Assembly (NCBI GenBank): GCA_903944895.1
Contig: CAJATL010000335.1
Span: 1-64,000 of the forward strand
Direction: 5' to 3'
From: an uncultured Bacteroidota bacterium
Lineage (GTDB): Bacteria; Bacteroidota; Bacteroidia; Bacteroidales; 4484-276
DNA length: 64,000 nucleotides
Made by a program: the position numbers and the translations under genes. The notes beneath the pieces were generated by a model, which ran no database searches, was not told the DNA's origin, and was given only the letters and a program-made list of their open reading frames with translations. Below, piece after piece: positions 1 to 64,000 of the stretch. Position 1 is the first letter of the stretch; the number at the start of each line of letters is the position of its first letter.

Positions 1-158
1 AAATGACGAAATTGTAATTAATATGCGTATTAATTACGTAACAAAAAGAAACAAAAAAAACCTACGTCATTGATCGACATAGGTTTGCGCTAGAAAAACA
101 AAATTTCCTTACGTATTGTTATTCCCGTGAAAAGGCGTGTTAAATCCTAAATCATCAA

Positions 159-941
159 TCACAAATCATCCTTCTTCAAAAACTCAACAACGGTTTTCAT
201 AAATTCGTCCGGTTTATCGGCGTGCAGCCAGTGTCCGGCGCCTTCGATGGTTTTGATATCGGCTTTGGGGAAATTGCGGTAAATCTGGTCATAGTCTTCA
301 TACTTCACATAGTCGGAATTTCCTCCCCTGATAAAAAGAGCGGGTTTTTTAAAGATTTCTTTCGAGTTAATTCCTTCAAAAATTCCATCCATGCCCATGT
401 TTATCGCATCAAGGTTTAACCGCCAGGCAAACTGACCGCTTCGCTCGCGGCGGTAAAGGTTTTTCATGGCAAACTGCCGCACATGAAAATCCTTGATTTT
501 GGGTTCAAGAAGGCGTTCCACCTCTTCGCGGGTTTCGGTTTTGGTAAAATCCACTGCAAGCATGGCGTCGATCATGTCGAGATGATGATACCGGCGCTGA
601 TAGCCTCGCAAACTGATGTCGGCAAGAATGAGCGCTTTAACCATTTCCGGATTTTCGAGGGCAAAACGCATGGCTACTTTTCCACCCATCGAATGGCCTA
701 AAATAATTGGGTCGTCGAGCTTGTGTCGGGTGATAAAATCGTGCAAATCGGAACACAAGGCGAAATAATTAAATGTTGGGTCGTGCGGCGATTGGCCATG
801 ATTACGCTGATCGGGGATAAATACCTCGTAACCGGATGAAATGGAACGCGCAAAACTTACCCAGTTATCCGAAACACCAAATAATCCATGCAAAATAACG
901 AGGGGCTTACCCGATCCATAATGCCGGTAAAATAATTCCAT
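159..941 (-). CDS. alpha/beta fold hydrolase (YbfF-like esterase)
   Basis: ORF with HGLFG oxyanion region, GHSMGG nucleophile elbow and C-terminal GAGHWLH histidine. Confidence 0.9.
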   Translation of the reverse strand: MELFYRHYGSGKPLVILHGLFGVSDNWVSFARSISSGYEVFIPDQRNHGQSPHDPTFNYFALCSDLHDFITRHKLDDPIILGHSMGGKVAMRFALENPEMVKALILADISLRGYQRRYHHLDMIDAMLAVDFTKTETREEVERLLEPKIKDFHVRQFAMKNLYRRERSGQFAWRLNLDAINMGMDGIFEGINSKEIFKKPALFIRGGNSDYVKYEDYDQIYRNFPKADIKTIEGAGHWLHADKPDEFMKTVVEFLKKDDL

Positions 942-1002
942 GCAATGAGTTTGTTAATCCTGACCGAAAACCTACAGAAGAATAATTGCCATCATCATCA
1001 GC

Positions 1003-1857
1003 CTATTCAAATCTTTGATGAATTTGTGTCATTTCATCAAAACTTCGCGGCTTGATAATGGCAGATTTGGTTGCGCCAGGATAAAACCAGTAAATCGTGA
1101 TATGAAGTTTTTTGTAGGCAGGATCGTTAAAATAAGTGTTCACAATATTTTCGATGTCGGTGACAGATTGTGCATAGCTCAGGAAAAACTCTGTTGCGTA
1201 AGCATAAGACGGGTTGAGTGGTTGCGTGTAAACGCTGTCCTGACCGTATTCAAAATAAAAGTAATATCCCGGAGCAACATTAAGTGGCAATGTGCCTATC
1301 GCAGCCAACGTATCAAGAAAGGTTTGGGCAAGCACCTCGTCGGTACTATCGGCATAGGCGATGTAACCCCAGAGCGCATAATCCGGCACCCGGCGCAGCG
1401 TGTCATGATTCACAGTTAAACCGTCGGTATTATCAAAAGTAAGCGTGTAAAAACTGCTGTTAATCTTCAGTTTTCCGGTATTGATCCTATCGGCAACATT
1501 TATTGTAATGTCGTATTCCACCCCCGAAAGCACACCAACAGGAACGTATGTCGAAAGCGCCCCGTCCGGAATTGTGGCCCCCGAATAGCTGATTTTTTCG
1601 ATATCCAGCAGGTTAATCGTTATTGTTGTGCCTTCAACTTTGGCATTGCTTCTGATTTCGTAATACACCGGGTATGTGTCGAGGTCGGTGCTGACCTGTA
1701 ATCCAAATTCGTGGTTGTAGTAGGGCGACAGTTCATACATATTGATATTTACACTGCCAAGTGGCACAGTTTCGACTTCATCTTTGTTACATGAACCAAG
1801 GCCGATCAATATGATCAGTAAAAAAGCAGGAAACGATAATTTGAATACTTTTTGCAT
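1003..1857 (-). CDS. hypothetical lipoprotein
   Basis: Signal peptide with lipobox-like LIGLGSC; no family recognised. Confidence 0.7.
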   Translation of the reverse strand: MQKVFKLSFPAFLLIILIGLGSCNKDEVETVPLGSVNINMYELSPYYNHEFGLQVSTDLDTYPVYYEIRSNAKVEGTTITINLLDIEKISYSGATIPDGALSTYVPVGVLSGVEYDITINVADRINTGKLKINSSFYTLTFDNTDGLTVNHDTLRRVPDYALWGYIAYADSTDEVLAQTFLDTLAAIGTLPLNVAPGYYFYFEYGQDSVYTQPLNPSYAYATEFFLSYAQSVTDIENIVNTYFNDPAYKKLHITIYWFYPGATKSAIIKPRSFDEMTQIHQRFE

Positions 1858-1991
1858 ATTATTGATTTTTGAATTTTTGAAGTAACGAGTTTATTGATGA
1901 TTTCGTTTATTTTTTTGCGCCAAATCCAATCAAGATTAATGCCATCAAAAGCCGCGTATCTCATAAATTTTGATTGAAAGCAAAATTTCGG

Positions 1992-2570
1992 TTAGAAGCC
2001 AACGCCAAAACCTATGCTGTAAAAGGGTTCGCCGGAAGAATAGGGAGAGTTTTCGTCCTGCAGGACATCAAATAAAATCTGAACATACATCCACGAATTT
2101 TCGCCAAGTTGCTGCGACAAACCGCCCCCCAGAAACAAAAAAGGGACAAATTCACGATTTTTAGTAAAATCGGTTTGATTGATCCAGGTGTAAATTTCAT
2201 AATTGATGTAGTCGTATTCGGCATGAAGATAAAACTGCGGGATAATCCGGTAACGGCTGAATATCTTAATTCCATAACTGCTGGATTCGTCGGAATAGCC
2301 CTGATAATTGTATTTGATATAATCGTAGCCCGGTTGCAATCCGGCAGAGAATTTCGGAGAAATTTTATAGCCAACCATTGGCCAGATGCTCACTGAGGTG
2401 TACGTTCCAAAAGTCAACCCTAAAGTCCCCCCAAAATAGAATTTGTCGGTAATCGGTTTTTTAGGCCCTTTTTGATATGGATTTAATTTAGGCCGCAACG
2501 AATCTTCCTGAGCCGTAGCCATCGTAAATGTAACCAGGATTAGTAAAGCTATGCCAATTATTTTTTTCAT
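1992..2570 (-). CDS. outer membrane beta-barrel protein
   Basis: Signal peptide, alternating aromatic/polar strands, C-terminal FYSIGFGVGF. Confidence 0.7.
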   Translation of the reverse strand: MKKIIGIALLILVTFTMATAQEDSLRPKLNPYQKGPKKPITDKFYFGGTLGLTFGTYTSVSIWPMVGYKISPKFSAGLQPGYDYIKYNYQGYSDESSSYGIKIFSRYRIIPQFYLHAEYDYINYEIYTWINQTDFTKNREFVPFLFLGGGLSQQLGENSWMYVQILFDVLQDENSPYSSGEPFYSIGFGVGF

Positions 2571-2640
2571 GTTTCGTGCACTTCAAATTTGATTCAAATT
2601 TACTCAAAAAACCGAAAATGGAGTTTTTATTGCTTCAGGA

Positions 2641-3201
2641 TTACAAAAGTTGCCCATGCCTGAAGCAATCCGTAGTATGATCGTTAACTATTCCGGCGGC
2701 CTGTAAAAAGGCATAAATAATGGTTGATCCCACGAAAGTGAATCCCCGTTTCAGCAGATCTTTGCTGATGATATCCGAAAGTTCAGTTCTGGCAGGAATT
2801 TCCTTGATAGACGTAAACCGGTTTTGAATGGTTTTAGATGATGTAAAACCCCAGAGGTAGGCATCAAAAGAGCCAAATTCGTCCTGGATTTTGATAAATG
2901 CCTTGGCGTTTTTAACTGCTGCATTTATTTTTAGCTTATTCCGGATAATGCCGGCATCCTGAATCAGTGATTCAATCTTTGACTGATCATACGTAGCAAT
3001 TTTATGATAATCGAAATCATCGAAGGCTTTTCTGAAATTTTCACGTTTCCGTAAGATAGTCAGCCAGCTTAATCCTGCCTGAAAAGCGTCGAGCAACATA
3101 AACTCGAATAATTTCCGGTCGTCGTGAAGCGGAACACCCCATTCGTTATCGTGATAATCATAAAAATCCTGATTTGAAGCAGCCCAGGTACAACGGTTCA
3201 T
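2641..3201 (-). CDS. tag: DNA-3-methyladenine glycosylase I
   Basis: MNRCTWA start, YHDNEWGVPLHDDRKLFEFMLLDAFQAGLSW, C-terminal Cys/His zinc ligands (NDHTTDCFRH). Confidence 0.95.
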   Translation of the reverse strand: MNRCTWAASNQDFYDYHDNEWGVPLHDDRKLFEFMLLDAFQAGLSWLTILRKRENFRKAFDDFDYHKIATYDQSKIESLIQDAGIIRNKLKINAAVKNAKAFIKIQDEFGSFDAYLWGFTSSKTIQNRFTSIKEIPARTELSDIISKDLLKRGFTFVGSTIIYAFLQAAGIVNDHTTDCFRHGQLL

Positions 3202-3294
3202 AGGTTAAAAGTTTTATTATTCTTTAATGTTTAAAATCTTTTGATTCAAACGTGGCGAAAAACAGCCCGAAAATTTCAATTGTTCAGAACAAGA

Positions 3295-3861
3295 TCAGCG
3301 CGAATAAAGTTTTCGTTCATAAATCTGTGCGTCGTTAAACTGAACCATTTTTCCACTTAATTGGAAGGCCGGACCGCCAATATTTTGATCAACAAATACG
3401 GTTGCCTGGTCCGACCCACAAATACTCACGGTAATCCTTAATTTTATGGTTTCGCCGTTTAACAAAAAACTCAAAGTCACCCTGTCATTTTTCTCGATGA
3501 AGTTGACAAAGGTAATCGGGCCCTTAACAAACAACTCGCCGGTATTATTAAGTCCTCTGTCGGGTGCGAGGTACGCGCTGATTTGTATTGCACCTTCATG
3601 GCCGGATAATCGTAAAAAGTTGATAGTGTTATTGATGTTAAAAGTTTGCCCGTTATTTAACGAAATATTATTGGCAGGAACCACAAAGGCTGTATCGTAA
3701 AGTAACGCTTTTGCATTCAGAAATTTGACTTCCTGCTCTTTCTTCTGCCTTGCTTTTTTTTCTTTCCGGCTTTCTTTTGGCTGCTGAGCCATTAAACTCA
3801 TCGAAAACATCAGGAATAAACATAACAACAAAATGTTGGTCAACGATTTTTTGGTTTTCAT
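3295..3861 (-). CDS. DUF4251-like secreted protein
   Basis: Signal peptide, KKARQKKEQE linker, beta-rich domain typical of Bacteroidota DUF4251. Confidence 0.7.
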   Translation of the reverse strand: MKTKKSLTNILLLCLFLMFSMSLMAQQPKESRKEKKARQKKEQEVKFLNAKALLYDTAFVVPANNISLNNGQTFNINNTINFLRLSGHEGAIQISAYLAPDRGLNNTGELFVKGPITFVNFIEKNDRVTLSFLLNGETIKLRITVSICGSDQATVFVDQNIGGPAFQLSGKMVQFNDAQIYERKLYSR

Positions 3862-3887
3862 TTCTTTGGAGTATTACGTTTGTGAAA

Positions 3888-4367
3888 TCATTCTTTTTCG
3901 ATAAGGACGACAGCATAAGCCGAAACACCTTCTTCACGGCCTTCAAAACCTAATTTTTCGGTCGTGGTTGCTTTTATCGAAATATCTTCTACCTCAATTC
4001 CCAGGGTTAACGCAAGTGCTTTTTGCATTTCAGGAATCATCGCTGATATTTTTGGTTTTTGAAGTGAGATGGTAGAATCAATGTTTCCAATCCGAAAACC
4101 TTTTTTTAAGAGTAGATCATTTACCTGCCCAAGCAGAATTTTGCTGTCGATACCTTTAAATTCCGGGTCTTTATCAGAAAAATGAAAACCGATATCACGC
4201 AGGTTAGCAGCGCCAAGCAGGGCGTCACAAATAGCGTGAATGAGTACGTCGGCGTCTGAATGTCCCACGGCGCCTTTGTGATGTTCAATTTTTATTCCGC
4301 CTAAAGTAAAAATTTCACCTTCTTCGAGGCGGTGCACATCGTAACCAAAGCCAACCCGGATTTTCAT
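3888..4367 (-). CDS. ispF: 2-C-methyl-D-erythritol 2,4-cyclodiphosphate synthase
   Basis: RVGFGYDVHRLEEG, GHSDADVLIHAICDALLGAA, ATTTEKLGFEGREEG. Confidence 0.97.
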   Translation of the reverse strand: MKIRVGFGYDVHRLEEGEIFTLGGIKIEHHKGAVGHSDADVLIHAICDALLGAANLRDIGFHFSDKDPEFKGIDSKILLGQVNDLLLKKGFRIGNIDSTISLQKPKISAMIPEMQKALALTLGIEVEDISIKATTTEKLGFEGREEGVSAYAVVLIEKE

Positions 4368-4405
4368 GATAATTTTTTATCAAAGATGCGTTTTTTATCT
4401 AAACG

Positions 4406-4440
4406 AAAAAAGCCGGAAGTTTAAATTTCTTCCGGCTTTT
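4406..4440 (-). terminator. rho-independent terminator-like hairpin downstream of porV
   Basis: aaaaaagccggaag-tttaaatt-tcttccggctttt inverted repeat with A/T tracts. Confidence 0.75.
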
Positions 4441-4456
4441 GTGTATCTGCATTTTT

Positions 4457-5665
4457 TTATTGCTGATTAAAAGCGTCGAAATCGAACAGCAGCGTAAACC
4501 TGAGGGTGTTTTCCATCGGGTTTTGTTGTTCAAGCGGAATCAGGTACGAAAAATCAAGTCCGAAAACATTGTATTTTAAACCTGCTCCAAGCGTGAAATA
4601 CTGACGATTACCTTTTGTTTTATCTTCATAAAAGAAACCACCGCGAATGGCGAAAACTTTATTGTACCAGTATTCGACGCCGGTTGCAAAATAAAACTCG
4701 CGCATTTCTTCCTGGAAGCCATCCGGAGCATCATACCATGATTGCACCATGCCTTCGACGGGCGACACATTTGGATCCATTCCTTTGTAAATTAACTGGT
4801 TTCCATTGTCGTCATAAATTGGGTTTCCAAGCGTATCCGTAGCATAAATTGGCGGTGTTGGAACCAGCAATTTTTCGATATCGACAGTAAACGACATGCG
4901 GTTATATTCGTCGAAGTCGAGGGTAAGTCTTGGGCCAAAACGCAGGTTTGTAGGGATAAAATCCTTTTCGGTGGTGGCATCAGAGTAAGAGATTTTTGAA
5001 CCGATGTTCGAAATATTGGCTCCAAAAGCAAATTCTGCATATTCAAAATTACGCCAGTCTAATTCGCGTTGATGATACACGGAAACATCGGCAGCCACGG
5101 ATGTACCTGCTTTAGTCTGTTGTCCCTGAACAACCTGTCCCTGGGTAAGGTCGGAATAAATAAAACGGCCGGCAACAGCGCCAGACCATGTTTTAGAGAA
5201 TTTTCTGGAATAGGTACCGTCGATCGCAAATTCGTTAGGTCTGAAATTTCCGATTATTTCTCCGGTTTCATCAGTAAAAGTGATATCACCAAGCGAGAAA
5301 AAACGCAACGAACCGGCAACAGCCGATACATCGTCCAATTTGTAATACCCGGTAATATAGGCCAAATTGATGTCGTTCACCAACGAACGAAGCCAGGGAC
5401 TGTAAGCTGCAGAGAATCCAACCTTCGATTCCATGAAGGCATATTTTGCAGGATTGTAATGCATCGAATTTGCATCAGGCGTGGTAGCAACTCCTGCGTC
5501 ACCCATCGAACCTCCGCGGGCATCGGGAGCAATTAACAGAAAAGGTACTGCTGTGGTAATGGTGTTGGTTTGTTTTCCAATGTATTGTTCGGTATTAATC
5601 TGCGCATAAATGCTCATGCTGGAAACCAGCAAAGCAAAACAGGCTAAAGTGACTTTTCGGCTCAT
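4457..5665 (-). CDS. porV: type IX secretion system outer membrane protein PorV/LptO
   Basis: Follows a PorU gene; FLLIAPDARGGSMGDAGVATTPDANSMHYNPAKYAF motif. Start placed at MSRKVTL rather than the upstream TTG. Confidence 0.93.
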   Translation of the reverse strand: MSRKVTLACFALLVSSMSIYAQINTEQYIGKQTNTITTAVPFLLIAPDARGGSMGDAGVATTPDANSMHYNPAKYAFMESKVGFSAAYSPWLRSLVNDINLAYITGYYKLDDVSAVAGSLRFFSLGDITFTDETGEIIGNFRPNEFAIDGTYSRKFSKTWSGAVAGRFIYSDLTQGQVVQGQQTKAGTSVAADVSVYHQRELDWRNFEYAEFAFGANISNIGSKISYSDATTEKDFIPTNLRFGPRLTLDFDEYNRMSFTVDIEKLLVPTPPIYATDTLGNPIYDDNGNQLIYKGMDPNVSPVEGMVQSWYDAPDGFQEEMREFYFATGVEYWYNKVFAIRGGFFYEDKTKGNRQYFTLGAGLKYNVFGLDFSYLIPLEQQNPMENTLRFTLLFDFDAFNQQ

Positions 5666-5779
5666 TAGAATAATTTTGATATGATTTTGATTTTTAATAG
5701 AAAGACGCAAAACTAACGACATTATTTTTTTTATATTGTTTTGCACGAATGAACGATAAAGAAGCAAATTTGTTTAAAA

Positions 5780-8700
5780 TTACTTTGAAATGATCATTTT
5801 TTGGATGCGCTCAGCACTTGAACCCTGCTCATTTTCAGCTTTTAGCTTGTAAAAATAAAATCCCGGGCGAAGTTTGCTCCCTCCTTCATCGGTTCCATCC
5901 CACCAAAGTGGTTCAACATAATATCCTGAAGTAGACACCTTGATCGGGCCAATTTTCCTGACCATCTGACCGCCAAAATTGAAAATCTCAATTTGTACAT
6001 TAAGTTCGGTCCCGTATTGATTATGTTTAAACTTAAATAAGGTATAATCGTTGAATGGATTCGGAGAATTCATCACTTCGGTAAGATCCATCACAATTGA
6101 ATCGGAAACGATAAATTCGATGGTTTTAGAAGAGGAATTATTAAACATATCCCAGGCTTTCAGTTGGAGGGTGTGCCGGCCTAATGAAAGGTTTTGAAGC
6201 GGTAACATTACTGTTCCTGACTGATAACTGTTGATGTCGGGCACGAAGGAATTGTTCAGGGTGATCGATTGATTTGTGTTGCCATCCAAAACTGCGACTA
6301 TATCATGACCAATTCCGCTTCCTGAGGCATTAATCCCCTGTTGGTCACTCAAATGAGCGTACATCACCGGGTTGTTGTAAATGGTGCTGCCGTTAACAAA
6401 CAAACTATCGTTGAGGTACAAATAAATGTCCGGGCCTACCTGATCGTTTTCAGCGGTTTTGTCGTAGCCGCCAATAATAAAACTGTCGTAATATCCGGCG
6501 GCGTCACTGGTGCTGTCGGAGGCGTAATAACTGATTTTTCCCGGGCCAAATTCGTAAGAAATATCTTTTGGTACGATAAACGTAAACTCAAATTTTCCGT
6601 TTACCACCGAAACTTTCCCTTCATAAAGTCTCCTGTTTTGAATCTTAAATGACTCAGGAAAGCTTTTGGGATCGTTGCCCAAAGTCATCAAAGTGACTTC
6701 TTTATCAAATAAAACCGGTGTAATTTCGCCATTAAACCCCGAAACAACACTTCCTTCTTCATTTAAATTAGAAATATGACCACTAATTCTCACAGTACTA
6801 TTTGCAAAAATGGTGTCGTGAGTATTGGAGGCTACATTTCCGTTAATCGAATCGGTAATAATATTATAGCGCGGAAAGGCGATATTGAGCGCCGGGTCGC
6901 CAAGAAGGTGGAAGTTTTTGGTGTTGGTGTTCGACGGTGTCTTCGAAAACCGGATCATGTCGCCAAGCCTCGGGTAATTTCCGGGCGTTGACAAAAACAG
7001 CGTATCATAAAGCCGTTTGTTGAGGGTAAGATTAACGCCGGCAAAAGCAAGCCGTGTTGTGGTGAAGAGTGCAATTCCACCTCCTGTCGGGCTTAATAAG
7101 ACAAGCTCGCCGGCTGAAGTTAAATGGGGATTGTCGAAGCGGCTGAATTCGCAGGTTGCGGTGATGAAAACCGGCAATTTGTCAAAATTTGTCCATGAAT
7201 TAATATCAGAAATCTGCAAAACATGCTCGATCGTCCAGCCCAGTTCACCGCCATGGCCGGTGTAATTCATAAATAAAGCCCCATCATTTATTTGCTTGTT
7301 GAGGGCAATATTTGCTTCGGGGTAGGTGTAACCATTTGAAGTAGTTTCCTGCTTAAATGAATCGAGATAAATTTTGTTGATGTTGATGGTTTTGTTTCTG
7401 CGCGAAATATCTTTTACCAAAATGGTATCGGCCTGATAAAAATGAAGGTTATAGTCCTCGTCATCGGCCATGAAACAGAAATCATTCCGCCAGCTTCCCT
7501 GAACGTTCGAGCTGAACCGCATGTAATGTTCAATTTTATCAACTACATCTTTTGCCTCCTGAAGGGTGTTTACAGGAAATCTTCCGATTCCAAGATCAAC
7601 ATCACCGCTGGCATCAACACCTTCATTATCATCCATCAGACCAAAAAAATCATCCGTTACGTAGGAAGATGTTGGTTTTAGCGATTGTTTGGATTGGTAG
7701 GTTATAACGAAATTTTTGTTTTCATCCAGCCGGTTTTTCGGATCGTAAGAGCCATCACCAAACAACAGCAAATATTTAAGTTGTGGCGTTGACCCCGAAC
7801 GTTCATAAAGCATTTTTGCATACTCACGAATTGCTGTCGGGTCGGGGGATCCAGACGAAAATTCATTAAATATCTGATCCGGTTCAACAACAATCACGCG
7901 CATATTGTCCAGCTCTTCATGAAGTTCTTTCAGCCTTACGGCCTGTTCCATGAATATTTCAGGTGCGATGATGATAAAATCATAAATTTCGAAATTGGCA
8001 TGCAGGTTTTGATTATCGATTTTTCCAATGAGTTCTGGAGATAAAAATTCCTGATTGTCAAACCCGATAAATTGTCGGAGTGTATCGGTGTCGAGCGAAA
8101 ACCGGATGGTTTCGCTGGTGTTGGTGATATCAATTTCTCCCGGTTCGGTGGGGTTGGTGATATCCCAGATCGTGAGCTGTGCCGGAGCCTGGCTGATGAC
8201 AAACTCGGTTACATTGCCTGCACCGACATTCGAGAAATCCCTGAAATCCATCTGACTGCCTTTAAAAATCAAATGACGCATCACATTAATTTCGATGTAG
8301 TTGAGCCATCCTGTCGAATTGTTGTCGGGAAGAAGATAAGTTAAATTTACGTCGATGAGGTCGGTGGGCGAATTGAACCTGAAGGTTTTTAACAATGAAT
8401 TTGCAAAATAAACCGGCGATGAAAGCACAACCGCAGGAACCCGTGCCACCGTCATCGAATCTTCGTTAATATTTATTTCAAACGAACTGATAACAGCACT
8501 TCTGGCGGCGACTTCAACGGCAAAATAACTCGAATAATCCTGAACAATATTCGGGAAATTGAATTGAAAATCCCGGCTCAAAACATCCTGAAACTCTTCG
8601 CCGTACCATTCGGCTCCCGATTTTATCAGATTTCGGCTATCATTTTCATAAAAATCATAATCGGCAAAAGTGGTTATTGATTTTGTAACTGGGCTTTGAC

Positions 8701-9613
8701 TTTGAGCAATCATCGAAACTCTTTTTCCAACCTGCTGACCGCTGGTTATAAAATAAAAGGTGCTGTCGGAATACAGGTTGGCGGTGTGCGTGAAAGCCAG
8801 TTTTAACGGAACGAAATTCCATGAAGACTGAGATTCTCCGTAAAACAGGATAAAATCACCCTCATCAAAACTTCCATCTTTACCATCTTCCACAACAATG
8901 GCGTTTTCGCGAAGGTCATCGTGCCTGTAATCGGCATTTTTTTCGGGAAGCATGCCGGCGCCGTTTCCATAAATCTGCAGTGTTGCAGGATCAATGGCAT
9001 CAGCATCCATACCTAAATCTTTCAACTGCTGGTAGGAAAGCTTGTAAACACCTGATTCGACCACAGCAATTTTAAACCAGTCGCCTTGTGCCAAAACTGA
9101 AGTGGCAGCAAAATCGCGGGCATGACGGGTATTTTTCAGTTGGTTGTTGTCCTGAACTTCGTTGATGTGCAGGTTAAAACTGAGCAACTTTTCATAATTA
9201 CCAGTTTGAAGGTTTAACCGGATCGGAAGCATTTTAAAAACAGCGTAATTCACACGGCGGTTTACAGCAAGTTCGGTTTTCGATTGGATGTCGAAAGCTA
9301 TAAGATCGCGGTCGGCCAGGTTATCAAACAACGATTGGTCTTCAAAAGGCTGGTAAATGGCATCCTCAATATAAAAATCAAAAGTAGTTCCAGGGTTTTG
9401 GATAAGAAATCTCTCGGAAAAAACAGGTAAAAGCCCAAAGCCATCATCATTTACAGCCCCGATAAATCCGGGTGTTTTGATGGTTGAGCCGTTAAATTGC
9501 ATTTCTTCAACACCAGTCCAGGAAATGATCCGTGGAACAATTTTTTCGACGGAATTTGTAAATGCCGGATGAACCAACATCACCAAGAAACAAAGCGTCA
9601 GAATTTTTTTCAT
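5780..9613 (-). CDS. porU: type IX secretion system sortase PorU (C25 gingipain-like), copy A
   Basis: C25 catalytic motifs NYTGHGGE and TATCEFSRFDNP; adjacent to porV; C-terminal FlgD-Ig-like domain. Confidence 0.92.
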   Translation of the reverse strand: MKKILTLCFLVMLVHPAFTNSVEKIVPRIISWTGVEEMQFNGSTIKTPGFIGAVNDDGFGLLPVFSERFLIQNPGTTFDFYIEDAIYQPFEDQSLFDNLADRDLIAFDIQSKTELAVNRRVNYAVFKMLPIRLNLQTGNYEKLLSFNLHINEVQDNNQLKNTRHARDFAATSVLAQGDWFKIAVVESGVYKLSYQQLKDLGMDADAIDPATLQIYGNGAGMLPEKNADYRHDDLRENAIVVEDGKDGSFDEGDFILFYGESQSSWNFVPLKLAFTHTANLYSDSTFYFITSGQQVGKRVSMIAQSQSPVTKSITTFADYDFYENDSRNLIKSGAEWYGEEFQDVLSRDFQFNFPNIVQDYSSYFAVEVAARSAVISSFEININEDSMTVARVPAVVLSSPVYFANSLLKTFRFNSPTDLIDVNLTYLLPDNNSTGWLNYIEINVMRHLIFKGSQMDFRDFSNVGAGNVTEFVISQAPAQLTIWDITNPTEPGEIDITNTSETIRFSLDTDTLRQFIGFDNQEFLSPELIGKIDNQNLHANFEIYDFIIIAPEIFMEQAVRLKELHEELDNMRVIVVEPDQIFNEFSSGSPDPTAIREYAKMLYERSGSTPQLKYLLLFGDGSYDPKNRLDENKNFVITYQSKQSLKPTSSYVTDDFFGLMDDNEGVDASGDVDLGIGRFPVNTLQEAKDVVDKIEHYMRFSSNVQGSWRNDFCFMADDEDYNLHFYQADTILVKDISRRNKTININKIYLDSFKQETTSNGYTYPEANIALNKQINDGALFMNYTGHGGELGWTIEHVLQISDINSWTNFDKLPVFITATCEFSRFDNPHLTSAGELVLLSPTGGGIALFTTTRLAFAGVNLTLNKRLYDTLFLSTPGNYPRLGDMIRFSKTPSNTNTKNFHLLGDPALNIAFPRYNIITDSINGNVASNTHDTIFANSTVRISGHISNLNEEGSVVSGFNGEITPVLFDKEVTLMTLGNDPKSFPESFKIQNRRLYEGKVSVVNGKFEFTFIVPKDISYEFGPGKISYYASDSTSDAAGYYDSFIIGGYDKTAENDQVGPDIYLYLNDSLFVNGSTIYNNPVMYAHLSDQQGINASGSGIGHDIVAVLDGNTNQSITLNNSFVPDINSYQSGTVMLPLQNLSLGRHTLQLKAWDMFNNSSSKTIEFIVSDSIVMDLTEVMNSPNPFNDYTLFKFKHNQYGTELNVQIEIFNFGGQMVRKIGPIKVSTSGYYVEPLWWDGTDEGGSKLRPGFYFYKLKAENEQGSSAERIQKMIISK

Positions 9614-9661
9614 GTTTTAATTTCAGGATATGTATCTTAAAAACAGCTTGTAAAAGTCGGT

Positions 9662-12600
9662 TTATCGGGCTATGATGAGTTTTTTAACGGAAGAAATCGT
9701 TTGTCCGGCTTCATCAGTAGCCTTTACGTAGTAAATATAAATTCCTGCACGAAGTGAAGCGCCACCCGAACTATCGCCATCCCATTTTATCGGGGTCGAA
9801 TAATAGCCGTCGTTCATGTTTTGCTGACTAAGCGTAGCTACCAGCCTTCCGCTCAGGTCGTAAATCTCAATTTTAACATCGAGTTGCGTGCCCGGTTTGT
9901 TGTGGTTGAATTTGAAATAGGTTTCGGTTTTAAATGGATTTGGATAATTAATCAATTGATTCATTGTGAAATTATCCCCATCAACAACCACAAACCTGAG
10001 CTGTGCTTCAGCCGAATTGTTGTAAACGTCCCAGAGTTTCACGGACACTTCATGTTCGCCGGGTTCGAGGTTAAAAAACGGGAAACTCACATCACCTGAT
10101 TTATAGCTGTTTAGTTGGGCTTCATAAAAATCGTTGAGGATAAACTGGTTTTCGTTATTGTTGTCGAGCACAGCTACAATGTCGTGTCCAATGCCATTTC
10201 CAACAGTATTGATACCGCTTTCATCAAAAATCTTTGCAAATAAAACCGGGTTTGAGTCGGTAATATCACCGGACCTGAAGTCCTCGTTATTCATAAAAAG
10301 TTCGATTTCGGGAGCTTTGTCGTCGGTACTTCCCGAATCATCAAAGCCTCCGATGATCAGATCTTCCTGAAATCCACTGGCATCTTCAATGCCATTTTCG
10401 GCATAGTAGCTTATTTTTCCTGTGCCGTATTCGTAAGCAATGTCTTTTGGGACAACAAAAGCGTATGAAAATTTCCCGTCGATTATCTGTGCTTTTCCCT
10501 TGTAGATAATGTTTTTGCGGAGCTTAAATGTTTTGGGAGAGCTTTCATCGTCCTGGCCCAGTGTGGTAACAATGGATTCTTTATCATAAACAATCGAGTA
10601 AATCGTACCATTGAAGCTGCTTAACGTTTTGCCGCTCCCATCGAGAATTTCACCAGAGATCGAAACATCCGAAAGTGCTTTGAGGGTATCGGGTGCAGAT
10701 GTAGTTGGATTTTCGTTGATCGACAACGTTTCGATTGAGTATTTTGGATAGGCGATTTTTAAGGCCGGATCACCGAGGAGTACAAATTTCATATCGTTAC
10801 TTTCGGAGGAGCTTTCCAGCTTTGCCAGCCGGATCAGGTCGCCCATGGCGTAATGTTCGCCATCGATTTTATCGAAAGCATGTTTATAAAAACCTTTATT
10901 AAGGCTAAGATTAGAACCGCCAAAAGTAGCCCGTGCAGTGGTGAACAGCGAAATGCCTCCACCGTTCGGGTTCAGGAAAACATATTCGCCGGCCGAAATC
11001 CGGTTGGGGTCGTCATAGCGGGTAAATTCGCAGGTGGCAGTAAGAAATACCGCAAGTTTATCCCAGTTTGTCCAGCTGTTAATATCCGAAACCTCGAGCA
11101 CGCGTTCGTGCGCCCAGCCAACTTCACCTCCGTGGCCGGTATAATTAATGATGAGCGTGCCTTTTTCGATGCGCGAACTGATGGCTGCATTTACATCGGG
11201 ATAGCGCTGGCCGCCAGGTGTAGAAGCCTGCTGATACGAATCGAGGTAGATTTTATCAATATTGTACGAACGATAAGAAGTATCAACAAATGTGGCTAAT
11301 TGCTCGGCCTGCGTCATGTGTACATTCCCGTCTTCATCATCGGCTGTAAAAGTTAAAACATTTCTCCAGTCGCCCATTAAATTTGCCGAAGTGGCATAGT
11401 GAATAACTTTATCAACCGCCATTTTCGCATCGACCGTATTCTGAACAACAAATCTGCCGATGCCAATATCGAGTAAATCACCACTACCAACGCTTTCTTC
11501 GGGATCGAGAAATCCAAAATAATCATCCGTTGCAAACGAATTGATAAAATGCAGGGATTCGTCGGATTCGTAAGTTGGGATGAAATTACTGTTGACAGGT
11601 AAAATATCTTTAAAATCATAAGAAGCATCCCCGAAAAGCAGCAGGTATTTTGGATTTCCACTTTCGCCCGAGCGTTCATAAAGCATTCTCATAAAATCCT
11701 TGATTGCCGTTAAATCCTGTGATCCCGACGAAAACTCATTGTAAATGCTTTGGGGGGTGCAAACTGCAACGGTAAGATTTGAATATGTTTTATGGAAGTC
11801 GGCAAGACGGTTGGCCTGATCGAGAAAATCAGGATGGCTTACGATAACATATTCGATGTTTTTGAGGGCATGAAGATTTTGATTTTCGATGGTTTCGACA
11901 AATTCAGCCGAGAGAAATTCAGAGCCGTCAAAAGCCATGAATTGAAGGAGTTCAGGCGTTGGAACGGTAATTTTTAATGTACTGCCCTCAAGTGAACCTT
12001 CTCTTTGAATGACATTGGTGGGATCAGTAACATCCCAAACCTTGAGACCGGCTGCGGCATTACTGATGCTGAACTCCGAAATATTATTGGCCCCAACAGC
12101 AGATAACGACCTAAAACCCATCTGCCCTGAAGTAAAAACCAGATTACGAATAACATTTACCTCAATAAAATCGAGCCAACCCGTTGAGGTGCTTGGCGAT
12201 TTGTTATATTTTATGGTTACATTAACTTCGGGTGCAGAACTAACGAAAGGTTTTTCACTACTCACTGTGCGGGCATAATAACCATTTGGATTAGCCGAAA
12301 CGGCAGGAACAATCATCGAAGTTACTACTTCGCCGTTTATTGATACAACAAACGTACTCGAACTTGATGATTGTGCCACAACCTTTACATTTACATGATG
12401 AAAGGCTGAAACATCAATATTTGGAAAAGTAAAAGGAAAAGTAAGTGTTGTTTGAAGGTCGAACAAATCGCCGTACCATTCGCGGCCTGATTTTATCAGG
12501 TTAACATTATCTTTTTCGTAAAAATCGTAATCGTTAAATTGTGATATCGTAATATTTGGAGTTATCCCGATAACAAACTCATTTAAAATCCTTTTTCCGG

Positions 12601-13474
12601 CACCAAGATCGGTTGTAATAAAATAGCAGGTGTAATCGGCATAGATATTTCTTTGGTGATTAAACAAAGTGCCGGCAGCATTTGGCTTCCATGCATCGGG
12701 GGCTTCACCGTAAAACAGGAAATAATCGTTGTCGTTAAATTTGCCGTCGCCGCCATCAACAACTTCGATGGCGTTTTCCTGAAGATCGTCGAACCTGAAT
12801 TCCGAATTTTTCTCCGGGAGCATCCCGCCGCCGTTGCCATAAAGCCTGAGGTTAGCCGTATTTACCGAGGCTACGTTAATTCCCATCGCGGTTAAATCGG
12901 CCGTAGTAACTTTGTAAACGCCGCTTTTATTGACCTTGATTTTAAACCATTTTCCCGACGAAAGCACCGAATTTTCAGCATATTCACGAGATTGGCCTGC
13001 TTTTGTTGTAGCCTGAACAGTGGTGAGAACAAGATTAAAAGCAACAAGTTTTTCGTATTTGCCGGTTTCGTTGTTCAATCTGAAAGGCAGAAATTCGACC
13101 AGGGCCACCGCCTTTTTACTGGCTCTTCCAAGTTTGACTTTCAAATTAATGGTTGTCGAAATTTCAGGCAAGTTTTCGAGGGTCAATATTTCTTCGCTGG
13201 TAAGAGGCTCAAAAACAGTTTCGGTCATTTGAGCGGAAATATCGCCTATTTCTCCCTCGAGTTTGATTTTTTGCCGGTAAACTGGCGTGGTTGGAGAATA
13301 ATCATCATAAAAGGCACCTTCGAAATACATCCTGGCAACGGAGGTGTTTTCGCTAATTTGAATGTTTTGTAATGCAGTCCATTTAATTTCCTGATCCAAC
13401 ACCTGGGTTGTGGCAGAAACGAAAAATGGCACTACGAGCGATATGAGTAAAATAAACAGTTTTCTAAGTTTCAT
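9662..13474 (-). CDS. type IX secretion system sortase PorU-like (C25), copy B
   Basis: Full-length paralog of copy A with NYTGHGGE and TATCEFTRYDDP. Start placed at MKLRKLF. Confidence 0.9.
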   Translation of the reverse strand: MKLRKLFILLISLVVPFFVSATTQVLDQEIKWTALQNIQISENTSVARMYFEGAFYDDYSPTTPVYRQKIKLEGEIGDISAQMTETVFEPLTSEEILTLENLPEISTTINLKVKLGRASKKAVALVEFLPFRLNNETGKYEKLVAFNLVLTTVQATTKAGQSREYAENSVLSSGKWFKIKVNKSGVYKVTTADLTAMGINVASVNTANLRLYGNGGGMLPEKNSEFRFDDLQENAIEVVDGGDGKFNDNDYFLFYGEAPDAWKPNAAGTLFNHQRNIYADYTCYFITTDLGAGKRILNEFVIGITPNITISQFNDYDFYEKDNVNLIKSGREWYGDLFDLQTTLTFPFTFPNIDVSAFHHVNVKVVAQSSSSSTFVVSINGEVVTSMIVPAVSANPNGYYARTVSSEKPFVSSAPEVNVTIKYNKSPSTSTGWLDFIEVNVIRNLVFTSGQMGFRSLSAVGANNISEFSISNAAAGLKVWDVTDPTNVIQREGSLEGSTLKITVPTPELLQFMAFDGSEFLSAEFVETIENQNLHALKNIEYVIVSHPDFLDQANRLADFHKTYSNLTVAVCTPQSIYNEFSSGSQDLTAIKDFMRMLYERSGESGNPKYLLLFGDASYDFKDILPVNSNFIPTYESDESLHFINSFATDDYFGFLDPEESVGSGDLLDIGIGRFVVQNTVDAKMAVDKVIHYATSANLMGDWRNVLTFTADDEDGNVHMTQAEQLATFVDTSYRSYNIDKIYLDSYQQASTPGGQRYPDVNAAISSRIEKGTLIINYTGHGGEVGWAHERVLEVSDINSWTNWDKLAVFLTATCEFTRYDDPNRISAGEYVFLNPNGGGISLFTTARATFGGSNLSLNKGFYKHAFDKIDGEHYAMGDLIRLAKLESSSESNDMKFVLLGDPALKIAYPKYSIETLSINENPTTSAPDTLKALSDVSISGEILDGSGKTLSSFNGTIYSIVYDKESIVTTLGQDDESSPKTFKLRKNIIYKGKAQIIDGKFSYAFVVPKDIAYEYGTGKISYYAENGIEDASGFQEDLIIGGFDDSGSTDDKAPEIELFMNNEDFRSGDITDSNPVLFAKIFDESGINTVGNGIGHDIVAVLDNNNENQFILNDFYEAQLNSYKSGDVSFPFFNLEPGEHEVSVKLWDVYNNSAEAQLRFVVVDGDNFTMNQLINYPNPFKTETYFKFNHNKPGTQLDVKIEIYDLSGRLVATLSQQNMNDGYYSTPIKWDGDSSGGASLRAGIYIYYVKATDEAGQTISSVKKLIIAR

Positions 13475-13699
13475 GATACTAATAAGTTTAATAAAACCTG
13501 TAAAAAAATGCCGGTCATCCCAGCCTTGATTTAATGTTACAATTTTGATTTCCTCAATTAACAATTAATTCGTTCAGATGTTGATTAGCGCTTGTAACAA
13601 ACTGTTAAAAAACGCCTTACGGCTCTCAATATTGCTGCCGGCTTAGCGGCTTTAAAATATTCTCATTAATAAAGAGTTAAATAGATAAATATTGGTTGC

Positions 13700-14719
13700 G
13701 TGAACAGGCTGAATATCATGTTAAAAAATTTCAAATTTCTTTTTATCATCCTCCCGGCGATGTTATTAGCCAGCATGTTGGCATCAGGCCAGGATTACAC
13801 CTATTCGCAGTTTTATGCAAATCCACTGTATTTGAACCCGGCATTGGCAGGATCGGAGTATTGTCCCAGGATATCGCTCAGTTACCGCAACCAATGGCCG
13901 GCACTTCCGGGATCGTTTGCCTCTTATGGTGTGTCGTTCGACAAATATGTCGATTTTATACACGGTGGCGTGGGCGTGATCGTAAATTATGATAAGTCGG
14001 GCGAGGCAGCCATTAACAAAGCCCAGATAAATGCCATGTATGCTTACAACCTGATTATCGACAGCAAAATCTCAGCGAATTTTGCACTTCAGGCCGGGTA
14101 TGGTCAGAGAAGTGTTAATATGAGCGACTTTGTATTTGGATCGCAAATTGACCCTGGAACCGGCAATGTTATTACTAACAGCGGGCCATTTGGTGAATCA
14201 TCCAGCGCTGTTTATTATGCTGATTTTGCCGGTGGCTTTTTGCTGGGCTTCGATGAAAAATACTTTTTCGGGGGTGCAGTTCATCATCTTACCCAGCCCA
14301 ACGTTAGTTTTTTTTATGGAGAAGAGGATTTGCTCAACATGAAAATTACAGTTCATGGTGGCGCCAACATTGATTTTGACAACGGTTACCGCCGCTCGGC
14401 TACACCGGGTTTTAAGATCTCACCCAATGTGTTGTATCAGCAACAAGGCGATTTTAAACAGCTCAATGTTGGAAGTTATTTTACCTTTGCCTCATTTACA
14501 GCTGGTTTGTGGTACCGATATGCCTTTGAAAACACAGATGCAGCGATAGTTTCCTTTGGTTTTACAAAAGATAATCTCAGGGCGGGTTATAGTTTTGACT
14601 ACACCGTTTCGAAACTTACAAGTGCAACCGGCGGTGCACACGAAATATCGGTTGCCTGGATTTTCGACTGCGAGAAAAAAAGTAGAAGACCAAAAACAAT
14701 AATATGCCCGACATTTTAG
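13700..14719 (+). CDS. PorP/SprF family type IX secretion membrane protein
   Basis: DYTYSQFYANPLYLNPALAGSEYCPRISLSYRNQWPALPGSF. Confidence 0.93.
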   Translation: MNRLNIMLKNFKFLFIILPAMLLASMLASGQDYTYSQFYANPLYLNPALAGSEYCPRISLSYRNQWPALPGSFASYGVSFDKYVDFIHGGVGVIVNYDKSGEAAINKAQINAMYAYNLIIDSKISANFALQAGYGQRSVNMSDFVFGSQIDPGTGNVITNSGPFGESSSAVYYADFAGGFLLGFDEKYFFGGAVHHLTQPNVSFFYGEEDLLNMKITVHGGANIDFDNGYRRSATPGFKISPNVLYQQQGDFKQLNVGSYFTFASFTAGLWYRYAFENTDAAIVSFGFTKDNLRAGYSFDYTVSKLTSATGGAHEISVAWIFDCEKKSRRPKTIICPTF

Positions 14720-14748
14720 TTAATTACACTGTTTTGAAAAAAAACCCG

Positions 14749-16245
14749 ATGAAAATGTTCAGAATAAAGCAGTTATTTGGTTTATTAACCATTATTTCCA
14801 TTTCAGTATTTAGTACATCCTGTAAAGGTATTTTTGGGACGAAGAACAGCGCTTCGCCTACTACCGGCTGGGAATACAACAATCCTCAAAACGGGGGTTT
14901 TGAAGTATCAAAAGTTAACGAACAGGAAACCGGTCCCGGTTTGGTGTTCATCGAAGGTGGTACCTTTGTGATGGGACAGGTAAAGGAAGACCCTTTATCC
15001 GAAAATAATAATCCACCACGAAGAGTTACCGTTCGCTCCTTTTATATGGACGAAACGGAAGTTACCAACCTCGATTACCTCGAGTATCTTTACTGGCTGA
15101 GTCGTATTTATGGCGAAGAATATCCGGAAGTTTACCGCAAAGCCTTGCCAGACACGCTGGTATGGCGCGAACGGCTCGCCTACAATGAGCCTTTGGCTAA
15201 TTTGTACCTGCGTCATCCATCATACCACAATTACCCTGTTGTTGGTGTTTCCTGGAAACAGGCCTCCGATTACTGCTCATGGCGCTCCGACCGGGTTAAC
15301 GAAATGCTCCTGATCCGTCAGGGAATTCTTGACCCGGATCCTGATCAGGCTGGCAGTAACAATTTTAATACCGACGCCTATTTAGCCGGACAATACACCG
15401 GATTGGTTAATAAACCGTTGCAAGACCTCGACCCGAGCGGAACCGGCGAAAGAGCTGTCCGCATGGAAGACGGAATCCTTCTGCCGAAATACAGGCTTCC
15501 AACCGAAGCTGAGTGGGAATATGCAGCAGTTGGCCTTTCCGGAAAATATGAAAATATTGCCGAGCGCCGCACTTATCCCTGGGATGGACAACAAGTGAGA
15601 AATACCGGCGACAAAAAATATTACGGCGAGTTTAACGACAATTTTAAACGTGGAAGAGGCGATTACATGGGCCTTGCCGGCAGCCTGAACGATGGATCCG
15701 ACATTACTGCCCCGGTTGGAACGTATCCTCCAAACGATTTTGGTTTATATAATATGGCCGGTAATGTGAGCGAATGGGTTCAGGATGTTTATCGCCCGCT
15801 CAGCCACGAAGATGTAGCCGATTTCAGCCCTTTCAGAGGTAATGTTTTCATGACGCCCGAACTGGACGAAGAAGGTAATCTGGCTGAAAAAGACAGCCTT
15901 GGAAAAATGCGCTACCGCGAAATTACAGTTAATGAAGCCGTTGACCGCACCAATTATCGTGAAGCTAATAATATTAATTACCTCGATGGTGATAATCGCT
16001 CTGTACTCGAACGCTCACAATGGCAATCATCAACAAACAATCAGACTTCTACCAAAAAAATGTATGATTACGGCCAAAACTCACTGATTAATGATGAGTC
16101 GAGGGTTTTCAAAGGTGGTTCATGGCGAGATGGCGCTTACTATCTCAGCCCCGGAGTAAGAAGATTTTTTGATCAAAATGAAGCCACAAACTTTATTGGT
16201 TTTCGCTGCGCAATGGACAGAGTGGGCGGGGCCAGTATCAAGTAA
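14749..16245 (+). CDS. gldJ: gliding motility/T9SS lipoprotein GldJ (SUMF1/FGE domain)
   Basis: Lipoprotein signal; GGTFVMGQ, YRLPTEAEWEYAA, GLYNMAGNVSEWVQDVY, FKGGSWRDG; adjacent to murF, as is typical of gldJ. Confidence 0.9.
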   Translation: MKMFRIKQLFGLLTIISISVFSTSCKGIFGTKNSASPTTGWEYNNPQNGGFEVSKVNEQETGPGLVFIEGGTFVMGQVKEDPLSENNNPPRRVTVRSFYMDETEVTNLDYLEYLYWLSRIYGEEYPEVYRKALPDTLVWRERLAYNEPLANLYLRHPSYHNYPVVGVSWKQASDYCSWRSDRVNEMLLIRQGILDPDPDQAGSNNFNTDAYLAGQYTGLVNKPLQDLDPSGTGERAVRMEDGILLPKYRLPTEAEWEYAAVGLSGKYENIAERRTYPWDGQQVRNTGDKKYYGEFNDNFKRGRGDYMGLAGSLNDGSDITAPVGTYPPNDFGLYNMAGNVSEWVQDVYRPLSHEDVADFSPFRGNVFMTPELDEEGNLAEKDSLGKMRYREITVNEAVDRTNYREANNINYLDGDNRSVLERSQWQSSTNNQTSTKKMYDYGQNSLINDESRVFKGGSWRDGAYYLSPGVRRFFDQNEATNFIGFRCAMDRVGGASIK

Positions 16246-16266
16246 AACGATTTTTTAAAGATAAAC

Positions 16267-16307
16267 TTAAAAAACCCCGCTGCAAATTTTTGTGTCGGGG
16301 TTTTTCT
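16267..16307 (+). terminator. rho-independent terminator after gldJ
   Basis: aaaaaccccgctgcaaatttttgtgtcggggttttt hairpin plus T tract. Confidence 0.8.
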
Positions 16308-16352
16308 TATTTTCGTAACCCTAATAATTTTCACAACAAAACCGACTTTTTC

Positions 16353-17648
16353 ATGAAAACATATCTTTATGATCTTTATGCTGCTTTCCGACAACACCCA
16401 AAAATTGTCACCGATTCACGGAAAGTAGTTCCAGGCAGCATATTCTTCGCCCTCAGAGGCGATAATTTTAATGGAAATGCTTTTGCAGAGGAGGCCCTCG
16501 ACAATGGAGCTGCATATGCCGTAATTGATGAACAGAAATATTTGGCTGGAAGCCGGTATTTTCTGGTCGATAATGTCATTCGCACCCTTCAGGAACTTGC
16601 TGTACATCATCGCTCACAACTCAAAATACCTGTTATTGGAATAACCGGAACCAACGGAAAAACGACCACCAAAGAACTCATCAGCAAGGTGCTTTCCAAA
16701 AAATTCAGAACTAGCTCAACTACCGGAAATCTGAATAATCATATCGGCGTTCCTTTGTCGGTTTTGCAGATAAAACCTGACGATGAAATCGCAGTTATCG
16801 AAATGGGGGCAAACCACCCCGGTGAAATTGCCGCATTATCAAAGATTGCCATGCCCGATCACGGGCTGATTACAAACATTGGCAAGGCTCATCTCGAAGG
16901 TTTCATCACTTATGAAGGTGTAATAATCGCCAAAAATGAATTGTATCAACATCTTAACGAGCATCAGGGCCATGTTTTTGTAAATGGCTCGGATGATTTA
17001 TTGATGAGGCTTTCGGTAAACCTGAAAAGAACCACTTACGGTACAATCGAAAATGCAGATACTTACGGGAAACTCTCCGGAATTTTTCCTTTTGTGTCGA
17101 TTGAAGTTTTGTTTGGCGAAAAAACCAAAGAGATGAACTCAAAACTCATTGGCGCTTATAATTTTGATAATTTGATGGCTGCCGCGTGTATCGGAGTTTA
17201 TTTTGGTGTCGAGGCCAACCGCATCAAAGCTGCCATTGAGGGTTACATTCCCGCCAACAACCGCTCACAGATTATCGATACCAGGAAAAATAAGGTTATT
17301 CTGGATGCTTACAATGCAAACCCAACGAGCATGGAAGCCGCCCTTCGCAGTTTTGCTGCCTACCCCGTCGACAATAAAATGCTGATTATTGGCGATATGC
17401 TCGAACTCGGCCCGGCAAGCCATTCTGAGCATCTGAGAATGCTTGATATCATCAATTCGCTCGATTTTAATGATGTATTATTGGTTGGAAGATATTTTAC
17501 GATGGTGAGTCGCAATTCCGAAATCCCATCATTTATGACTGTTGCAAAAGCCATTCATTGGCTCAAAAGCCATCGGCCCGAAAACAAAACGATTTTAGTA
17601 AAGGGTTCACGCGGAATTATGCTCGAAAAGACCTTAAAAATCCTGTAA
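16353..17648 (+). CDS. murF: UDP-N-acetylmuramoyl-tripeptide--D-alanyl-D-alanine ligase
   Basis: Mur ligase P-loop GITGTNGKTTTKEL, MGANHPGEI, DAYNANPTSMEAAL; start placed at MKTYLYD. Confidence 0.95.
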   Translation: MKTYLYDLYAAFRQHPKIVTDSRKVVPGSIFFALRGDNFNGNAFAEEALDNGAAYAVIDEQKYLAGSRYFLVDNVIRTLQELAVHHRSQLKIPVIGITGTNGKTTTKELISKVLSKKFRTSSTTGNLNNHIGVPLSVLQIKPDDEIAVIEMGANHPGEIAALSKIAMPDHGLITNIGKAHLEGFITYEGVIIAKNELYQHLNEHQGHVFVNGSDDLLMRLSVNLKRTTYGTIENADTYGKLSGIFPFVSIEVLFGEKTKEMNSKLIGAYNFDNLMAAACIGVYFGVEANRIKAAIEGYIPANNRSQIIDTRKNKVILDAYNANPTSMEAALRSFAAYPVDNKMLIIGDMLELGPASHSEHLRMLDIINSLDFNDVLLVGRYFTMVSRNSEIPSFMTVAKAIHWLKSHRPENKTILVKGSRGIMLEKTLKIL

Positions 17649-17649
17649 A

Positions 17650-18714
17650 ATGCCCGTCATCAAAACCATCGGGATTATGTCGGGGACTTCGCTGGATGGT
17701 GTTGACCTGGCCTGCTGTGAGTTTGAACAAACCGGTGAAAAATGGAATTTTGAAATTAAGGCCGCCGAAACCTTCGCCTATTCTGCCGAATGGAAGCAAC
17801 GATTAGCAACAGCCTCCGGGCAAACCGGCATCGAACTTGCTTTTACAAATAATTTGCTGGGCGGGTATTTTGGTGAAATGGTGCGGGATTTTATCAAAAA
17901 ACACAAATTTACGCCCGATTTTATAGCTTCGCACGGCCATACCATTTTTCATCGGCCTGCTGATGGATTAACCCTTCAGATTGGAAGCGGCGCCGAAATT
18001 GCGGCTCAAACCAGCCTCACCACAGTTTGTGATTTTCGTACTTCCGATGTTGCCTTGGGTGGACAAGGCGCTCCTCTGGTTCCGGTTGGAGATAAACTAT
18101 TGTTTTCTGAATTTCAGTTTTGCCTGAATCTGGGCGGTTTTGCCAATATTTCATTCGATAAATCCGGCCAACGAATTGCTTTTGATGTTTGCCCGCTCAA
18201 CACCGTTTTGAACGATCTCGCTAATCAACTCGACCTGGATTTTGATAAAGATGGACAAGTAGCCGCTTCCGGTAAGGTTCATGAGCATTTATTGAAAGCC
18301 CTCAATGCCATTGCTTTTTATTCCAAAAAACCACCAAAATCGCTTGGCCGCGAATGGCTCGAAACCAGTTTTATGCCGGTTCTCAACAATTTTAATTTGG
18401 ATATTCCTGATAAAATGAGGACGTTGGCCGAACATTTTGCCATTCAGATTGCGGCTGTTGCAAAAGATAAACCATCCGGCAAAATGCTGATTACCGGTGG
18501 CGGTGCTTTTAACCGTTTTCTTATCGAAAGGATTTGTGATCATTCGGCACATCAAATCATTATTCCCGATCCGCTGATTGTCAACTTTAAAGAGGCTTTG
18601 ATTTTTGCCTTCCTTGGTGTTTTACGGTTAAAAGGAATTCCAAATTGCCTGAGTTCGGTTACAGGCGCTTCGCATGATAATGTGGGCGGGGCTGTTTATT
18701 TTGGTGGGAAATAA
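17650..18714 (+). CDS. anmK: anhydro-N-acetylmuramic acid kinase
   Basis: GIMSGTSLDGVDLACCEF, ASHGHTIFHRP, LNLGGFANIS. Confidence 0.95.
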   Translation: MPVIKTIGIMSGTSLDGVDLACCEFEQTGEKWNFEIKAAETFAYSAEWKQRLATASGQTGIELAFTNNLLGGYFGEMVRDFIKKHKFTPDFIASHGHTIFHRPADGLTLQIGSGAEIAAQTSLTTVCDFRTSDVALGGQGAPLVPVGDKLLFSEFQFCLNLGGFANISFDKSGQRIAFDVCPLNTVLNDLANQLDLDFDKDGQVAASGKVHEHLLKALNAIAFYSKKPPKSLGREWLETSFMPVLNNFNLDIPDKMRTLAEHFAIQIAAVAKDKPSGKMLITGGGAFNRFLIERICDHSAHQIIIPDPLIVNFKEALIFAFLGVLRLKGIPNCLSSVTGASHDNVGGAVYFGGK

Positions 18715-18738
18715 ACTAAAACTCTAATTTATTTCAGA

Positions 18739-19428
18739 TCATCGGATCATTAAAAATCCTCTTTTCGCCTCCTCAACAAAAGCCTTAACCTTCGTTTCAT
18801 CTTTTCTCCCAGAAGCATTTTCGACACCGGTATGCACATCAACGCCACTTGGGCGGATTTGAATGATGGCATCAAAAACATTTTCAGGATTAAGCCCTCC
18901 TGCAATGATTACAGGTTTTTTTGAAACAGTAGTAATTTTCTGGCTTACCTGCCAGTCGTGTGTTTTTCCGGTTGCACCTGATGCCCCGGTTTCGGGATTA
19001 AAAGTGTCGGTGATGAAGGCATCCGCCAGGTTTTCGATCAAAGTTACAAGCTGCGTTAGCTCGTCAGCATTATCTTTTTTTATTACCAGACTTTTCCAGA
19101 TGCCAAGCAGAGGCGCGTCGTTTCTGAGTTTTTCCAGTTCCTGCAAACTAATCGGGCCATGTAACTGCACGGTTTTGCAATCCAGGAAATCCGCCAGTCC
19201 GATAATTTCATCACTTTTATCAAGATAAGTAATCAGCACCGATTTTTCCTGGATCTGGAGGTTTTTGATAATTTGTGCAGCCTGATCTTCGGTAAGATCT
19301 TCCTGGTTAAAATCGAGCCTGAACGGAAAGCCGAGGTGTGTTGCCCCGGCATCCAAAACCATTCTGGCTTCGGCCTCATCAATAATTCCGGCAATTTGAA
19401 TAATGTTTTTTGAGTTTTGAGTTTGCAT
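18739..19428 (-). CDS. phosphoribosylanthranilate isomerase-like (TrpF fold) protein
   Basis: TrpF-like VQLHG, FITDT, IIAGGLNPENV, GVDVHTGVENASGRKD; N-terminal KICG motif replaced by QIAG. Confidence 0.75.
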   Translation of the reverse strand: MQTQNSKNIIQIAGIIDEAEARMVLDAGATHLGFPFRLDFNQEDLTEDQAAQIIKNLQIQEKSVLITYLDKSDEIIGLADFLDCKTVQLHGPISLQELEKLRNDAPLLGIWKSLVIKKDNADELTQLVTLIENLADAFITDTFNPETGASGATGKTHDWQVSQKITTVSKKPVIIAGGLNPENVFDAIIQIRPSGVDVHTGVENASGRKDETKVKAFVEEAKRGFLMIR

Positions 19429-19449
19429 CTTAAATTAACTTTTGGAAAT

Positions 19450-20175
19450 TTACCCGGCGTCAATAATTCCCCTGATGGCCACCGAAGCGCAAAAGCAGCC
19501 AAAAATGGCGGGCATGTAAGAAATTGTACCGATGGTGGTGATTTTGTTTTGCTCGTTTTCGACGGCAAGAAACGATTCTTTTGACACTAGTTCAGGCGAA
19601 AAAACCACATCAAAACCACTCCGGACGCCCAGCCTATGCAGGCGTTTTCGGATTAAATAAGCCAACTTGCAGCCGTGCGAATCTTCCACGGGAGCAATCC
19701 TGATTAATCCAGGATACGTTTTGCCGCCCGCGCCCATCGAACTCACCAGTTTATGACCTGATTTAAGTGTGTTGTAAATCAGAAAAACCTTTGGCGAAAT
19801 GGTGTCGATGGCGTCGATTACATAATCTGTTTTCGCCGAAAGCACTTCTTCGGTGCGGTTATCTTTAAGATATTCATCCAAAACAACAAGTTCGAGGTCA
19901 GGATTGATGTCCAGCAGTCGCGCGGCCATTAATTCGGCTTTACGTTGGCCTTCGGTACTTTTTAATGCCAGCAACTGGCGGTTTCGGTTGCTCGGAACAA
20001 CCATGTCGGCATCAATGATAGTCATTTTTCCAACTCCGGCACGGCAGATTTGCTCGGCTGCGTAAGCGCCTACACCGCCTAATCCTGCAATTAAAACATG
20101 AGCCTTTTCAAGTTTTTCCAATGCATCTTTACCAATTAATAATTCCGTCCGGCTTGTCCATTCGTTGGCTTTCAT
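19450..20175 (-). CDS. tcdA: tRNA threonylcarbamoyladenosine dehydratase (ThiF/E1-like)
   Basis: GLGGVGAYAAEQICRAGVGKMTIIDAD, NRNRQLLAL, DAIDTISPK. Confidence 0.92.
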   Translation of the reverse strand: MKANEWTSRTELLIGKDALEKLEKAHVLIAGLGGVGAYAAEQICRAGVGKMTIIDADMVVPSNRNRQLLALKSTEGQRKAELMAARLLDINPDLELVVLDEYLKDNRTEEVLSAKTDYVIDAIDTISPKVFLIYNTLKSGHKLVSSMGAGGKTYPGLIRIAPVEDSHGCKLAYLIRKRLHRLGVRSGFDVVFSPELVSKESFLAVENEQNKITTIGTISYMPAIFGCFCASVAIRGIIDAG

Positions 20176-20864
20176 AGGTTGGTTTTAAAGCAGTTTTCGA
20201 AATTAGTAAACACAATTTTTTTGATTTCCAGGATCGACATTCTTTTAATATTTGCTGCCTCAGCATAAATCTCCTCGATACTGTAACCTGAATCATCGGT
20301 TTCCAGAAAAAAACGATCATCCGGAATATGACTGAAAATAAGGTAAGCATTGGATTTTTGATTCAAAAGGGCGTGTCCGAACGAAAGATAAAACCCATGT
20401 TTCAGCATACTTCCGGCAATTTGAAGGTTGTTGTTAAATCCATGAAAAATCAGGGTCGTTTTACTTTTCGATGTCAGGTACAATGAAACAACTTCAGGAA
20501 AAGCCTTCACACAATGAATAATCAAAGGCTTTCCGACAGTAGTGGCTATTTCGAGCTGTTTTGTGAAAACGGCTTTTTGAATCTCAAAATCAACATTACT
20601 AAGTCTGTCAAGCCCGGCTTCACCGATGGCAAGCAGATGCCTGTTTGGCGCAACTTCTTCAATGTGGAGTATGTCACGTTCGAAATTTAATGTATTGATG
20701 TGCCAGGGGTGCAAACCAGCCGAGAAAAACCGATCATTATTTTTGCTCATGCCGGGAACATCGGCGGCAAAAACGTTTTCGACGGCTAAAATATCATTAG
20801 CCGAAACAAAACGATGGGTATGAATATCGATAAATGGCGGTGCTGACAATGTTTTTTTGGGCAA
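20172..20864 (-). CDS. TatD family hydrolase
   Basis: FIDIHTHRF, GLHPWHI, AIGEAGLD, PLIIHCVKA, FLETDDSG; overlaps tcdA by 4 bp. Confidence 0.88.
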   Translation of the reverse strand: MPKKTLSAPPFIDIHTHRFVSANDILAVENVFAADVPGMSKNNDRFFSAGLHPWHINTLNFERDILHIEEVAPNRHLLAIGEAGLDRLSNVDFEIQKAVFTKQLEIATTVGKPLIIHCVKAFPEVVSLYLTSKSKTTLIFHGFNNNLQIAGSMLKHGFYLSFGHALLNQKSNAYLIFSHIPDDRFFLETDDSGYSIEEIYAEAANIKRMSILEIKKIVFTNFENCFKTNL

Positions 20865-20922
20865 AGATAAAATTTACCCCGAGATCCGGGTGAAAAGCAT
20901 TTTCAGTATCGTAACAGGGTCG

Positions 20923-22587
20923 TCAAACAAGATCATCTTTATTCGACTTTTGGCGTTTTGTGTAATAAATCGAAATCCCGATCGAAATTATAGCCAGGAC
21001 CAAAAACGCCAAAACCCTGAATACCATGTCGATTTTTTGAAAATCAACAATGAAAAGATAAAATGCTGAGGCTGCGAAAGTAAAGATTGACATCCAGCGG
21101 TATTTGAGGTTTTTGAGCAGAATACTCAATCCAAAATAAACCAGAGCAAGGGCCGTCCACGAAATGGTCACAAAACCTACCGGGACTGATTTATGTAAAG
21201 CGTAAAGCATCATTATAAAACCGATAATCATGTAAATATTGCGCAGAAAATCTGTTTTTATCCCGAGCCTTTCGCTCTGCAAATGCAGTATCCTGGCTGT
21301 TACCAACGAAACAATTGCAAACGAAAAATTGACGGAACTCAATGATTCGCCCACAGCTTTATAGGTAATCAGCAGCCCGATGAACATCAATAAATTCATA
21401 AAAACGATAAACTTTGAGCGAAACCACAAAGCCATCGAAACCACAAGCAAACTCTCGAAAGCCAGCAGCATAAATGCAGCAGGAAATCCGAGAAACCCAT
21501 AAACAACAATGCTCAATGCACTAAAACTGTAAAGCGCATATAGCGCACGAATGTTTTTCCAATCGGTTTTAAGTTTCATAAATACCGAGTAGGCAAAGGC
21601 AAAAATGAAAATTGTTGTAAAAAGCCAGACATAATCTTTCGCAAAAAAGGTAATCACCATTAAAAAGAGCAGCAGTGAAAAACCAATTCCATTCATCACA
21701 ACCACTGAAACAACAAAATCAGGCGATATTTTATCTTTAGACTTATAAAGTGCTGTTAACGAAAAGATAAAGGCGATAATAAAAATGTAGATGTAACCAA
21801 AATCATGTACTTTGATCAGGCCAAATTTATGAGTCATCATTGGATTATTAAAAATCCAGATCAGCAGGGCAAAATAGATTAAAACAACCGAAAACCTTAC
21901 CTGTCGGCTCAAATCAAATTTGAAAAACAAAACCATCGAAACGGCCGCTGCGATGGTACACAATGTCAATGTGATGTGTGCATTGCTGGAAACCATGGCT
22001 GTAAAAACGGCGAAAATCATGGCAATAACCGAAAACAACTCCGATTTTTTGCGAACCGCCATATAAAATTGAACAGTGGTGACTATGACCAGCAAAGAAG
22101 CAGCAAATATTTCGTTCCCGATTAAAGGATTACCGGTTAAGAAATGCAACCGCAAAGTGAAATAATAAATTAGTAAATAACCTATTATTTCGAACATCAG
22201 CGACATGTGTTTCAGCGATTCCCTGATTTTAAAGGAAAGCATGAAAATCCCCGCAACAGAGGCAAATCCAGTGAGGCTTGAAATCCATCCAAACCCCTTT
22301 TTTGAGATAATTTCTGTTAAAAAAATGATTCCGAACAAAAGCACAAAATTCCCAAGCCAGGCAAGGCCGTACTCACCAACTTTGCTTTCGCTGATGTTCA
22401 GATTAAGATTAATCTTCAATTCTTCATCGGGCTCAGACTTAAAAGCCCTTGTATCAGCAATACTTTGAATGTTTTGTGTATTGGTTTTCTGGTCGTTTTC
22501 GATGGCTGATAGCCTGTTTTCGAGCGAATTCAGCCTTTCGAGAATATCCTTTAGTTCAGGATACATGTTGCTTCCGGAATTTTCCAT
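20923..22587 (-). CDS. polytopic membrane protein (DUF2339-like)
   Basis: N-terminal coiled coil followed by many hydrophobic segments. Confidence 0.65.
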   Translation of the reverse strand: MENSGSNMYPELKDILERLNSLENRLSAIENDQKTNTQNIQSIADTRAFKSEPDEELKINLNLNISESKVGEYGLAWLGNFVLLFGIIFLTEIISKKGFGWISSLTGFASVAGIFMLSFKIRESLKHMSLMFEIIGYLLIYYFTLRLHFLTGNPLIGNEIFAASLLVIVTTVQFYMAVRKKSELFSVIAMIFAVFTAMVSSNAHITLTLCTIAAAVSMVLFFKFDLSRQVRFSVVLIYFALLIWIFNNPMMTHKFGLIKVHDFGYIYIFIIAFIFSLTALYKSKDKISPDFVVSVVVMNGIGFSLLLFLMVITFFAKDYVWLFTTIFIFAFAYSVFMKLKTDWKNIRALYALYSFSALSIVVYGFLGFPAAFMLLAFESLLVVSMALWFRSKFIVFMNLLMFIGLLITYKAVGESLSSVNFSFAIVSLVTARILHLQSERLGIKTDFLRNIYMIIGFIMMLYALHKSVPVGFVTISWTALALVYFGLSILLKNLKYRWMSIFTFAASAFYLFIVDFQKIDMVFRVLAFLVLAIISIGISIYYTKRQKSNKDDLV

Positions 22588-22783
22588 AGTAAAATCCTCT
22601 CTGATTTAAAAATGATAATGCTTCCTATAAGAATTCCCAACAAAACCGTGTTAACATGTTGTTGGTTAGTTATTTAAATCTTATCTTAAAATACAGCAAA
22701 CCATCTGCTACAACACCTGAATTCAAAAAATACCCGGGAATTATTGCCCTGAAATGGCAACAAAACAACCTGATGTTGATGAA

Positions 22784-23992
22784 TTATTCAGCCGGCAAAT
22801 GTTCGTGCTGGGTTTTTTTCCATGGCGGAAACAACCAGAGCAGGAAAGCAAGTATTAAAAATGGAATAACCAGCCAGATACTTGCCATCAGAAATCCTTC
22901 GGGTCCAATCAGTGATAATTTGAAGCTTGTGAAGCCATAAAAGCTCTTTGAAAATAACTGCCCGCCGATAACTACATTCCAGCGCATAAAGAAAATGCCG
23001 AATAAAACCAGTAAGCCGGTTACAAAGTAAATGGCCTGACGGATTTTTTCCTTTGGTTTGAAAAACTGAAGCGTTCCCAGAGTAATCAGCGGGATGATCA
23101 TACCGAGTAAAATCTGAAAGATCAGCAGGGTGACAAACAATTTCCCTGACATTAACAACGAAATAATTTCGAAGGATTCTTCTGCTTCATAAAACCGGTG
23201 TATCTGATCGAGCGACTCCAAAGTAAAATCGATGATGATGATGTAGAAGAGGTATTTTGCAATGGTGTCGAGACATAACATATCAATTTTTTGCCTGCGG
23301 ACGTAGTTTAAAACCATAAAAACCAGCATCACCAGAGCGATACCGGAAACCATCGCCGAAAACAGGAAAATAACCGGCATCATCACGGTTGACCACCATG
23401 GATTGGCCTTGATGGAGCCGAAGATAAATCCCACATATCCATGTAACAGAAATGCTGACGGAATCCCAATTACAGTGACGATATAGCCCAATTTATCGTC
23501 CCATTTGCGCGATTCGGGTGAAGCATCGTTAATGCCAAGGGAGAAAGCTTTGTATAGCCATTTTTTTAATCCTTTCGCATCTTTTGACCAAACCACCATA
23601 TCGGCCCGGTAATCGAACCAGATTTCGAGAAGTAATACCACCATTAAATACCACAAATACACAAAGCCAAAAATTGCCATTGCCGAAGTCAAATGAGGTG
23701 TTATCATAATTTCCCAGGCACGTAATGGCTGGCCCAAATGGAAAATCAGAGGCATGGTTGCAACAAGCATAAATGCAAAAGCTGTTAAAAGCGCAATTAC
23801 GTAAGTTGGCCGAAGGGCTTTAACATTAAAAACCCGCTCAAGAGATGCGAGGATAAAGGCTCCCGCAACAAGCCCGGTAATAAACGGATACAACACGATT
23901 AATATCGACCAGCTAAGTTCGATTTCGTTTGGATAAATGTATCCATCAACCTTCGAAAGAGCTTCATACAAGTGTTCAAATTGTGGATTCAT
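22784..23992 (-). CDS. nrfD: NrfD/PsrC-family quinone-interacting membrane subunit
   Basis: Polytopic protein of NrfD type, directly downstream of an NrfC-like ferredoxin. Confidence 0.9.
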   Translation of the reverse strand: MNPQFEHLYEALSKVDGYIYPNEIELSWSILIVLYPFITGLVAGAFILASLERVFNVKALRPTYVIALLTAFAFMLVATMPLIFHLGQPLRAWEIMITPHLTSAMAIFGFVYLWYLMVVLLLEIWFDYRADMVVWSKDAKGLKKWLYKAFSLGINDASPESRKWDDKLGYIVTVIGIPSAFLLHGYVGFIFGSIKANPWWSTVMMPVIFLFSAMVSGIALVMLVFMVLNYVRRQKIDMLCLDTIAKYLFYIIIIDFTLESLDQIHRFYEAEESFEIISLLMSGKLFVTLLIFQILLGMIIPLITLGTLQFFKPKEKIRQAIYFVTGLLVLFGIFFMRWNVVIGGQLFSKSFYGFTSFKLSLIGPEGFLMASIWLVIPFLILAFLLWLFPPWKKTQHEHLPAE

Positions 23993-24760
23993 TTATCGTA
24001 CCTCCTGATTTAGTGCATTATAATATAATTTACTGCCTGTGTTTAGATGAGGTTTAAGAACATACACATTTTTTGTTTTTACAAATTTTGAAACCTCACT
24101 TTCGGGATCATTTAAATCTCCTGAAATCCGCGCCTGGGTAGGACAGTTTTGCATACATGCCGGCATTAAGCCTTTTTTAAGCCGGTGATAACAAAGCGTG
24201 CATTTATCGACCACATTTTTTGTGGGGTGAATATACCTGCAGCCATACGGACAAGCCTGAACACAATACCTGCAGCCGATACAATACTTTTCGTCGACCA
24301 AAACCACTCCATCAGGTGTTTCAAAGGTTGCTCCTACCGGACAAACCTGAACGCAGGGCGACTTGGCGCAATGATTGCACATTTTTGGGACGAAAAAACT
24401 CTTCTCGATTTCGGCATCCGGCACTGACTGGGTAAACCCGTCGATGCCTCCGTTGGGAGATTCAACAACAATAGAGCCGTCATGTTTTATGGTGTATTGT
24501 TCGACCCAATTTCTGAAAAAGAATGGCTCCTGCGGAACATCATTTTCAATTTTACAGGATTTTGCGCAATTTCCACAACCAATACATTTTTCGATATCAA
24601 TGGCAATTCCATACCATACGCCTTTTCCCTTTGGCTTATTGGCTGCAAATAATACTGCATTAAAGGATGGTATTGCCGAAGTGACTAACAGCGTACCCAA
24701 AGTCATCCCGGCATTTCTGATGAATTTACGCCTGGATTGGTTTTCTTTTACATTTTTCAT
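23993..24760 (-). CDS. Tat-exported ferredoxin with four [4Fe-4S] motifs (NrfC/HybA-like)
   Basis: SRRKFIRNAG Tat motif; CIGCGNCAKSC, CNHCAKSPCVQVCP, CIGCRYCVQACP, CTLC...CMQNC. Confidence 0.93.
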   Translation of the reverse strand: MKNVKENQSRRKFIRNAGMTLGTLLVTSAIPSFNAVLFAANKPKGKGVWYGIAIDIEKCIGCGNCAKSCKIENDVPQEPFFFRNWVEQYTIKHDGSIVVESPNGGIDGFTQSVPDAEIEKSFFVPKMCNHCAKSPCVQVCPVGATFETPDGVVLVDEKYCIGCRYCVQACPYGCRYIHPTKNVVDKCTLCYHRLKKGLMPACMQNCPTQARISGDLNDPESEVSKFVKTKNVYVLKPHLNTGSKLYYNALNQEVR

Positions 24761-25200
24761 TGTTGTGGCTGGTGTGGATTATGGCATTCGATACATTTTT
24801 CGTCGGGATTATGTTCCCTGATATCTTGCTGAGTGATTGCTTTTTCAGGCCGGGCTTTGTTAAAAGCGTGGCAGTGCGCACAAAACTCTCTGCTATCGGG
24901 TTGGTCCATTTTTTCGTTTTCCGGATCCTCAATATGTTTAAAACCAGGCCCATGACAACTTTCGCAGGCGATACTGCTATGAAGGCTTTCGTTTTTTACG
25001 GCTACAATCGAATCGTGGCAATCGTAGCAGGCTTCACTGCCAGTGTATTTTGCCGTTAGTGCAGCATTTTCCTCAAGTGCCAGGCCTCTGTAGTGGCCAT
25101 ATTGCCCGAATGAGGCGGGGGTGAGAAGGTATTTGAATAATAAAAAAACCGAAAATAATACCACTCCTAAAATTAAAAGTCGCTTTAATTGTACCGGCAT
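24757..25200 (-). CDS. membrane-anchored tetraheme cytochrome c
   Basis: N-terminal TM and four CXXCH motifs (CYDCH, CESCH, CAHCH, CIECH). Confidence 0.92.
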   Translation of the reverse strand: MPVQLKRLLILGVVLFSVFLLFKYLLTPASFGQYGHYRGLALEENAALTAKYTGSEACYDCHDSIVAVKNESLHSSIACESCHGPGFKHIEDPENEKMDQPDSREFCAHCHAFNKARPEKAITQQDIREHNPDEKCIECHNPHQPQQ

Positions 25201-25496
25201 AATTTGTTCGTTTAGTATTTGTTTAACATGAACAAATGTAGATATTTAATTACTAACAATAGAAAATAATATTAACTATTTTTTAACTTTAATAAACCTG
25301 GTCTGCTGGTCTTTTTTATGGAAGATAGTTACTCTGAAGAAAAAGCTTTTTCAGGTGTTTTTACGGTTGACCTGCAACAAGATTTTTTTGGTATTTCCAA
25401 ACAAATTGTCTACATTGACCAGATGCATAATAATTATCTGCAAAAGAAATTTTACTTTACTAAAAACGCCAACAATATTATTAGTGGGGGAGAAAG

Positions 25497-25528
25497 AAAA
25501 AGGGTGCCTCGTAAAAAGCACCCTTTCA
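25497..25528 (-). terminator. terminator-like hairpin downstream of the NapC-like gene
   Basis: aaagggtgc-ctcgtaaaaa-gcaccctttc. Confidence 0.65.
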
Positions 25529-25567
25529 ATCTTTTGAAGCGGTAAAATTGCAAACTCCTGGTATGTA

Positions 25568-27073
25568 TTAATAGAGTTCAGCGTGACATGTTGAACATAA
25601 TTCTGTCTTCCATGCATCATCAATATCAACCGGATGTTTAAATTCGAGTGAATCACCAGCCATGGCAGCTTCCATACTTCCCGGTGTTCCTTGTGCAACG
25701 AAAATATGACACAAATTGCAATCTCTCGAAATTGTTTCACCGTCAGCAGTGCTATGCTGTTGGTTGTGACATCGGAAACATCCGTCTGAGGTCTTGTGTC
25801 CTAAATGAATGGGATAAGCGCTCCATTTTACTTTCATTTCGGGGAAAATATTCTTATTAAAACCTGCAAGAATGCCCACCACAGCCTTTTCGATATCTGC
25901 TTTTTGAGAATTAAAAACTTCGGGGTATTTCGATTCATAATAACTAAAAATCCCTGACCTGATTAACATCGTAGCGCTGTCGGTTGTACCATAATCAACA
26001 TTAAGCACCTGCATAGCTGCAGCCTTGATATTGGGTAATGTTTTTGGGATTTCACCATTTGTAAGTGCATTATCAACAAACAACTGCGGCGGTTGATAAT
26101 TGTGAGACGGGCGGTTGTGGCAATTCATGCAATCCATTACATGGATATTCTTACTGTCGGTTTGTGAAATGTCAATTGTCGTGTCCGGACTTTGGAAAAC
26201 CTTAACTTTTCCGGTTTTAAGATTTGTGTAGCGAATCCATGGAATTATTTCTTCCCTGTCTCCGGAGGCTACGTATTCAATTTTTACGTTTTGGTTGATG
26301 TGCCAGTGAATCCCTTCCACTAAGCCCAGGGCTTTGTAGGTAGCACCAATTTTCATTTGTTGTGAAATGTCCCATTCTGTATTTGTTTCATCGGCCAGAT
26401 AATGTTTTTCTGTCCTGAGTTTGCGGCTGTAAAATTGCTCCGGCCAATGGCACTCCTCACAGGTTTCACGTGCGGGGCGCAAGTTGGATATTGGGGTTGG
26501 AATAGGGGTTGGATACGAATTTGTTAAAACAGCATAAACCTGGTACATCCCCGAAAGTTTTGATTTTACATACCATCCGGCACCCGGTCCAACATGGCAT
26601 TCGACGCAGGCTACCCTTGCGTGGGCTGAGTTTTGATAGGCAACATATTCAGGCTTCATAACTTCGTGGCACAAAGTACCACAAAATGGCACCGATTCGG
26701 TGTAGTGAAAAGCTTCGTAACTTCCTACGGCACTCAATAACAGAAAAATTGTACTGCCTATAATAAAAACGATTAAGGCAGTCCGTTGAGAGGGCTCGTT
26801 AAGGTTTACAACCGGAAACTTGGTTGGAGGTTCTGGTTCATCTTTATATTTTTTTGCGTCTCTTATCTTCCGGATGGCTCCAACAGGAATAAGAATTAAG
26901 CCAATAATCAGAAAAACCGGCAGTACAATGTAGGTGAAAAGCCCTGAATAGTTATCGCCTCTTCCAATAACAAAGTCAAGGATCATCATGAAAATAATCA
27001 TCATCAAACTGATAAATGCAAGAGCTGCTCCTGAAATCGATGTCCAGCTATAAAATGAGCGTGGTAGTTTCAT
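25568..27073 (-). CDS. NapC/NirT-family multiheme cytochrome c (7 heme motifs)
   Basis: Two N-terminal TM segments; CGTLCH (CX3CH) plus CVECH, CEECH, CMNCH, CFRCH, CNLCH, CSTCH. Confidence 0.9.
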   Translation of the reverse strand: MKLPRSFYSWTSISGAALAFISLMMIIFMMILDFVIGRGDNYSGLFTYIVLPVFLIIGLILIPVGAIRKIRDAKKYKDEPEPPTKFPVVNLNEPSQRTALIVFIIGSTIFLLLSAVGSYEAFHYTESVPFCGTLCHEVMKPEYVAYQNSAHARVACVECHVGPGAGWYVKSKLSGMYQVYAVLTNSYPTPIPTPISNLRPARETCEECHWPEQFYSRKLRTEKHYLADETNTEWDISQQMKIGATYKALGLVEGIHWHINQNVKIEYVASGDREEIIPWIRYTNLKTGKVKVFQSPDTTIDISQTDSKNIHVMDCMNCHNRPSHNYQPPQLFVDNALTNGEIPKTLPNIKAAAMQVLNVDYGTTDSATMLIRSGIFSYYESKYPEVFNSQKADIEKAVVGILAGFNKNIFPEMKVKWSAYPIHLGHKTSDGCFRCHNQQHSTADGETISRDCNLCHIFVAQGTPGSMEAAMAGDSLEFKHPVDIDDAWKTELCSTCHAELY

Positions 27074-27230
27074 AATTTTGTGTATTTGTGTTTGTTTTTC
27101 AGATGTGTTTGTTTTAATTATCTCCGTTTTCGGTTACCAGAAATGTACTTTATCATAAAGTTTATTCTGGAAAAAATAAGCCATCAAATGGTATTTTTGA
27201 ATCTCCAGACTGCAAACCTTATTAAAAAGA

Positions 27231-27277
27231 AACCAACCAGTAATTAATGGTAATATTACGTTAATTACTGGTTGGTT
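27231..27277 (-). terminator. perfect 17-bp stem hairpin, likely terminator of the tetraheme gene
   Basis: aaccaaccagtaattaa / ttaattactggttggtt, 13-nt loop, T-rich tract on the minus strand. Confidence 0.8.
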
Positions 27278-27321
27278 CATCGAAAAAAATCTTTTGTTAA
27301 AAACAAAATAATTAATAGAAA

Positions 27322-27816
27322 TTATTTTGCAGCTGCCGGATTCGGGTGAGCAATTTTTTTAGAATACTCAGCATAGTTAAACCCTTTAAAGTGTGGGCTT
27401 TCGGCGTTATGGCAAGTTTTGCATAACTTTTCGTCCGGAACAATCATGCCAGCAGCCATTGCTTTAGCTTTATCTTTCATGATAGCTGTTGGATTATAGT
27501 CTGCACCAGGTCCGTGGCAGGTTTCGCATGACACACCTTCTTCAACAGTTAGTGTACCCATGTTGGCGGCTTTAACGCTTCCTGCTGTAGCATGACATTT
27601 TAAGCATTTAGGGTCTTTGGCTTCATCACCTTTTAAACTCTGCATGGCAGTGGCATGTTTCGATTCAGACCATTGTTTGAATTGAGCTCCAGTAGCTGGT
27701 TTGTTGTGACACATTTTACATTTTTTAACTCCCACATAATCGTGAGCCTGAGCCATAGTGGCCATGTTTCCTAAGAAAAAAAGAAAACAAGCAAATAATA
27801 AACTTCTTAATAGCAT
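27322..27816 (-). CDS. periplasmic tetraheme cytochrome c (c554-like)
   Basis: Signal peptide; CKMCH, CLKCH, CETCH, CKTCH. Confidence 0.92.
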   Translation of the reverse strand: MLLRSLLFACFLFFLGNMATMAQAHDYVGVKKCKMCHNKPATGAQFKQWSESKHATAMQSLKGDEAKDPKCLKCHATAGSVKAANMGTLTVEEGVSCETCHGPGADYNPTAIMKDKAKAMAAGMIVPDEKLCKTCHNAESPHFKGFNYAEYSKKIAHPNPAAAK

Positions 27817-27987
27817 AACATTTTAAATTTTGGTTAATAATTAATTTTCAAAAATAATCTTTATCAAAGCTTCAGGCGATTAATGTTTTTATCAGAAGCA
27901 TAAACGACCTGAAACATATTTTAAAAATTTTCCCGGTTTAATAACAAAAAGAACGCCATTCTTCAAAGCGATTATTATCAAAAACGA

Positions 27988-30783
27988 TTAATAAACACCC
28001 AAAAGTAATGAATAAACAATTAATATGACCATAATTACTCCAAGGGCGAGGAATGTGAATCCAAAAAACTTAACTACTTTCATCCATTGTGGCGAAAATT
28101 CTCTTTCTACGACCATCTCATCAAGTCTGCCCGATTCAACCAATTCCTGATATTCACGGGGACGATCTTTTTTGTATTCCTCCAAAGGCACATGTCCGGT
28201 AAAAATTACAGTGTCCATCGGGAACGATTCCGGCCGGAGGTGAGTGTTAAAAAAGTGAATCGTGAAAATAAATCCTGTCGCAAGTAAGGCTTCATCGCTA
28301 TGAATAATCTGGGCAACGTTGATAGCCCAGCCAGGTAAAAACAGCGTAAAAAATTCCGGAAACCATAAAATCAAACCAGAGAAACCAATTACCGCTACAC
28401 CCCAAAATACTGCCATGTAATCAAACTTTTCCCAATAGGTCCAGCGACCATACTCAGGGCGGGGGCCTTTACCCAAAAACCATTTTATCGAATCACGCAG
28501 ATCAAAATAATCCTGCTTATTAAACATAATAGAGCCTTTGCCGAAAACAAATTCCTTAATACTGCTGCCTGCTTTAGCTCTGAGTAAAACCAGATTGTAC
28601 AGATGAAATGCGAAATACCCGAAGGTCAGGATTGCAGCAAAACGATGCAGGTTCCCGGCAATTTTAACTCCACCAAGTAAGTTAGCTACAAAAGTAGCCC
28701 ATTCCATGTGTGCAAATTTCAGTGTCATTCCGGTTAGTGCAAGCACTAAAAAGCTTATGATAACCATCAGGTGGGTAAAACGCTGCCTCGTGTTAAAACG
28801 GCGGTAATACTTGATTGGGCCTGTTTGTTTTTCGTGTTTATTCTTTTTCCGCTGTTTCATCGACTTTGGCAGCCAGATGAGTGTATGAAATCCGAAAAAT
28901 GAAAACACGGATACCAACAGAGTGGTCATTGCCCAAAATGAATAAAACAGAATGTCGTTATCGTTGTGTGTGGCATGGGTCAGATAGCCAGTAAACTCAA
29001 GATTGGCGTTGCTGTGACATTTTTTACAGGTTGTGACAATGTTTTTAAATCCTATCTGTGAGTTAGGATTTTTCCCGTTGAGAATATAGTGAGATCCATG
29101 ACAATCTGAACATCTGGCAGCTCGTAAATCACCGAGCTGGTATGCTTTGCCGTGGTAAGTTTCTTTATAGGTTTCAGAAAGTTTTTGATGGCATTTACCA
29201 CATTGCAGTGTGACTTCAGTCATGAATTTGCTTTGATCGATTTCGCTGATAATATGCGCAGAATGGCAATCGGTGCAAGTCGGGAACTTTAATTTATCGG
29301 TATTGTTTCTGATAGAGTGGTCGCTGCTCAGGTATTCGTCATAAATGCTTTTGTGGCATTTAGCGCAGGTTAACGGAACATTTGCAGGATTTACTGATGA
29401 GGCGCTATCAGACATTTTAAGTTCGTGGTGTGTAGTATGGCAATCGGTGCAAATGGCGCTTACAAGCAGGCCTTTTTCGATTAATCCCTTGCCGTGAATA
29501 CTTTTTGAATAATCAGCATAGGCATCAACCTCTTTTAAAACGGCGTGATTATTAGCCTGTCCGCCCTTGCTGTGACAGCTTCCACAAAGAGCAGGAACAG
29601 CAGACCTATAGATGGGTGATTTATCATCAGTTTTGGACTTGGTTTCATGCGTGCCATGGCAATTGGTGCAATAAGGTGCGTCTGGTTTTTTCTCAATGTA
29701 GGCCTTTCCATGCCCGCTGTCGAAATAATCGTTGGCAACTTCGATGTGGCAGTTCGAGCAATCAACCCATTTGGATGTTTCGCATGGTCGTTCCAGTTTT
29801 GGATTTGCATCAGCATGGCATTTAATACATGGAATATTTAAGTGTACCGAATTAGCCAGGTGTGAAATATCAACAGGTATGATGCTATCACCCTTAAAAA
29901 TTGGCCTTTTTGTAGTATTGGCAACATCGTGGCAAGCCAGGCACACCTTGTTGGAAACAGTTTTTTCGATCGATTGAAATTCGACAATATGTGGCGGGTG
30001 GCAATCGCTGCATGAAGGCACGGCACCAGGTTCTTTTTCCCATAATTCATTTCTGACTACTTTTTTGTGTGTCTGCTCAATTCTAACGTGACATGTCATA
30101 CAAGTAGTTGCAACCTGATCGTGATGAATAGTAGAATTTTTATCGGTATGTGGCAACACCAGGTGGTTCCCGTGACAGTCGTTACAAGTTGCAGTTACCA
30201 GAAGGCCGCTTTCGAATAATCCTCTTCCGTGAATCCCTTCACTATAGTTTTCGATAATGTTGTGCTCGGTAATATTGTAATTTCGTGATACCGGCGCCCC
30301 TTCTTTGTGGCAATTCCCGCATAAATACGGGATATTCATTTTATAGGTGCGTGAAGCCGGGTTGGTTCGGGTAAGAATGTCGTGTGTTCCATGACATTCT
30401 TTACAATCCGGGGCATAAGGATCATTTCGGCTGAAGGCTTTTCCGTGGATGCCCTGGAAAAACTCCATGTCGGCATCTTTATGGCAGCTCCCGCAATTCA
30501 CAAGCGGCATTTTTTTTATGTTGTCGGCATGAGGGAAATTCTCAGCATCTTCTTCGATATGGCATTTAACACATTCAACAGTAGCATGTACCGATTTTGA
30601 AATTGCTTCGGGTGTAATAAATAAAGATACCTTTTTGCCCTTTCTGACCATTGTCAGTTCAGGATCGCCATGGCACATCAGGCAATCATCATTTGTCTGG
30701 GCAACAAGTTTTCCCGAAATCAGTATTAAAACAAAAATCAGAATCTTGTTAACGATAATAAAATATTTTCTCTTAGCTTGCAT
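27988..30783 (-). CDS. 19-heme cytochrome c fused to a C-terminal cytochrome b561-type membrane domain
   Basis: 19 CXXCH motifs by hand count, then TM domain with conserved His (QRFTHLMV, GNLHRFAAI, GYFAFHLYN, QIIHSDEAL, FTIHFFNTHL). Confidence 0.92.
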   Translation of the reverse strand: MQAKRKYFIIVNKILIFVLILISGKLVAQTNDDCLMCHGDPELTMVRKGKKVSLFITPEAISKSVHATVECVKCHIEEDAENFPHADNIKKMPLVNCGSCHKDADMEFFQGIHGKAFSRNDPYAPDCKECHGTHDILTRTNPASRTYKMNIPYLCGNCHKEGAPVSRNYNITEHNIIENYSEGIHGRGLFESGLLVTATCNDCHGNHLVLPHTDKNSTIHHDQVATTCMTCHVRIEQTHKKVVRNELWEKEPGAVPSCSDCHPPHIVEFQSIEKTVSNKVCLACHDVANTTKRPIFKGDSIIPVDISHLANSVHLNIPCIKCHADANPKLERPCETSKWVDCSNCHIEVANDYFDSGHGKAYIEKKPDAPYCTNCHGTHETKSKTDDKSPIYRSAVPALCGSCHSKGGQANNHAVLKEVDAYADYSKSIHGKGLIEKGLLVSAICTDCHTTHHELKMSDSASSVNPANVPLTCAKCHKSIYDEYLSSDHSIRNNTDKLKFPTCTDCHSAHIISEIDQSKFMTEVTLQCGKCHQKLSETYKETYHGKAYQLGDLRAARCSDCHGSHYILNGKNPNSQIGFKNIVTTCKKCHSNANLEFTGYLTHATHNDNDILFYSFWAMTTLLVSVFSFFGFHTLIWLPKSMKQRKKNKHEKQTGPIKYYRRFNTRQRFTHLMVIISFLVLALTGMTLKFAHMEWATFVANLLGGVKIAGNLHRFAAILTFGYFAFHLYNLVLLRAKAGSSIKEFVFGKGSIMFNKQDYFDLRDSIKWFLGKGPRPEYGRWTYWEKFDYMAVFWGVAVIGFSGLILWFPEFFTLFLPGWAINVAQIIHSDEALLATGFIFTIHFFNTHLRPESFPMDTVIFTGHVPLEEYKKDRPREYQELVESGRLDEMVVEREFSPQWMKVVKFFGFTFLALGVIMVILIVYSLLLGVY

Positions 30784-30856
30784 CTTTCAAACGTTTTAGT
30801 GTTGTTTACTTACAATCAGCGTCTTATCAAAAATAATAACAAGTCAGACACACTGT

Positions 30857-30870
30857 TTGAGCCAGCTCAA
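30857..30870. promoter_or_regulatory. FNR/CRP-like inverted repeat TTGAG-CCAG-CTCAA upstream of the 19-heme gene
   Basis: Arms are exact reverse complements; same spacing as TTGAT-N4-ATCAA. Confidence 0.45.
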
Positions 30871-30896
30871 TATTTGCCGAAAATTCTTTTTCACTG

Positions 30897-31505
30897 TTAA
30901 TGCCAACCATCAATCATGCTTTTAAAATTGCTCCAGGTTGTAGTTCCTATTGTACAGAAATAAATATGGACAAACATAAAAACCGAGATAAAAAACCCAA
31001 TAATTCCGTGTAGTAATGCGGTGAGATGAAGACCGCTTATTCCAAAAACATTGGTAAGATTTGTTTCCGGAAATAAAAGCCCCCAGCCTGTAATAAAAAT
31101 CAGAGGCAGGAAAAAATACATGGCCACCAGATACGAAACTTTCTGAAGCGGATTAAACTTGCGGTCTTTGGTTACCGGGTATGGTTTTTCGGCATGTGTA
31201 AAAATGCCAACAGTGTAATAAACAGCCTGTTTTTTAAGGCTTTCGAATAATCCTTTTATTTGGGTTTTATAGTATTTGCCATTTGGTGTAAAGGCATTTC
31301 CAATAACAAAAACGAAGTAACTTAACGTGAGTAGAATTCCGGCAATGTTGTGCATGGTAACCGCAATATCAAACCTGATAATCGGATATTCGGGATTCGA
31401 ATATTGAAGGCTCACTCCTGAAATAATGAGTACGAGACATAAAATGGCATTTGTCCAGTGCCACAGTCTGATCCAGATAGGATATAAATAAAGTCGTTCT
31501 GACAT
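30897..31505 (-). CDS. cytochrome b (Ni/Fe-hydrogenase/thiosulfate reductase b-type)
   Basis: IWIRLWHWTNAI, VTMHNIAGI, GLHLTALLHGIIGF; four TM segments with His. Confidence 0.88.
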   Translation of the reverse strand: MSERLYLYPIWIRLWHWTNAILCLVLIISGVSLQYSNPEYPIIRFDIAVTMHNIAGILLTLSYFVFVIGNAFTPNGKYYKTQIKGLFESLKKQAVYYTVGIFTHAEKPYPVTKDRKFNPLQKVSYLVAMYFFLPLIFITGWGLLFPETNLTNVFGISGLHLTALLHGIIGFFISVFMFVHIYFCTIGTTTWSNFKSMIDGWH

Positions 31506-31512
31506 GAGTTTT

Positions 31513-32469
31513 CTATTTTTTAAGAATTCTGATAATTGAGTGAACGGTTATTCCCAGGATTACAAATCCAAACATCACCAGGCTGATAATATTTAAGTAG
31601 ATATTGCGATTTGCACCGATTACGTAAGAATCGTTCATGAGGGAAGCGTTCAAAAAGCCTGCTTTATTCCGTTTTTCCAGAACCTGGTATTTGTACAAAG
31701 AGGCCATTAAAATTGAATTGCTCTGGTGACATTGTACACATTTCTTTACTGCCTGTTCTTTAGGCAAAATCAGGTGTGCTACCAGTATGCTGTCATTGTT
31801 TTGTGTATGACATTCGATGCACCTGACGTTTGCGAAATGTGCTTTTTGGTTTGGAAGCCAGTCATGAGTAACCAAAACATTTGGATTTTCCTTTTCGGTA
31901 AGCATCTGATAATTGTCAATATCAGCATGACAATTTAAACAAATCGCATTGTCGTAGGCGATAGTTTGTGAAAGATTTTCGGTGTTGCGCGCACTGATTT
32001 TGTATGAATGTGGGTTGTGACACATCCAACAGGTAAAACTTTCGTCGTGCCGACTCGAGTGAACACTCTGATGGAATTCGTTGTCGATACCTTCGAAGTT
32101 AAATTTTGCATAAGTTTCATCGCCGCCGTGGCAATCCATGCATTGGAACTTTGCTTCCATCCTGAGGTTCCCGTTGTGTGGGAAGTTTTCATAGTCGCTT
32201 GAGTGGCAATCGGTGCAAACAAAAGATTTGTGGTTGGATACATAAAATGTAGCCGAGTCAAACACAAAGTAAGGATTCATCCTTTCCTTTACCTGCTTCC
32301 CCTGAGACTCGTTAAAAAATGAGTAAAATTTATCCCCGTGGCATTTAAAGCACTTTTGATTTTGGATAACATTGGCAGGAATTTCTTTGTCATCCTGGGA
32401 TAAGGCAGGAAAAGACAGTAATAATAGCCCTGTTGCAAGTAAAATTATTTTTCTAAAACCGGTTTTCAT
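31513..32469 (-). CDS. 7-heme cytochrome c with C-terminal TM anchor
   Basis: CFKCH, CTDCH, CMDCH, CWMCH, CLNCH, CIECH, CVQCH; C-terminal hydrophobic helix. Confidence 0.92.
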   Translation of the reverse strand: MKTGFRKIILLATGLLLLSFPALSQDDKEIPANVIQNQKCFKCHGDKFYSFFNESQGKQVKERMNPYFVFDSATFYVSNHKSFVCTDCHSSDYENFPHNGNLRMEAKFQCMDCHGGDETYAKFNFEGIDNEFHQSVHSSRHDESFTCWMCHNPHSYKISARNTENLSQTIAYDNAICLNCHADIDNYQMLTEKENPNVLVTHDWLPNQKAHFANVRCIECHTQNNDSILVAHLILPKEQAVKKCVQCHQSNSILMASLYKYQVLEKRNKAGFLNASLMNDSYVIGANRNIYLNIISLVMFGFVILGITVHSIIRILKK

Positions 32470-32671
32470 AGTTTGAGTTCAATTTTTAGAACGCCTTACT
32501 TTCCTTTATCGTAAAATAAATGGCAGGCATTTAGCAGGTTAAAGTTTATAATCAGGAAAAACGAAAAGGGTGAAAAATGGACTAAACACCCTTATCACAG
32601 GCTTTCAATGTATTAAAATTTCTTTGAATTATTGTTACTGTCCATTTTTTTGCTACTTCAAAGATTATTTC

Positions 32672-33553
32672 TTAAAAATTCCAGAGTCGTGTAATATTAA
32701 AGCCGATCATCATTTCCTCGAACAAATGTCCCTTTTTAGCCCAGTCGTTTTGATTTTCCATCATGTTGTACTGTGGACTGAGGGTATTTGCTGTACCAGC
32801 AAAAATCTGGAATACGTGTGTTCCAGAAGAAATTTCCCAACCAAATCCCAAATTTGGTTTTGGTTTATTAATGGGTTCGCTGTTTTCGTAAATGGATTTA
32901 ATATCCAGCGGAATGTCATAATTAAATATCACTGCCGATTGTGCAGAAATCTTGTATCTTGCACTGATTGATATTCCGATTTTATCGTGTTCATTCAACG
33001 AATCAACCGAATTCAGGTGTGAAAAGCTTGGCGAGATCTGCATGCTGAAATTATTATTGAATTTGCGGGCAATAATGAGCTGTGCAAAATACGAAAACCT
33101 GTTGGTGAATTGGTAGTTTACGCCGAAATCAGCCGAATCAACGCAGGTGATTCCCATGTTTCCGTAAAATGTTACGGCAACAGGGTAACTTTCGGAGCGG
33201 GTTTGATTGATGATATTATATTTTACCCTGAAATCCATAAGTTTACGGTCTTTGGTGTAACCATATCCAACCATTAAATTTGTCATTGGAGTATAGTTTA
33301 TTCCGAGGCGGATATTCGATGGAGCATACACTCCATAAACATCGGTAATTCCATTGTTCCATTTACCAAAACGATGTTCGATTGTTGCCTCCAGCGTTTT
33401 TGCAGTTTGTGTTACAATAGTCTGGTTGTCGATAAGTACACCACTTTCAAATGGATTACTAACCGGTCTGTTGTCGGGGGCTTCTTCCTGTGCAAACACC
33501 GAAAAAGCTGACATCAGAAATAGTACTAACAAGTATTTTATTGATTTCATCAT
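32672..33553 (-). CDS. outer membrane protein, DUF5777-like beta-barrel
   Basis: Signal peptide and beta-barrel-like pattern (ATIEHRFGKWNNG...); within cytochrome operon. Confidence 0.7.
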   Translation of the reverse strand: MMKSIKYLLVLFLMSAFSVFAQEEAPDNRPVSNPFESGVLIDNQTIVTQTAKTLEATIEHRFGKWNNGITDVYGVYAPSNIRLGINYTPMTNLMVGYGYTKDRKLMDFRVKYNIINQTRSESYPVAVTFYGNMGITCVDSADFGVNYQFTNRFSYFAQLIIARKFNNNFSMQISPSFSHLNSVDSLNEHDKIGISISARYKISAQSAVIFNYDIPLDIKSIYENSEPINKPKPNLGFGWEISSGTHVFQIFAGTANTLSPQYNMMENQNDWAKKGHLFEEMMIGFNITRLWNF

Positions 33554-33582
33554 TTAAGATTTTAAATTTAATTATCCTCTGA

Positions 33583-33978
33583 TTAATTATTTTTAGCACC
33601 GTCCTCGATCCAAAGCAAAATTGCTGCAGCTTCATCAACTGTGTATTTTTTCCAGTTGTGTGTTGATGATGTTGGGCTTGGATACGCATAAATTACGCTG
33701 TTTTCAGGTGTTGTCTGATCTATTAACCCCATCGAGGTAAGACTGCTGTATGCATTGTCGGGAGTGAGATTGGGAGCTGTTCCGCCATCACCATGACAAC
33801 TTGTGCATTTATTACCATTATTCCAGAGAGGGACAATGTTTAAGCTAAAACTGATGGTGTCTCCCGGTGGTACAATCGGAACCGACTTTTTTGGTTCGAC
33901 AAACTCATATTCGCAGGCGGTAAAAAAGCTTACCAGAATTGCGAATACCACTAAGTTAAGAATGTGTTTTGATTTCAT
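33583..33978 (-). CDS. monoheme c-type cytochrome lipoprotein
   Basis: Lipobox LVSFFTAC and single CTSCHG. Confidence 0.85.
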   Translation of the reverse strand: MKSKHILNLVVFAILVSFFTACEYEFVEPKKSVPIVPPGDTISFSLNIVPLWNNGNKCTSCHGDGGTAPNLTPDNAYSSLTSMGLIDQTTPENSVIYAYPSPTSSTHNWKKYTVDEAAAILLWIEDGAKNN

Positions 33979-34002
33979 GATTAATTTTTTATGTAAAAAT
34001 AT

Positions 34003-34042
34003 AAAAAAAGGCTTGCAATCTTAAATTGGAAGCCTTTTTTTT
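34003..34042. terminator. hairpin terminator between cytochrome genes
   Basis: aaaaaaaggcttgcaatcttaaattggaagccttttttt. Confidence 0.75.
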
Positions 34043-34057
34043 AAAATTAAAAACCAA

Positions 34058-35401
34058 TTATTTTGTGCCTACGGCAGCAAGTGAATTGTCCAATAAAGTT
34101 TTGGTGTATTTGTAATTGTGAATACCTAAACTATAATCTCTCAAACACATCTGGAAGTTAATGATTGCGCCCATTTGTGCATTGGTGAGGGTAATTTTAG
34201 GTAATGCTGCGTTGATGTCTTTCTGCTCCTGTGTCCATGAGTTCGAAACGGTAGGATTCTGGAAAGTACCTGTTGGGTTATTGTTTAAACCTTCAGGATT
34301 ATTGATCGGATCATAAATATTCAGGTAACCATCATATTTGTTGGTGGTGTTGGCTGCCCAAAGATTTGCTTCGGTATCAGGATTTCTGTTCAGGATTTCG
34401 ATACCACCAATTTGTAATGCTGCTGCAAGACTATTAAGCCTGTCTTTAATGTTAGCTCTTGGGGTTACCCAAAAAGTTTCACTTGAAGCATTAACATCTG
34501 AGTGGCAATCTGTAGTATTACATCCATTGAAGTTTCCTTTTGCTACGAAGGTATGTCCACCTGCCCTACCAGCAACGGTAGCCATGTGGCAATCCTGACA
34601 TGAAGAACCGCTTGTGTGGAATGAATTGGCATAACCTGAGCCAAATTCAACACCGCCCATACCAGCAAAAACAGCACCTGCTGTGCCATAGTGAGTATGT
34701 GTACGATAACCTGGTTTCAGTTTGGTAGCTGTTCCGCCATCTGGATTGTAGAACCAATCGCCGGGAGCTGCAGCAATACCTACATAGTCAAGAACATTTC
34801 CGTCGGCTGCAGAAGCAGTGAAAGGACGTGGTTGGTGACATTTGATACATAAATTACTTCTTCCGCCATCAGCAGCGCAATCAATGGTTTTGGCACCACC
34901 CCACATGGTCATCGATACCGGGGCTACAGTTGTTAAAGCCAAATCACCAGGTGTATAGGTAGTATGCAATGCACTGTGGCAGGTTGAACAGGTAATTTCA
35001 CCGTAAGCTGCTGTAGCTACAGTTGTGTAACCGTTTACATACTTGTTGGTAGTTGGGTTTAATGTAAATGTTGAAGGTACATTGTTTTCAACTACATACT
35101 TAAAGGCTTCTGACGCATGGCATGGAGTACAGCCAGTGTTTCCGGCTTCTTCAAAAGCTGCTTCACCCCATGAGTGTTTTGAAAGCTCATACTGTGTTGC
35201 AGCCAGTTCAATTCCGTCTGGTGAATGGCATTCGATGCAACCTGCGGTTCCATCAGCGCCATTAGTACCATTGGTTCCGTTGGTTCCGTTGGTTCCGTTA
35301 GTTCCTGCAGGTCCTTGTGGGCCTTCTTTTGTACATCCCGCTGCGATGAGTACCATGACCATCAACAGCATTGCTAATTTTGCTAAGAATAAATTTTTCA
35401 T
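34058..35401 (-). CDS. multiheme cytochrome c lipoprotein with collagen-like GXY spacer
   Basis: LIAAGC lipobox, GPQGPA(GTN)5GADGTAG, then CIECH, CTPCH, CSTCH, CIKCH, CQDCH and CX4CH (CNTTDCH). Start placed at MKNLFLAK. Confidence 0.9.
   Translation of the reverse strand: MKNLFLAKLAMLLMVMVLIAAGCTKEGPQGPAGTNGTNGTNGTNGTNGADGTAGCIECHSPDGIELAATQYELSKHSWGEAAFEEAGNTGCTPCHASEAFKYVVENNVPSTFTLNPTTNKYVNGYTTVATAAYGEITCSTCHSALHTTYTPGDLALTTVAPVSMTMWGGAKTIDCAADGGRSNLCIKCHQPRPFTASAADGNVLDYVGIAAAPGDWFYNPDGGTATKLKPGYRTHTHYGTAGAVFAGMGGVEFGSGYANSFHTSGSSCQDCHMATVAGRAGGHTFVAKGNFNGCNTTDCHSDVNASSETFWVTPRANIKDRLNSLAAALQIGGIEILNRNPDTEANLWAANTTNKYDGYLNIYDPINNPEGLNNNPTGTFQNPTVSNSWTQEQKDINAALPKITLTNAQMGAIINFQMCLRDYSLGIHNYKYTKTLLDNSLAAVGTK
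35260..35307. repeat. 9-bp tandem repeat (ttggttccg) encoding GTN triplets
   Basis: Near-identical 9-mers seen directly. Confidence 0.85.
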
Positions 35402-35521
35402 ATTAAATATTAAATTTAGTTGGTTTTGAAATTTGAGCAAAAATAGACTTACAAAAAATACTGGCCAACCTTCACACCACAACATAATACTGATATATCG
35501 AAATATTTATCAGTGTTAGTA

Positions 35522-35535
35522 TTGATCTATGTCAA
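35522..35535. promoter_or_regulatory. FNR-like box TTGAT-CTAT-GTCAA in the cytochrome/crp divergent intergenic region
   Basis: One mismatch to TTGATNNNNATCAA. Confidence 0.6.
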
Positions 35536-35635
35536 CCAAAATTAAACCCCCGTTGATTTTAATATGTTAATGTATTGATATTATGCTTACTTTTGCTTCA
35601 TTAAAAATCCCCTTTCAGCGGGTAATTTTATTAAT

Positions 35636-36340
35636 ATGATTAATTTTAAACGGTCAGTTAACTGCGGGGGTTGCAGTGAATGCAACAATAAATCGCCACT
35701 TTTCAATTCATTGAGCAGTGAGGAGCTGGAAATTATTAACAAGGATAGGTTTGAAGTTACTTACAAGTCCGGCGAAATGATTTTTAAACAGGGAACCGCA
35801 TCAACCCATATCTTAATGCTGACTTCCGGCCTGGTAAAAATTTACCTGGAAGGCTACAATAGCAAAAACCTTCTTCTAAAAGTTATCAAACCACCCAGAA
35901 TATTTGGGGCTTTAGGAATTTATTTTGATAACCGAAACTATTACACTGCCACAGCACTCGAAAATTCGACCGTGTGTTTTGTGAGTGTTGATAACTTTAA
36001 ACAATGCGTCAGGTCGAATCCTGATTTTGCAGAGAAATTTATCGAACACCTCAACCGTAACTCAGTTTATGCTTTTGGTCGGTTTGTTGATTTGACTCAA
36101 AAACAAATGCCAGGCAGGGTTGCCGATGCGCTACTTTATCTTGCCAACGATGTTTACGAATCCAATCCTTTCAAAATTACCATTTCACGGCAGGATTTGG
36201 CTGAAATGACAAGCCTTTCGAAAGAAAGTTTTATCAGAATACTTAAAGAATTTAAAGAAGAGAACATCATTAAAATGAATGGTGATTTTATCGAAATCAG
36301 CAAAATGGATGCGCTGAAAAAGATAAGTCAGGTAGGATAA
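35636..36340 (+). CDS. Crp/Fnr family transcriptional regulator with N-terminal Cys cluster
   Basis: cNMP-binding-like fold, HTH ISRQDLAEMTSLSKESFIRILKEF, N-terminal CGGCSEC. Confidence 0.92.
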   Translation: MINFKRSVNCGGCSECNNKSPLFNSLSSEELEIINKDRFEVTYKSGEMIFKQGTASTHILMLTSGLVKIYLEGYNSKNLLLKVIKPPRIFGALGIYFDNRNYYTATALENSTVCFVSVDNFKQCVRSNPDFAEKFIEHLNRNSVYAFGRFVDLTQKQMPGRVADALLYLANDVYESNPFKITISRQDLAEMTSLSKESFIRILKEFKEENIIKMNGDFIEISKMDALKKISQVG

Positions 36341-36364
36341 CTATATTATAAAGGTGTACTCAAA

Positions 36365-36403
36365 AAAAATGGCGGCAATTTTAACAAATTTGCCGCCATT
36401 TTT
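36365..36403. terminator. bidirectional terminator between crp/fnr and the PKD gene
   Basis: aaaatggcggcaa...ttgccgccatttttt between convergent genes. Confidence 0.8.
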
Positions 36404-36416
36404 TATGGAGAGATAA

Positions 36417-38660
36417 CTATTTTATGAACACTTTTTTACGATAGTTCTTTTGATCGGTCGAAATGTCGAGAAAATACATCCCGGCTGTAAGGTTTAAAGT
36501 CGAAACATTAAATGACTCATCCTTGCCGATTTCACCAATATTTGTTTCAGTCATTAATTTTCCCTGAAGGTTGTACAATCTTAAAGTTACGTCCTTCAAA
36601 TCAATGCCCGGAACAATGATGAATCTGCCATTTGATGGATTGGGAAAAACCTGCAACGTGGCCCCAGATTCAGGTTCCGAAATCCCGATTGTATTTAAAA
36701 CAAGGGTTTCGGTGAAAATATCGTTTCCACACATTTCGCTTGTTGAAGTTAGACTTACCAGATAGGTTCCATCGGAAGAATAGGTATGAATCGGGCTTGT
36801 TTCTGTGCTGGTATTTCCATCACCAAAATTCCAGAGGTAACTTACCGCATTTAACGAAGTGTTGCTGAATGAGATAATCAGTCCAGCCTGGCTCCAGGTA
36901 AAACTTGCAACCGGCTCAGGATAAACTGTAATATAGTTTGTTTTGGTTTCGGTAACAGAACCATTAATCGTAAGGCTCACCGTTTTATTACCCGATGTTG
37001 AATAGTTTACCGTGTGCGGGCCTTGCGTGCTTGCCGTTGCAGGTGATGCCCCTGCACCAAAATTCCATGCCCATGAAGAAGCTGCAGTGGAGTTATCAGT
37101 AAAAATTACTCCCTGCGCAGTACAAACCTGTGTAACATTTGCTGAAAAGTTTGCGGCAGCAGTTTCCAGAATAATCGTTTGGGAGGTTACATCATTTCCG
37201 CAGGTATTACTTGTTGATGTTAAGCTTACGTTGTATGTTCCGCCTGTTGAGTAGGTGTGAACCGGGTTTGTTTGGGTGCTGGTGTTTCCATCACCAAAAT
37301 CCCATAAATAGCTGATTGCATTTTGGGAAGTATTGGTGTAAGTTACGGTAAGATCTGATTTCTGATAGCTAAAGCCTGCAACCGGGTCAGGATAAACTGT
37401 GATATAATTGGTTTTTGTTTCAGTCACAGCGCCGTTAATGGTCAAACTTACTGTCTTACTACCTGGTGTAGAATATGTAACGGTGTGTGGGCCCTGTGTG
37501 CTTGCTGTTGTGGGGCTTGCTCCAGGACCAAAATTCCACATCCATGATGTTGCTCCGGTTGAATTATCTGTAAAAATTACGTTTTGTGCTGTACAAACCT
37601 GGGTAACATTTGCTGTGAAGTTTGCAGCAGCAGTTTCAAGAATAATTGTTTGTGATGTTACGTCATTACCACAGGTGTTACTGGTTGAAGTAAGTGTAAC
37701 GTTATAGGTGCCACCTGATAAATACGTATGAACCGGACTTGTCTGGGTGCTGGTGTTTCCATCACCAAAATTCCACAAATAGCTGTTTGCATTTTGAGAT
37801 GTATTGGTGAAAGTAACAGTTAAATCAGATTTTTGATAACTAAAATTCGCAACCGGGTCAGGAGAAACCGTGATATAGTTTGTTTTTGTTTCGGTTATTG
37901 CTCCATTAATGGTTAAACTAACCGTTTTGTTTCCCGGTGTAGAATACGTTACATTATGAGGCCCTTGAGTCGTTGCTGTTGCAGGGCTTGCTCCTGAACC
38001 AAAATTCCATGCCCAGGAAGTAGCTCCTGTCGAATTATCGGTAAATGTGACGTTTTGAGCAGTGCAAACCTGGGTAACGTTTGCATTAAAATTAGCCGAC
38101 ATCGGGGTGTAGGTAAGGCTGATGTTTTTAATGTAGGTTTGATTGGCAGGATTCATAGTGACCGGCTGTGTACCTTTATTAAAAGTAACCTCCACAAAAG
38201 GCCCTTGTGAATGTTTATCTGTAAACTCAAGAATTACAGTGTAATCTCCATCCACAACAACATTACCGTTTAAATCTTTACAATCCCATGTTACAGTATG
38301 GGTTTGGTGTGATGTAAGTGTAGATCCGGTGATTGCATCAACAACATTATAATTGGATGCTGCTTTCCACTTCAAAAGCCATTGTTTACGCGCATTGGCC
38401 ATAGCCTTGCGGGTTTTTACAAAAACACCGTTTTTTTCGACCCAGATTGCCAAAACATGTTTTGGCGCATACGAGCCTCCGGCTGATGACGTTGTTGCTG
38501 TAAATGTTACCAAACCTGCGGTATTAGCCCGCTGATCGCCGGTTTTTTCATTATCACCGGAGGTAAAGGAGGTGAAAAGGATTACCATAAATAGTGCTAC
38601 CGTTGCCAATAACAAAGACGTTAAGTACCTGTTTTTCATTGTTTTTATTTTTAATATCAA
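36417..38660 (-). CDS. DUF2271-like N-terminal domain + PKD repeat protein with T9SS C-terminal sorting domain
   Basis: PKD motifs (SYLWNFGDGNTSTQTSPVHTY), three tandem ~160-aa units, C-terminal VFPNPSNGRF...YRKKVFIK. Confidence 0.85.
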   Translation of the reverse strand: MILKIKTMKNRYLTSLLLATVALFMVILFTSFTSGDNEKTGDQRANTAGLVTFTATTSSAGGSYAPKHVLAIWVEKNGVFVKTRKAMANARKQWLLKWKAASNYNVVDAITGSTLTSHQTHTVTWDCKDLNGNVVVDGDYTVILEFTDKHSQGPFVEVTFNKGTQPVTMNPANQTYIKNISLTYTPMSANFNANVTQVCTAQNVTFTDNSTGATSWAWNFGSGASPATATTQGPHNVTYSTPGNKTVSLTINGAITETKTNYITVSPDPVANFSYQKSDLTVTFTNTSQNANSYLWNFGDGNTSTQTSPVHTYLSGGTYNVTLTSTSNTCGNDVTSQTIILETAAANFTANVTQVCTAQNVIFTDNSTGATSWMWNFGPGASPTTASTQGPHTVTYSTPGSKTVSLTINGAVTETKTNYITVYPDPVAGFSYQKSDLTVTYTNTSQNAISYLWDFGDGNTSTQTNPVHTYSTGGTYNVSLTSTSNTCGNDVTSQTIILETAAANFSANVTQVCTAQGVIFTDNSTAASSWAWNFGAGASPATASTQGPHTVNYSTSGNKTVSLTINGSVTETKTNYITVYPEPVASFTWSQAGLIISFSNTSLNAVSYLWNFGDGNTSTETSPIHTYSSDGTYLVSLTSTSEMCGNDIFTETLVLNTIGISEPESGATLQVFPNPSNGRFIIVPGIDLKDVTLRLYNLQGKLMTETNIGEIGKDESFNVSTLNLTAGMYFLDISTDQKNYRKKVFIK

Positions 38661-38883
38661 AAATTAAAGTGGCCAAAATTAATACTTTTTACATATATAG
38701 AATCCAAAATGTTTAAATGGTTGCATCTGAATCCTATTTTTATTACAGCTCCTCAAATCAGGAAATGTAGGAACCCTTTCTGAGGCCGATAATTCCGCAT
38801 AAACGTCCATCCGCCATGCTTCGTTTTCCAAAAATAAAATGCTTTAGTTAAATCAGTAATTTTTTAATAAATACCGGCACAAA

Positions 38884-39795
38884 TCAGTTAATGGGTTCGG
38901 TTCTGCCATTCTGTTTCTTCGAAACAAGGTAAACCCCTGCAAAAATGGTCATAATTGCAATTACTTTTGAGGGAGTAAAATCGTGCTTTCCAAGCCAAAA
39001 AGCAATGGCCGTGGCAATGATGGGTTGAAAATAAATATAAAAACTCACCACACCTGCCTCAAGATATTTTAAAGCAAAAATGGTAAGCAGATAGGCCATG
39101 AAAGTAGTCGCAATGATTACAAATGCAAGGGCAAGCCATTGTCCTGCCCCAAGATTGCCTGCCGAAAATGTTGAAAGTGAGCCCAGGGTAAAAGGCAATG
39201 CGGTGATAAAACCAAACAAAAACACCCATTTCATTACGGTTATCGGGTGATATTTTACCATAACCGGCTTGATTAAAACCATGTAAAATGCGTATGCCAG
39301 TGTGTTTAAAAGTGCCATCAGGTTTCCTGTAAAGGTATTAGAGCTGAATGAAAGGTCGCCGTGATAAAGTATTAAAATCATAGCTCCGGCTGATCCCATG
39401 AAGATTCCAATGATTTTAAGATTTGAAATTTTTTCGCCGATCATGATAGCCGCAAAGATTAATACAAAAATCGGGCTGGTAACATGGATAACCGCCATGT
39501 CGACAGGTGTGCTCAGGTTAAGTCCGATAAAAAACAAAAGCTGATTCAGGGTGGTGCCGAAAAATCCGGCAATACCAATTCGCCACAGGTCTTTTCGGTC
39601 AACTTTTTCGTTAGCGGTGAACAATGCAAAAACATAAAACATTACAAATGCACCGGCCATCCTGAAAAACAACAATTGCTCCGGTGTAAAATAATCGGGC
39701 ATCAAACCTTTGGAAATCCAATAATTTGCACCAAATATTAATGCAGTAGCAAATAACGAAATATGCGATTTTACCTGATTGTTCATCGGCCGCAA
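38884..39795 (-). CDS. EamA/DMT family transporter
   Basis: Ten-TM DMT pattern with two EamA repeats. Confidence 0.88.
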   Translation of the reverse strand: MRPMNNQVKSHISLFATALIFGANYWISKGLMPDYFTPEQLLFFRMAGAFVMFYVFALFTANEKVDRKDLWRIGIAGFFGTTLNQLLFFIGLNLSTPVDMAVIHVTSPIFVLIFAAIMIGEKISNLKIIGIFMGSAGAMILILYHGDLSFSSNTFTGNLMALLNTLAYAFYMVLIKPVMVKYHPITVMKWVFLFGFITALPFTLGSLSTFSAGNLGAGQWLALAFVIIATTFMAYLLTIFALKYLEAGVVSFYIYFQPIIATAIAFWLGKHDFTPSKVIAIMTIFAGVYLVSKKQNGRTEPIN

Positions 39796-39851
39796 AAGTA
39801 AGTTTACCCGCGGATTTCATCGCAAATAATGTCGCAAAAGCGAATTAATTC

Positions 39852-39881
39852 TTTGTAATATAGGGTTTTCTCTTATTTTTG
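39852..39881 (+). promoter_or_regulatory. Bacteroidota-type promoter upstream of the first C69 dipeptidase
   Basis: TTTG (39852-39855), 18-bp spacer, TATTTTTG (39874-39881), matching TTTG/TAnnTTTG. Confidence 0.5.
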
Positions 39882-39945
39882 CCAATCAATTTTTTTTGCT
39901 TTTTAGGAATCGTAACATTTTATAAACTAATAATTTACCGAATCA

Positions 39946-41688
39946 ATGAAAAAATACTATTTACTTTTATCCGCCTTAGGATTTGCCCTCCTGTTGGGAA
40001 TGAATTTTAAGGCCACCGCCTGCACCAATTATTTAATTACAAAAGGTGCTTCTGTTGATGGTTCAACGATGATTTCGTATGCCGCCGATTCGCACGTTTT
40101 GTATGGCGAGTTGTATCACTGGCAGGCCGCAACATGGCCCGAAGGCAGCATGATGGACGTTTATGAATGGGATACCGGAAAATATCTTGGAAAAATCAAA
40201 CAGGCCAAACAAACTTACAATGTTATCGGAAACATGAACGAATTCCAGGTTTCGATCGGAGAAACTACTTATGGCGGCCTCCCGGCACTCGAAAGCCAGT
40301 CAGATGCAATTGTTGATTATGGCACTTTGATTTACGTTACGCTGCAACGTGCCAAAAATGCCCGCGAAGCCATCAGAATTTTTCACGAATTAGTTACCGA
40401 ATATGGTTATGCCAGCAGCGGTGAGTCGTTCTCGATAGCCGATGCCAATGAAGTCTGGTTACTTGATCTTATAGGAAAAGGCGAAGGCGAAAAAGGTGCC
40501 GTCTGGGTAGCCCGCCTTATCCCGGATGGTTATGTTTCGGGGCACGCAAACCATGCCCGCATTACCACTTTCCCTGCTGCTAACGGTAAAAATTCGATCA
40601 GCTCAGATCAGTTCGACAAACTTTTTAACCCCGAAGTCGAAACCATTTATGCCGCTGACGTCATCACTTTTGCCCGTAAAAAAAGCTTCTTTAAAGGAAA
40701 AGATGAAAACTTCAGTTTCTCTGATACCTATAATCCGGTTGATTTTGGCGGAGCACGTTTCTGCGAAATCAGGGTATGGTCGATGTTTAACGACATAAAC
40801 TCCGAAATGGGTAATTATTGGGAATATGTAAAAGGAAATATCGAGCACGGTAAAAAACTTGCCAACGGCGACGAAAACGTCGATAATTATGCAACGAACC
40901 GCATGCCGCTTTGGGTAAAACCAAACCGCAAAATCAGTGTTCAGGATATGTTCGAATTTATGCGCGACCACCTCGAAGGCACCGAACTGGACATGAGCAA
41001 AGACCTTGGAGCCGGCCCGTTTGGAAATCCTTACCGCTGGAGGCCGCTTACCTGGAAAGTTGATGGTGTCGAATATTGCAACGAAAGAGCAACAGCTACC
41101 CAGCAGACAGGTTTTTCGTTCATCTCACAGATGAGAAACTGGTTACCCGACCCAATCGGAGGGATTCACTGGTTTGGCGTTGACGATGCATCGAGTTCGG
41201 TTTACATTCCGATGTATTGCAGCATGACACGCGCACCGCGCACCTTCGAAAGAGGCAACGGTGCCATGATGCGCTGGTCGGACGATGCAGCTTTCTGGGC
41301 TTTTAACCAGGTTTCTAATTTCGCTTACACCCGCTGGAATGCGATTCATCCGGAAATAGCCGAAAAACAAAAATCTTACGAAGATGAATTCGTTACACTT
41401 ACTGCAACTATCGATGCACGGGCAAAAGAATTATATGCCAAAAATCCAAACCTGGCTGTAAATTTTCTTACCGATTATTCGACAAGTACTGGCGACAGAG
41501 TTACGCATGAATGGAAATCTTTCTATCAATATCTTTTTGTAAAATTTATGGATGGAAACATCAAAACACCAGCTCCCGGACAACAAAATCCAAACGTTTC
41601 CCAGCCGGGCTATGGCGATGATTATCTGAGAAGAATAGCCAAAGAAACCGGTGATAAACTTAAAGTTGTTGGCGGAGCGGGACATTAG
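39946..41688 (+). CDS. C69 family dipeptidase, copy 1
   Basis: Signal peptide then CTNYLITKGASVDGSTM (Ntn Cys), NEFQVSIGETTYGG. Confidence 0.92.
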   Translation: MKKYYLLLSALGFALLLGMNFKATACTNYLITKGASVDGSTMISYAADSHVLYGELYHWQAATWPEGSMMDVYEWDTGKYLGKIKQAKQTYNVIGNMNEFQVSIGETTYGGLPALESQSDAIVDYGTLIYVTLQRAKNAREAIRIFHELVTEYGYASSGESFSIADANEVWLLDLIGKGEGEKGAVWVARLIPDGYVSGHANHARITTFPAANGKNSISSDQFDKLFNPEVETIYAADVITFARKKSFFKGKDENFSFSDTYNPVDFGGARFCEIRVWSMFNDINSEMGNYWEYVKGNIEHGKKLANGDENVDNYATNRMPLWVKPNRKISVQDMFEFMRDHLEGTELDMSKDLGAGPFGNPYRWRPLTWKVDGVEYCNERATATQQTGFSFISQMRNWLPDPIGGIHWFGVDDASSSVYIPMYCSMTRAPRTFERGNGAMMRWSDDAAFWAFNQVSNFAYTRWNAIHPEIAEKQKSYEDEFVTLTATIDARAKELYAKNPNLAVNFLTDYSTSTGDRVTHEWKSFYQYLFVKFMDGNIKTPAPGQQNPNVSQPGYGDDYLRRIAKETGDKLKVVGGAGH

Positions 41689-41691
41689 AAG

Positions 41692-41847
41692 AAGTGCCTA
41701 AAGTACTTAGAGTACTTGGAGTGCCTAAAGTATTTAAAGTGCCTAGAGTACTTAGAGTACTTAGAGTGCTAAAAGAATTTTAGGCATTTTAGGCACTCCT
41801 AACTTTAGGCACTTTTTTCATTTTAGGCACTTTAAGTACTCCTAACT
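41692..41847. repeat. 9-nt tandem repeat island with inverted second arm
   Basis: Nine successive RAGTRCYTA-like 9-mers, then reverse-complement units (taggcactt). Confidence 0.85.
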
Positions 41848-41861
41848 TTTTTCAAATACAC

Positions 41862-43493
41862 ATGAAATCATTTAAACTTTTCTTCTTTCTGGGCTGGTTT
41901 CTCCTCCAGGCATCGCAGGGTTTCCCGTGCACCAACTTACTTGTTACAAAAGGTGCTTCCGCAGATGGCTCAGCTTTTTTGGTTTACACCAACGACGGTG
42001 AGTGGCTTTATCAGCTCACCAACAAGGCTGCTGCCGATCATCAGCCCGGAGATTCGCTGGAATTTCCCGGTGGTAAAAATGGTAAGCCCGGCAAAATCCA
42101 CCAGGTGCCGCACACCTTTGCTGTTATTGGGTTTCAGATGAATGAACACCAGTTGGCAGTTGGCGAAACCACCTTTACCGGAAGGGAAGAATTATGGAAT
42201 CACTCAAAGTATCTTCAATACTGGCATCTGATGAGTTTGGCGCTCGAAAGGGCAAAAACAGCCCGTGAAGCCATACTGGTGATCACTTCACTGGTTGAAC
42301 AGTACGGCTATGGCAGCGAGGGCGAATCGTTTTCGCTGGTCGATCCTAACGAAGCCTGGATTCTGGAGATGGTTGGAACCGGCGATGGAGGCGAAGGTGC
42401 CGTTTGGGTGGCTGTGAAAATCCCAGACGGAAATATCTCGGCCCACGCCAACATGGCGCGCATCGGCGAATTTCCGCTGGACGACCCCGAAAATTGCATG
42501 TATTCACAAAACGTCATCAGCTTTGCTATCGAAAAGGATTATTACAAGCCGGAATCCGGCGAGCCATTCCGTTTTAACGAAGTTTACAACCCACCTTCGC
42601 CTGATCGCCTGAAATATTGCGAATCGCGCGTTTGGAGCCTTTTCAGGAGGGCAGCGCCTTCGTTAAATTTGTCGGCGGATTATTGCCGCGGCTTTGAAGG
42701 TGCCAAAAGATACCCGCTCTGGATAAAACCTGATCAAAAAATTGCGCTTACTGATGTGATGAGTCTGGTGAGGGATCATTATGAAGGTACACCTTTCGAC
42801 ATGACCCAGGGTTTGGATGCCGGCCCGTTTGGCAGCCCAAACCGTTGGCGGCCACTTTCGTGGGAAGATGAAAACAAAGAAAAATACTCATGGGAAAGGC
42901 CGGTTTCATCGATAAACACGGCTTTTTCGTATATCGGACAAATGCGTTCGTGGCTGCCTGATGAGGTTGGCGGTGTCTGCTGGTTTGGCGTTGACGACAC
43001 CTATTTTACCTGCTGGGTTCCTATTTATGTTGGAAATACTTCGATTCCTGAGCCATTTACCAAAGGCGACATCAACAAGTTTTCGCGCGATGCGATGTGG
43101 TGGGCCTTCAATTTTGTATCCAATTTTGCCAACCTCAAATATTCGTACATGATTTTGGATATTCAAAAGGTGCAGTCGGAGCTGGAAAGCCGGATGATTG
43201 GGGAACAGGATTCGATCACAAAATTAGTTTTGGATATCCCAAAAAATGAACGAATCGAAATGCTTACCGCCTATTCGGCAAAATGGGGCGAAAAGGTTCA
43301 TCAATCCTGGCTTGAACTAGGTGAAATGCTCATCACAAAATACAACGATGGTTATGTTAAAGACGAAAAAGGAGCCATCCATGAAGTGGGTTATCCCGAT
43401 GCTTGGAAAAATGAAATGAACCGGATTTATCCCGAAAAATTTAAAATTCCTGATTCCGAAAAATCAACAAAGCCTGTAAACGTGCCGCATTAA
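41862..43493 (+). CDS. C69 family dipeptidase, copy 2
   Basis: GFPCTNLLVTKGASADGSAF, NEHQLAVGETTFTG; paralogous to copy 1. Confidence 0.92.
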   Translation: MKSFKLFFFLGWFLLQASQGFPCTNLLVTKGASADGSAFLVYTNDGEWLYQLTNKAAADHQPGDSLEFPGGKNGKPGKIHQVPHTFAVIGFQMNEHQLAVGETTFTGREELWNHSKYLQYWHLMSLALERAKTAREAILVITSLVEQYGYGSEGESFSLVDPNEAWILEMVGTGDGGEGAVWVAVKIPDGNISAHANMARIGEFPLDDPENCMYSQNVISFAIEKDYYKPESGEPFRFNEVYNPPSPDRLKYCESRVWSLFRRAAPSLNLSADYCRGFEGAKRYPLWIKPDQKIALTDVMSLVRDHYEGTPFDMTQGLDAGPFGSPNRWRPLSWEDENKEKYSWERPVSSINTAFSYIGQMRSWLPDEVGGVCWFGVDDTYFTCWVPIYVGNTSIPEPFTKGDINKFSRDAMWWAFNFVSNFANLKYSYMILDIQKVQSELESRMIGEQDSITKLVLDIPKNERIEMLTAYSAKWGEKVHQSWLELGEMLITKYNDGYVKDEKGAIHEVGYPDAWKNEMNRIYPEKFKIPDSEKSTKPVNVPH

Positions 43494-43621
43494 AGGAGAG
43501 ATGCATTTTTCGAAATTTCAGGTAATGGTTATTTTTGCAAAAATCAGATTTAAAAATGCGGGATAAATAACTTTTTGAAGGTTTTCGAGTTAAGTTAAAA
43601 ATTCAAATAAAAAAATAAGAT

Positions 43622-44530
43622 ATGTCGGAGAAGGCTGAAAAAAATTCAAAATCATTGCTTTACATTGTTTTGTTAATCCTTTTGGTTGTAATACTTACCG
43701 TTGTAAGTTACCTGTATTTTAACACCAACACAAAGTACAAGGAGTTATCTGTCGAAAAGGAACAGATGCGCCTTGAACTAAAGAGCGAACTCGACTCACT
43801 GCTCGTCGAACATAGCAGAATTAAAAGCGAATATGGCCGATTGTCAGATTCGCTGGTTTTAAAAGACAGCCTCATCATAGCCAATGCAACCGAAATTACC
43901 GAGTTGCTCAATTACAAATGGGAATATTTCCAGGTTAAAAAGAAACTTGACAGGCTGCGTGATGTAGCCCAGGTTTATGTGCGGCAGCTCGACTCACTTT
44001 ACACCGTTAACGACGAGCTTAAAGAAGAAAATGTTCGTATCCGCGAGAATTATCGCAGCGAGCGGGTTAAAAATTCAGAGCTTACCGAGGAAAAACAAAA
44101 TCTCGAGAAAAAGGTTACCGATGCCGCCGTTTTACGGGCAAATAATATTGTTGCAACAGGCATCAGGGAAAGGGGCGCCAAACAAGTTGAAACCGATAAA
44201 GCCAATCGCACCGATAAAGTCAGGATTTGCTTCACCGTTGCACAAAATACCCTCGTCGAGTTTGGCAGAAAATCTGTTTATCTCCGTATTGCCCGTCCCG
44301 ACAAGGTTATCCTCATGGTTGATCAAACCGACGAATACTCGTTTACATACCAGGGACAACGTCTGCAGTACTCGATAAAACACGATTTCGACTACAAAGG
44401 CCAACCACTCGATATGTGCGTTTTTTGGGAAAAGGGGCTCTCTGATGAATCGGCCATGGTGGGCAGGTACAACGTAACGCTTTATTACGAAAATGAAGTC
44501 ATCGGCGAAAGCTATTTCGATCTGAGATAA
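43622..44530 (+). CDS. membrane-anchored coiled-coil protein, unknown function
   Basis: N-terminal TM, long heptad-like region, C-terminal beta-like domain. Confidence 0.65.
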   Translation: MSEKAEKNSKSLLYIVLLILLVVILTVVSYLYFNTNTKYKELSVEKEQMRLELKSELDSLLVEHSRIKSEYGRLSDSLVLKDSLIIANATEITELLNYKWEYFQVKKKLDRLRDVAQVYVRQLDSLYTVNDELKEENVRIRENYRSERVKNSELTEEKQNLEKKVTDAAVLRANNIVATGIRERGAKQVETDKANRTDKVRICFTVAQNTLVEFGRKSVYLRIARPDKVILMVDQTDEYSFTYQGQRLQYSIKHDFDYKGQPLDMCVFWEKGLSDESAMVGRYNVTLYYENEVIGESYFDLR

Positions 44531-44579
44531 TATCAAAAATATGTTTTCGGGAATGAGCCTGTCGCTAAATTAAATATTT

Positions 44580-44690
44580 AACCGCAGAGAACCGCAGAGT
44601 TATAACGCAGAGAACCGCAAAGATTTATATTTCAACGTATTGTCTCTGCGGCCCTTTGCGTATTTCTTTGTGTTCTTTGCGTTTTAAAAA
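44580..44690. repeat. imperfect inverted repeat of ACCGCAGAG/CTTTGCG units
   Basis: accgcagagaaccgcagag...gcagagaaccgcaaag and ctctgcggccctttgcg...ctttgcg. Confidence 0.75.
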
Positions 44691-44709
44691 CATTTGAAAC
44701 AACCTCTTT

Positions 44710-45327
44710 TTATTCAGGATTTGACCTGGCAGGCTTTTTATCCACCGAAATTCGCTCGACCCACCAAACCCACAGCGAAAAGATAACGATGTAAAAAAAT
44801 GGCCTGAAAATATTGTCATGGCTAAAATCCCAATATTCCGGCCATGTTGTGATGACCACCGACAAACCCGTTACCCTGAAAAGGTTGGTTAAATGAACGA
44901 TGAAGATTCCCAGCAAAATAAACCACCATTTGCGTTTCCATGGCCCGCGGATCAGCGCGATTAACAGCACAAACTGCATGATTTGCTTCAGTCCCGAACA
45001 ACTCTGATTGATGGCCATGTAGCCTTTGTTGGCAAAATACATGGTGTTGGTTTCTTCGACCAGGGTCATCGGAATTTGCAAAATATGACTGATAAACCAG
45101 GTACTCTGATCGAAAACTACTATTGATAACCACGCTTGGGCATCGGACATAAATTGTTGTACCGGCCAGTAGTTAAATGTATTTACCCAAAACCGCCATG
45201 CAAAATGTATTACCACAGTAATCAGAATAAAAAGCGCAACATCGGTCAATGCTGCTAATCTGTATTTTTTTGCCAGCAATTTTGCTTCGTCTGCAATTTC
45301 GGTAAAAATGCTTTTAAAATTTGCCAT
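44710..45327 (-). CDS. exosortase/archaeosortase family protein
   Basis: Polytopic; AINQSCSGLKQIMQF (Cys), VHLTNLFRVTGL (Arg), DFSHDNIFRPFFY (His) triad. Confidence 0.85.
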   Translation of the reverse strand: MANFKSIFTEIADEAKLLAKKYRLAALTDVALFILITVVIHFAWRFWVNTFNYWPVQQFMSDAQAWLSIVVFDQSTWFISHILQIPMTLVEETNTMYFANKGYMAINQSCSGLKQIMQFVLLIALIRGPWKRKWWFILLGIFIVHLTNLFRVTGLSVVITTWPEYWDFSHDNIFRPFFYIVIFSLWVWWVERISVDKKPARSNPE

Positions 45328-45494
45328 CCGTTAAAGAATTTTGCGAAAGTAAAGCTTTCGGATGAATCCGGCATTTTGCCTTTCCTGACTTCTGACTTCC
45401 GACTTCCGTCTTCCAACCCTCCTCAAAATAATACTTCCAAATTCTTCCCCAACTGTACAGAAGAAATCTTTACTTTTACAGTTGATTTTAGATC

Positions 45495-48206
45495 ATGTTG
45501 CATTTTAAAAATTTATCTGATATGCCAGCTAATCAAACAATTTCGGGCAATGTTTTTAACCTTTACGGCAATTCCCGCAGTGAGGAAATCGCCGAAAGGC
45601 CGGTAAAGAAATCACCTTCACTACGTGCCGGAAAACTCAGGGAACTTTATCTTCAGGCCAAATCATCGGCCAGCATGGAATTTCCGTATTGGTACACACG
45701 GCGCTGGGAAGTACTCGATGGCGAAATCACGATTGTACGCCGGGCCGCAGCATTAAAAGCCGGATTTGAACATCTGACACCAACTATTTTCCCGGGCGAA
45801 TTGCTGGTGATGGGAAAAACCCGCTACCTCCGCGGCTCGTATCCTTTGCCCTGGCTTTCGGAATCATTTTTTCTGGCTGCCGAAGATGAACTTTATAAAC
45901 AAGCTTTAAAAGATGGGAAAATTTCTGCCGACAAAGTTACAACGATGGGCCAGGGTGGCGGAAACGTGACCCACAGCGAAGGCAACGTAATTTCGATTGC
46001 CGGCAAATTCGGGATGCGAAAAGAAGAAATGCCGATGTTATTGAAAACCGCCCGCAAATGGCACAACAAATCCGTTGACGACATCGGCCACCGCTACGAG
46101 CAAATGGTGCCGGGCTACAAAGAAAAGGAAGCCATCATGCGGGCCGTGATCTGTATGTTCGACTCGGGTTATACTTTGCCCCAGGGGCGCGAGGTGATTA
46201 ATTATTATTACCCGCTGCAATACGGCATTAGCGGCATCATCAACATCTGCGAAAAAGCAATAAATGAAGTTGCCGGTGCGCCGGGAATGGACAGGCTTTA
46301 TTTTTACAAAGCTGTTATTTTGATGCTCGAAGGGGTAAAATCCTGGGTTTTGAACCATGCCACCGAAGCCCGGAATATGGCTTCTTACGAAAAAGAAGGC
46401 AGCCTTCAACAAACCGAATATCTCGAAATGGCCGAAAGGCTCGAATGGCTGGCCGAAAATCCTCCGCGCAATTTCCATGAAGCGCTTCAATTAACCTGGA
46501 TTTTTCATGTGGCTGTTTTGAACGAAGACGCCATTTCCGGGCTTTCGCCGGGAAGGCTGGGACAGGTTTTGTTTCCTTTCTGGAAACGCGACATGGATCG
46601 CGGAACCCTCGACCGCGAAAAAACCATCGAACTGCTCGAATGTATGCGCGTAAAATATACCTGCCTCGATTGTTTTGCTTCGATGGGCGTTGTTGGTGGC
46701 GTGCTTTCGGGCAACACATTCAACAACCTTTGTGTGGGCGGTTTAAAGAAGGATGGCTCCGATGCTTCCAACGAACTCGAGATGCTGATACTCGAATCAG
46801 GCATGACCTGCGACACGCCACAGCCCACGCTTTCTCTGCTTTTCGACGAAAAAACCCATGAAGGTTTTCTGATGCAGGGTGTGGAATGTACAAAAATCGG
46901 GACGGGTTACCCGGCCTGGGTAAATAACCGCACAGCCATGGAGTTTCTGATGTCGAACTTTGCCGACGAAGGAATGACCATCGAAGAAGCCCGCGCCTGG
47001 TCAATTGGCGGATGTCTCGAAACTTCGCCGGGAAGCTGGATGCCGCTGGAATTGGATGGAAAAATCCACTGGATTCCGGGAGGATCAGCACCGGCAACGA
47101 GCGTTGGTGTTCATTTTATATCGTTGCCCAAATTGCTCGAAGTTGTTCTTTTTGATGGCGTTGATCAGCGCACCGGTGAACGGATTTTCCCATCTCACCA
47201 GTTAAAACTGGAAACCTACGAGGAAGTCTGGCAGGCTTTCCGGCAATATTTCAGCCGGGCCGTGGAAGTGCTTACACTCACCAACAATATTCAGCACGAT
47301 GCCTGGCGAAAAATTACCCCCTCTATCGTTAATTCGATGCTGAAACCGGATTGTCTGGAAACCGGAAAAGACATCGGACAGCAGGGTTCACGGTTTAACC
47401 GCACTTTTAATGTCGAAATTTGTGGAGGTGTAAACCTGGTAAACTCGCTGGCTTCGATGAAATTAAATGTTTTCGAAAAGCAGCATTTTAGCCTGGATAA
47501 ACTGCGCGAAGCCATCCACGCTAACTTTGGTTATCAGACAGCAAAACAATCAGGCTCTTTTTCGTTGATGGAGCAGAAACCCGGAAACGATTACCGCGAA
47601 TGGATGAAAATTCATAAGCTTTGCCTCGATGCGCCAAAATTCGGAAACGACAATCCTTATGTTGATGAGCTTTTTGTGAGATGGCAGGATTTCTTTACAG
47701 GAATGTGCAGCAATTACAAATCGCTTTATGATAAGCCGCTCTATGCCTGCCAGATCTCGGTTTCCACGCATGCTCCGATGGGCGCGGTAACCGAAGCCAC
47801 CCCCGATGGGCGCCTTTGCGGGACAACCTTTGTGGATGGCTCTGTTTCGGCATACCCGGGAACCGACAAAAACGGCCCTTACGCCTTGTTTAATTCGGCA
47901 ACCTGCTTCAACCATGCCACTTCTCAAAATTCGCAACTTAACATGAAAATCCATCCTTCGGCGGTTTCAGGACGTGAAGGCTCGCGAAAGTTCCTCGACC
48001 TCATCCGCTCTTATCTCCGCAAAGGAGCTTTTCATATACAGTTTAATATTGTTGACTCGAAAATGCTGCGCGAAGCCCAGGCCGATCCCGAAAAGTACCG
48101 CGGATTGATGGTGCGCGTTGCCGGTTTTACGCAATATTGGGTCGAGTTGGGCAAACAAATCCAGGATGAAGTCATTGCCCGGACAGAATATCAGGAATTA
48201 TCATAA
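45495..48206 (+). CDS. hpdB: 4-hydroxyphenylacetate decarboxylase large subunit (glycyl radical enzyme)
   Basis: GGCLETSPGSW active site, C-terminal VRVAGFTQYWVELGKQIQDEVIARTEY, followed by HpdC- and HpdA-like genes. Confidence 0.93.
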   Translation: MLHFKNLSDMPANQTISGNVFNLYGNSRSEEIAERPVKKSPSLRAGKLRELYLQAKSSASMEFPYWYTRRWEVLDGEITIVRRAAALKAGFEHLTPTIFPGELLVMGKTRYLRGSYPLPWLSESFFLAAEDELYKQALKDGKISADKVTTMGQGGGNVTHSEGNVISIAGKFGMRKEEMPMLLKTARKWHNKSVDDIGHRYEQMVPGYKEKEAIMRAVICMFDSGYTLPQGREVINYYYPLQYGISGIINICEKAINEVAGAPGMDRLYFYKAVILMLEGVKSWVLNHATEARNMASYEKEGSLQQTEYLEMAERLEWLAENPPRNFHEALQLTWIFHVAVLNEDAISGLSPGRLGQVLFPFWKRDMDRGTLDREKTIELLECMRVKYTCLDCFASMGVVGGVLSGNTFNNLCVGGLKKDGSDASNELEMLILESGMTCDTPQPTLSLLFDEKTHEGFLMQGVECTKIGTGYPAWVNNRTAMEFLMSNFADEGMTIEEARAWSIGGCLETSPGSWMPLELDGKIHWIPGGSAPATSVGVHFISLPKLLEVVLFDGVDQRTGERIFPSHQLKLETYEEVWQAFRQYFSRAVEVLTLTNNIQHDAWRKITPSIVNSMLKPDCLETGKDIGQQGSRFNRTFNVEICGGVNLVNSLASMKLNVFEKQHFSLDKLREAIHANFGYQTAKQSGSFSLMEQKPGNDYREWMKIHKLCLDAPKFGNDNPYVDELFVRWQDFFTGMCSNYKSLYDKPLYACQISVSTHAPMGAVTEATPDGRLCGTTFVDGSVSAYPGTDKNGPYALFNSATCFNHATSQNSQLNMKIHPSAVSGREGSRKFLDLIRSYLRKGAFHIQFNIVDSKMLREAQADPEKYRGLMVRVAGFTQYWVELGKQIQDEVIARTEYQELS

Positions 48207-48217
48207 CCACAAAAAAT

Positions 48218-48475
48218 ATGGAAAATCATCATAAAGACTGCCGCCATTACCTGCCTGTTGATGTGTTCAAAGGCATCTGCAAACGCGACAAAGAAAACAT
48301 TGCTGCCGACGGCGAATCGTGCCAGCACTTCGACCAGATTGCGCAATGCCTGTTCTGCCGACACTTTACGCCTTCCGGCGAATTTATCGGGCAGTGCATG
48401 GGAAAAACCGAAGCCTGGCCCGAAATGATCGCAACCACCTGCATGGATTTTGAATGGGAAATCAGAAAAAACTAA
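48218..48475 (+). CDS. hpdC: 4-hydroxyphenylacetate decarboxylase small (Fe-S) subunit
   Basis: 85 aa; H5-x2-C8-x12-C21 and C44-x2-C47-x12-C60 ligand spacing; position after hpdB. Confidence 0.9.
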   Translation: MENHHKDCRHYLPVDVFKGICKRDKENIAADGESCQHFDQIAQCLFCRHFTPSGEFIGQCMGKTEAWPEMIATTCMDFEWEIRKN

Positions 48476-49392
48476 GCGCTGTTATATTCGATATTCAGGG
48501 ATTCTCGGTCCACGACGGGCCGGGCTGTCGGACTTTGATATTTATGAAAGGCTGCCCGCTGCGCTGTTCGTGGTGTTCGAATCCCGAAGGACAGTTGCCT
48601 TTTCCCGAGCCACTTTACAGGCATGAAAAATGTTTGATGGATTTGAATTGTGTGAATGCCTGCACGCATCAGGCTATCCGGGAAAATGGAAATTCGTTGG
48701 TTATCCAGAAAGAACTTTGCAGAGATTGTGCCAGCCACGAATGTATCGGCAGTTGTTATAGCCGTGCTCTGGAATTGGCCGGTTATACGATAACTTTGGA
48801 CGATCTCATTACAAAAATCCAGCGCGACAGGCCGTTTTGGGGTTCCGAAGGCGGAGTTACACTAACGGGAGGCGAGCCTTTTGCACAGCATGAATTTACA
48901 TACCGGTTTCTCGAAAAATGCTATAACACACACATCCACACCGCCATCGAAACCTGCGGATATATCCCCTGGCAAAATATTGAGCCTTTGCTCGATTTCC
49001 TCGACTGGATTTTTTATGACCTCAAACATGCCGACACCAAAATGCACCAACACGAAACCGGCGCAGGCAACGAACTTATTTTTGAAAATGCCCTTAGAAT
49101 TTCACAACGATTTAGCGGCAGATTGATATACCGACTTCCGCTCATTCCGGCATACAATGACGACGAAGCAACCATTGCCGGAATCGCCTCGTTTATCAGA
49201 TCAACCGGCAGGAACGAAGTAAATGTTTTGCCCATGCACCACCTCGGCAGCGAAAAACATATTTTGTCCGGAAAAGAAGATTACCGCTGGAAATCCCGGC
49301 CTATTCCTGACCAAAAACATTTGCTCCGGATTAAAGACTGGTTCGAAGATTTGGGGGTGAAGTGTTATACGGGGAGTGAAACACCTTTTTGA
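48454..49392 (+). CDS. hpdA: 4-hydroxyphenylacetate decarboxylase activating enzyme (radical SAM)
   Basis: CPLRCSWC radical SAM motif, Cys-rich ferredoxin insert, LTGGEP; overlaps hpdC. Confidence 0.92.
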   Translation: MGNQKKLSAVIFDIQGFSVHDGPGCRTLIFMKGCPLRCSWCSNPEGQLPFPEPLYRHEKCLMDLNCVNACTHQAIRENGNSLVIQKELCRDCASHECIGSCYSRALELAGYTITLDDLITKIQRDRPFWGSEGGVTLTGGEPFAQHEFTYRFLEKCYNTHIHTAIETCGYIPWQNIEPLLDFLDWIFYDLKHADTKMHQHETGAGNELIFENALRISQRFSGRLIYRLPLIPAYNDDEATIAGIASFIRSTGRNEVNVLPMHHLGSEKHILSGKEDYRWKSRPIPDQKHLLRIKDWFEDLGVKCYTGSETPF

Positions 49393-49514
49393 GGAAAATC
49401 TCAAAAAACAAATCTCAAAACTCAGATTACCGCGGAGGCACGGAGAACACGGAGAAGAAAATCACAAAACTCAAAACTCAAATTACAAAAGGACAAAAAG
49501 TAAAAGTAATGTCG

Positions 49515-49640
49515 CTTTATGATCTTTGGTTTGCTGGAAGTTATCTTGCAATCGCCGGAAATCATCTTACGGTGACGAAATGTCATCTTTGGGTCATCGG
49601 AAGTCATCTGTCGGTGGTTCAAAGTCTTCTTTCACTTGTT
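49515..49640. repeat. 21-bp imperfect tandem repeat, six units
   Basis: ggaagttatcttgcaatcgcc / ggaaatcatcttacggtgacg / aaatgtcatctttgggtcatc / ggaagtcatctgtcggtggtt, etc. Confidence 0.8.
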
Positions 49641-49811
49641 CAATCCCGGCTTTTATACAAATTATATGAATGCCAGGATTATTGTTGATTTGGGGGTGGG
49701 AAAGAAGGTGGGGGAAACGGCGAGGAAGTAGGGGTGGTAACAGAGGGGTATAGGTTGAATATAACATTTGAAATAAGGTGTGTAATTTCACCCATTTTTT
49801 AGAAAATTTTA

Positions 49812-50606
49812 TTATAATTTCGGTTCAATTCTTACAATAATATTCAAATTTCCTCTTTGGCCACACAAATCGTTTTCAATTCCAGTGGGATTTTCTATCC
49901 ATCCGTCAGGGTCATAAACAAAACAAAATAAAGTGTCAATATCTGGATATACCTTATATCTATCGATGTCAATAATTAATTGTTCACCCAATTCTTTAGA
50001 TTTTAAAGTAGATCGGGATTTCTTTATTTCAATTGCAATATTTTCATTTTTTAAGACAAAATCAATTCTTGAATTTCCGCCGGCGTATAGTGGAACATAA
50101 GATTCTGGTCTAATGTCATCAAAAAATAGGCGCAATAGTGCATGAAATAAATCTTGTACATCATATTCATCAATAACATTAAGAGTCTCCTTGTCATTGT
50201 GCCTCTTCCTTAATTGTCTTGCAACATTATGAAATCTACTTGTAATAATATTTACAACACTAAAAGGATTTGAATTGGTTGAGTCAACTGTTTTCTCTGT
50301 TTCCAATATAGAAATATAGCTGATTGCTTTTTCAACTTCAAACAACAACAATTCCAACTGGCTTTTATTATAAACAGTGTAAGACTTGTGTAATCCTTGA
50401 ACTGTCTTAGTAATTGGACTAAGTGTTCCAATAAGATCATCAAATATTTCCTGGTCAACCTGTTTTAGATTACTAACAATTTGTTTAAAGTCTACAAACA
50501 ATCTTTCATATTCAGGTTTAGGATGATCATCCTCTCGATTTTTGCGGAATTCCAACAGTTTTTCATTTATTAATCTGAGTTTCGATTTCAATAATGCAAT
50601 TTTCAT
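49812..50606 (-). CDS. PD-(D/E)XK nuclease, DpnII/MboI-like REase domain
   Basis: SRIDFVLKNENIAIEIKKSR catalytic core and GEQLIIDIDRYKVYPDIDTLFCFVYDPDGWIENPTGIENDL. Confidence 0.82.
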   Translation of the reverse strand: MKIALLKSKLRLINEKLLEFRKNREDDHPKPEYERLFVDFKQIVSNLKQVDQEIFDDLIGTLSPITKTVQGLHKSYTVYNKSQLELLLFEVEKAISYISILETEKTVDSTNSNPFSVVNIITSRFHNVARQLRKRHNDKETLNVIDEYDVQDLFHALLRLFFDDIRPESYVPLYAGGNSRIDFVLKNENIAIEIKKSRSTLKSKELGEQLIIDIDRYKVYPDIDTLFCFVYDPDGWIENPTGIENDLCGQRGNLNIIVRIEPKL

Positions 50607-50640
50607 AATTATTTAGGTTAATTCTGCAATGTCCTATAAC

Positions 50641-52755
50641 TTATTTAGTATTGGTTTTGTCTTTTACTATGTAAAGAAAATTTCCAATAAACCCATTTTC
50701 CTCTGTGGAAACAAAGTATTTTTGTTCAATTTCCACAAAGCCGTCACAATTCAGTTCTTTTAGATTTTTTATCCAATCTGGGTTATCTACCCTAGCCCCA
50801 TTAAGGTTTGTGCCGCTAAGGTTAGTACCGCTAAAGACGGTATTGCGAAGATTAGCCCCACTAAGGTTAGCCTGGTGAAGATTAGCCTTGGTAAAATTAA
50901 CTTGGTTAAAGTCAAAATCATGAAGGTCAGACCCGCTAAGGTCAGCACCACTTAGATTAGCACCACGAAGGTCAGCACCATGAAGGTCCGTGGAAACATG
51001 GACAAGAGGCACATCATAATCATAATTATCATCATTTTCAAAATCGGGATTATAACGATAATACTTGAGATCTTTATAGGAATAATTATTAAGTTTGGCA
51101 TTGCTAAGATCAGCATCTTTAAGTATTGCACCACTTAGGTTAGTACCATTCAGGTTCGAACCACTTAGGTTAGCACTACGAAAATTTGCATTATGTAAAT
51201 CAGAAAAAGCAAGGTTAGCATCAGTAAGATTTGCAAGTTTTAGGTCAGCATTATGAAGGTCAGCCTGGCGGAGAACAGCCCCGCTCATGTCAGCTCCGCA
51301 TAAATTTGAGTTACTTAGATTAGCAAAACTAAGATTAGTTTCGCGCGGTTCCATAAAATAATGATTCCAATAGCCACCAATTTTAAGGTCAACATCACTA
51401 AGGTTGGCACCACTTAGATTTGCACTGTTTAAAACAACACCACATAAGTTTGCGCCGCGAAGGTTAGCACCACATAAGTTAGCACCGCGAAGGTTCGCAA
51501 TATTCATATCAATACCGTGAAGGTCAACAGCCTTGAGGATGGCATCAGTTAAATCCGCCCCTATTAATTTAACACCACTAAGGTTAGTCTCACGTAGGTC
51601 AGCGCCGATTAGTTTTGCCCCGCTTAAATCAGAATTACTAAGGTCAGCATTATGGAAATCAGCACCAACCAGGTCGGTATACTTGAGGTTTGAATTTAAT
51701 ATATTAGCACCTTGTAGGTTAACATTTATTAGTGTAGCACTTTGTAGGTTTGTGTTTTTTAAGCGTGCATCATTTAAGTTAGCACCACTAAGATTAACTT
51801 TACGAAAGTCTTGATCACTGTATGTCCTTTGATCCTCATGAATATATCCAATGGATAGGTTGGCACGATTTAGATTAGCACCACTAAGATTAGCACCACT
51901 TAAATTAGCTCCGCAAAGATTAGCACCATGTAAGTCAGCACCGATTAGTTTTGCGTCGCATAGGTTAGCAAAGAAAAAATTTCCCTTGTTTAGGTCAGCC
52001 TCACTAAGATTGGACATACTTAGGTCTGAACGACTAAGGTTAGTTCTCTTACGCAAAACCTTGTTAAAGCATAGTCTAGCACCAGTTAGATCTGTACCAC
52101 TTAAGGAGGCATCACTAAGGTCTGCACCACTAAAATCTGCACCCCTAAGGTCCGCACCGCGAAGATCAGCACGTATGAGTTTAGCACCACAAAGCAATGT
52201 AGCAACAATGTTAGTATCGCTCTCGTAAATACGACGACGGTTAAACTCGTCATCACTTAGGTAATATTGGCTGAGGTCGGCAAAGGTAAGGTTAGAATCA
52301 CAAAGGTTAGCTTCAATAAGGTTAGCACCGCAAAGGTCTGCATGACTTATATTAGTGCCATTTAGGTTGGCACTTCTAAGGAATGACATTATTAGGTTAA
52401 TACCTTGAAGATCATTATGACTAAGATTAGTACCCTCAAGGTTAGCATTGTTCATGATAGCAAATTTAAGTTTTGTAGTGCTAAGATCAACGAACGCAAG
52501 GTTAGCCCAACTCAGGTCAGAAGCCCTTAGGTCAGCACCACTTAAGAAAGCATTTAGAAGATTTGCACCGCAAAGATTGGTACTATATAAGTTAATGCCG
52601 CGTAGATTAGACCCACTTAAAATAGCACCACGAAGGTTTGCATTATGTAAGTCAGTACCATGAAGGTCAACATCGCTCAAATCAGCATAATTTAAGTCCA
52701 TTTTTTCTACAGAGCCTTTTTTTAATCGTTCAATTAGCTTCTCTTTGTCCATCAC
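50641..52755 (-). CDS. giant pentapeptide-repeat protein
   Basis: 704 aa dominated by A(D/N)LxG pentapeptides (e.g. GANLSGANLSGANLNRANL). Confidence 0.95.
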   Translation of the reverse strand: MMDKEKLIERLKKGSVEKMDLNYADLSDVDLHGTDLHNANLRGAILSGSNLRGINLYSTNLCGANLLNAFLSGADLRASDLSWANLAFVDLSTTKLKFAIMNNANLEGTNLSHNDLQGINLIMSFLRSANLNGTNISHADLCGANLIEANLCDSNLTFADLSQYYLSDDEFNRRRIYESDTNIVATLLCGAKLIRADLRGADLRGADFSGADLSDASLSGTDLTGARLCFNKVLRKRTNLSRSDLSMSNLSEADLNKGNFFFANLCDAKLIGADLHGANLCGANLSGANLSGANLNRANLSIGYIHEDQRTYSDQDFRKVNLSGANLNDARLKNTNLQSATLINVNLQGANILNSNLKYTDLVGADFHNADLSNSDLSGAKLIGADLRETNLSGVKLIGADLTDAILKAVDLHGIDMNIANLRGANLCGANLRGANLCGVVLNSANLSGANLSDVDLKIGGYWNHYFMEPRETNLSFANLSNSNLCGADMSGAVLRQADLHNADLKLANLTDANLAFSDLHNANFRSANLSGSNLNGTNLSGAILKDADLSNAKLNNYSYKDLKYYRYNPDFENDDNYDYDVPLVHVSTDLHGADLRGANLSGADLSGSDLHDFDFNQVNFTKANLHQANLSGANLRNTVFSGTNLSGTNLNGARVDNPDWIKNLKELNCDGFVEIEQKYFVSTEENGFIGNFLYIVKDKTNTK

Positions 52756-52938
52756 TTTATTAATTATTTGGTTTCATAATATCGTATCTCATTTAGCAGA
52801 ACGTTTTCTTTGGTTGTGCAGAACGTTTATCGTTTTATCTATAGTCCCCAAACAGGGTTTCAAAGATAGAAAAAGAATATAGGGGTTAGTTGTTTATTAT
52901 GATGATTTTATCAGATTTACCCTTACAAACGTACCCAT

Positions 52939-54018
52939 TTATTTTTTCAAAACCACAAAATAATTCTTCTTAAACTTTAAAGCCACGTTAACCAGCGCAA
53001 TCATCACCGGCACTTCGACCAATGGGCCGATAACTGCGGTAAAGGCTTCACCGGAATTAATACCGAAAACAGCAATGGCCACGGCAATGGCCAGCTCGAA
53101 ATTGTTGCTGGCAGCAGTAAACGAAAGGGTTGTTGCCTGTTCGTAGGTGGCGCCGGCTTTTTTACTCATCAGAAACGACAGCAGGAACATCACCAAAAAG
53201 TAGATGATGAGCGGGATGGCTATCAAAATTACGTCAAAAGGCAGTTTAACGATATATTCGCCTTTAAGCGAAAACATCACCAGAATGGTAAACAACAATG
53301 CTATCAGTGTAAGCGGACTGATTTTGGGAATAAACCTGCTGTGATACCATTCTTTGCTTTTTACCCGGATGAGGATAAAACGTGTGAGAAAGCCTGCGAT
53401 GAAAGGGATTCCGAGGTAAATAAAAACGCTTTCGGCAATTTGGCCGATGGTGATTTTTTCGACTACGCTGCTCGTGGGAACGCCAAACCAGCCGGGAAGT
53501 ATCGCAATAAAAAGGTAGGCGTAAACCGAGAAAAGCAAAACCTGGAAAATGGAATTAAACGCCACCAGTCCGGCGCAATATTCGGTGTCGCCTTTGGCAA
53601 GGTCGTTCCACACAATGACCATGGCGATACAGCGCGCCAGGCCAATCAGGATAATTCCGTACATGTAGGGCAAGTTTGCATTGTTTTCGCCCGGGAAAAT
53701 TTTGAAGAAAACAATGGCCAGCGTAAACATCAAAACCGGCCCGATAAGCCAGTTTTGAACGAGCGAAAGGCCAAGAATTTTAAAGTTACCGAAAACGCCG
53801 CCCAACTCTTCGTATTTTACTTTGGCTAAGGGCGGGTACATCATCAGGATAAGCCCGATGGCGATGGGGATGTTGGTGGTGCTTTCGGGTGAGGATTTTA
53901 ACGATTCCCAGAAACCAACAATGCCCGGGAAGAAATATCCTGAGAAAACGCCAATAAACATGGCCAGAAAAATCCACAGGGTTAAATACCTGTCGAGGAA
54001 TTTTAGTCTCTTTTTCAT
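52939..54018 (-). CDS. acr3: arsenite efflux transporter ACR3
   Basis: Ten-[18 protein letters not shown] and [20 protein letters not shown]. Confidence 0.95.
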
Positions 54019-54042
54019 ATTAAAAGAATTTGAAAATTGGTC

Positions 54043-54482
54043 AATTTGAAAATTTGAAAATGAAATAACGAAACAATTTAACCAAAAGATAGTAGACGAA
54101 AGAATGGAGCATTAATGGGATTTTGAGGAGCTGATTATTTTTGTGAGTATTTTTATGAGTTCTCCCGCTTTTTCCAAAAGTTCTTCGTTAAAAGGATATG
54201 ATGGTGAATGTTTACACAACAAAAGCCAGTATTCGGTTTCATCGGCTTCTTTTGCTGCAATTTTCATTTTATGTATGAAGTCAGCTTTACTTTCAGCATT
54301 CTGAGCCTCTCTGATATTTGCACCAATTGATGTTCCTGATTTTAATAATTGCCTGGCAATTACATACTTTCTATGTTCCTCCAGTAATTCTGAATAGTCA
54401 ATAATATCAAGTGCAAACTCAAGTGTGAGCTTTACAATTACATTTTCTTTATCGCTTCTCATAATTTTCAAATTTTCAAATT
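54043..54482. repeat. 19-bp perfect inverted repeats flanking the four-helix-bundle gene
   Basis: AATTTGAAAATTTGAAAAT (54043-54061) and ATTTTCAAATTTTCAAATT (54464-54482). Confidence 0.85.
54112..54462 (-). CDS. four helix bundle protein (S23/IVP family)
   Basis: LLKSGTSIGANIREAQNAESKADFIHKMKIAAKEADETEYWL. Confidence 0.92.
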   Translation of the reverse strand: MRSDKENVIVKLTLEFALDIIDYSELLEEHRKYVIARQLLKSGTSIGANIREAQNAESKADFIHKMKIAAKEADETEYWLLLCKHSPSYPFNEELLEKAGELIKILTKIISSSKSH

Positions 54483-54903
54483 ATTTAATCTTTAAATTAT
54501 CGATGTAAAACTTCCAGAAACCTTCTTTAATCTCATCTCTGACCCGCCGAAACTCACTCCAGATAAACTCTTCGCTGCCGACAACGTGCGAAGGATCATC
54601 AAAACCGTTGTGAAGGCGGTGTTTCACTTTCCCCAGAAAAGCAGGGCAGTTTTCGTTGGCTCCACCGCAAACCGTAATCACATAATCCCATTCCTGATCA
54701 AGATATAGATCAACGGAATCGGAGGTGTGGTGGCTGATATCTATGCCAATTTCTTTCATCACGGCTACGGCTTTTTCGTTTAATTTTCCGGAGGCTTCTG
54801 TACCTGCGGAACAAACGGTCAGTTTTTTGTCGAACGACTGTAAAAAGCCGTGTGCCATCTGGCTGCGGCAACTGTTGCCCGTGCAAAGGATTAATATTTT
54901 CAT
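54481..54903 (-). CDS. arsC: arsenate reductase (LMW-PTP/ArsC type)
   Basis: CTGNSCRSQMAHGF P-loop, SAGTEASGKLN, VCGGANENCPAFLG. Confidence 0.93.
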   Translation of the reverse strand: MKILILCTGNSCRSQMAHGFLQSFDKKLTVCSAGTEASGKLNEKAVAVMKEIGIDISHHTSDSVDLYLDQEWDYVITVCGGANENCPAFLGKVKHRLHNGFDDPSHVVGSEEFIWSEFRRVRDEIKEGFWKFYIDNLKIK

Positions 54904-54992
54904 GAAGAAATAAAATTAAAATATGGGTTATTTCTGAATGCGGAAATCCAATGTTTGAAAAATGATGGTTTAATAAATTTGGGTTCCTGCGT

Positions 54993-55742
54993 CTATTTGC
55001 CGCAACCTTGCTTTGGGCCACAACTTGAACCCGGCCCACAACCGGAGCTGACTTTTTTTGCGCTTGCCACCAGGGTAGCGGAATTTACACTGCTATCGAA
55101 TTTGCCCGTAACCTGTCCTTTTGTATTAATAACAAAAGTTTGCGGACTTGTTAAAGACCGGTCTATTTTCAGTTCAGCTAAGAATTTTGCCTCTTTAGGG
55201 TCGTCGAGGTCTATTTCGATAACTTTTGCATTTTGCTGCATTTCGACACAAGCTTGAGCACATGTACCCAGGATATCACTTTTTTCGGTCATCGTTTTAC
55301 TGGTTGCAACAATGAAAACGGATTTTTTATCACCCAGGGCTTGCAAAACTTCTGCTTTTTTAGGTGAAGGAATTAAACTAACAAGCTTTTCTGGTGTGGC
55401 TTGAGCGAGTACAAATCCTCCGGTAACACTACCATTTTGTGACAAAACCAAAATGACCGGTAAAGGTGCTCCTGCGACGCCGAATTGTTTTACGAGGTCT
55501 GCATCAGCAGGCTCGGAACGGTTCATCTGAATGACCGTTGAATTTGAATAGCTCTTATTCGACTGTTTGGCAATTTCCAGAGCTTTGTCTGTTTCGGCCA
55601 CTCCCGGATCAGAAACCACCAGAAAGACTGCTTTTCCTGCATCAGTTGCGGCGTCAATTTTTTGTTGCGTCTGGCTAAAACTGTCAAACGAAATTAGCGT
55701 CATCATGATGACTGCTAATAAAAACAAGGAATTTTTTTTCAT
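54993..55742 (-). CDS. secreted thioredoxin-fold-like protein with Cys-rich tail, paralog 1
   Basis: Signal peptide; GCGPGSSCGPKQGCGK tail; paralogous to 57726..58478. Confidence 0.7.
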   Translation of the reverse strand: MKKNSLFLLAVIMMTLISFDSFSQTQQKIDAATDAGKAVFLVVSDPGVAETDKALEIAKQSNKSYSNSTVIQMNRSEPADADLVKQFGVAGAPLPVILVLSQNGSVTGGFVLAQATPEKLVSLIPSPKKAEVLQALGDKKSVFIVATSKTMTEKSDILGTCAQACVEMQQNAKVIEIDLDDPKEAKFLAELKIDRSLTSPQTFVINTKGQVTGKFDSSVNSATLVASAKKVSSGCGPGSSCGPKQGCGK

Positions 55743-55772
55743 AATTCTGAATATTTTAAATGCGCACTTTAA

Positions 55773-56486
55773 TTAGTTTATTACTGCTTCTAAATTCATT
55801 TTAATTTCTTTGGAAAAAATGTTGTCGATCCTGCCATTTTGAAGGTGTATTCGGGTATTGCCAAATTCTGCAGCCGCCGGACTATGCGTTACCATGAGCA
55901 TGGTTACTTTTTTTTCGCGGTTGATTTTTTTAAGCAGATTCAGAATATCCGCCGATAGCGAAGGGTCGAGGTTTCCGGTGGGTTCATCAGCCAGGATAAG
56001 TGAGGGATTATTGACCAGTGCCCGCGCAATGGCAACGCGCTGCTGCTGACCGGCAGAAAGTTCTTTGGGCAAATGATTTTTGCGGTTATCCAGCCCGACG
56101 AGTTGCAGCAGTTCCAGAGCTGCGTTATACTTCTGTGCTTTTGGCCGGTTGAAAATTGCCAGCGGAAGCATCACATTTTCGATGGCCGTGAGGTAAGGAA
56201 TTAGTGCAAAACTTTGCATTACGAAGCCCACATTATTCTTCCTGAAAGCCGATAGTTGCCCATCTGTAGCTTTATCAATTCGAAAATCTTTAAATAAAAT
56301 TATCCCGGATGTTGATTTAATCAGCCCGGCAAGGGTCAACAGCAAGGTAGTTTTTCCTGATCCGGAGGAGCCGGTGATTGTAACAAAATCACCCTGGTTA
56401 ACATCGAAATTTACGTCTTTTAAAGCGTCAACTTCGCCATCGATATGCTGGTATTTTTTATTAAGGCTTACAACTCTCAATATCAT
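55773..56486 (-). CDS. ABC transporter ATP-binding protein (LolD/MacB type)
   Basis: GSSGSGKTTLL Walker A, LSAGQQQRVAIARAL signature, LILADEPTGNLD. Confidence 0.95.
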   Translation of the reverse strand: MILRVVSLNKKYQHIDGEVDALKDVNFDVNQGDFVTITGSSGSGKTTLLLTLAGLIKSTSGIILFKDFRIDKATDGQLSAFRKNNVGFVMQSFALIPYLTAIENVMLPLAIFNRPKAQKYNAALELLQLVGLDNRKNHLPKELSAGQQQRVAIARALVNNPSLILADEPTGNLDPSLSADILNLLKKINREKKVTMLMVTHSPAAAEFGNTRIHLQNGRIDNIFSKEIKMNLEAVIN

Positions 56487-56488
56487 AA

Positions 56489-57706
56489 TTATCCCTCCTG
56501 CATGTTGTTAAACGGATCAATTTTTCCGGCCAGGTAAGCCGGAATTATTGCACCTATCAATGAAACGGCAATCGAAATCAAAAGCGAAATGAATATTAAA
56601 GCCGGAATTGCATTAACCGTTAAACCGGCAAATTCAGGGCCTAACCACATGGCAGCAGCCGTTCCGATGATGTAACCGATTACTCCTCCCAGAATTCCTA
56701 AAATAAAGGCTTTTGCCAGAAGCATCTGGTAAATTATGGTTTTAGAAAAGCCAATCATTCTGAACATCCCTATTTCTTTACGTCGTTCATTAACATTGGC
56801 CCACATAAAGTTTCCGATCGAGATTCCACCCACGAAAATGATGATGATCAGGAAAACGAATGAAACTTTGTTCATCATTTTGTTGGTTTGGATTTGTGTG
56901 GAAACAATTTGTCCGATGGTGGTAATTCTGGTGTCGGGCAGGATGTTTCTGAGTTTTCCCAATAATCCGTCGCTGATGGCATTGCAGCAACCCATGATTT
57001 CGATGGCGCTTACCTGGTCTTTAATTCCAAGCAAATCCTGGACGGCATGAAGGTGCGCAAAAATGCGGTCATCATCAATGGTGCCGGTTTCGGAAAGTAC
57101 TTTTGCTACTTTAAAGGTTTTACCTTCAATAACAACCGATTCTCCCTCCTTAGCAGTTAATCGTTGAGCGGCCGAACTGCCCATCATGCAATCGTCCATG
57201 GCAAGCGAATCAACAGATTTTCGCTGAAGTTTTTCATCCTTGTACCCCAAATCTTCGTTAACAGGACTTTCGCCACATGAGGCCTGTAATTCAGCACCAA
57301 ACAATCCTGAATTTTGCCAGATTGGTTTTGATGCCAGTTCGTTTTTTGGTAAAATTCCGGTAAGAACATATTTCTGTCCGTTTATCGTGATCCGGCGGGT
57401 AAGTTTTGGCGACATGTTGTCAACGCCGGCAATGGTTGAAGTTGCAATTCTTTCGACGTATTCTTCGGGAAAGGTTGGTGCATCAATGTCAGCCGAGTAA
57501 TAATTATCCACATTTGAAGCCTGAGGCAAAACCAGAATATTTGCACCAAGATTATCGAGGTTGATGGCTACCGCTTTTTCGGAAACTACCGAAATTGACC
57601 TGATTCCTACAATTACAGCAATACCCAAAGTAATTGCCAGTAAGCCGGAAATCAACTGCGATTTGTGTTGCTTAAACTCAAGCCAGACGAGTTTTTGTAC
57701 ATTCAT
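56489..57706 (-). CDS. ABC transporter permease (FtsX/MacB type)
   Basis: N-terminal TM, periplasmic domain, ERRKEIGMFRMIGFSKTII FtsX domain. Confidence 0.93.
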   Translation of the reverse strand: MNVQKLVWLEFKQHKSQLISGLLAITLGIAVIVGIRSISVVSEKAVAINLDNLGANILVLPQASNVDNYYSADIDAPTFPEEYVERIATSTIAGVDNMSPKLTRRITINGQKYVLTGILPKNELASKPIWQNSGLFGAELQASCGESPVNEDLGYKDEKLQRKSVDSLAMDDCMMGSSAAQRLTAKEGESVVIEGKTFKVAKVLSETGTIDDDRIFAHLHAVQDLLGIKDQVSAIEIMGCCNAISDGLLGKLRNILPDTRITTIGQIVSTQIQTNKMMNKVSFVFLIIIIFVGGISIGNFMWANVNERRKEIGMFRMIGFSKTIIYQMLLAKAFILGILGGVIGYIIGTAAAMWLGPEFAGLTVNAIPALIFISLLISIAVSLIGAIIPAYLAGKIDPFNNMQEG

Positions 57707-57725
57707 TTTAATTGGAAATTATTGG

Positions 57726-58478
57726 TTATTTTTTAGGTGCGCAGCCTTTGCTGCCGCTTCCACCCGGACAACAACCGCTACTTTTTGGGACAGAATTTGC
57801 TACGGCAATAAGTCTGGAAACATCAACGCTGCCTTCAAAAGTACCAGTAATCTGGCCTGTGGCATTTGCTACTATGGTTAATGTTTTATCCTTTATCGTT
57901 TCTACACCGATTCTTTCGAGAAAAGCTTTTTCGTTATTGTCATCAAAGTCAATTTCGATAATTGCCGGATTTGAAGCAATTTTGGAACTTGCTGTTTTGC
58001 AATTAGCCAGTACGGTATTTTTGTCGGCAAATCCTTGCTTTGATACCACAAAGAAACATGGTTTTTCTGCATCCAAAGCTTCAATAGCCTCATCCTGTTT
58101 TGGTGAGGGAATGGCCTGAACCAACAAATCCGAATCTAAGCCGTCTGCAGGATAACCAGCGGAAACATTACCTTTTGCAGAAATCACCAAAATAAATGGA
58201 ACGGGCACATTGGCAACGGTATATTCTTTTACCAGGCTGCTATTTGCCGCATCGTCCCTGTTCAATTGAACTACAGCCGAATTTGGTGCTTTGCTTTTTG
58301 CCGTGTTGGCTACTTTAATGGCATTTTCGACCCCAGGAGTGGCTTTATCGGTTATGATCAGGAAAACTGCATTTCCCTTTTTATTTTGTTTTTCGATATC
58401 GGCTTTTACCTGCGCAACGCTGCTCAGCGAGAATTGAAGCAGGGCGAAAACCATAAAAATCCCAATGTTTTTTTTCAT
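57726..58478 (-). CDS. secreted thioredoxin-fold-like protein with Cys-rich tail, paralog 2
   Basis: Signal peptide; GCCPGGSGSKGCAPKK tail; same architecture as paralog 1. Confidence 0.7.
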   Translation of the reverse strand: MKKNIGIFMVFALLQFSLSSVAQVKADIEKQNKKGNAVFLIITDKATPGVENAIKVANTAKSKAPNSAVVQLNRDDAANSSLVKEYTVANVPVPFILVISAKGNVSAGYPADGLDSDLLVQAIPSPKQDEAIEALDAEKPCFFVVSKQGFADKNTVLANCKTASSKIASNPAIIEIDFDDNNEKAFLERIGVETIKDKTLTIVANATGQITGTFEGSVDVSRLIAVANSVPKSSGCCPGGSGSKGCAPKK

Positions 58479-58504
58479 AAAATTTTAATTATTTGGTTGG
58501 AAAA

Positions 58505-58867
58505 TTATTCACAACTACACATAAATGTACTGATTGACTGATCAAAGAAAACGTTAAAGGAAGTTTTCATTTCGGCAAGTTTTGCCATATCGAGGCAATA
58601 ATGAATTTTAAGCCCGTCAATGGTGCCTTTGATGATTCCCATTTCTTTGAGGTCTTTAAGATGCTGCGAAACTGTTGGCCGGCTAATTGGAAGAAATTCG
58701 GAGATATCTCCGGTTTTAATCTCCTTTTTTTCGGCAAGCAGCCGGATTATTGCAATCCTGGCGGGATGGGACAGCACTTTAGCAAAAAGTGCTATTTGCT
58801 GTTGTTCTTCCGAAAATTCTGTAAATTTATTGTTTGTCATACCTTTATTGTTTAATGTCGCAAACAT
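58505..58867 (-). CDS. arsR: ArsR family regulator
   Basis: LSHPARIAIIRLLAEKKEIKTGDISEFLPISRPTVSQHLKDLKEMGII wHTH. Confidence 0.93.
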   Translation of the reverse strand: MFATLNNKGMTNNKFTEFSEEQQQIALFAKVLSHPARIAIIRLLAEKKEIKTGDISEFLPISRPTVSQHLKDLKEMGIIKGTIDGLKIHYCLDMAKLAEMKTSFNVFFDQSISTFMCSCE

Positions 58868-58943
58868 ACATCATTAAATAATGTTGACCAAATTTTGAGG
58901 GAAATATTTCATTGTTTTTTTGAAACAAGGCTACTTTAAAGAT

Positions 58944-59987
58944 TTATAGTTTAACGTCTTTCCGGATTCCCACCTGCACCGAAAATTTGTTGGTAAGCTG
59001 AAAGCCGTTTACGTATTTGTAAACCGGAAGATCTGACATTAAAATTAGTGACCATTTCGGCGAAAATGAATACATGATTTGTGGATTGAAATATACCACG
59101 CGGCTTCCCGAGGATTCGATGACGATTTCGTCTTCTCTTTCGTCTTTGCCTCTCCATTCAAATTTTGCACTGGCAATAACACTGAATTTCTTGTTAAAAG
59201 CATAAGTCCCGGCCAGGGCATATTGAAAATAATTCCCATACCGATAAACAAGGTAGCCTTTGTTGATAGTCTGGCTGAGTTCGAAAAGCGCAAAAGTATT
59301 CCAGCCGGATTTCCGGTCGCTGCGCTTACGGAAATAAAAAGCACTTGCATTATATTTAAAGGCCCCTGAAGAAGGCTGGAGCGAAATGGGAACAGTGACT
59401 CCATCAATTTCTTCGTTAAAGGCCCCGACGGGCGCTTTGAAGCCTGCCGAAAATACAAGCTGGGAAATAGGTTTAACAGTTTTTACAGCGATGTAGCGGA
59501 GGTTCAAAGCCAGATCACCAAAACCTTTGGATTGTATTTTTTCGTATTGGTTGTTGATGGTCAGTTCCTGGGCTTTGCTCCAGAAATAGCCCTGTTCGAC
59601 ATGTACGGTTAAGCGGGGCAGCAGTCCGTAGGTCAACGAAATACTGCCATAATCGAAATCGCTCTTTTGAACATAAGGCACGTCATACTTAGCGTCGTAA
59701 TGATAATAATCTTCCGAAAGGCTGTATTTGTAGGAAACATAAAACCGCAAAGCTTTTTCATTCAGACCGTCATTTGAGCCATCGCCACCCACAGGGTTCC
59801 CGGCGGAGCAACATTGCCCGGCAGCATTTTGGGCCGAAAGCATGGCAAATAGTACAATGATGAGCCCAGTATAAAAAGGTGTTTTGATTTGTTTAAATTG
59901 CCCGTAACCTGTTGATAATAAACCTAACAGGTTTACCCCGATAGCTATCGGGGCTGGTAGGTTTCGGCTTTTTAGACCGCACTTCAT
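58944..59987 (-). CDS. predicted outer membrane protein
   Basis: Beta-barrel-like pattern. Start at 59987 chosen because the longer ORF overlaps the upstream gene; N-terminus contains a palindrome. Confidence 0.6.
   Translation of the reverse strand: MKCGLKSRNLPAPIAIGVNLLGLLSTGYGQFKQIKTPFYTGLIIVLFAMLSAQNAAGQCCSAGNPVGGDGSNDGLNEKALRFYVSYKYSLSEDYYHYDAKYDVPYVQKSDFDYGSISLTYGLLPRLTVHVEQGYFWSKAQELTINNQYEKIQSKGFGDLALNLRYIAVKTVKPISQLVFSAGFKAPVGAFNEEIDGVTVPISLQPSSGAFKYNASAFYFRKRSDRKSGWNTFALFELSQTINKGYLVYRYGNYFQYALAGTYAFNKKFSVIASAKFEWRGKDEREDEIVIESSGSRVVYFNPQIMYSFSPKWSLILMSDLPVYKYVNGFQLTNKFSVQVGIRKDVKL
59906..59964. repeat. REP-like nested palindromes
   Basis: AAACCT-AAC-AGGTTT (59920-59934) and 18-bp palindrome CCCCGATAGCTATCGGGG (59936-59953). 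Confidence 0.8.
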
Positions 59988-60007
59988 AATTATTGGCGGG
60001 TAATTTC

Positions 60008-60394
60008 TCATTTGTTTAGGGTTACATGAATCACGATGGTATCGGTAATTGCGCCATACTCGTTTGAAACTGTACATTCGACAACATTGTGGCCAATGCA
60101 CGAATAACAAGCCCAGTATTTTGCCGTAACCGAATCGAGGCCAACCATGCTGCCATGATTGGTTTTCCATTGATACTTCAGGTTTTCCCCGCGGGCATAA
60201 GCTGTAATATAAATCTCTTCGTAAATGATGATGTTATTTTTTGAAGCAACAATACTGTCCAACGCCAGATTTGGTGTAGGGTCGGGTGGAGGCGGCTCTG
60301 CTTCTTTCCGGCAGGCTGAAAACACTATCAAAAGCATTATCAAAGCAAAAACTAAAATTGAAATGATGCTTGTGATTTTTGGCTGTTGTTTCAT
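60008..60394 (-). CDS. PKD-like-domain lipoprotein
   Basis: LIVFSAC lipobox; Ig/PKD-like fold (LKYQWKTNHGSMVG...VTVSNEYG-like). Confidence 0.65.
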   Translation of the reverse strand: MKQQPKITSIISILVFALIMLLIVFSACRKEAEPPPPDPTPNLALDSIVASKNNIIIYEEIYITAYARGENLKYQWKTNHGSMVGLDSVTAKYWACYSCIGHNVVECTVSNEYGAITDTIVIHVTLNK

Positions 60395-60870
60395 GAATTA
60401 TTTGAGGTTAAATATTTATCAAATTCTTTTATCAAATCTTCAGAAGAATAATAGCCTGCATGCCTTAAAAACTCTTTGCCGTTTTTATCAAGCAGTACCT
60501 GCGCTGGAATTGACACAACGCCAAAGTATTTCATCAGGTTTTGGTTTTCGGGAAGAAGAATATTCAGAAAGAAAACATTTACCTTTTGAGGGTATTTAGC
60601 CCGGAGTTCGCTCATCACCGCTTCCATGCGTTTGCAGGCCGGACAATTTGAACCAAATTCAAGAAAGGTAAGCTGGAAGCTTTGTCCGTTTTTTGAGTAG
60701 TTGAAAGCAGAATCAATAAAAGCTTCCCCTGAACTGGAAATTTCAGAGCCAGCCTGAGCTTGCATCATTTTCGAAAGACGAATGTTCATGCCGTCTTTCA
60801 TCATGAAAAGCCCGACCAACAGTGCGATCAGGATAATAATTACAAGCCAGGGAAATACTTTTTTGAACAT
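60391..60870 (-). CDS. membrane-anchored thioredoxin family protein
   Basis: FGSNCPACKRMEAV CXXC motif, VSIPAQVLLDKNGKE. Confidence 0.92.
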   Translation of the reverse strand: MFKKVFPWLVIIILIALLVGLFMMKDGMNIRLSKMMQAQAGSEISSSGEAFIDSAFNYSKNGQSFQLTFLEFGSNCPACKRMEAVMSELRAKYPQKVNVFFLNILLPENQNLMKYFGVVSIPAQVLLDKNGKEFLRHAGYYSSEDLIKEFDKYLTSNNS

Positions 60871-60958
60871 CGGTTACGATATTGCTTTCCTGAAAAATTC
60901 GATCAGTTTTGGTTGATAAAATTCAAAAATTTGCTTTCGTAGCAGCATGATTTATTGT

Positions 60959-61330
60959 TTAACAGATCACTTCTGCTTTTTCGTACACCTGGCTTATGAT
61001 TTCGCCGGTTACAGGTGTTTGCCCTTTTGTAAAACCAAGGTCGGTAATTCGCAGGTATTTGTAATCTTCAATACCTGCTTTGTCCAAAATCTGTTTGCCA
61101 CAGTCAACCGGGCATCCATCGAGCATTAAAATATTTTTTGTCTTAAAATCTTCGATGGATTTTTCGATACCTGCGCCAACAACAGCCAGGCAATTCATTT
61201 TCCGTACACCTTCTTTCGAAAGTTTCCGGGCAACAAGATCAGTAATCTGACCTAAATCGCAGGCACCGGAGCACGACAAAACTATGTACTCGCTTGCTCC
61301 GCATAAGCATTTGTTATTTTCAGTTTCCAT
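60959..61330 (-). CDS. DGC domain putative zinc-binding protein
   Basis: LSCSGACDLGQ and MLDGCPVDCGKQ. Confidence 0.85.
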   Translation of the reverse strand: METENNKCLCGASEYIVLSCSGACDLGQITDLVARKLSKEGVRKMNCLAVVGAGIEKSIEDFKTKNILMLDGCPVDCGKQILDKAGIEDYKYLRITDLGFTKGQTPVTGEIISQVYEKAEVIC

Positions 61331-61338
61331 TTTGAAAG

Positions 61339-61782
61339 TTATTTTGGTTTGTTATTACGATTTTTCAACTGACACATACATGAGCCGGTCAACATCCTGG
61401 TTTTGTCGGTTGTTACCGGAAATCCGGCACGATCCCAATCTACAATCCCGCCGGCAAGATTATAGATTTTCGAAAATCCGTTTTCGGTTAATAATTTTGA
61501 AACCTCCTTACTTCTCAGGCCAACGGCATCGGCAATAATTAGCGGTTTATCTGCTGGTAAATCCATCAGGTGATTTTTGATTTCATCATAAGGGCAATAA
61601 ATTATTTGCTCAACATCAAATAACCTGCTTAACTCATAATCGAGCCGGACATCAATGATTACTGCGCCGGAATTCAACAACTGAAAAGCTTCTCTGGCAG
61701 AAACATGGAGCAATTCAATAGCTCCGCAATCCCTAATTTCAACATTCGGCATCATCAAAATGATTTTATAATTTGTATTCAA
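61339..61782 (-). CDS. rhodanese-like protein lacking the catalytic Cys
   Basis: VIDVRLDYELSR; active-site loop IIADAVGLRS in place of C-x-x-G-x-R-S. Confidence 0.85.
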   Translation of the reverse strand: MNTNYKIILMMPNVEIRDCGAIELLHVSAREAFQLLNSGAVIIDVRLDYELSRLFDVEQIIYCPYDEIKNHLMDLPADKPLIIADAVGLRSKEVSKLLTENGFSKIYNLAGGIVDWDRAGFPVTTDKTRMLTGSCMCQLKNRNNKPK

Positions 61783-62830
61783 AACTGACTAAAAAATGAT
61801 TTGAATTGTTTGCTGTCGGGTTAAACCAACCCTGGTAATTCGCCGAAACGTTAATTCCCTTTACAGGATTAAAGTGTACCCCTGTAATCAAGGCCTGACC
61901 TGTGTTTTGGTAATACCAGCTTGTCGTTTCACCATTCAGTGTATTAGCATCTAATTGGTCGAAACGGGCAAAAAGTTCTACATTTTTTCTTACAGCGTAA
62001 CTTCCATAAAACGACCAGCCGAATAAATCATGGTTACTTATGTTTTGATGATTCTTCCGATAATTGTACTCGCCGCCAATCCGGAATTTGTCCTGGAATT
62101 TATAGCCTGCAAATATCGAAAATAACTGTTGTTCAGCCGGTTTTGCCGGGTTGTCCGATTCGGTGTAATCGTAAAAAAAGCGGGTTTGAAGGCCTTTTAC
62201 AGGATAATAATCAACGCCGGAAGCAATTTTTACATCGCCATAGGCATCCTGGTCAAAGCGGAACCCTTCGCCATTTGTTAAAGCAAAATCGAAACCGAAT
62301 TTTTCGCTGGCTTTATAATAGGCGATAAAACCAAGGTCGCTGCTTGGTATTCTGTAATACCTGTCCTGAAAAGTTTCGGCAAGGTAACGATAACCCCAGA
62401 ATTTTTCCTGGGTGATGTAATGGTTTTGTAAAATCCCACCTGCCTGAATTTTGAAACGTTCGTTGGGTTTCCATTCCAGCGAGGCAAATTTTAATGTCAT
62501 CGTATAATAACTTCCTTCTTTTGAACTGTTTGAAACCTCCAGGCTATTGCCGGTGGTGTCGGTAACCTCAATCTGCCCAACCGTGGTTGGTCGCCCCGCA
62601 TCTAAAACTATTTTTGCCGAAAACTGCCGGCTAAACTGGTATTCGTAGCCAAAATGTGCACGTCCAAACCAAAAGCCATATTTTTTCTGAGCATCCTGAG
62701 TTGCGTTATAATCAAAGTTTCCAAAGACCTGGATGATTGGTTTTCCGGATGGTTTGAAGGTGGTATCAGTTTGTGCAAATGCCAGGCTTGTTATCAGGAA
62801 AAACGTCAATATTGAAATCAGCAGTTTCAT
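61766..62830 (-). CDS. phosphate-selective porin O/P-like outer membrane porin
   Basis: Signal peptide, 16-strand-like pattern, FGYEYQFSRQFSAKIVLDAGR, C-terminal FLVSFEYKL. Confidence 0.8.
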   Translation of the reverse strand: MKLLISILTFFLITSLAFAQTDTTFKPSGKPIIQVFGNFDYNATQDAQKKYGFWFGRAHFGYEYQFSRQFSAKIVLDAGRPTTVGQIEVTDTTGNSLEVSNSSKEGSYYTMTLKFASLEWKPNERFKIQAGGILQNHYITQEKFWGYRYLAETFQDRYYRIPSSDLGFIAYYKASEKFGFDFALTNGEGFRFDQDAYGDVKIASGVDYYPVKGLQTRFFYDYTESDNPAKPAEQQLFSIFAGYKFQDKFRIGGEYNYRKNHQNISNHDLFGWSFYGSYAVRKNVELFARFDQLDANTLNGETTSWYYQNTGQALITGVHFNPVKGINVSANYQGWFNPTANNSNHFLVSFEYKL

Positions 62831-62869
62831 ACGGTTATTTCGAATTTGGTTTTCACTTTCCTTCCTTGT

Positions 62870-63355
62870 TTAACAACACGAACCGCAACTTTCGCCGGAA
62901 GATGTTGGGACGCATCCGCAGCCGCAGCCGCCTGAAGTTGCTTCGTTTTCTGACAAATCACCGTGGGAACCACAGCCGCAGCCCATCGAAGCATGGCTCT
63001 CAAAAGGCAATCCCTGCATTTTCCACATCATCAGACCTCCATCGAGGTTAGCCACTTCTTTGTAACCCTGCATCATGAGCAGGTTGGCCACTTTGCTGCT
63101 TCGCACACCGCCCGGACACGCAACAATGATTGATTTGTTGTTGGGAATGTGTTGCAGCCGATCCATAATTTCCGACATCGGATGGTACATTACTTCATCA
63201 AGCAGAATAGATTCAAAGTCGAGTTCGTTTTCTTCACGAACATCGAGGATGATGGCTTTGCCACGCTTAACAGCTTCAAAAGCTGCTACCGGAGAAATGT
63301 GTTTGATCCCTTCGATGTGAAATTCCTGAAACAGGGGTTTGTCAGTTGTATTCAT
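62870..63355 (-). CDS. rhodanese-like protein with Cys-rich C-terminal tail
   Basis: IILDVREENELDFE, active-site IVACPGGVRSSKVA; tail MGCGCGSHG...GGCGCGCVPTSSGESCGSCC. Confidence 0.9.
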   Translation of the reverse strand: MNTTDKPLFQEFHIEGIKHISPVAAFEAVKRGKAIILDVREENELDFESILLDEVMYHPMSEIMDRLQHIPNNKSIIVACPGGVRSSKVANLLMMQGYKEVANLDGGLMMWKMQGLPFESHASMGCGCGSHGDLSENEATSGGCGCGCVPTSSGESCGSCC

Positions 63356-63357
63356 AG

Positions 63358-64000
63358 TTAAAAAATAGCATTAAATAAAAAACCCACAATCATAATTCCG
63401 GTGCCAACAATGGCGATAAACGTAAAAATCAGAGGCAGTTTTAAAACCTTACGCAGGATGACCATCTCGGGCAGCGAGAGGCCAATTACCGACATCATAA
63501 ACGCCAAAGCTGTTCCCAGTGAAGCTCCTTTTTCGATGAGCACCGAAACAATTGGCACAATGCCCGCGGCGTTCGAATACAGCGGAATGCCGATAAGTAT
63601 GGACAAAGGAACCGAATACCAGGCCGATTTTCCCATCAGGGCGGCCATAAAATCTTCGGGCACATAGCCATGAGCGCCGGCACCGACAGCAATTCCCAAA
63701 GCCACGTAAAGCCAGACTTTTCCGACTATTTCCTTCACAGCTTCATAACCACGTTGTATTCTGACGCTAAAAGGAATTTTCTCATCATCAAGATCATTTT
63801 TGCCCGAATGAACCTGGTAAACCCAGGGCTCGATCCATTTTTCGAGTTTCAATAAACCGATCACCCAGCCTGCAACAATCGCGATGGTGAGGCCGGTTAA
63901 AACATAAATCAAAGCAACCTGCCAGCCAAAAAGGCCATATAAAAGCACAATCGCAACTTCGTTAATCATGGGTGCGGCAATCAAGAAGGAGAAAGTTACA
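63358..64000 (-). CDS. permease (DUF318/ArsP-like), 5' end beyond window
   Basis: FLIAAPMINEVAIVLL and IPLYSNAAGIVPIVSVLIEKG; reading frame open to the window edge. Confidence 0.85.
   Translation of the reverse strand, partial: VTFSFLIAAPMINEVAIVLLYGLFGWQVALIYVLTGLTIAIVAGWVIGLLKLEKWIEPWVYQVHSGKNDLDDEKIPFSVRIQRGYEAVKEIVGKVWLYVALGIAVGAGAHGYVPEDFMAALMGKSAWYSVPLSILIGIPLYSNAAGIVPIVSVLIEKGASLGTALAFMMSVIGLSLPEMVILRKVLKLPLIFTFIAIVGTGIMIVGFLFNAIF

Follow-up and report, generated by a model that had tools for sequence, protein, structure and literature searches.

A bAgaN-type nuclease gene adjoins a long pentapeptide-repeat gene in a putative variable slot behind an ars cluster of an uncultured Bacteroidota bacterium

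EcbAgaN is the abortive-infection DNase of long-B Argonaute systems: once its Argonaute recognises an invader, the enzyme breaks down genomic DNA and the cell dies. Expressed alone, it has little effect on viability and is not toxic, and its D-EVK motif is essential (PMC10620215). Pentapeptide repeats have been described as modules of predicted conflict systems, either fused or forming superstructures (PMC7159879, PMC10853773), and pentapeptide-repeat proteins (PRPs) of the Qnr/MfpA type have been proposed to act as DNA mimics (PMC7159879). These two themes meet in a 64,000-nucleotide stretch of DNA, hereafter the window, from an uncultured Bacteroidota bacterium (assembly GCA_903944895.1, contig CAJATL010000335.1, positions 1 to 64,000), in which a relative of EcbAgaN is encoded next to a long PRP. 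A first-pass annotation had interpreted the two genes as a defence or toxin/immunity unit, in which a DNA-mimicking PRP restrains or targets a DpnII/MboI-like nuclease. The locus is laid out as follows.

49421..52938, no strand assigned: variable slot for cargo genes, with the hpd genes on one side and ACR3 on the other, delimited by the ends of homology to a genome of the same genus (G687)
49812..50606, minus strand: nuclease, 264 aa, comprising a helical N-terminal region and a DpnII-MboI PD-(D/E)XK domain (PF18742, PADLOC, EcbAgaN profile match, structure model)
50607..50640, minus strand: intergenic gap from the PRP stop to the nuclease start, exactly 34 bp as read from the sequence
50641..52752, minus strand: PRP, 703 aa, approximately 120 units (PF00805; register analysis)

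The arrangement described by the first-pass annotation, a same-strand pair with 34 bp between the open reading frames, is reproduced exactly, with the PRP frame (50641..52755) upstream of the nuclease frame. The 704 residues it gave the PRP count from a GTG at 52755; the adjacent ATG at 52752 is the likely start, yielding 703 residues, such that the description of a long repeat protein stands while the word "giant" is generous. The register analysis also recovers each of the quoted non-repeat insertions and the non-repeat C-terminus. The pair of reading frames, their domains and the insertions are not due to chance.

The nuclease matches the DpnII-MboI family (PF18742) with 175.5 bits (E 6.5e-52) across positions 2-150 of the 150 in the domain, the curated cut-off being 27 bits. 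It can be divided into three elements.

49818..50258, minus strand: DpnII-MboI nuclease domain, residues 117-263 (Pfam boundaries)
50259..50606, minus strand: variable, all-helical N-terminal region, residues 1-116 (poorly conserved in the alignment; helices in the model)
50022..50063, minus strand: catalytic motif D182...E193-x-K195 (invariant alignment columns)

D182, E193 and K195 are invariant among the nuclease homologues, in both a 15-row and a 17-row alignment, and this D...E-x-K arrangement is the signature of PD-(D/E)XK nucleases, with the active site intact. In PADLOC, the nuclease scores best against Helical-REase models associated with Argonaute, of which Aga_Helical-REase (E 2.1e-24) is matched over the C-terminal part of the model only. 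By sequence, the only informative relative of solved structure is EcbAgaN itself (PDB 23wq; E 0.0021 from the single sequence, and 4.7e-11 with a profile). The identification of a DpnII/MboI-like nuclease is supported by a score far above the cut-off, intact catalytic residues and kinship to bAgaN. In the structure model (mean pLDDT 83), the nuclease domain is predicted with confidence and the N-terminal region is helical. Foldseek searches of this model against the PDB and viral structures returned no match at E <= 0.001; the top matches were the nuclease folds of Can2, Nt.BspD6I and Avs4, all below significance and consistent only. The helical N-terminal region is probably a trigger or dimerisation module. 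It does not match the candidate defence family PDC-S35, which matches the equivalent region (residues 1-107) of a relative carried by a filamentous prophage.

The window nuclease resembles EcbAgaN, the effector of long-B Argonaute nuclease (BPAN) systems, in having a homologous C-terminal PD-(D/E)XK domain, the D-ExK motif, and a separate N-terminal domain ahead of it. However, it has 264 residues rather than 390, its N-terminal region has no sequence match, and the locus has no Argonaute gene. Of the components of BPAN, the bAgaN-type nuclease domain is present and the adjacent long-B pAgo is absent, the neighbours instead being the PRP, ACR3 and hpd genes. The likeness to DpnII/MboI type II restriction-modification (R-M) lies in the Pfam name of the nuclease domain, whereas no methyltransferase is encoded among the genes adjacent to the nuclease. 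Solitary PF18742 nucleases of plasmids and filamentous prophages share the length of approximately 264 aa and the two-part layout, and are as much as about 58% identical across the nuclease domain. These have no PRP neighbour, and the window protein diverges from them in its N-terminal region.

Matches to the window nuclease occur in 208 plasmid records, many of them from proteins of the same layout of approximately 264 aa, and solitary homologues are carried by plasmids, a filamentous prophage and an integrating element. The prophage, which has zot and gspD-like genes, carries the homologue as an accessory gene (L027 2635-8274; also L038 and L039), and a DNA match to this gene is present in 257 of 5426 E. 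coli genomes. The homologue in the integrating element adjoins AbiE; another adjoins an Abi protein gene, a third is near BREX-5 pglX, and a fourth near a KAP NTPase. A further homologue follows a TPR-HEPN protein gene inside a type I R-M locus, and yet another, itself solitary, is 0.4 kb from a complete pAgo-bAgaN pair. Such relatives look like a putative defence nuclease that is mobile and mostly encoded by a single gene, and the window protein would be a new member of this known kind. Scanning viral contigs with the single nuclease sequence found no relative. Within the host's own order, the nuclease was found by sequence in one of 295 genomes, that being its own, and any PF18742 domain in two of the 295.

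Two of these loci have features of their own. The solitary nuclease beside the pAgo-bAgaN pair is on the Shewanella plasmid pSA70-2 (L010 5659-10184), where the Argonaute of the pair is annotated as "lipase chaperone". In the type I R-M locus (L002 4117-6573), the LA2681-like TPR-HEPN gene ends 15 bp before the nuclease homologue, with the R-M genes adjoining, making this a different candidate pairing of a repeat protein with a nuclease.

The PRP matches the Pentapeptide family (PF00805) with 452.9 bits (E 1.7e-139). Its unit consensus is A-N/D-L-S-G, and its blocks of units are parted by insertions, with a further short one at residues 230-236 in addition to those below (register analysis).

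52213..52272, minus strand: insertion 1, SQYYLSDDEFNRRRIYESDT, residues ~161-180 (register analysis)
51805..51855, minus strand: insertion 2, SIGYIHEDQRTYSDQDF, residues ~300-316 (register analysis)
51340..51384, minus strand: insertion 3, KIGGYWNHYFMEPRE, residues 457-471 (register analysis)
50992..51084, minus strand: insertion 4, YSYKDLKYYRYNPDFENDDNYDYDVPLVHVS, residues 557-587 (register analysis)
50644..50766, minus strand: non-repeat C-terminal cap, 41 aa (register analysis; helix and beta hairpin in a low-confidence model)

A single-sequence AlphaFold model of the PRP has a mean pLDDT of 48. The protein shares the pentapeptide-repeat solenoid with Qnr and MfpA, but these have about 200 residues to its 703, and it misses both curated cut-offs (145 against 240 bits for Qnr, and 141 against 360 for MfpA) and has no strong acidic character: its net charge at pH 7 is about -21 over 703 residues, with solenoid faces near neutral. 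NCBIfam scores for HetL and Alr5209 exceed their cut-offs, and were discounted as evidence of membership because a repeat of 120 units inflates whole-protein scores. PRPs are common, with pentapeptide matches in 2246 plasmid records. This PRP was not found in 60 relatives. Searches with its tail drew a blank among plasmids and viral contigs, and 118 genomes of the class yielded just two weak matches. One of these (L068, Bacteroidota) is to a PRP that looks membrane-anchored and carries a similar DW...L...G...Y cap; its 3-kb neighbourhood contains no nuclease reading frame. Hence the cap is a PRP feature of wider occurrence, and not an adaptor specific to the nuclease.

The cassette sits directly after an ars gene cluster that ends in an ACR3/SBF transporter, which is upstream in the cassette's reading direction; hpd-type glycyl-radical genes lie beyond the nuclease on the other strand. 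At the DNA level, homology to G687 ends at position 49420 towards the hpd genes and at 52939 towards ACR3. In G687, whose ACR3 protein is 98% identical to that of the window, the gene for ACR3 is immediately followed by a type II restriction endonuclease (REase_II, E 1.8e-85) and a methyltransferase (MTase_II, E 1.6e-40), in the same position as the window cassette (contig C474, L064 3050-4392). This contig is short and ends inside the methyltransferase gene, so the other border of the slot falls outside it and the two flanks are on different short contigs. The homology stops on both sides, and other genes are present in G687; thus the space between ACR3 and the hpd genes is variable. From these comparisons, it appears to be a newly noticed defence slot, an ars-linked hotspot with putative defence genes in both genomes. 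Proximity to defence islands, which the first-pass annotation had raised, is therefore borne out by the R-M pair in one relative, but not by a scan of ten window proteins on the far side, in which no further known defence gene was detected. Nothing that would explain an integration site, be it a terminator, a tRNA or an Rfam family, was found, and inverted repeats around the cassette were set aside as they look like chance or repeat-derived matches.

Both cassette genes are rare, and their third codon positions are rich in A and T. Their GC3 values are 0.23 and 0.29, against 0.33-0.58 in the other genes checked, with the single exception of a small IVP gene at 54112-54471 (0.28). That the two genes are tightly spaced, have no clear second promoter and are both low in GC3 favours their joint arrival, and they likely share one transcript, with the PRP leading. 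Candidate regulatory elements lie between ACR3 and the PRP start.

52796..52828, no strand assigned: exact 11-bp direct repeat GCAGAACGTTT in two copies 22 bp apart, ahead of the PRP start (sequence)
52861..52868, minus strand: TATCTTTG, candidate -7 promoter element (match to TAnnTTTG)

The repeat GCAGAACGTTT has only these two copies in the window, and the paired pattern arose in none of 100 shuffles, making a possible operator. The second element fits the Bacteroidota -7 consensus TAnnTTTG, and is a candidate only. No promoter of the nuclease's own was clearly recognised, the consensus scan giving chance-level matches only in this region.

The pairing was not repeated elsewhere. No PRP reading frame was found near the other nucleases at any of 35 non-redundant loci (41 loci in all), with flanks usually scanned over 4-6 kb a side, and less than 1.5 kb for some loci; as a positive control, the same detector recovers the window PRP. 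By the rule of three, this puts the pairing rate below 3/35, or about 9%, at approximately 95% confidence. The co-occurrence across genomes that the first-pass annotation had envisaged thus fails in the samples searched, where adjacency alone is supported; the PRP and nuclease are unproven as one system, and cannot yet be called one.

How the two genes relate is consequently a matter of weighing several explanations. They might constitute a two-gene defence system, in which the solenoid, with its lineage-specific insertions, binds a phage component as sensor or scaffold and then activates the adjacent DNase, in the place of Argonaute. The order of the genes, with the PRP first on the same strand and a 34-bp gap, their joint absence from relatives and their common low GC3 all point this way, as does the pairing of the catalytic domain elsewhere with a separate sensor, a Piwi protein, and the superstructure-forming or fused roles of pentapeptide repeats in predicted conflict systems (PMC7159879, PMC10853773). 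Yet no PRP accompanies the nuclease at the 35 other loci, a PRP with this tail was found in neither plasmids nor viral contigs, and the PRP is missing from 60 relatives, leaving the pairing to a single genome; such a system is a tentative and rather unlikely proposition. Its fullest version, a new two-component immune system in which a PRP solenoid, and not an Argonaute, cyclic nucleotide or NTPase, senses phage and unleashes a bAgaN-like DNase, we regard as distinctly unlikely. Alternatively, a hotspot may have taken up two unrelated cargo genes next to each other, with another role for the PRP (e.g. envelope, chromosome or topoisomerase-related). This is a realistic possibility that falls short of an even chance, as slot content differs between the two genomes of one genus, PRPs are common on plasmids, and the cap recurs in the apparently membrane-anchored PRP of L068, which has no nuclease beside it, but the tight spacing, the low GC3 common to both genes and the want of a clear second promoter speak against it.

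The original proposal, that the PRP imitates DNA and blocks the nuclease as an immunity protein or antitoxin until displaced, is consistent with the proposed mimicry of Qnr/MfpA-type PRPs (PMC7159879), and with a gene order fitting an antitoxin-toxin pair. However, a mildly acidic solenoid with near-neutral faces is weak for a DNA mimic, the Qnr and MfpA cut-offs are missed, homologous nucleases are stably carried without a PRP on many plasmids and prophages, and EcbAgaN alone barely affects viability (PMC10620215). No restraint of the nuclease seems needed, because homologues live without a PRP and EcbAgaN alone is harmless, and we consider this mechanism highly improbable. What survives of the proposed defence or toxin/immunity unit is a defence-type DNase with an intact site, in a slot that holds R-M genes in G687; a paired unit beyond adjacency does not.

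The explanation we favour, with moderate confidence, is that the cassette is accessory defence cargo in a variable slot behind the ars cluster, with the DNase active as a single protein and the PRP not an obligatory partner. The C-terminal bAgaN-type DpnII-MboI PD-(D/E)XK domain would be the DNase effector, gated by the protein's own helical N-terminal region, most likely through triggering or dimerisation; relatives would be able to persist as single genes because of this gating. The nuclease would be expected to stay quiet in uninfected cells, and on infection to degrade DNA non-specifically, the destruction of DNA, probably with death of the cell, stopping the phage. The defence function, this DNA degradation, the N-terminal gating and the shared transcript are inferred. 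The PRP would be operonic cargo whose role here, if any, is most likely that of a scaffold or recognition surface, and not an inhibitor. Its dismissal as a partner may be wrong, as 34-bp same-strand spacing resembles a functional operon, and if the pair is functional, it would give a sensor role in bacterial immunity to pentapeptide-repeat solenoids, whose roles are mostly unknown.

If the nuclease alone matters, the locus adds one more carrier to a family of defence nucleases that is widespread and poorly named. Solitary DpnII-MboI nucleases carry the label "malate dehydrogenase" in many public plasmids (L008, L011, L072 and others), which looks like a propagated misannotation, and hides the family in these records. 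Within the window's ars cluster, the low-GC3 gene at 54112-54471 encodes a four-helix protein of the 23S rRNA intervening-sequence type (PF05635); it lies between the transporter and arsenate reductase genes, and does not align with the matching stretch of G687.
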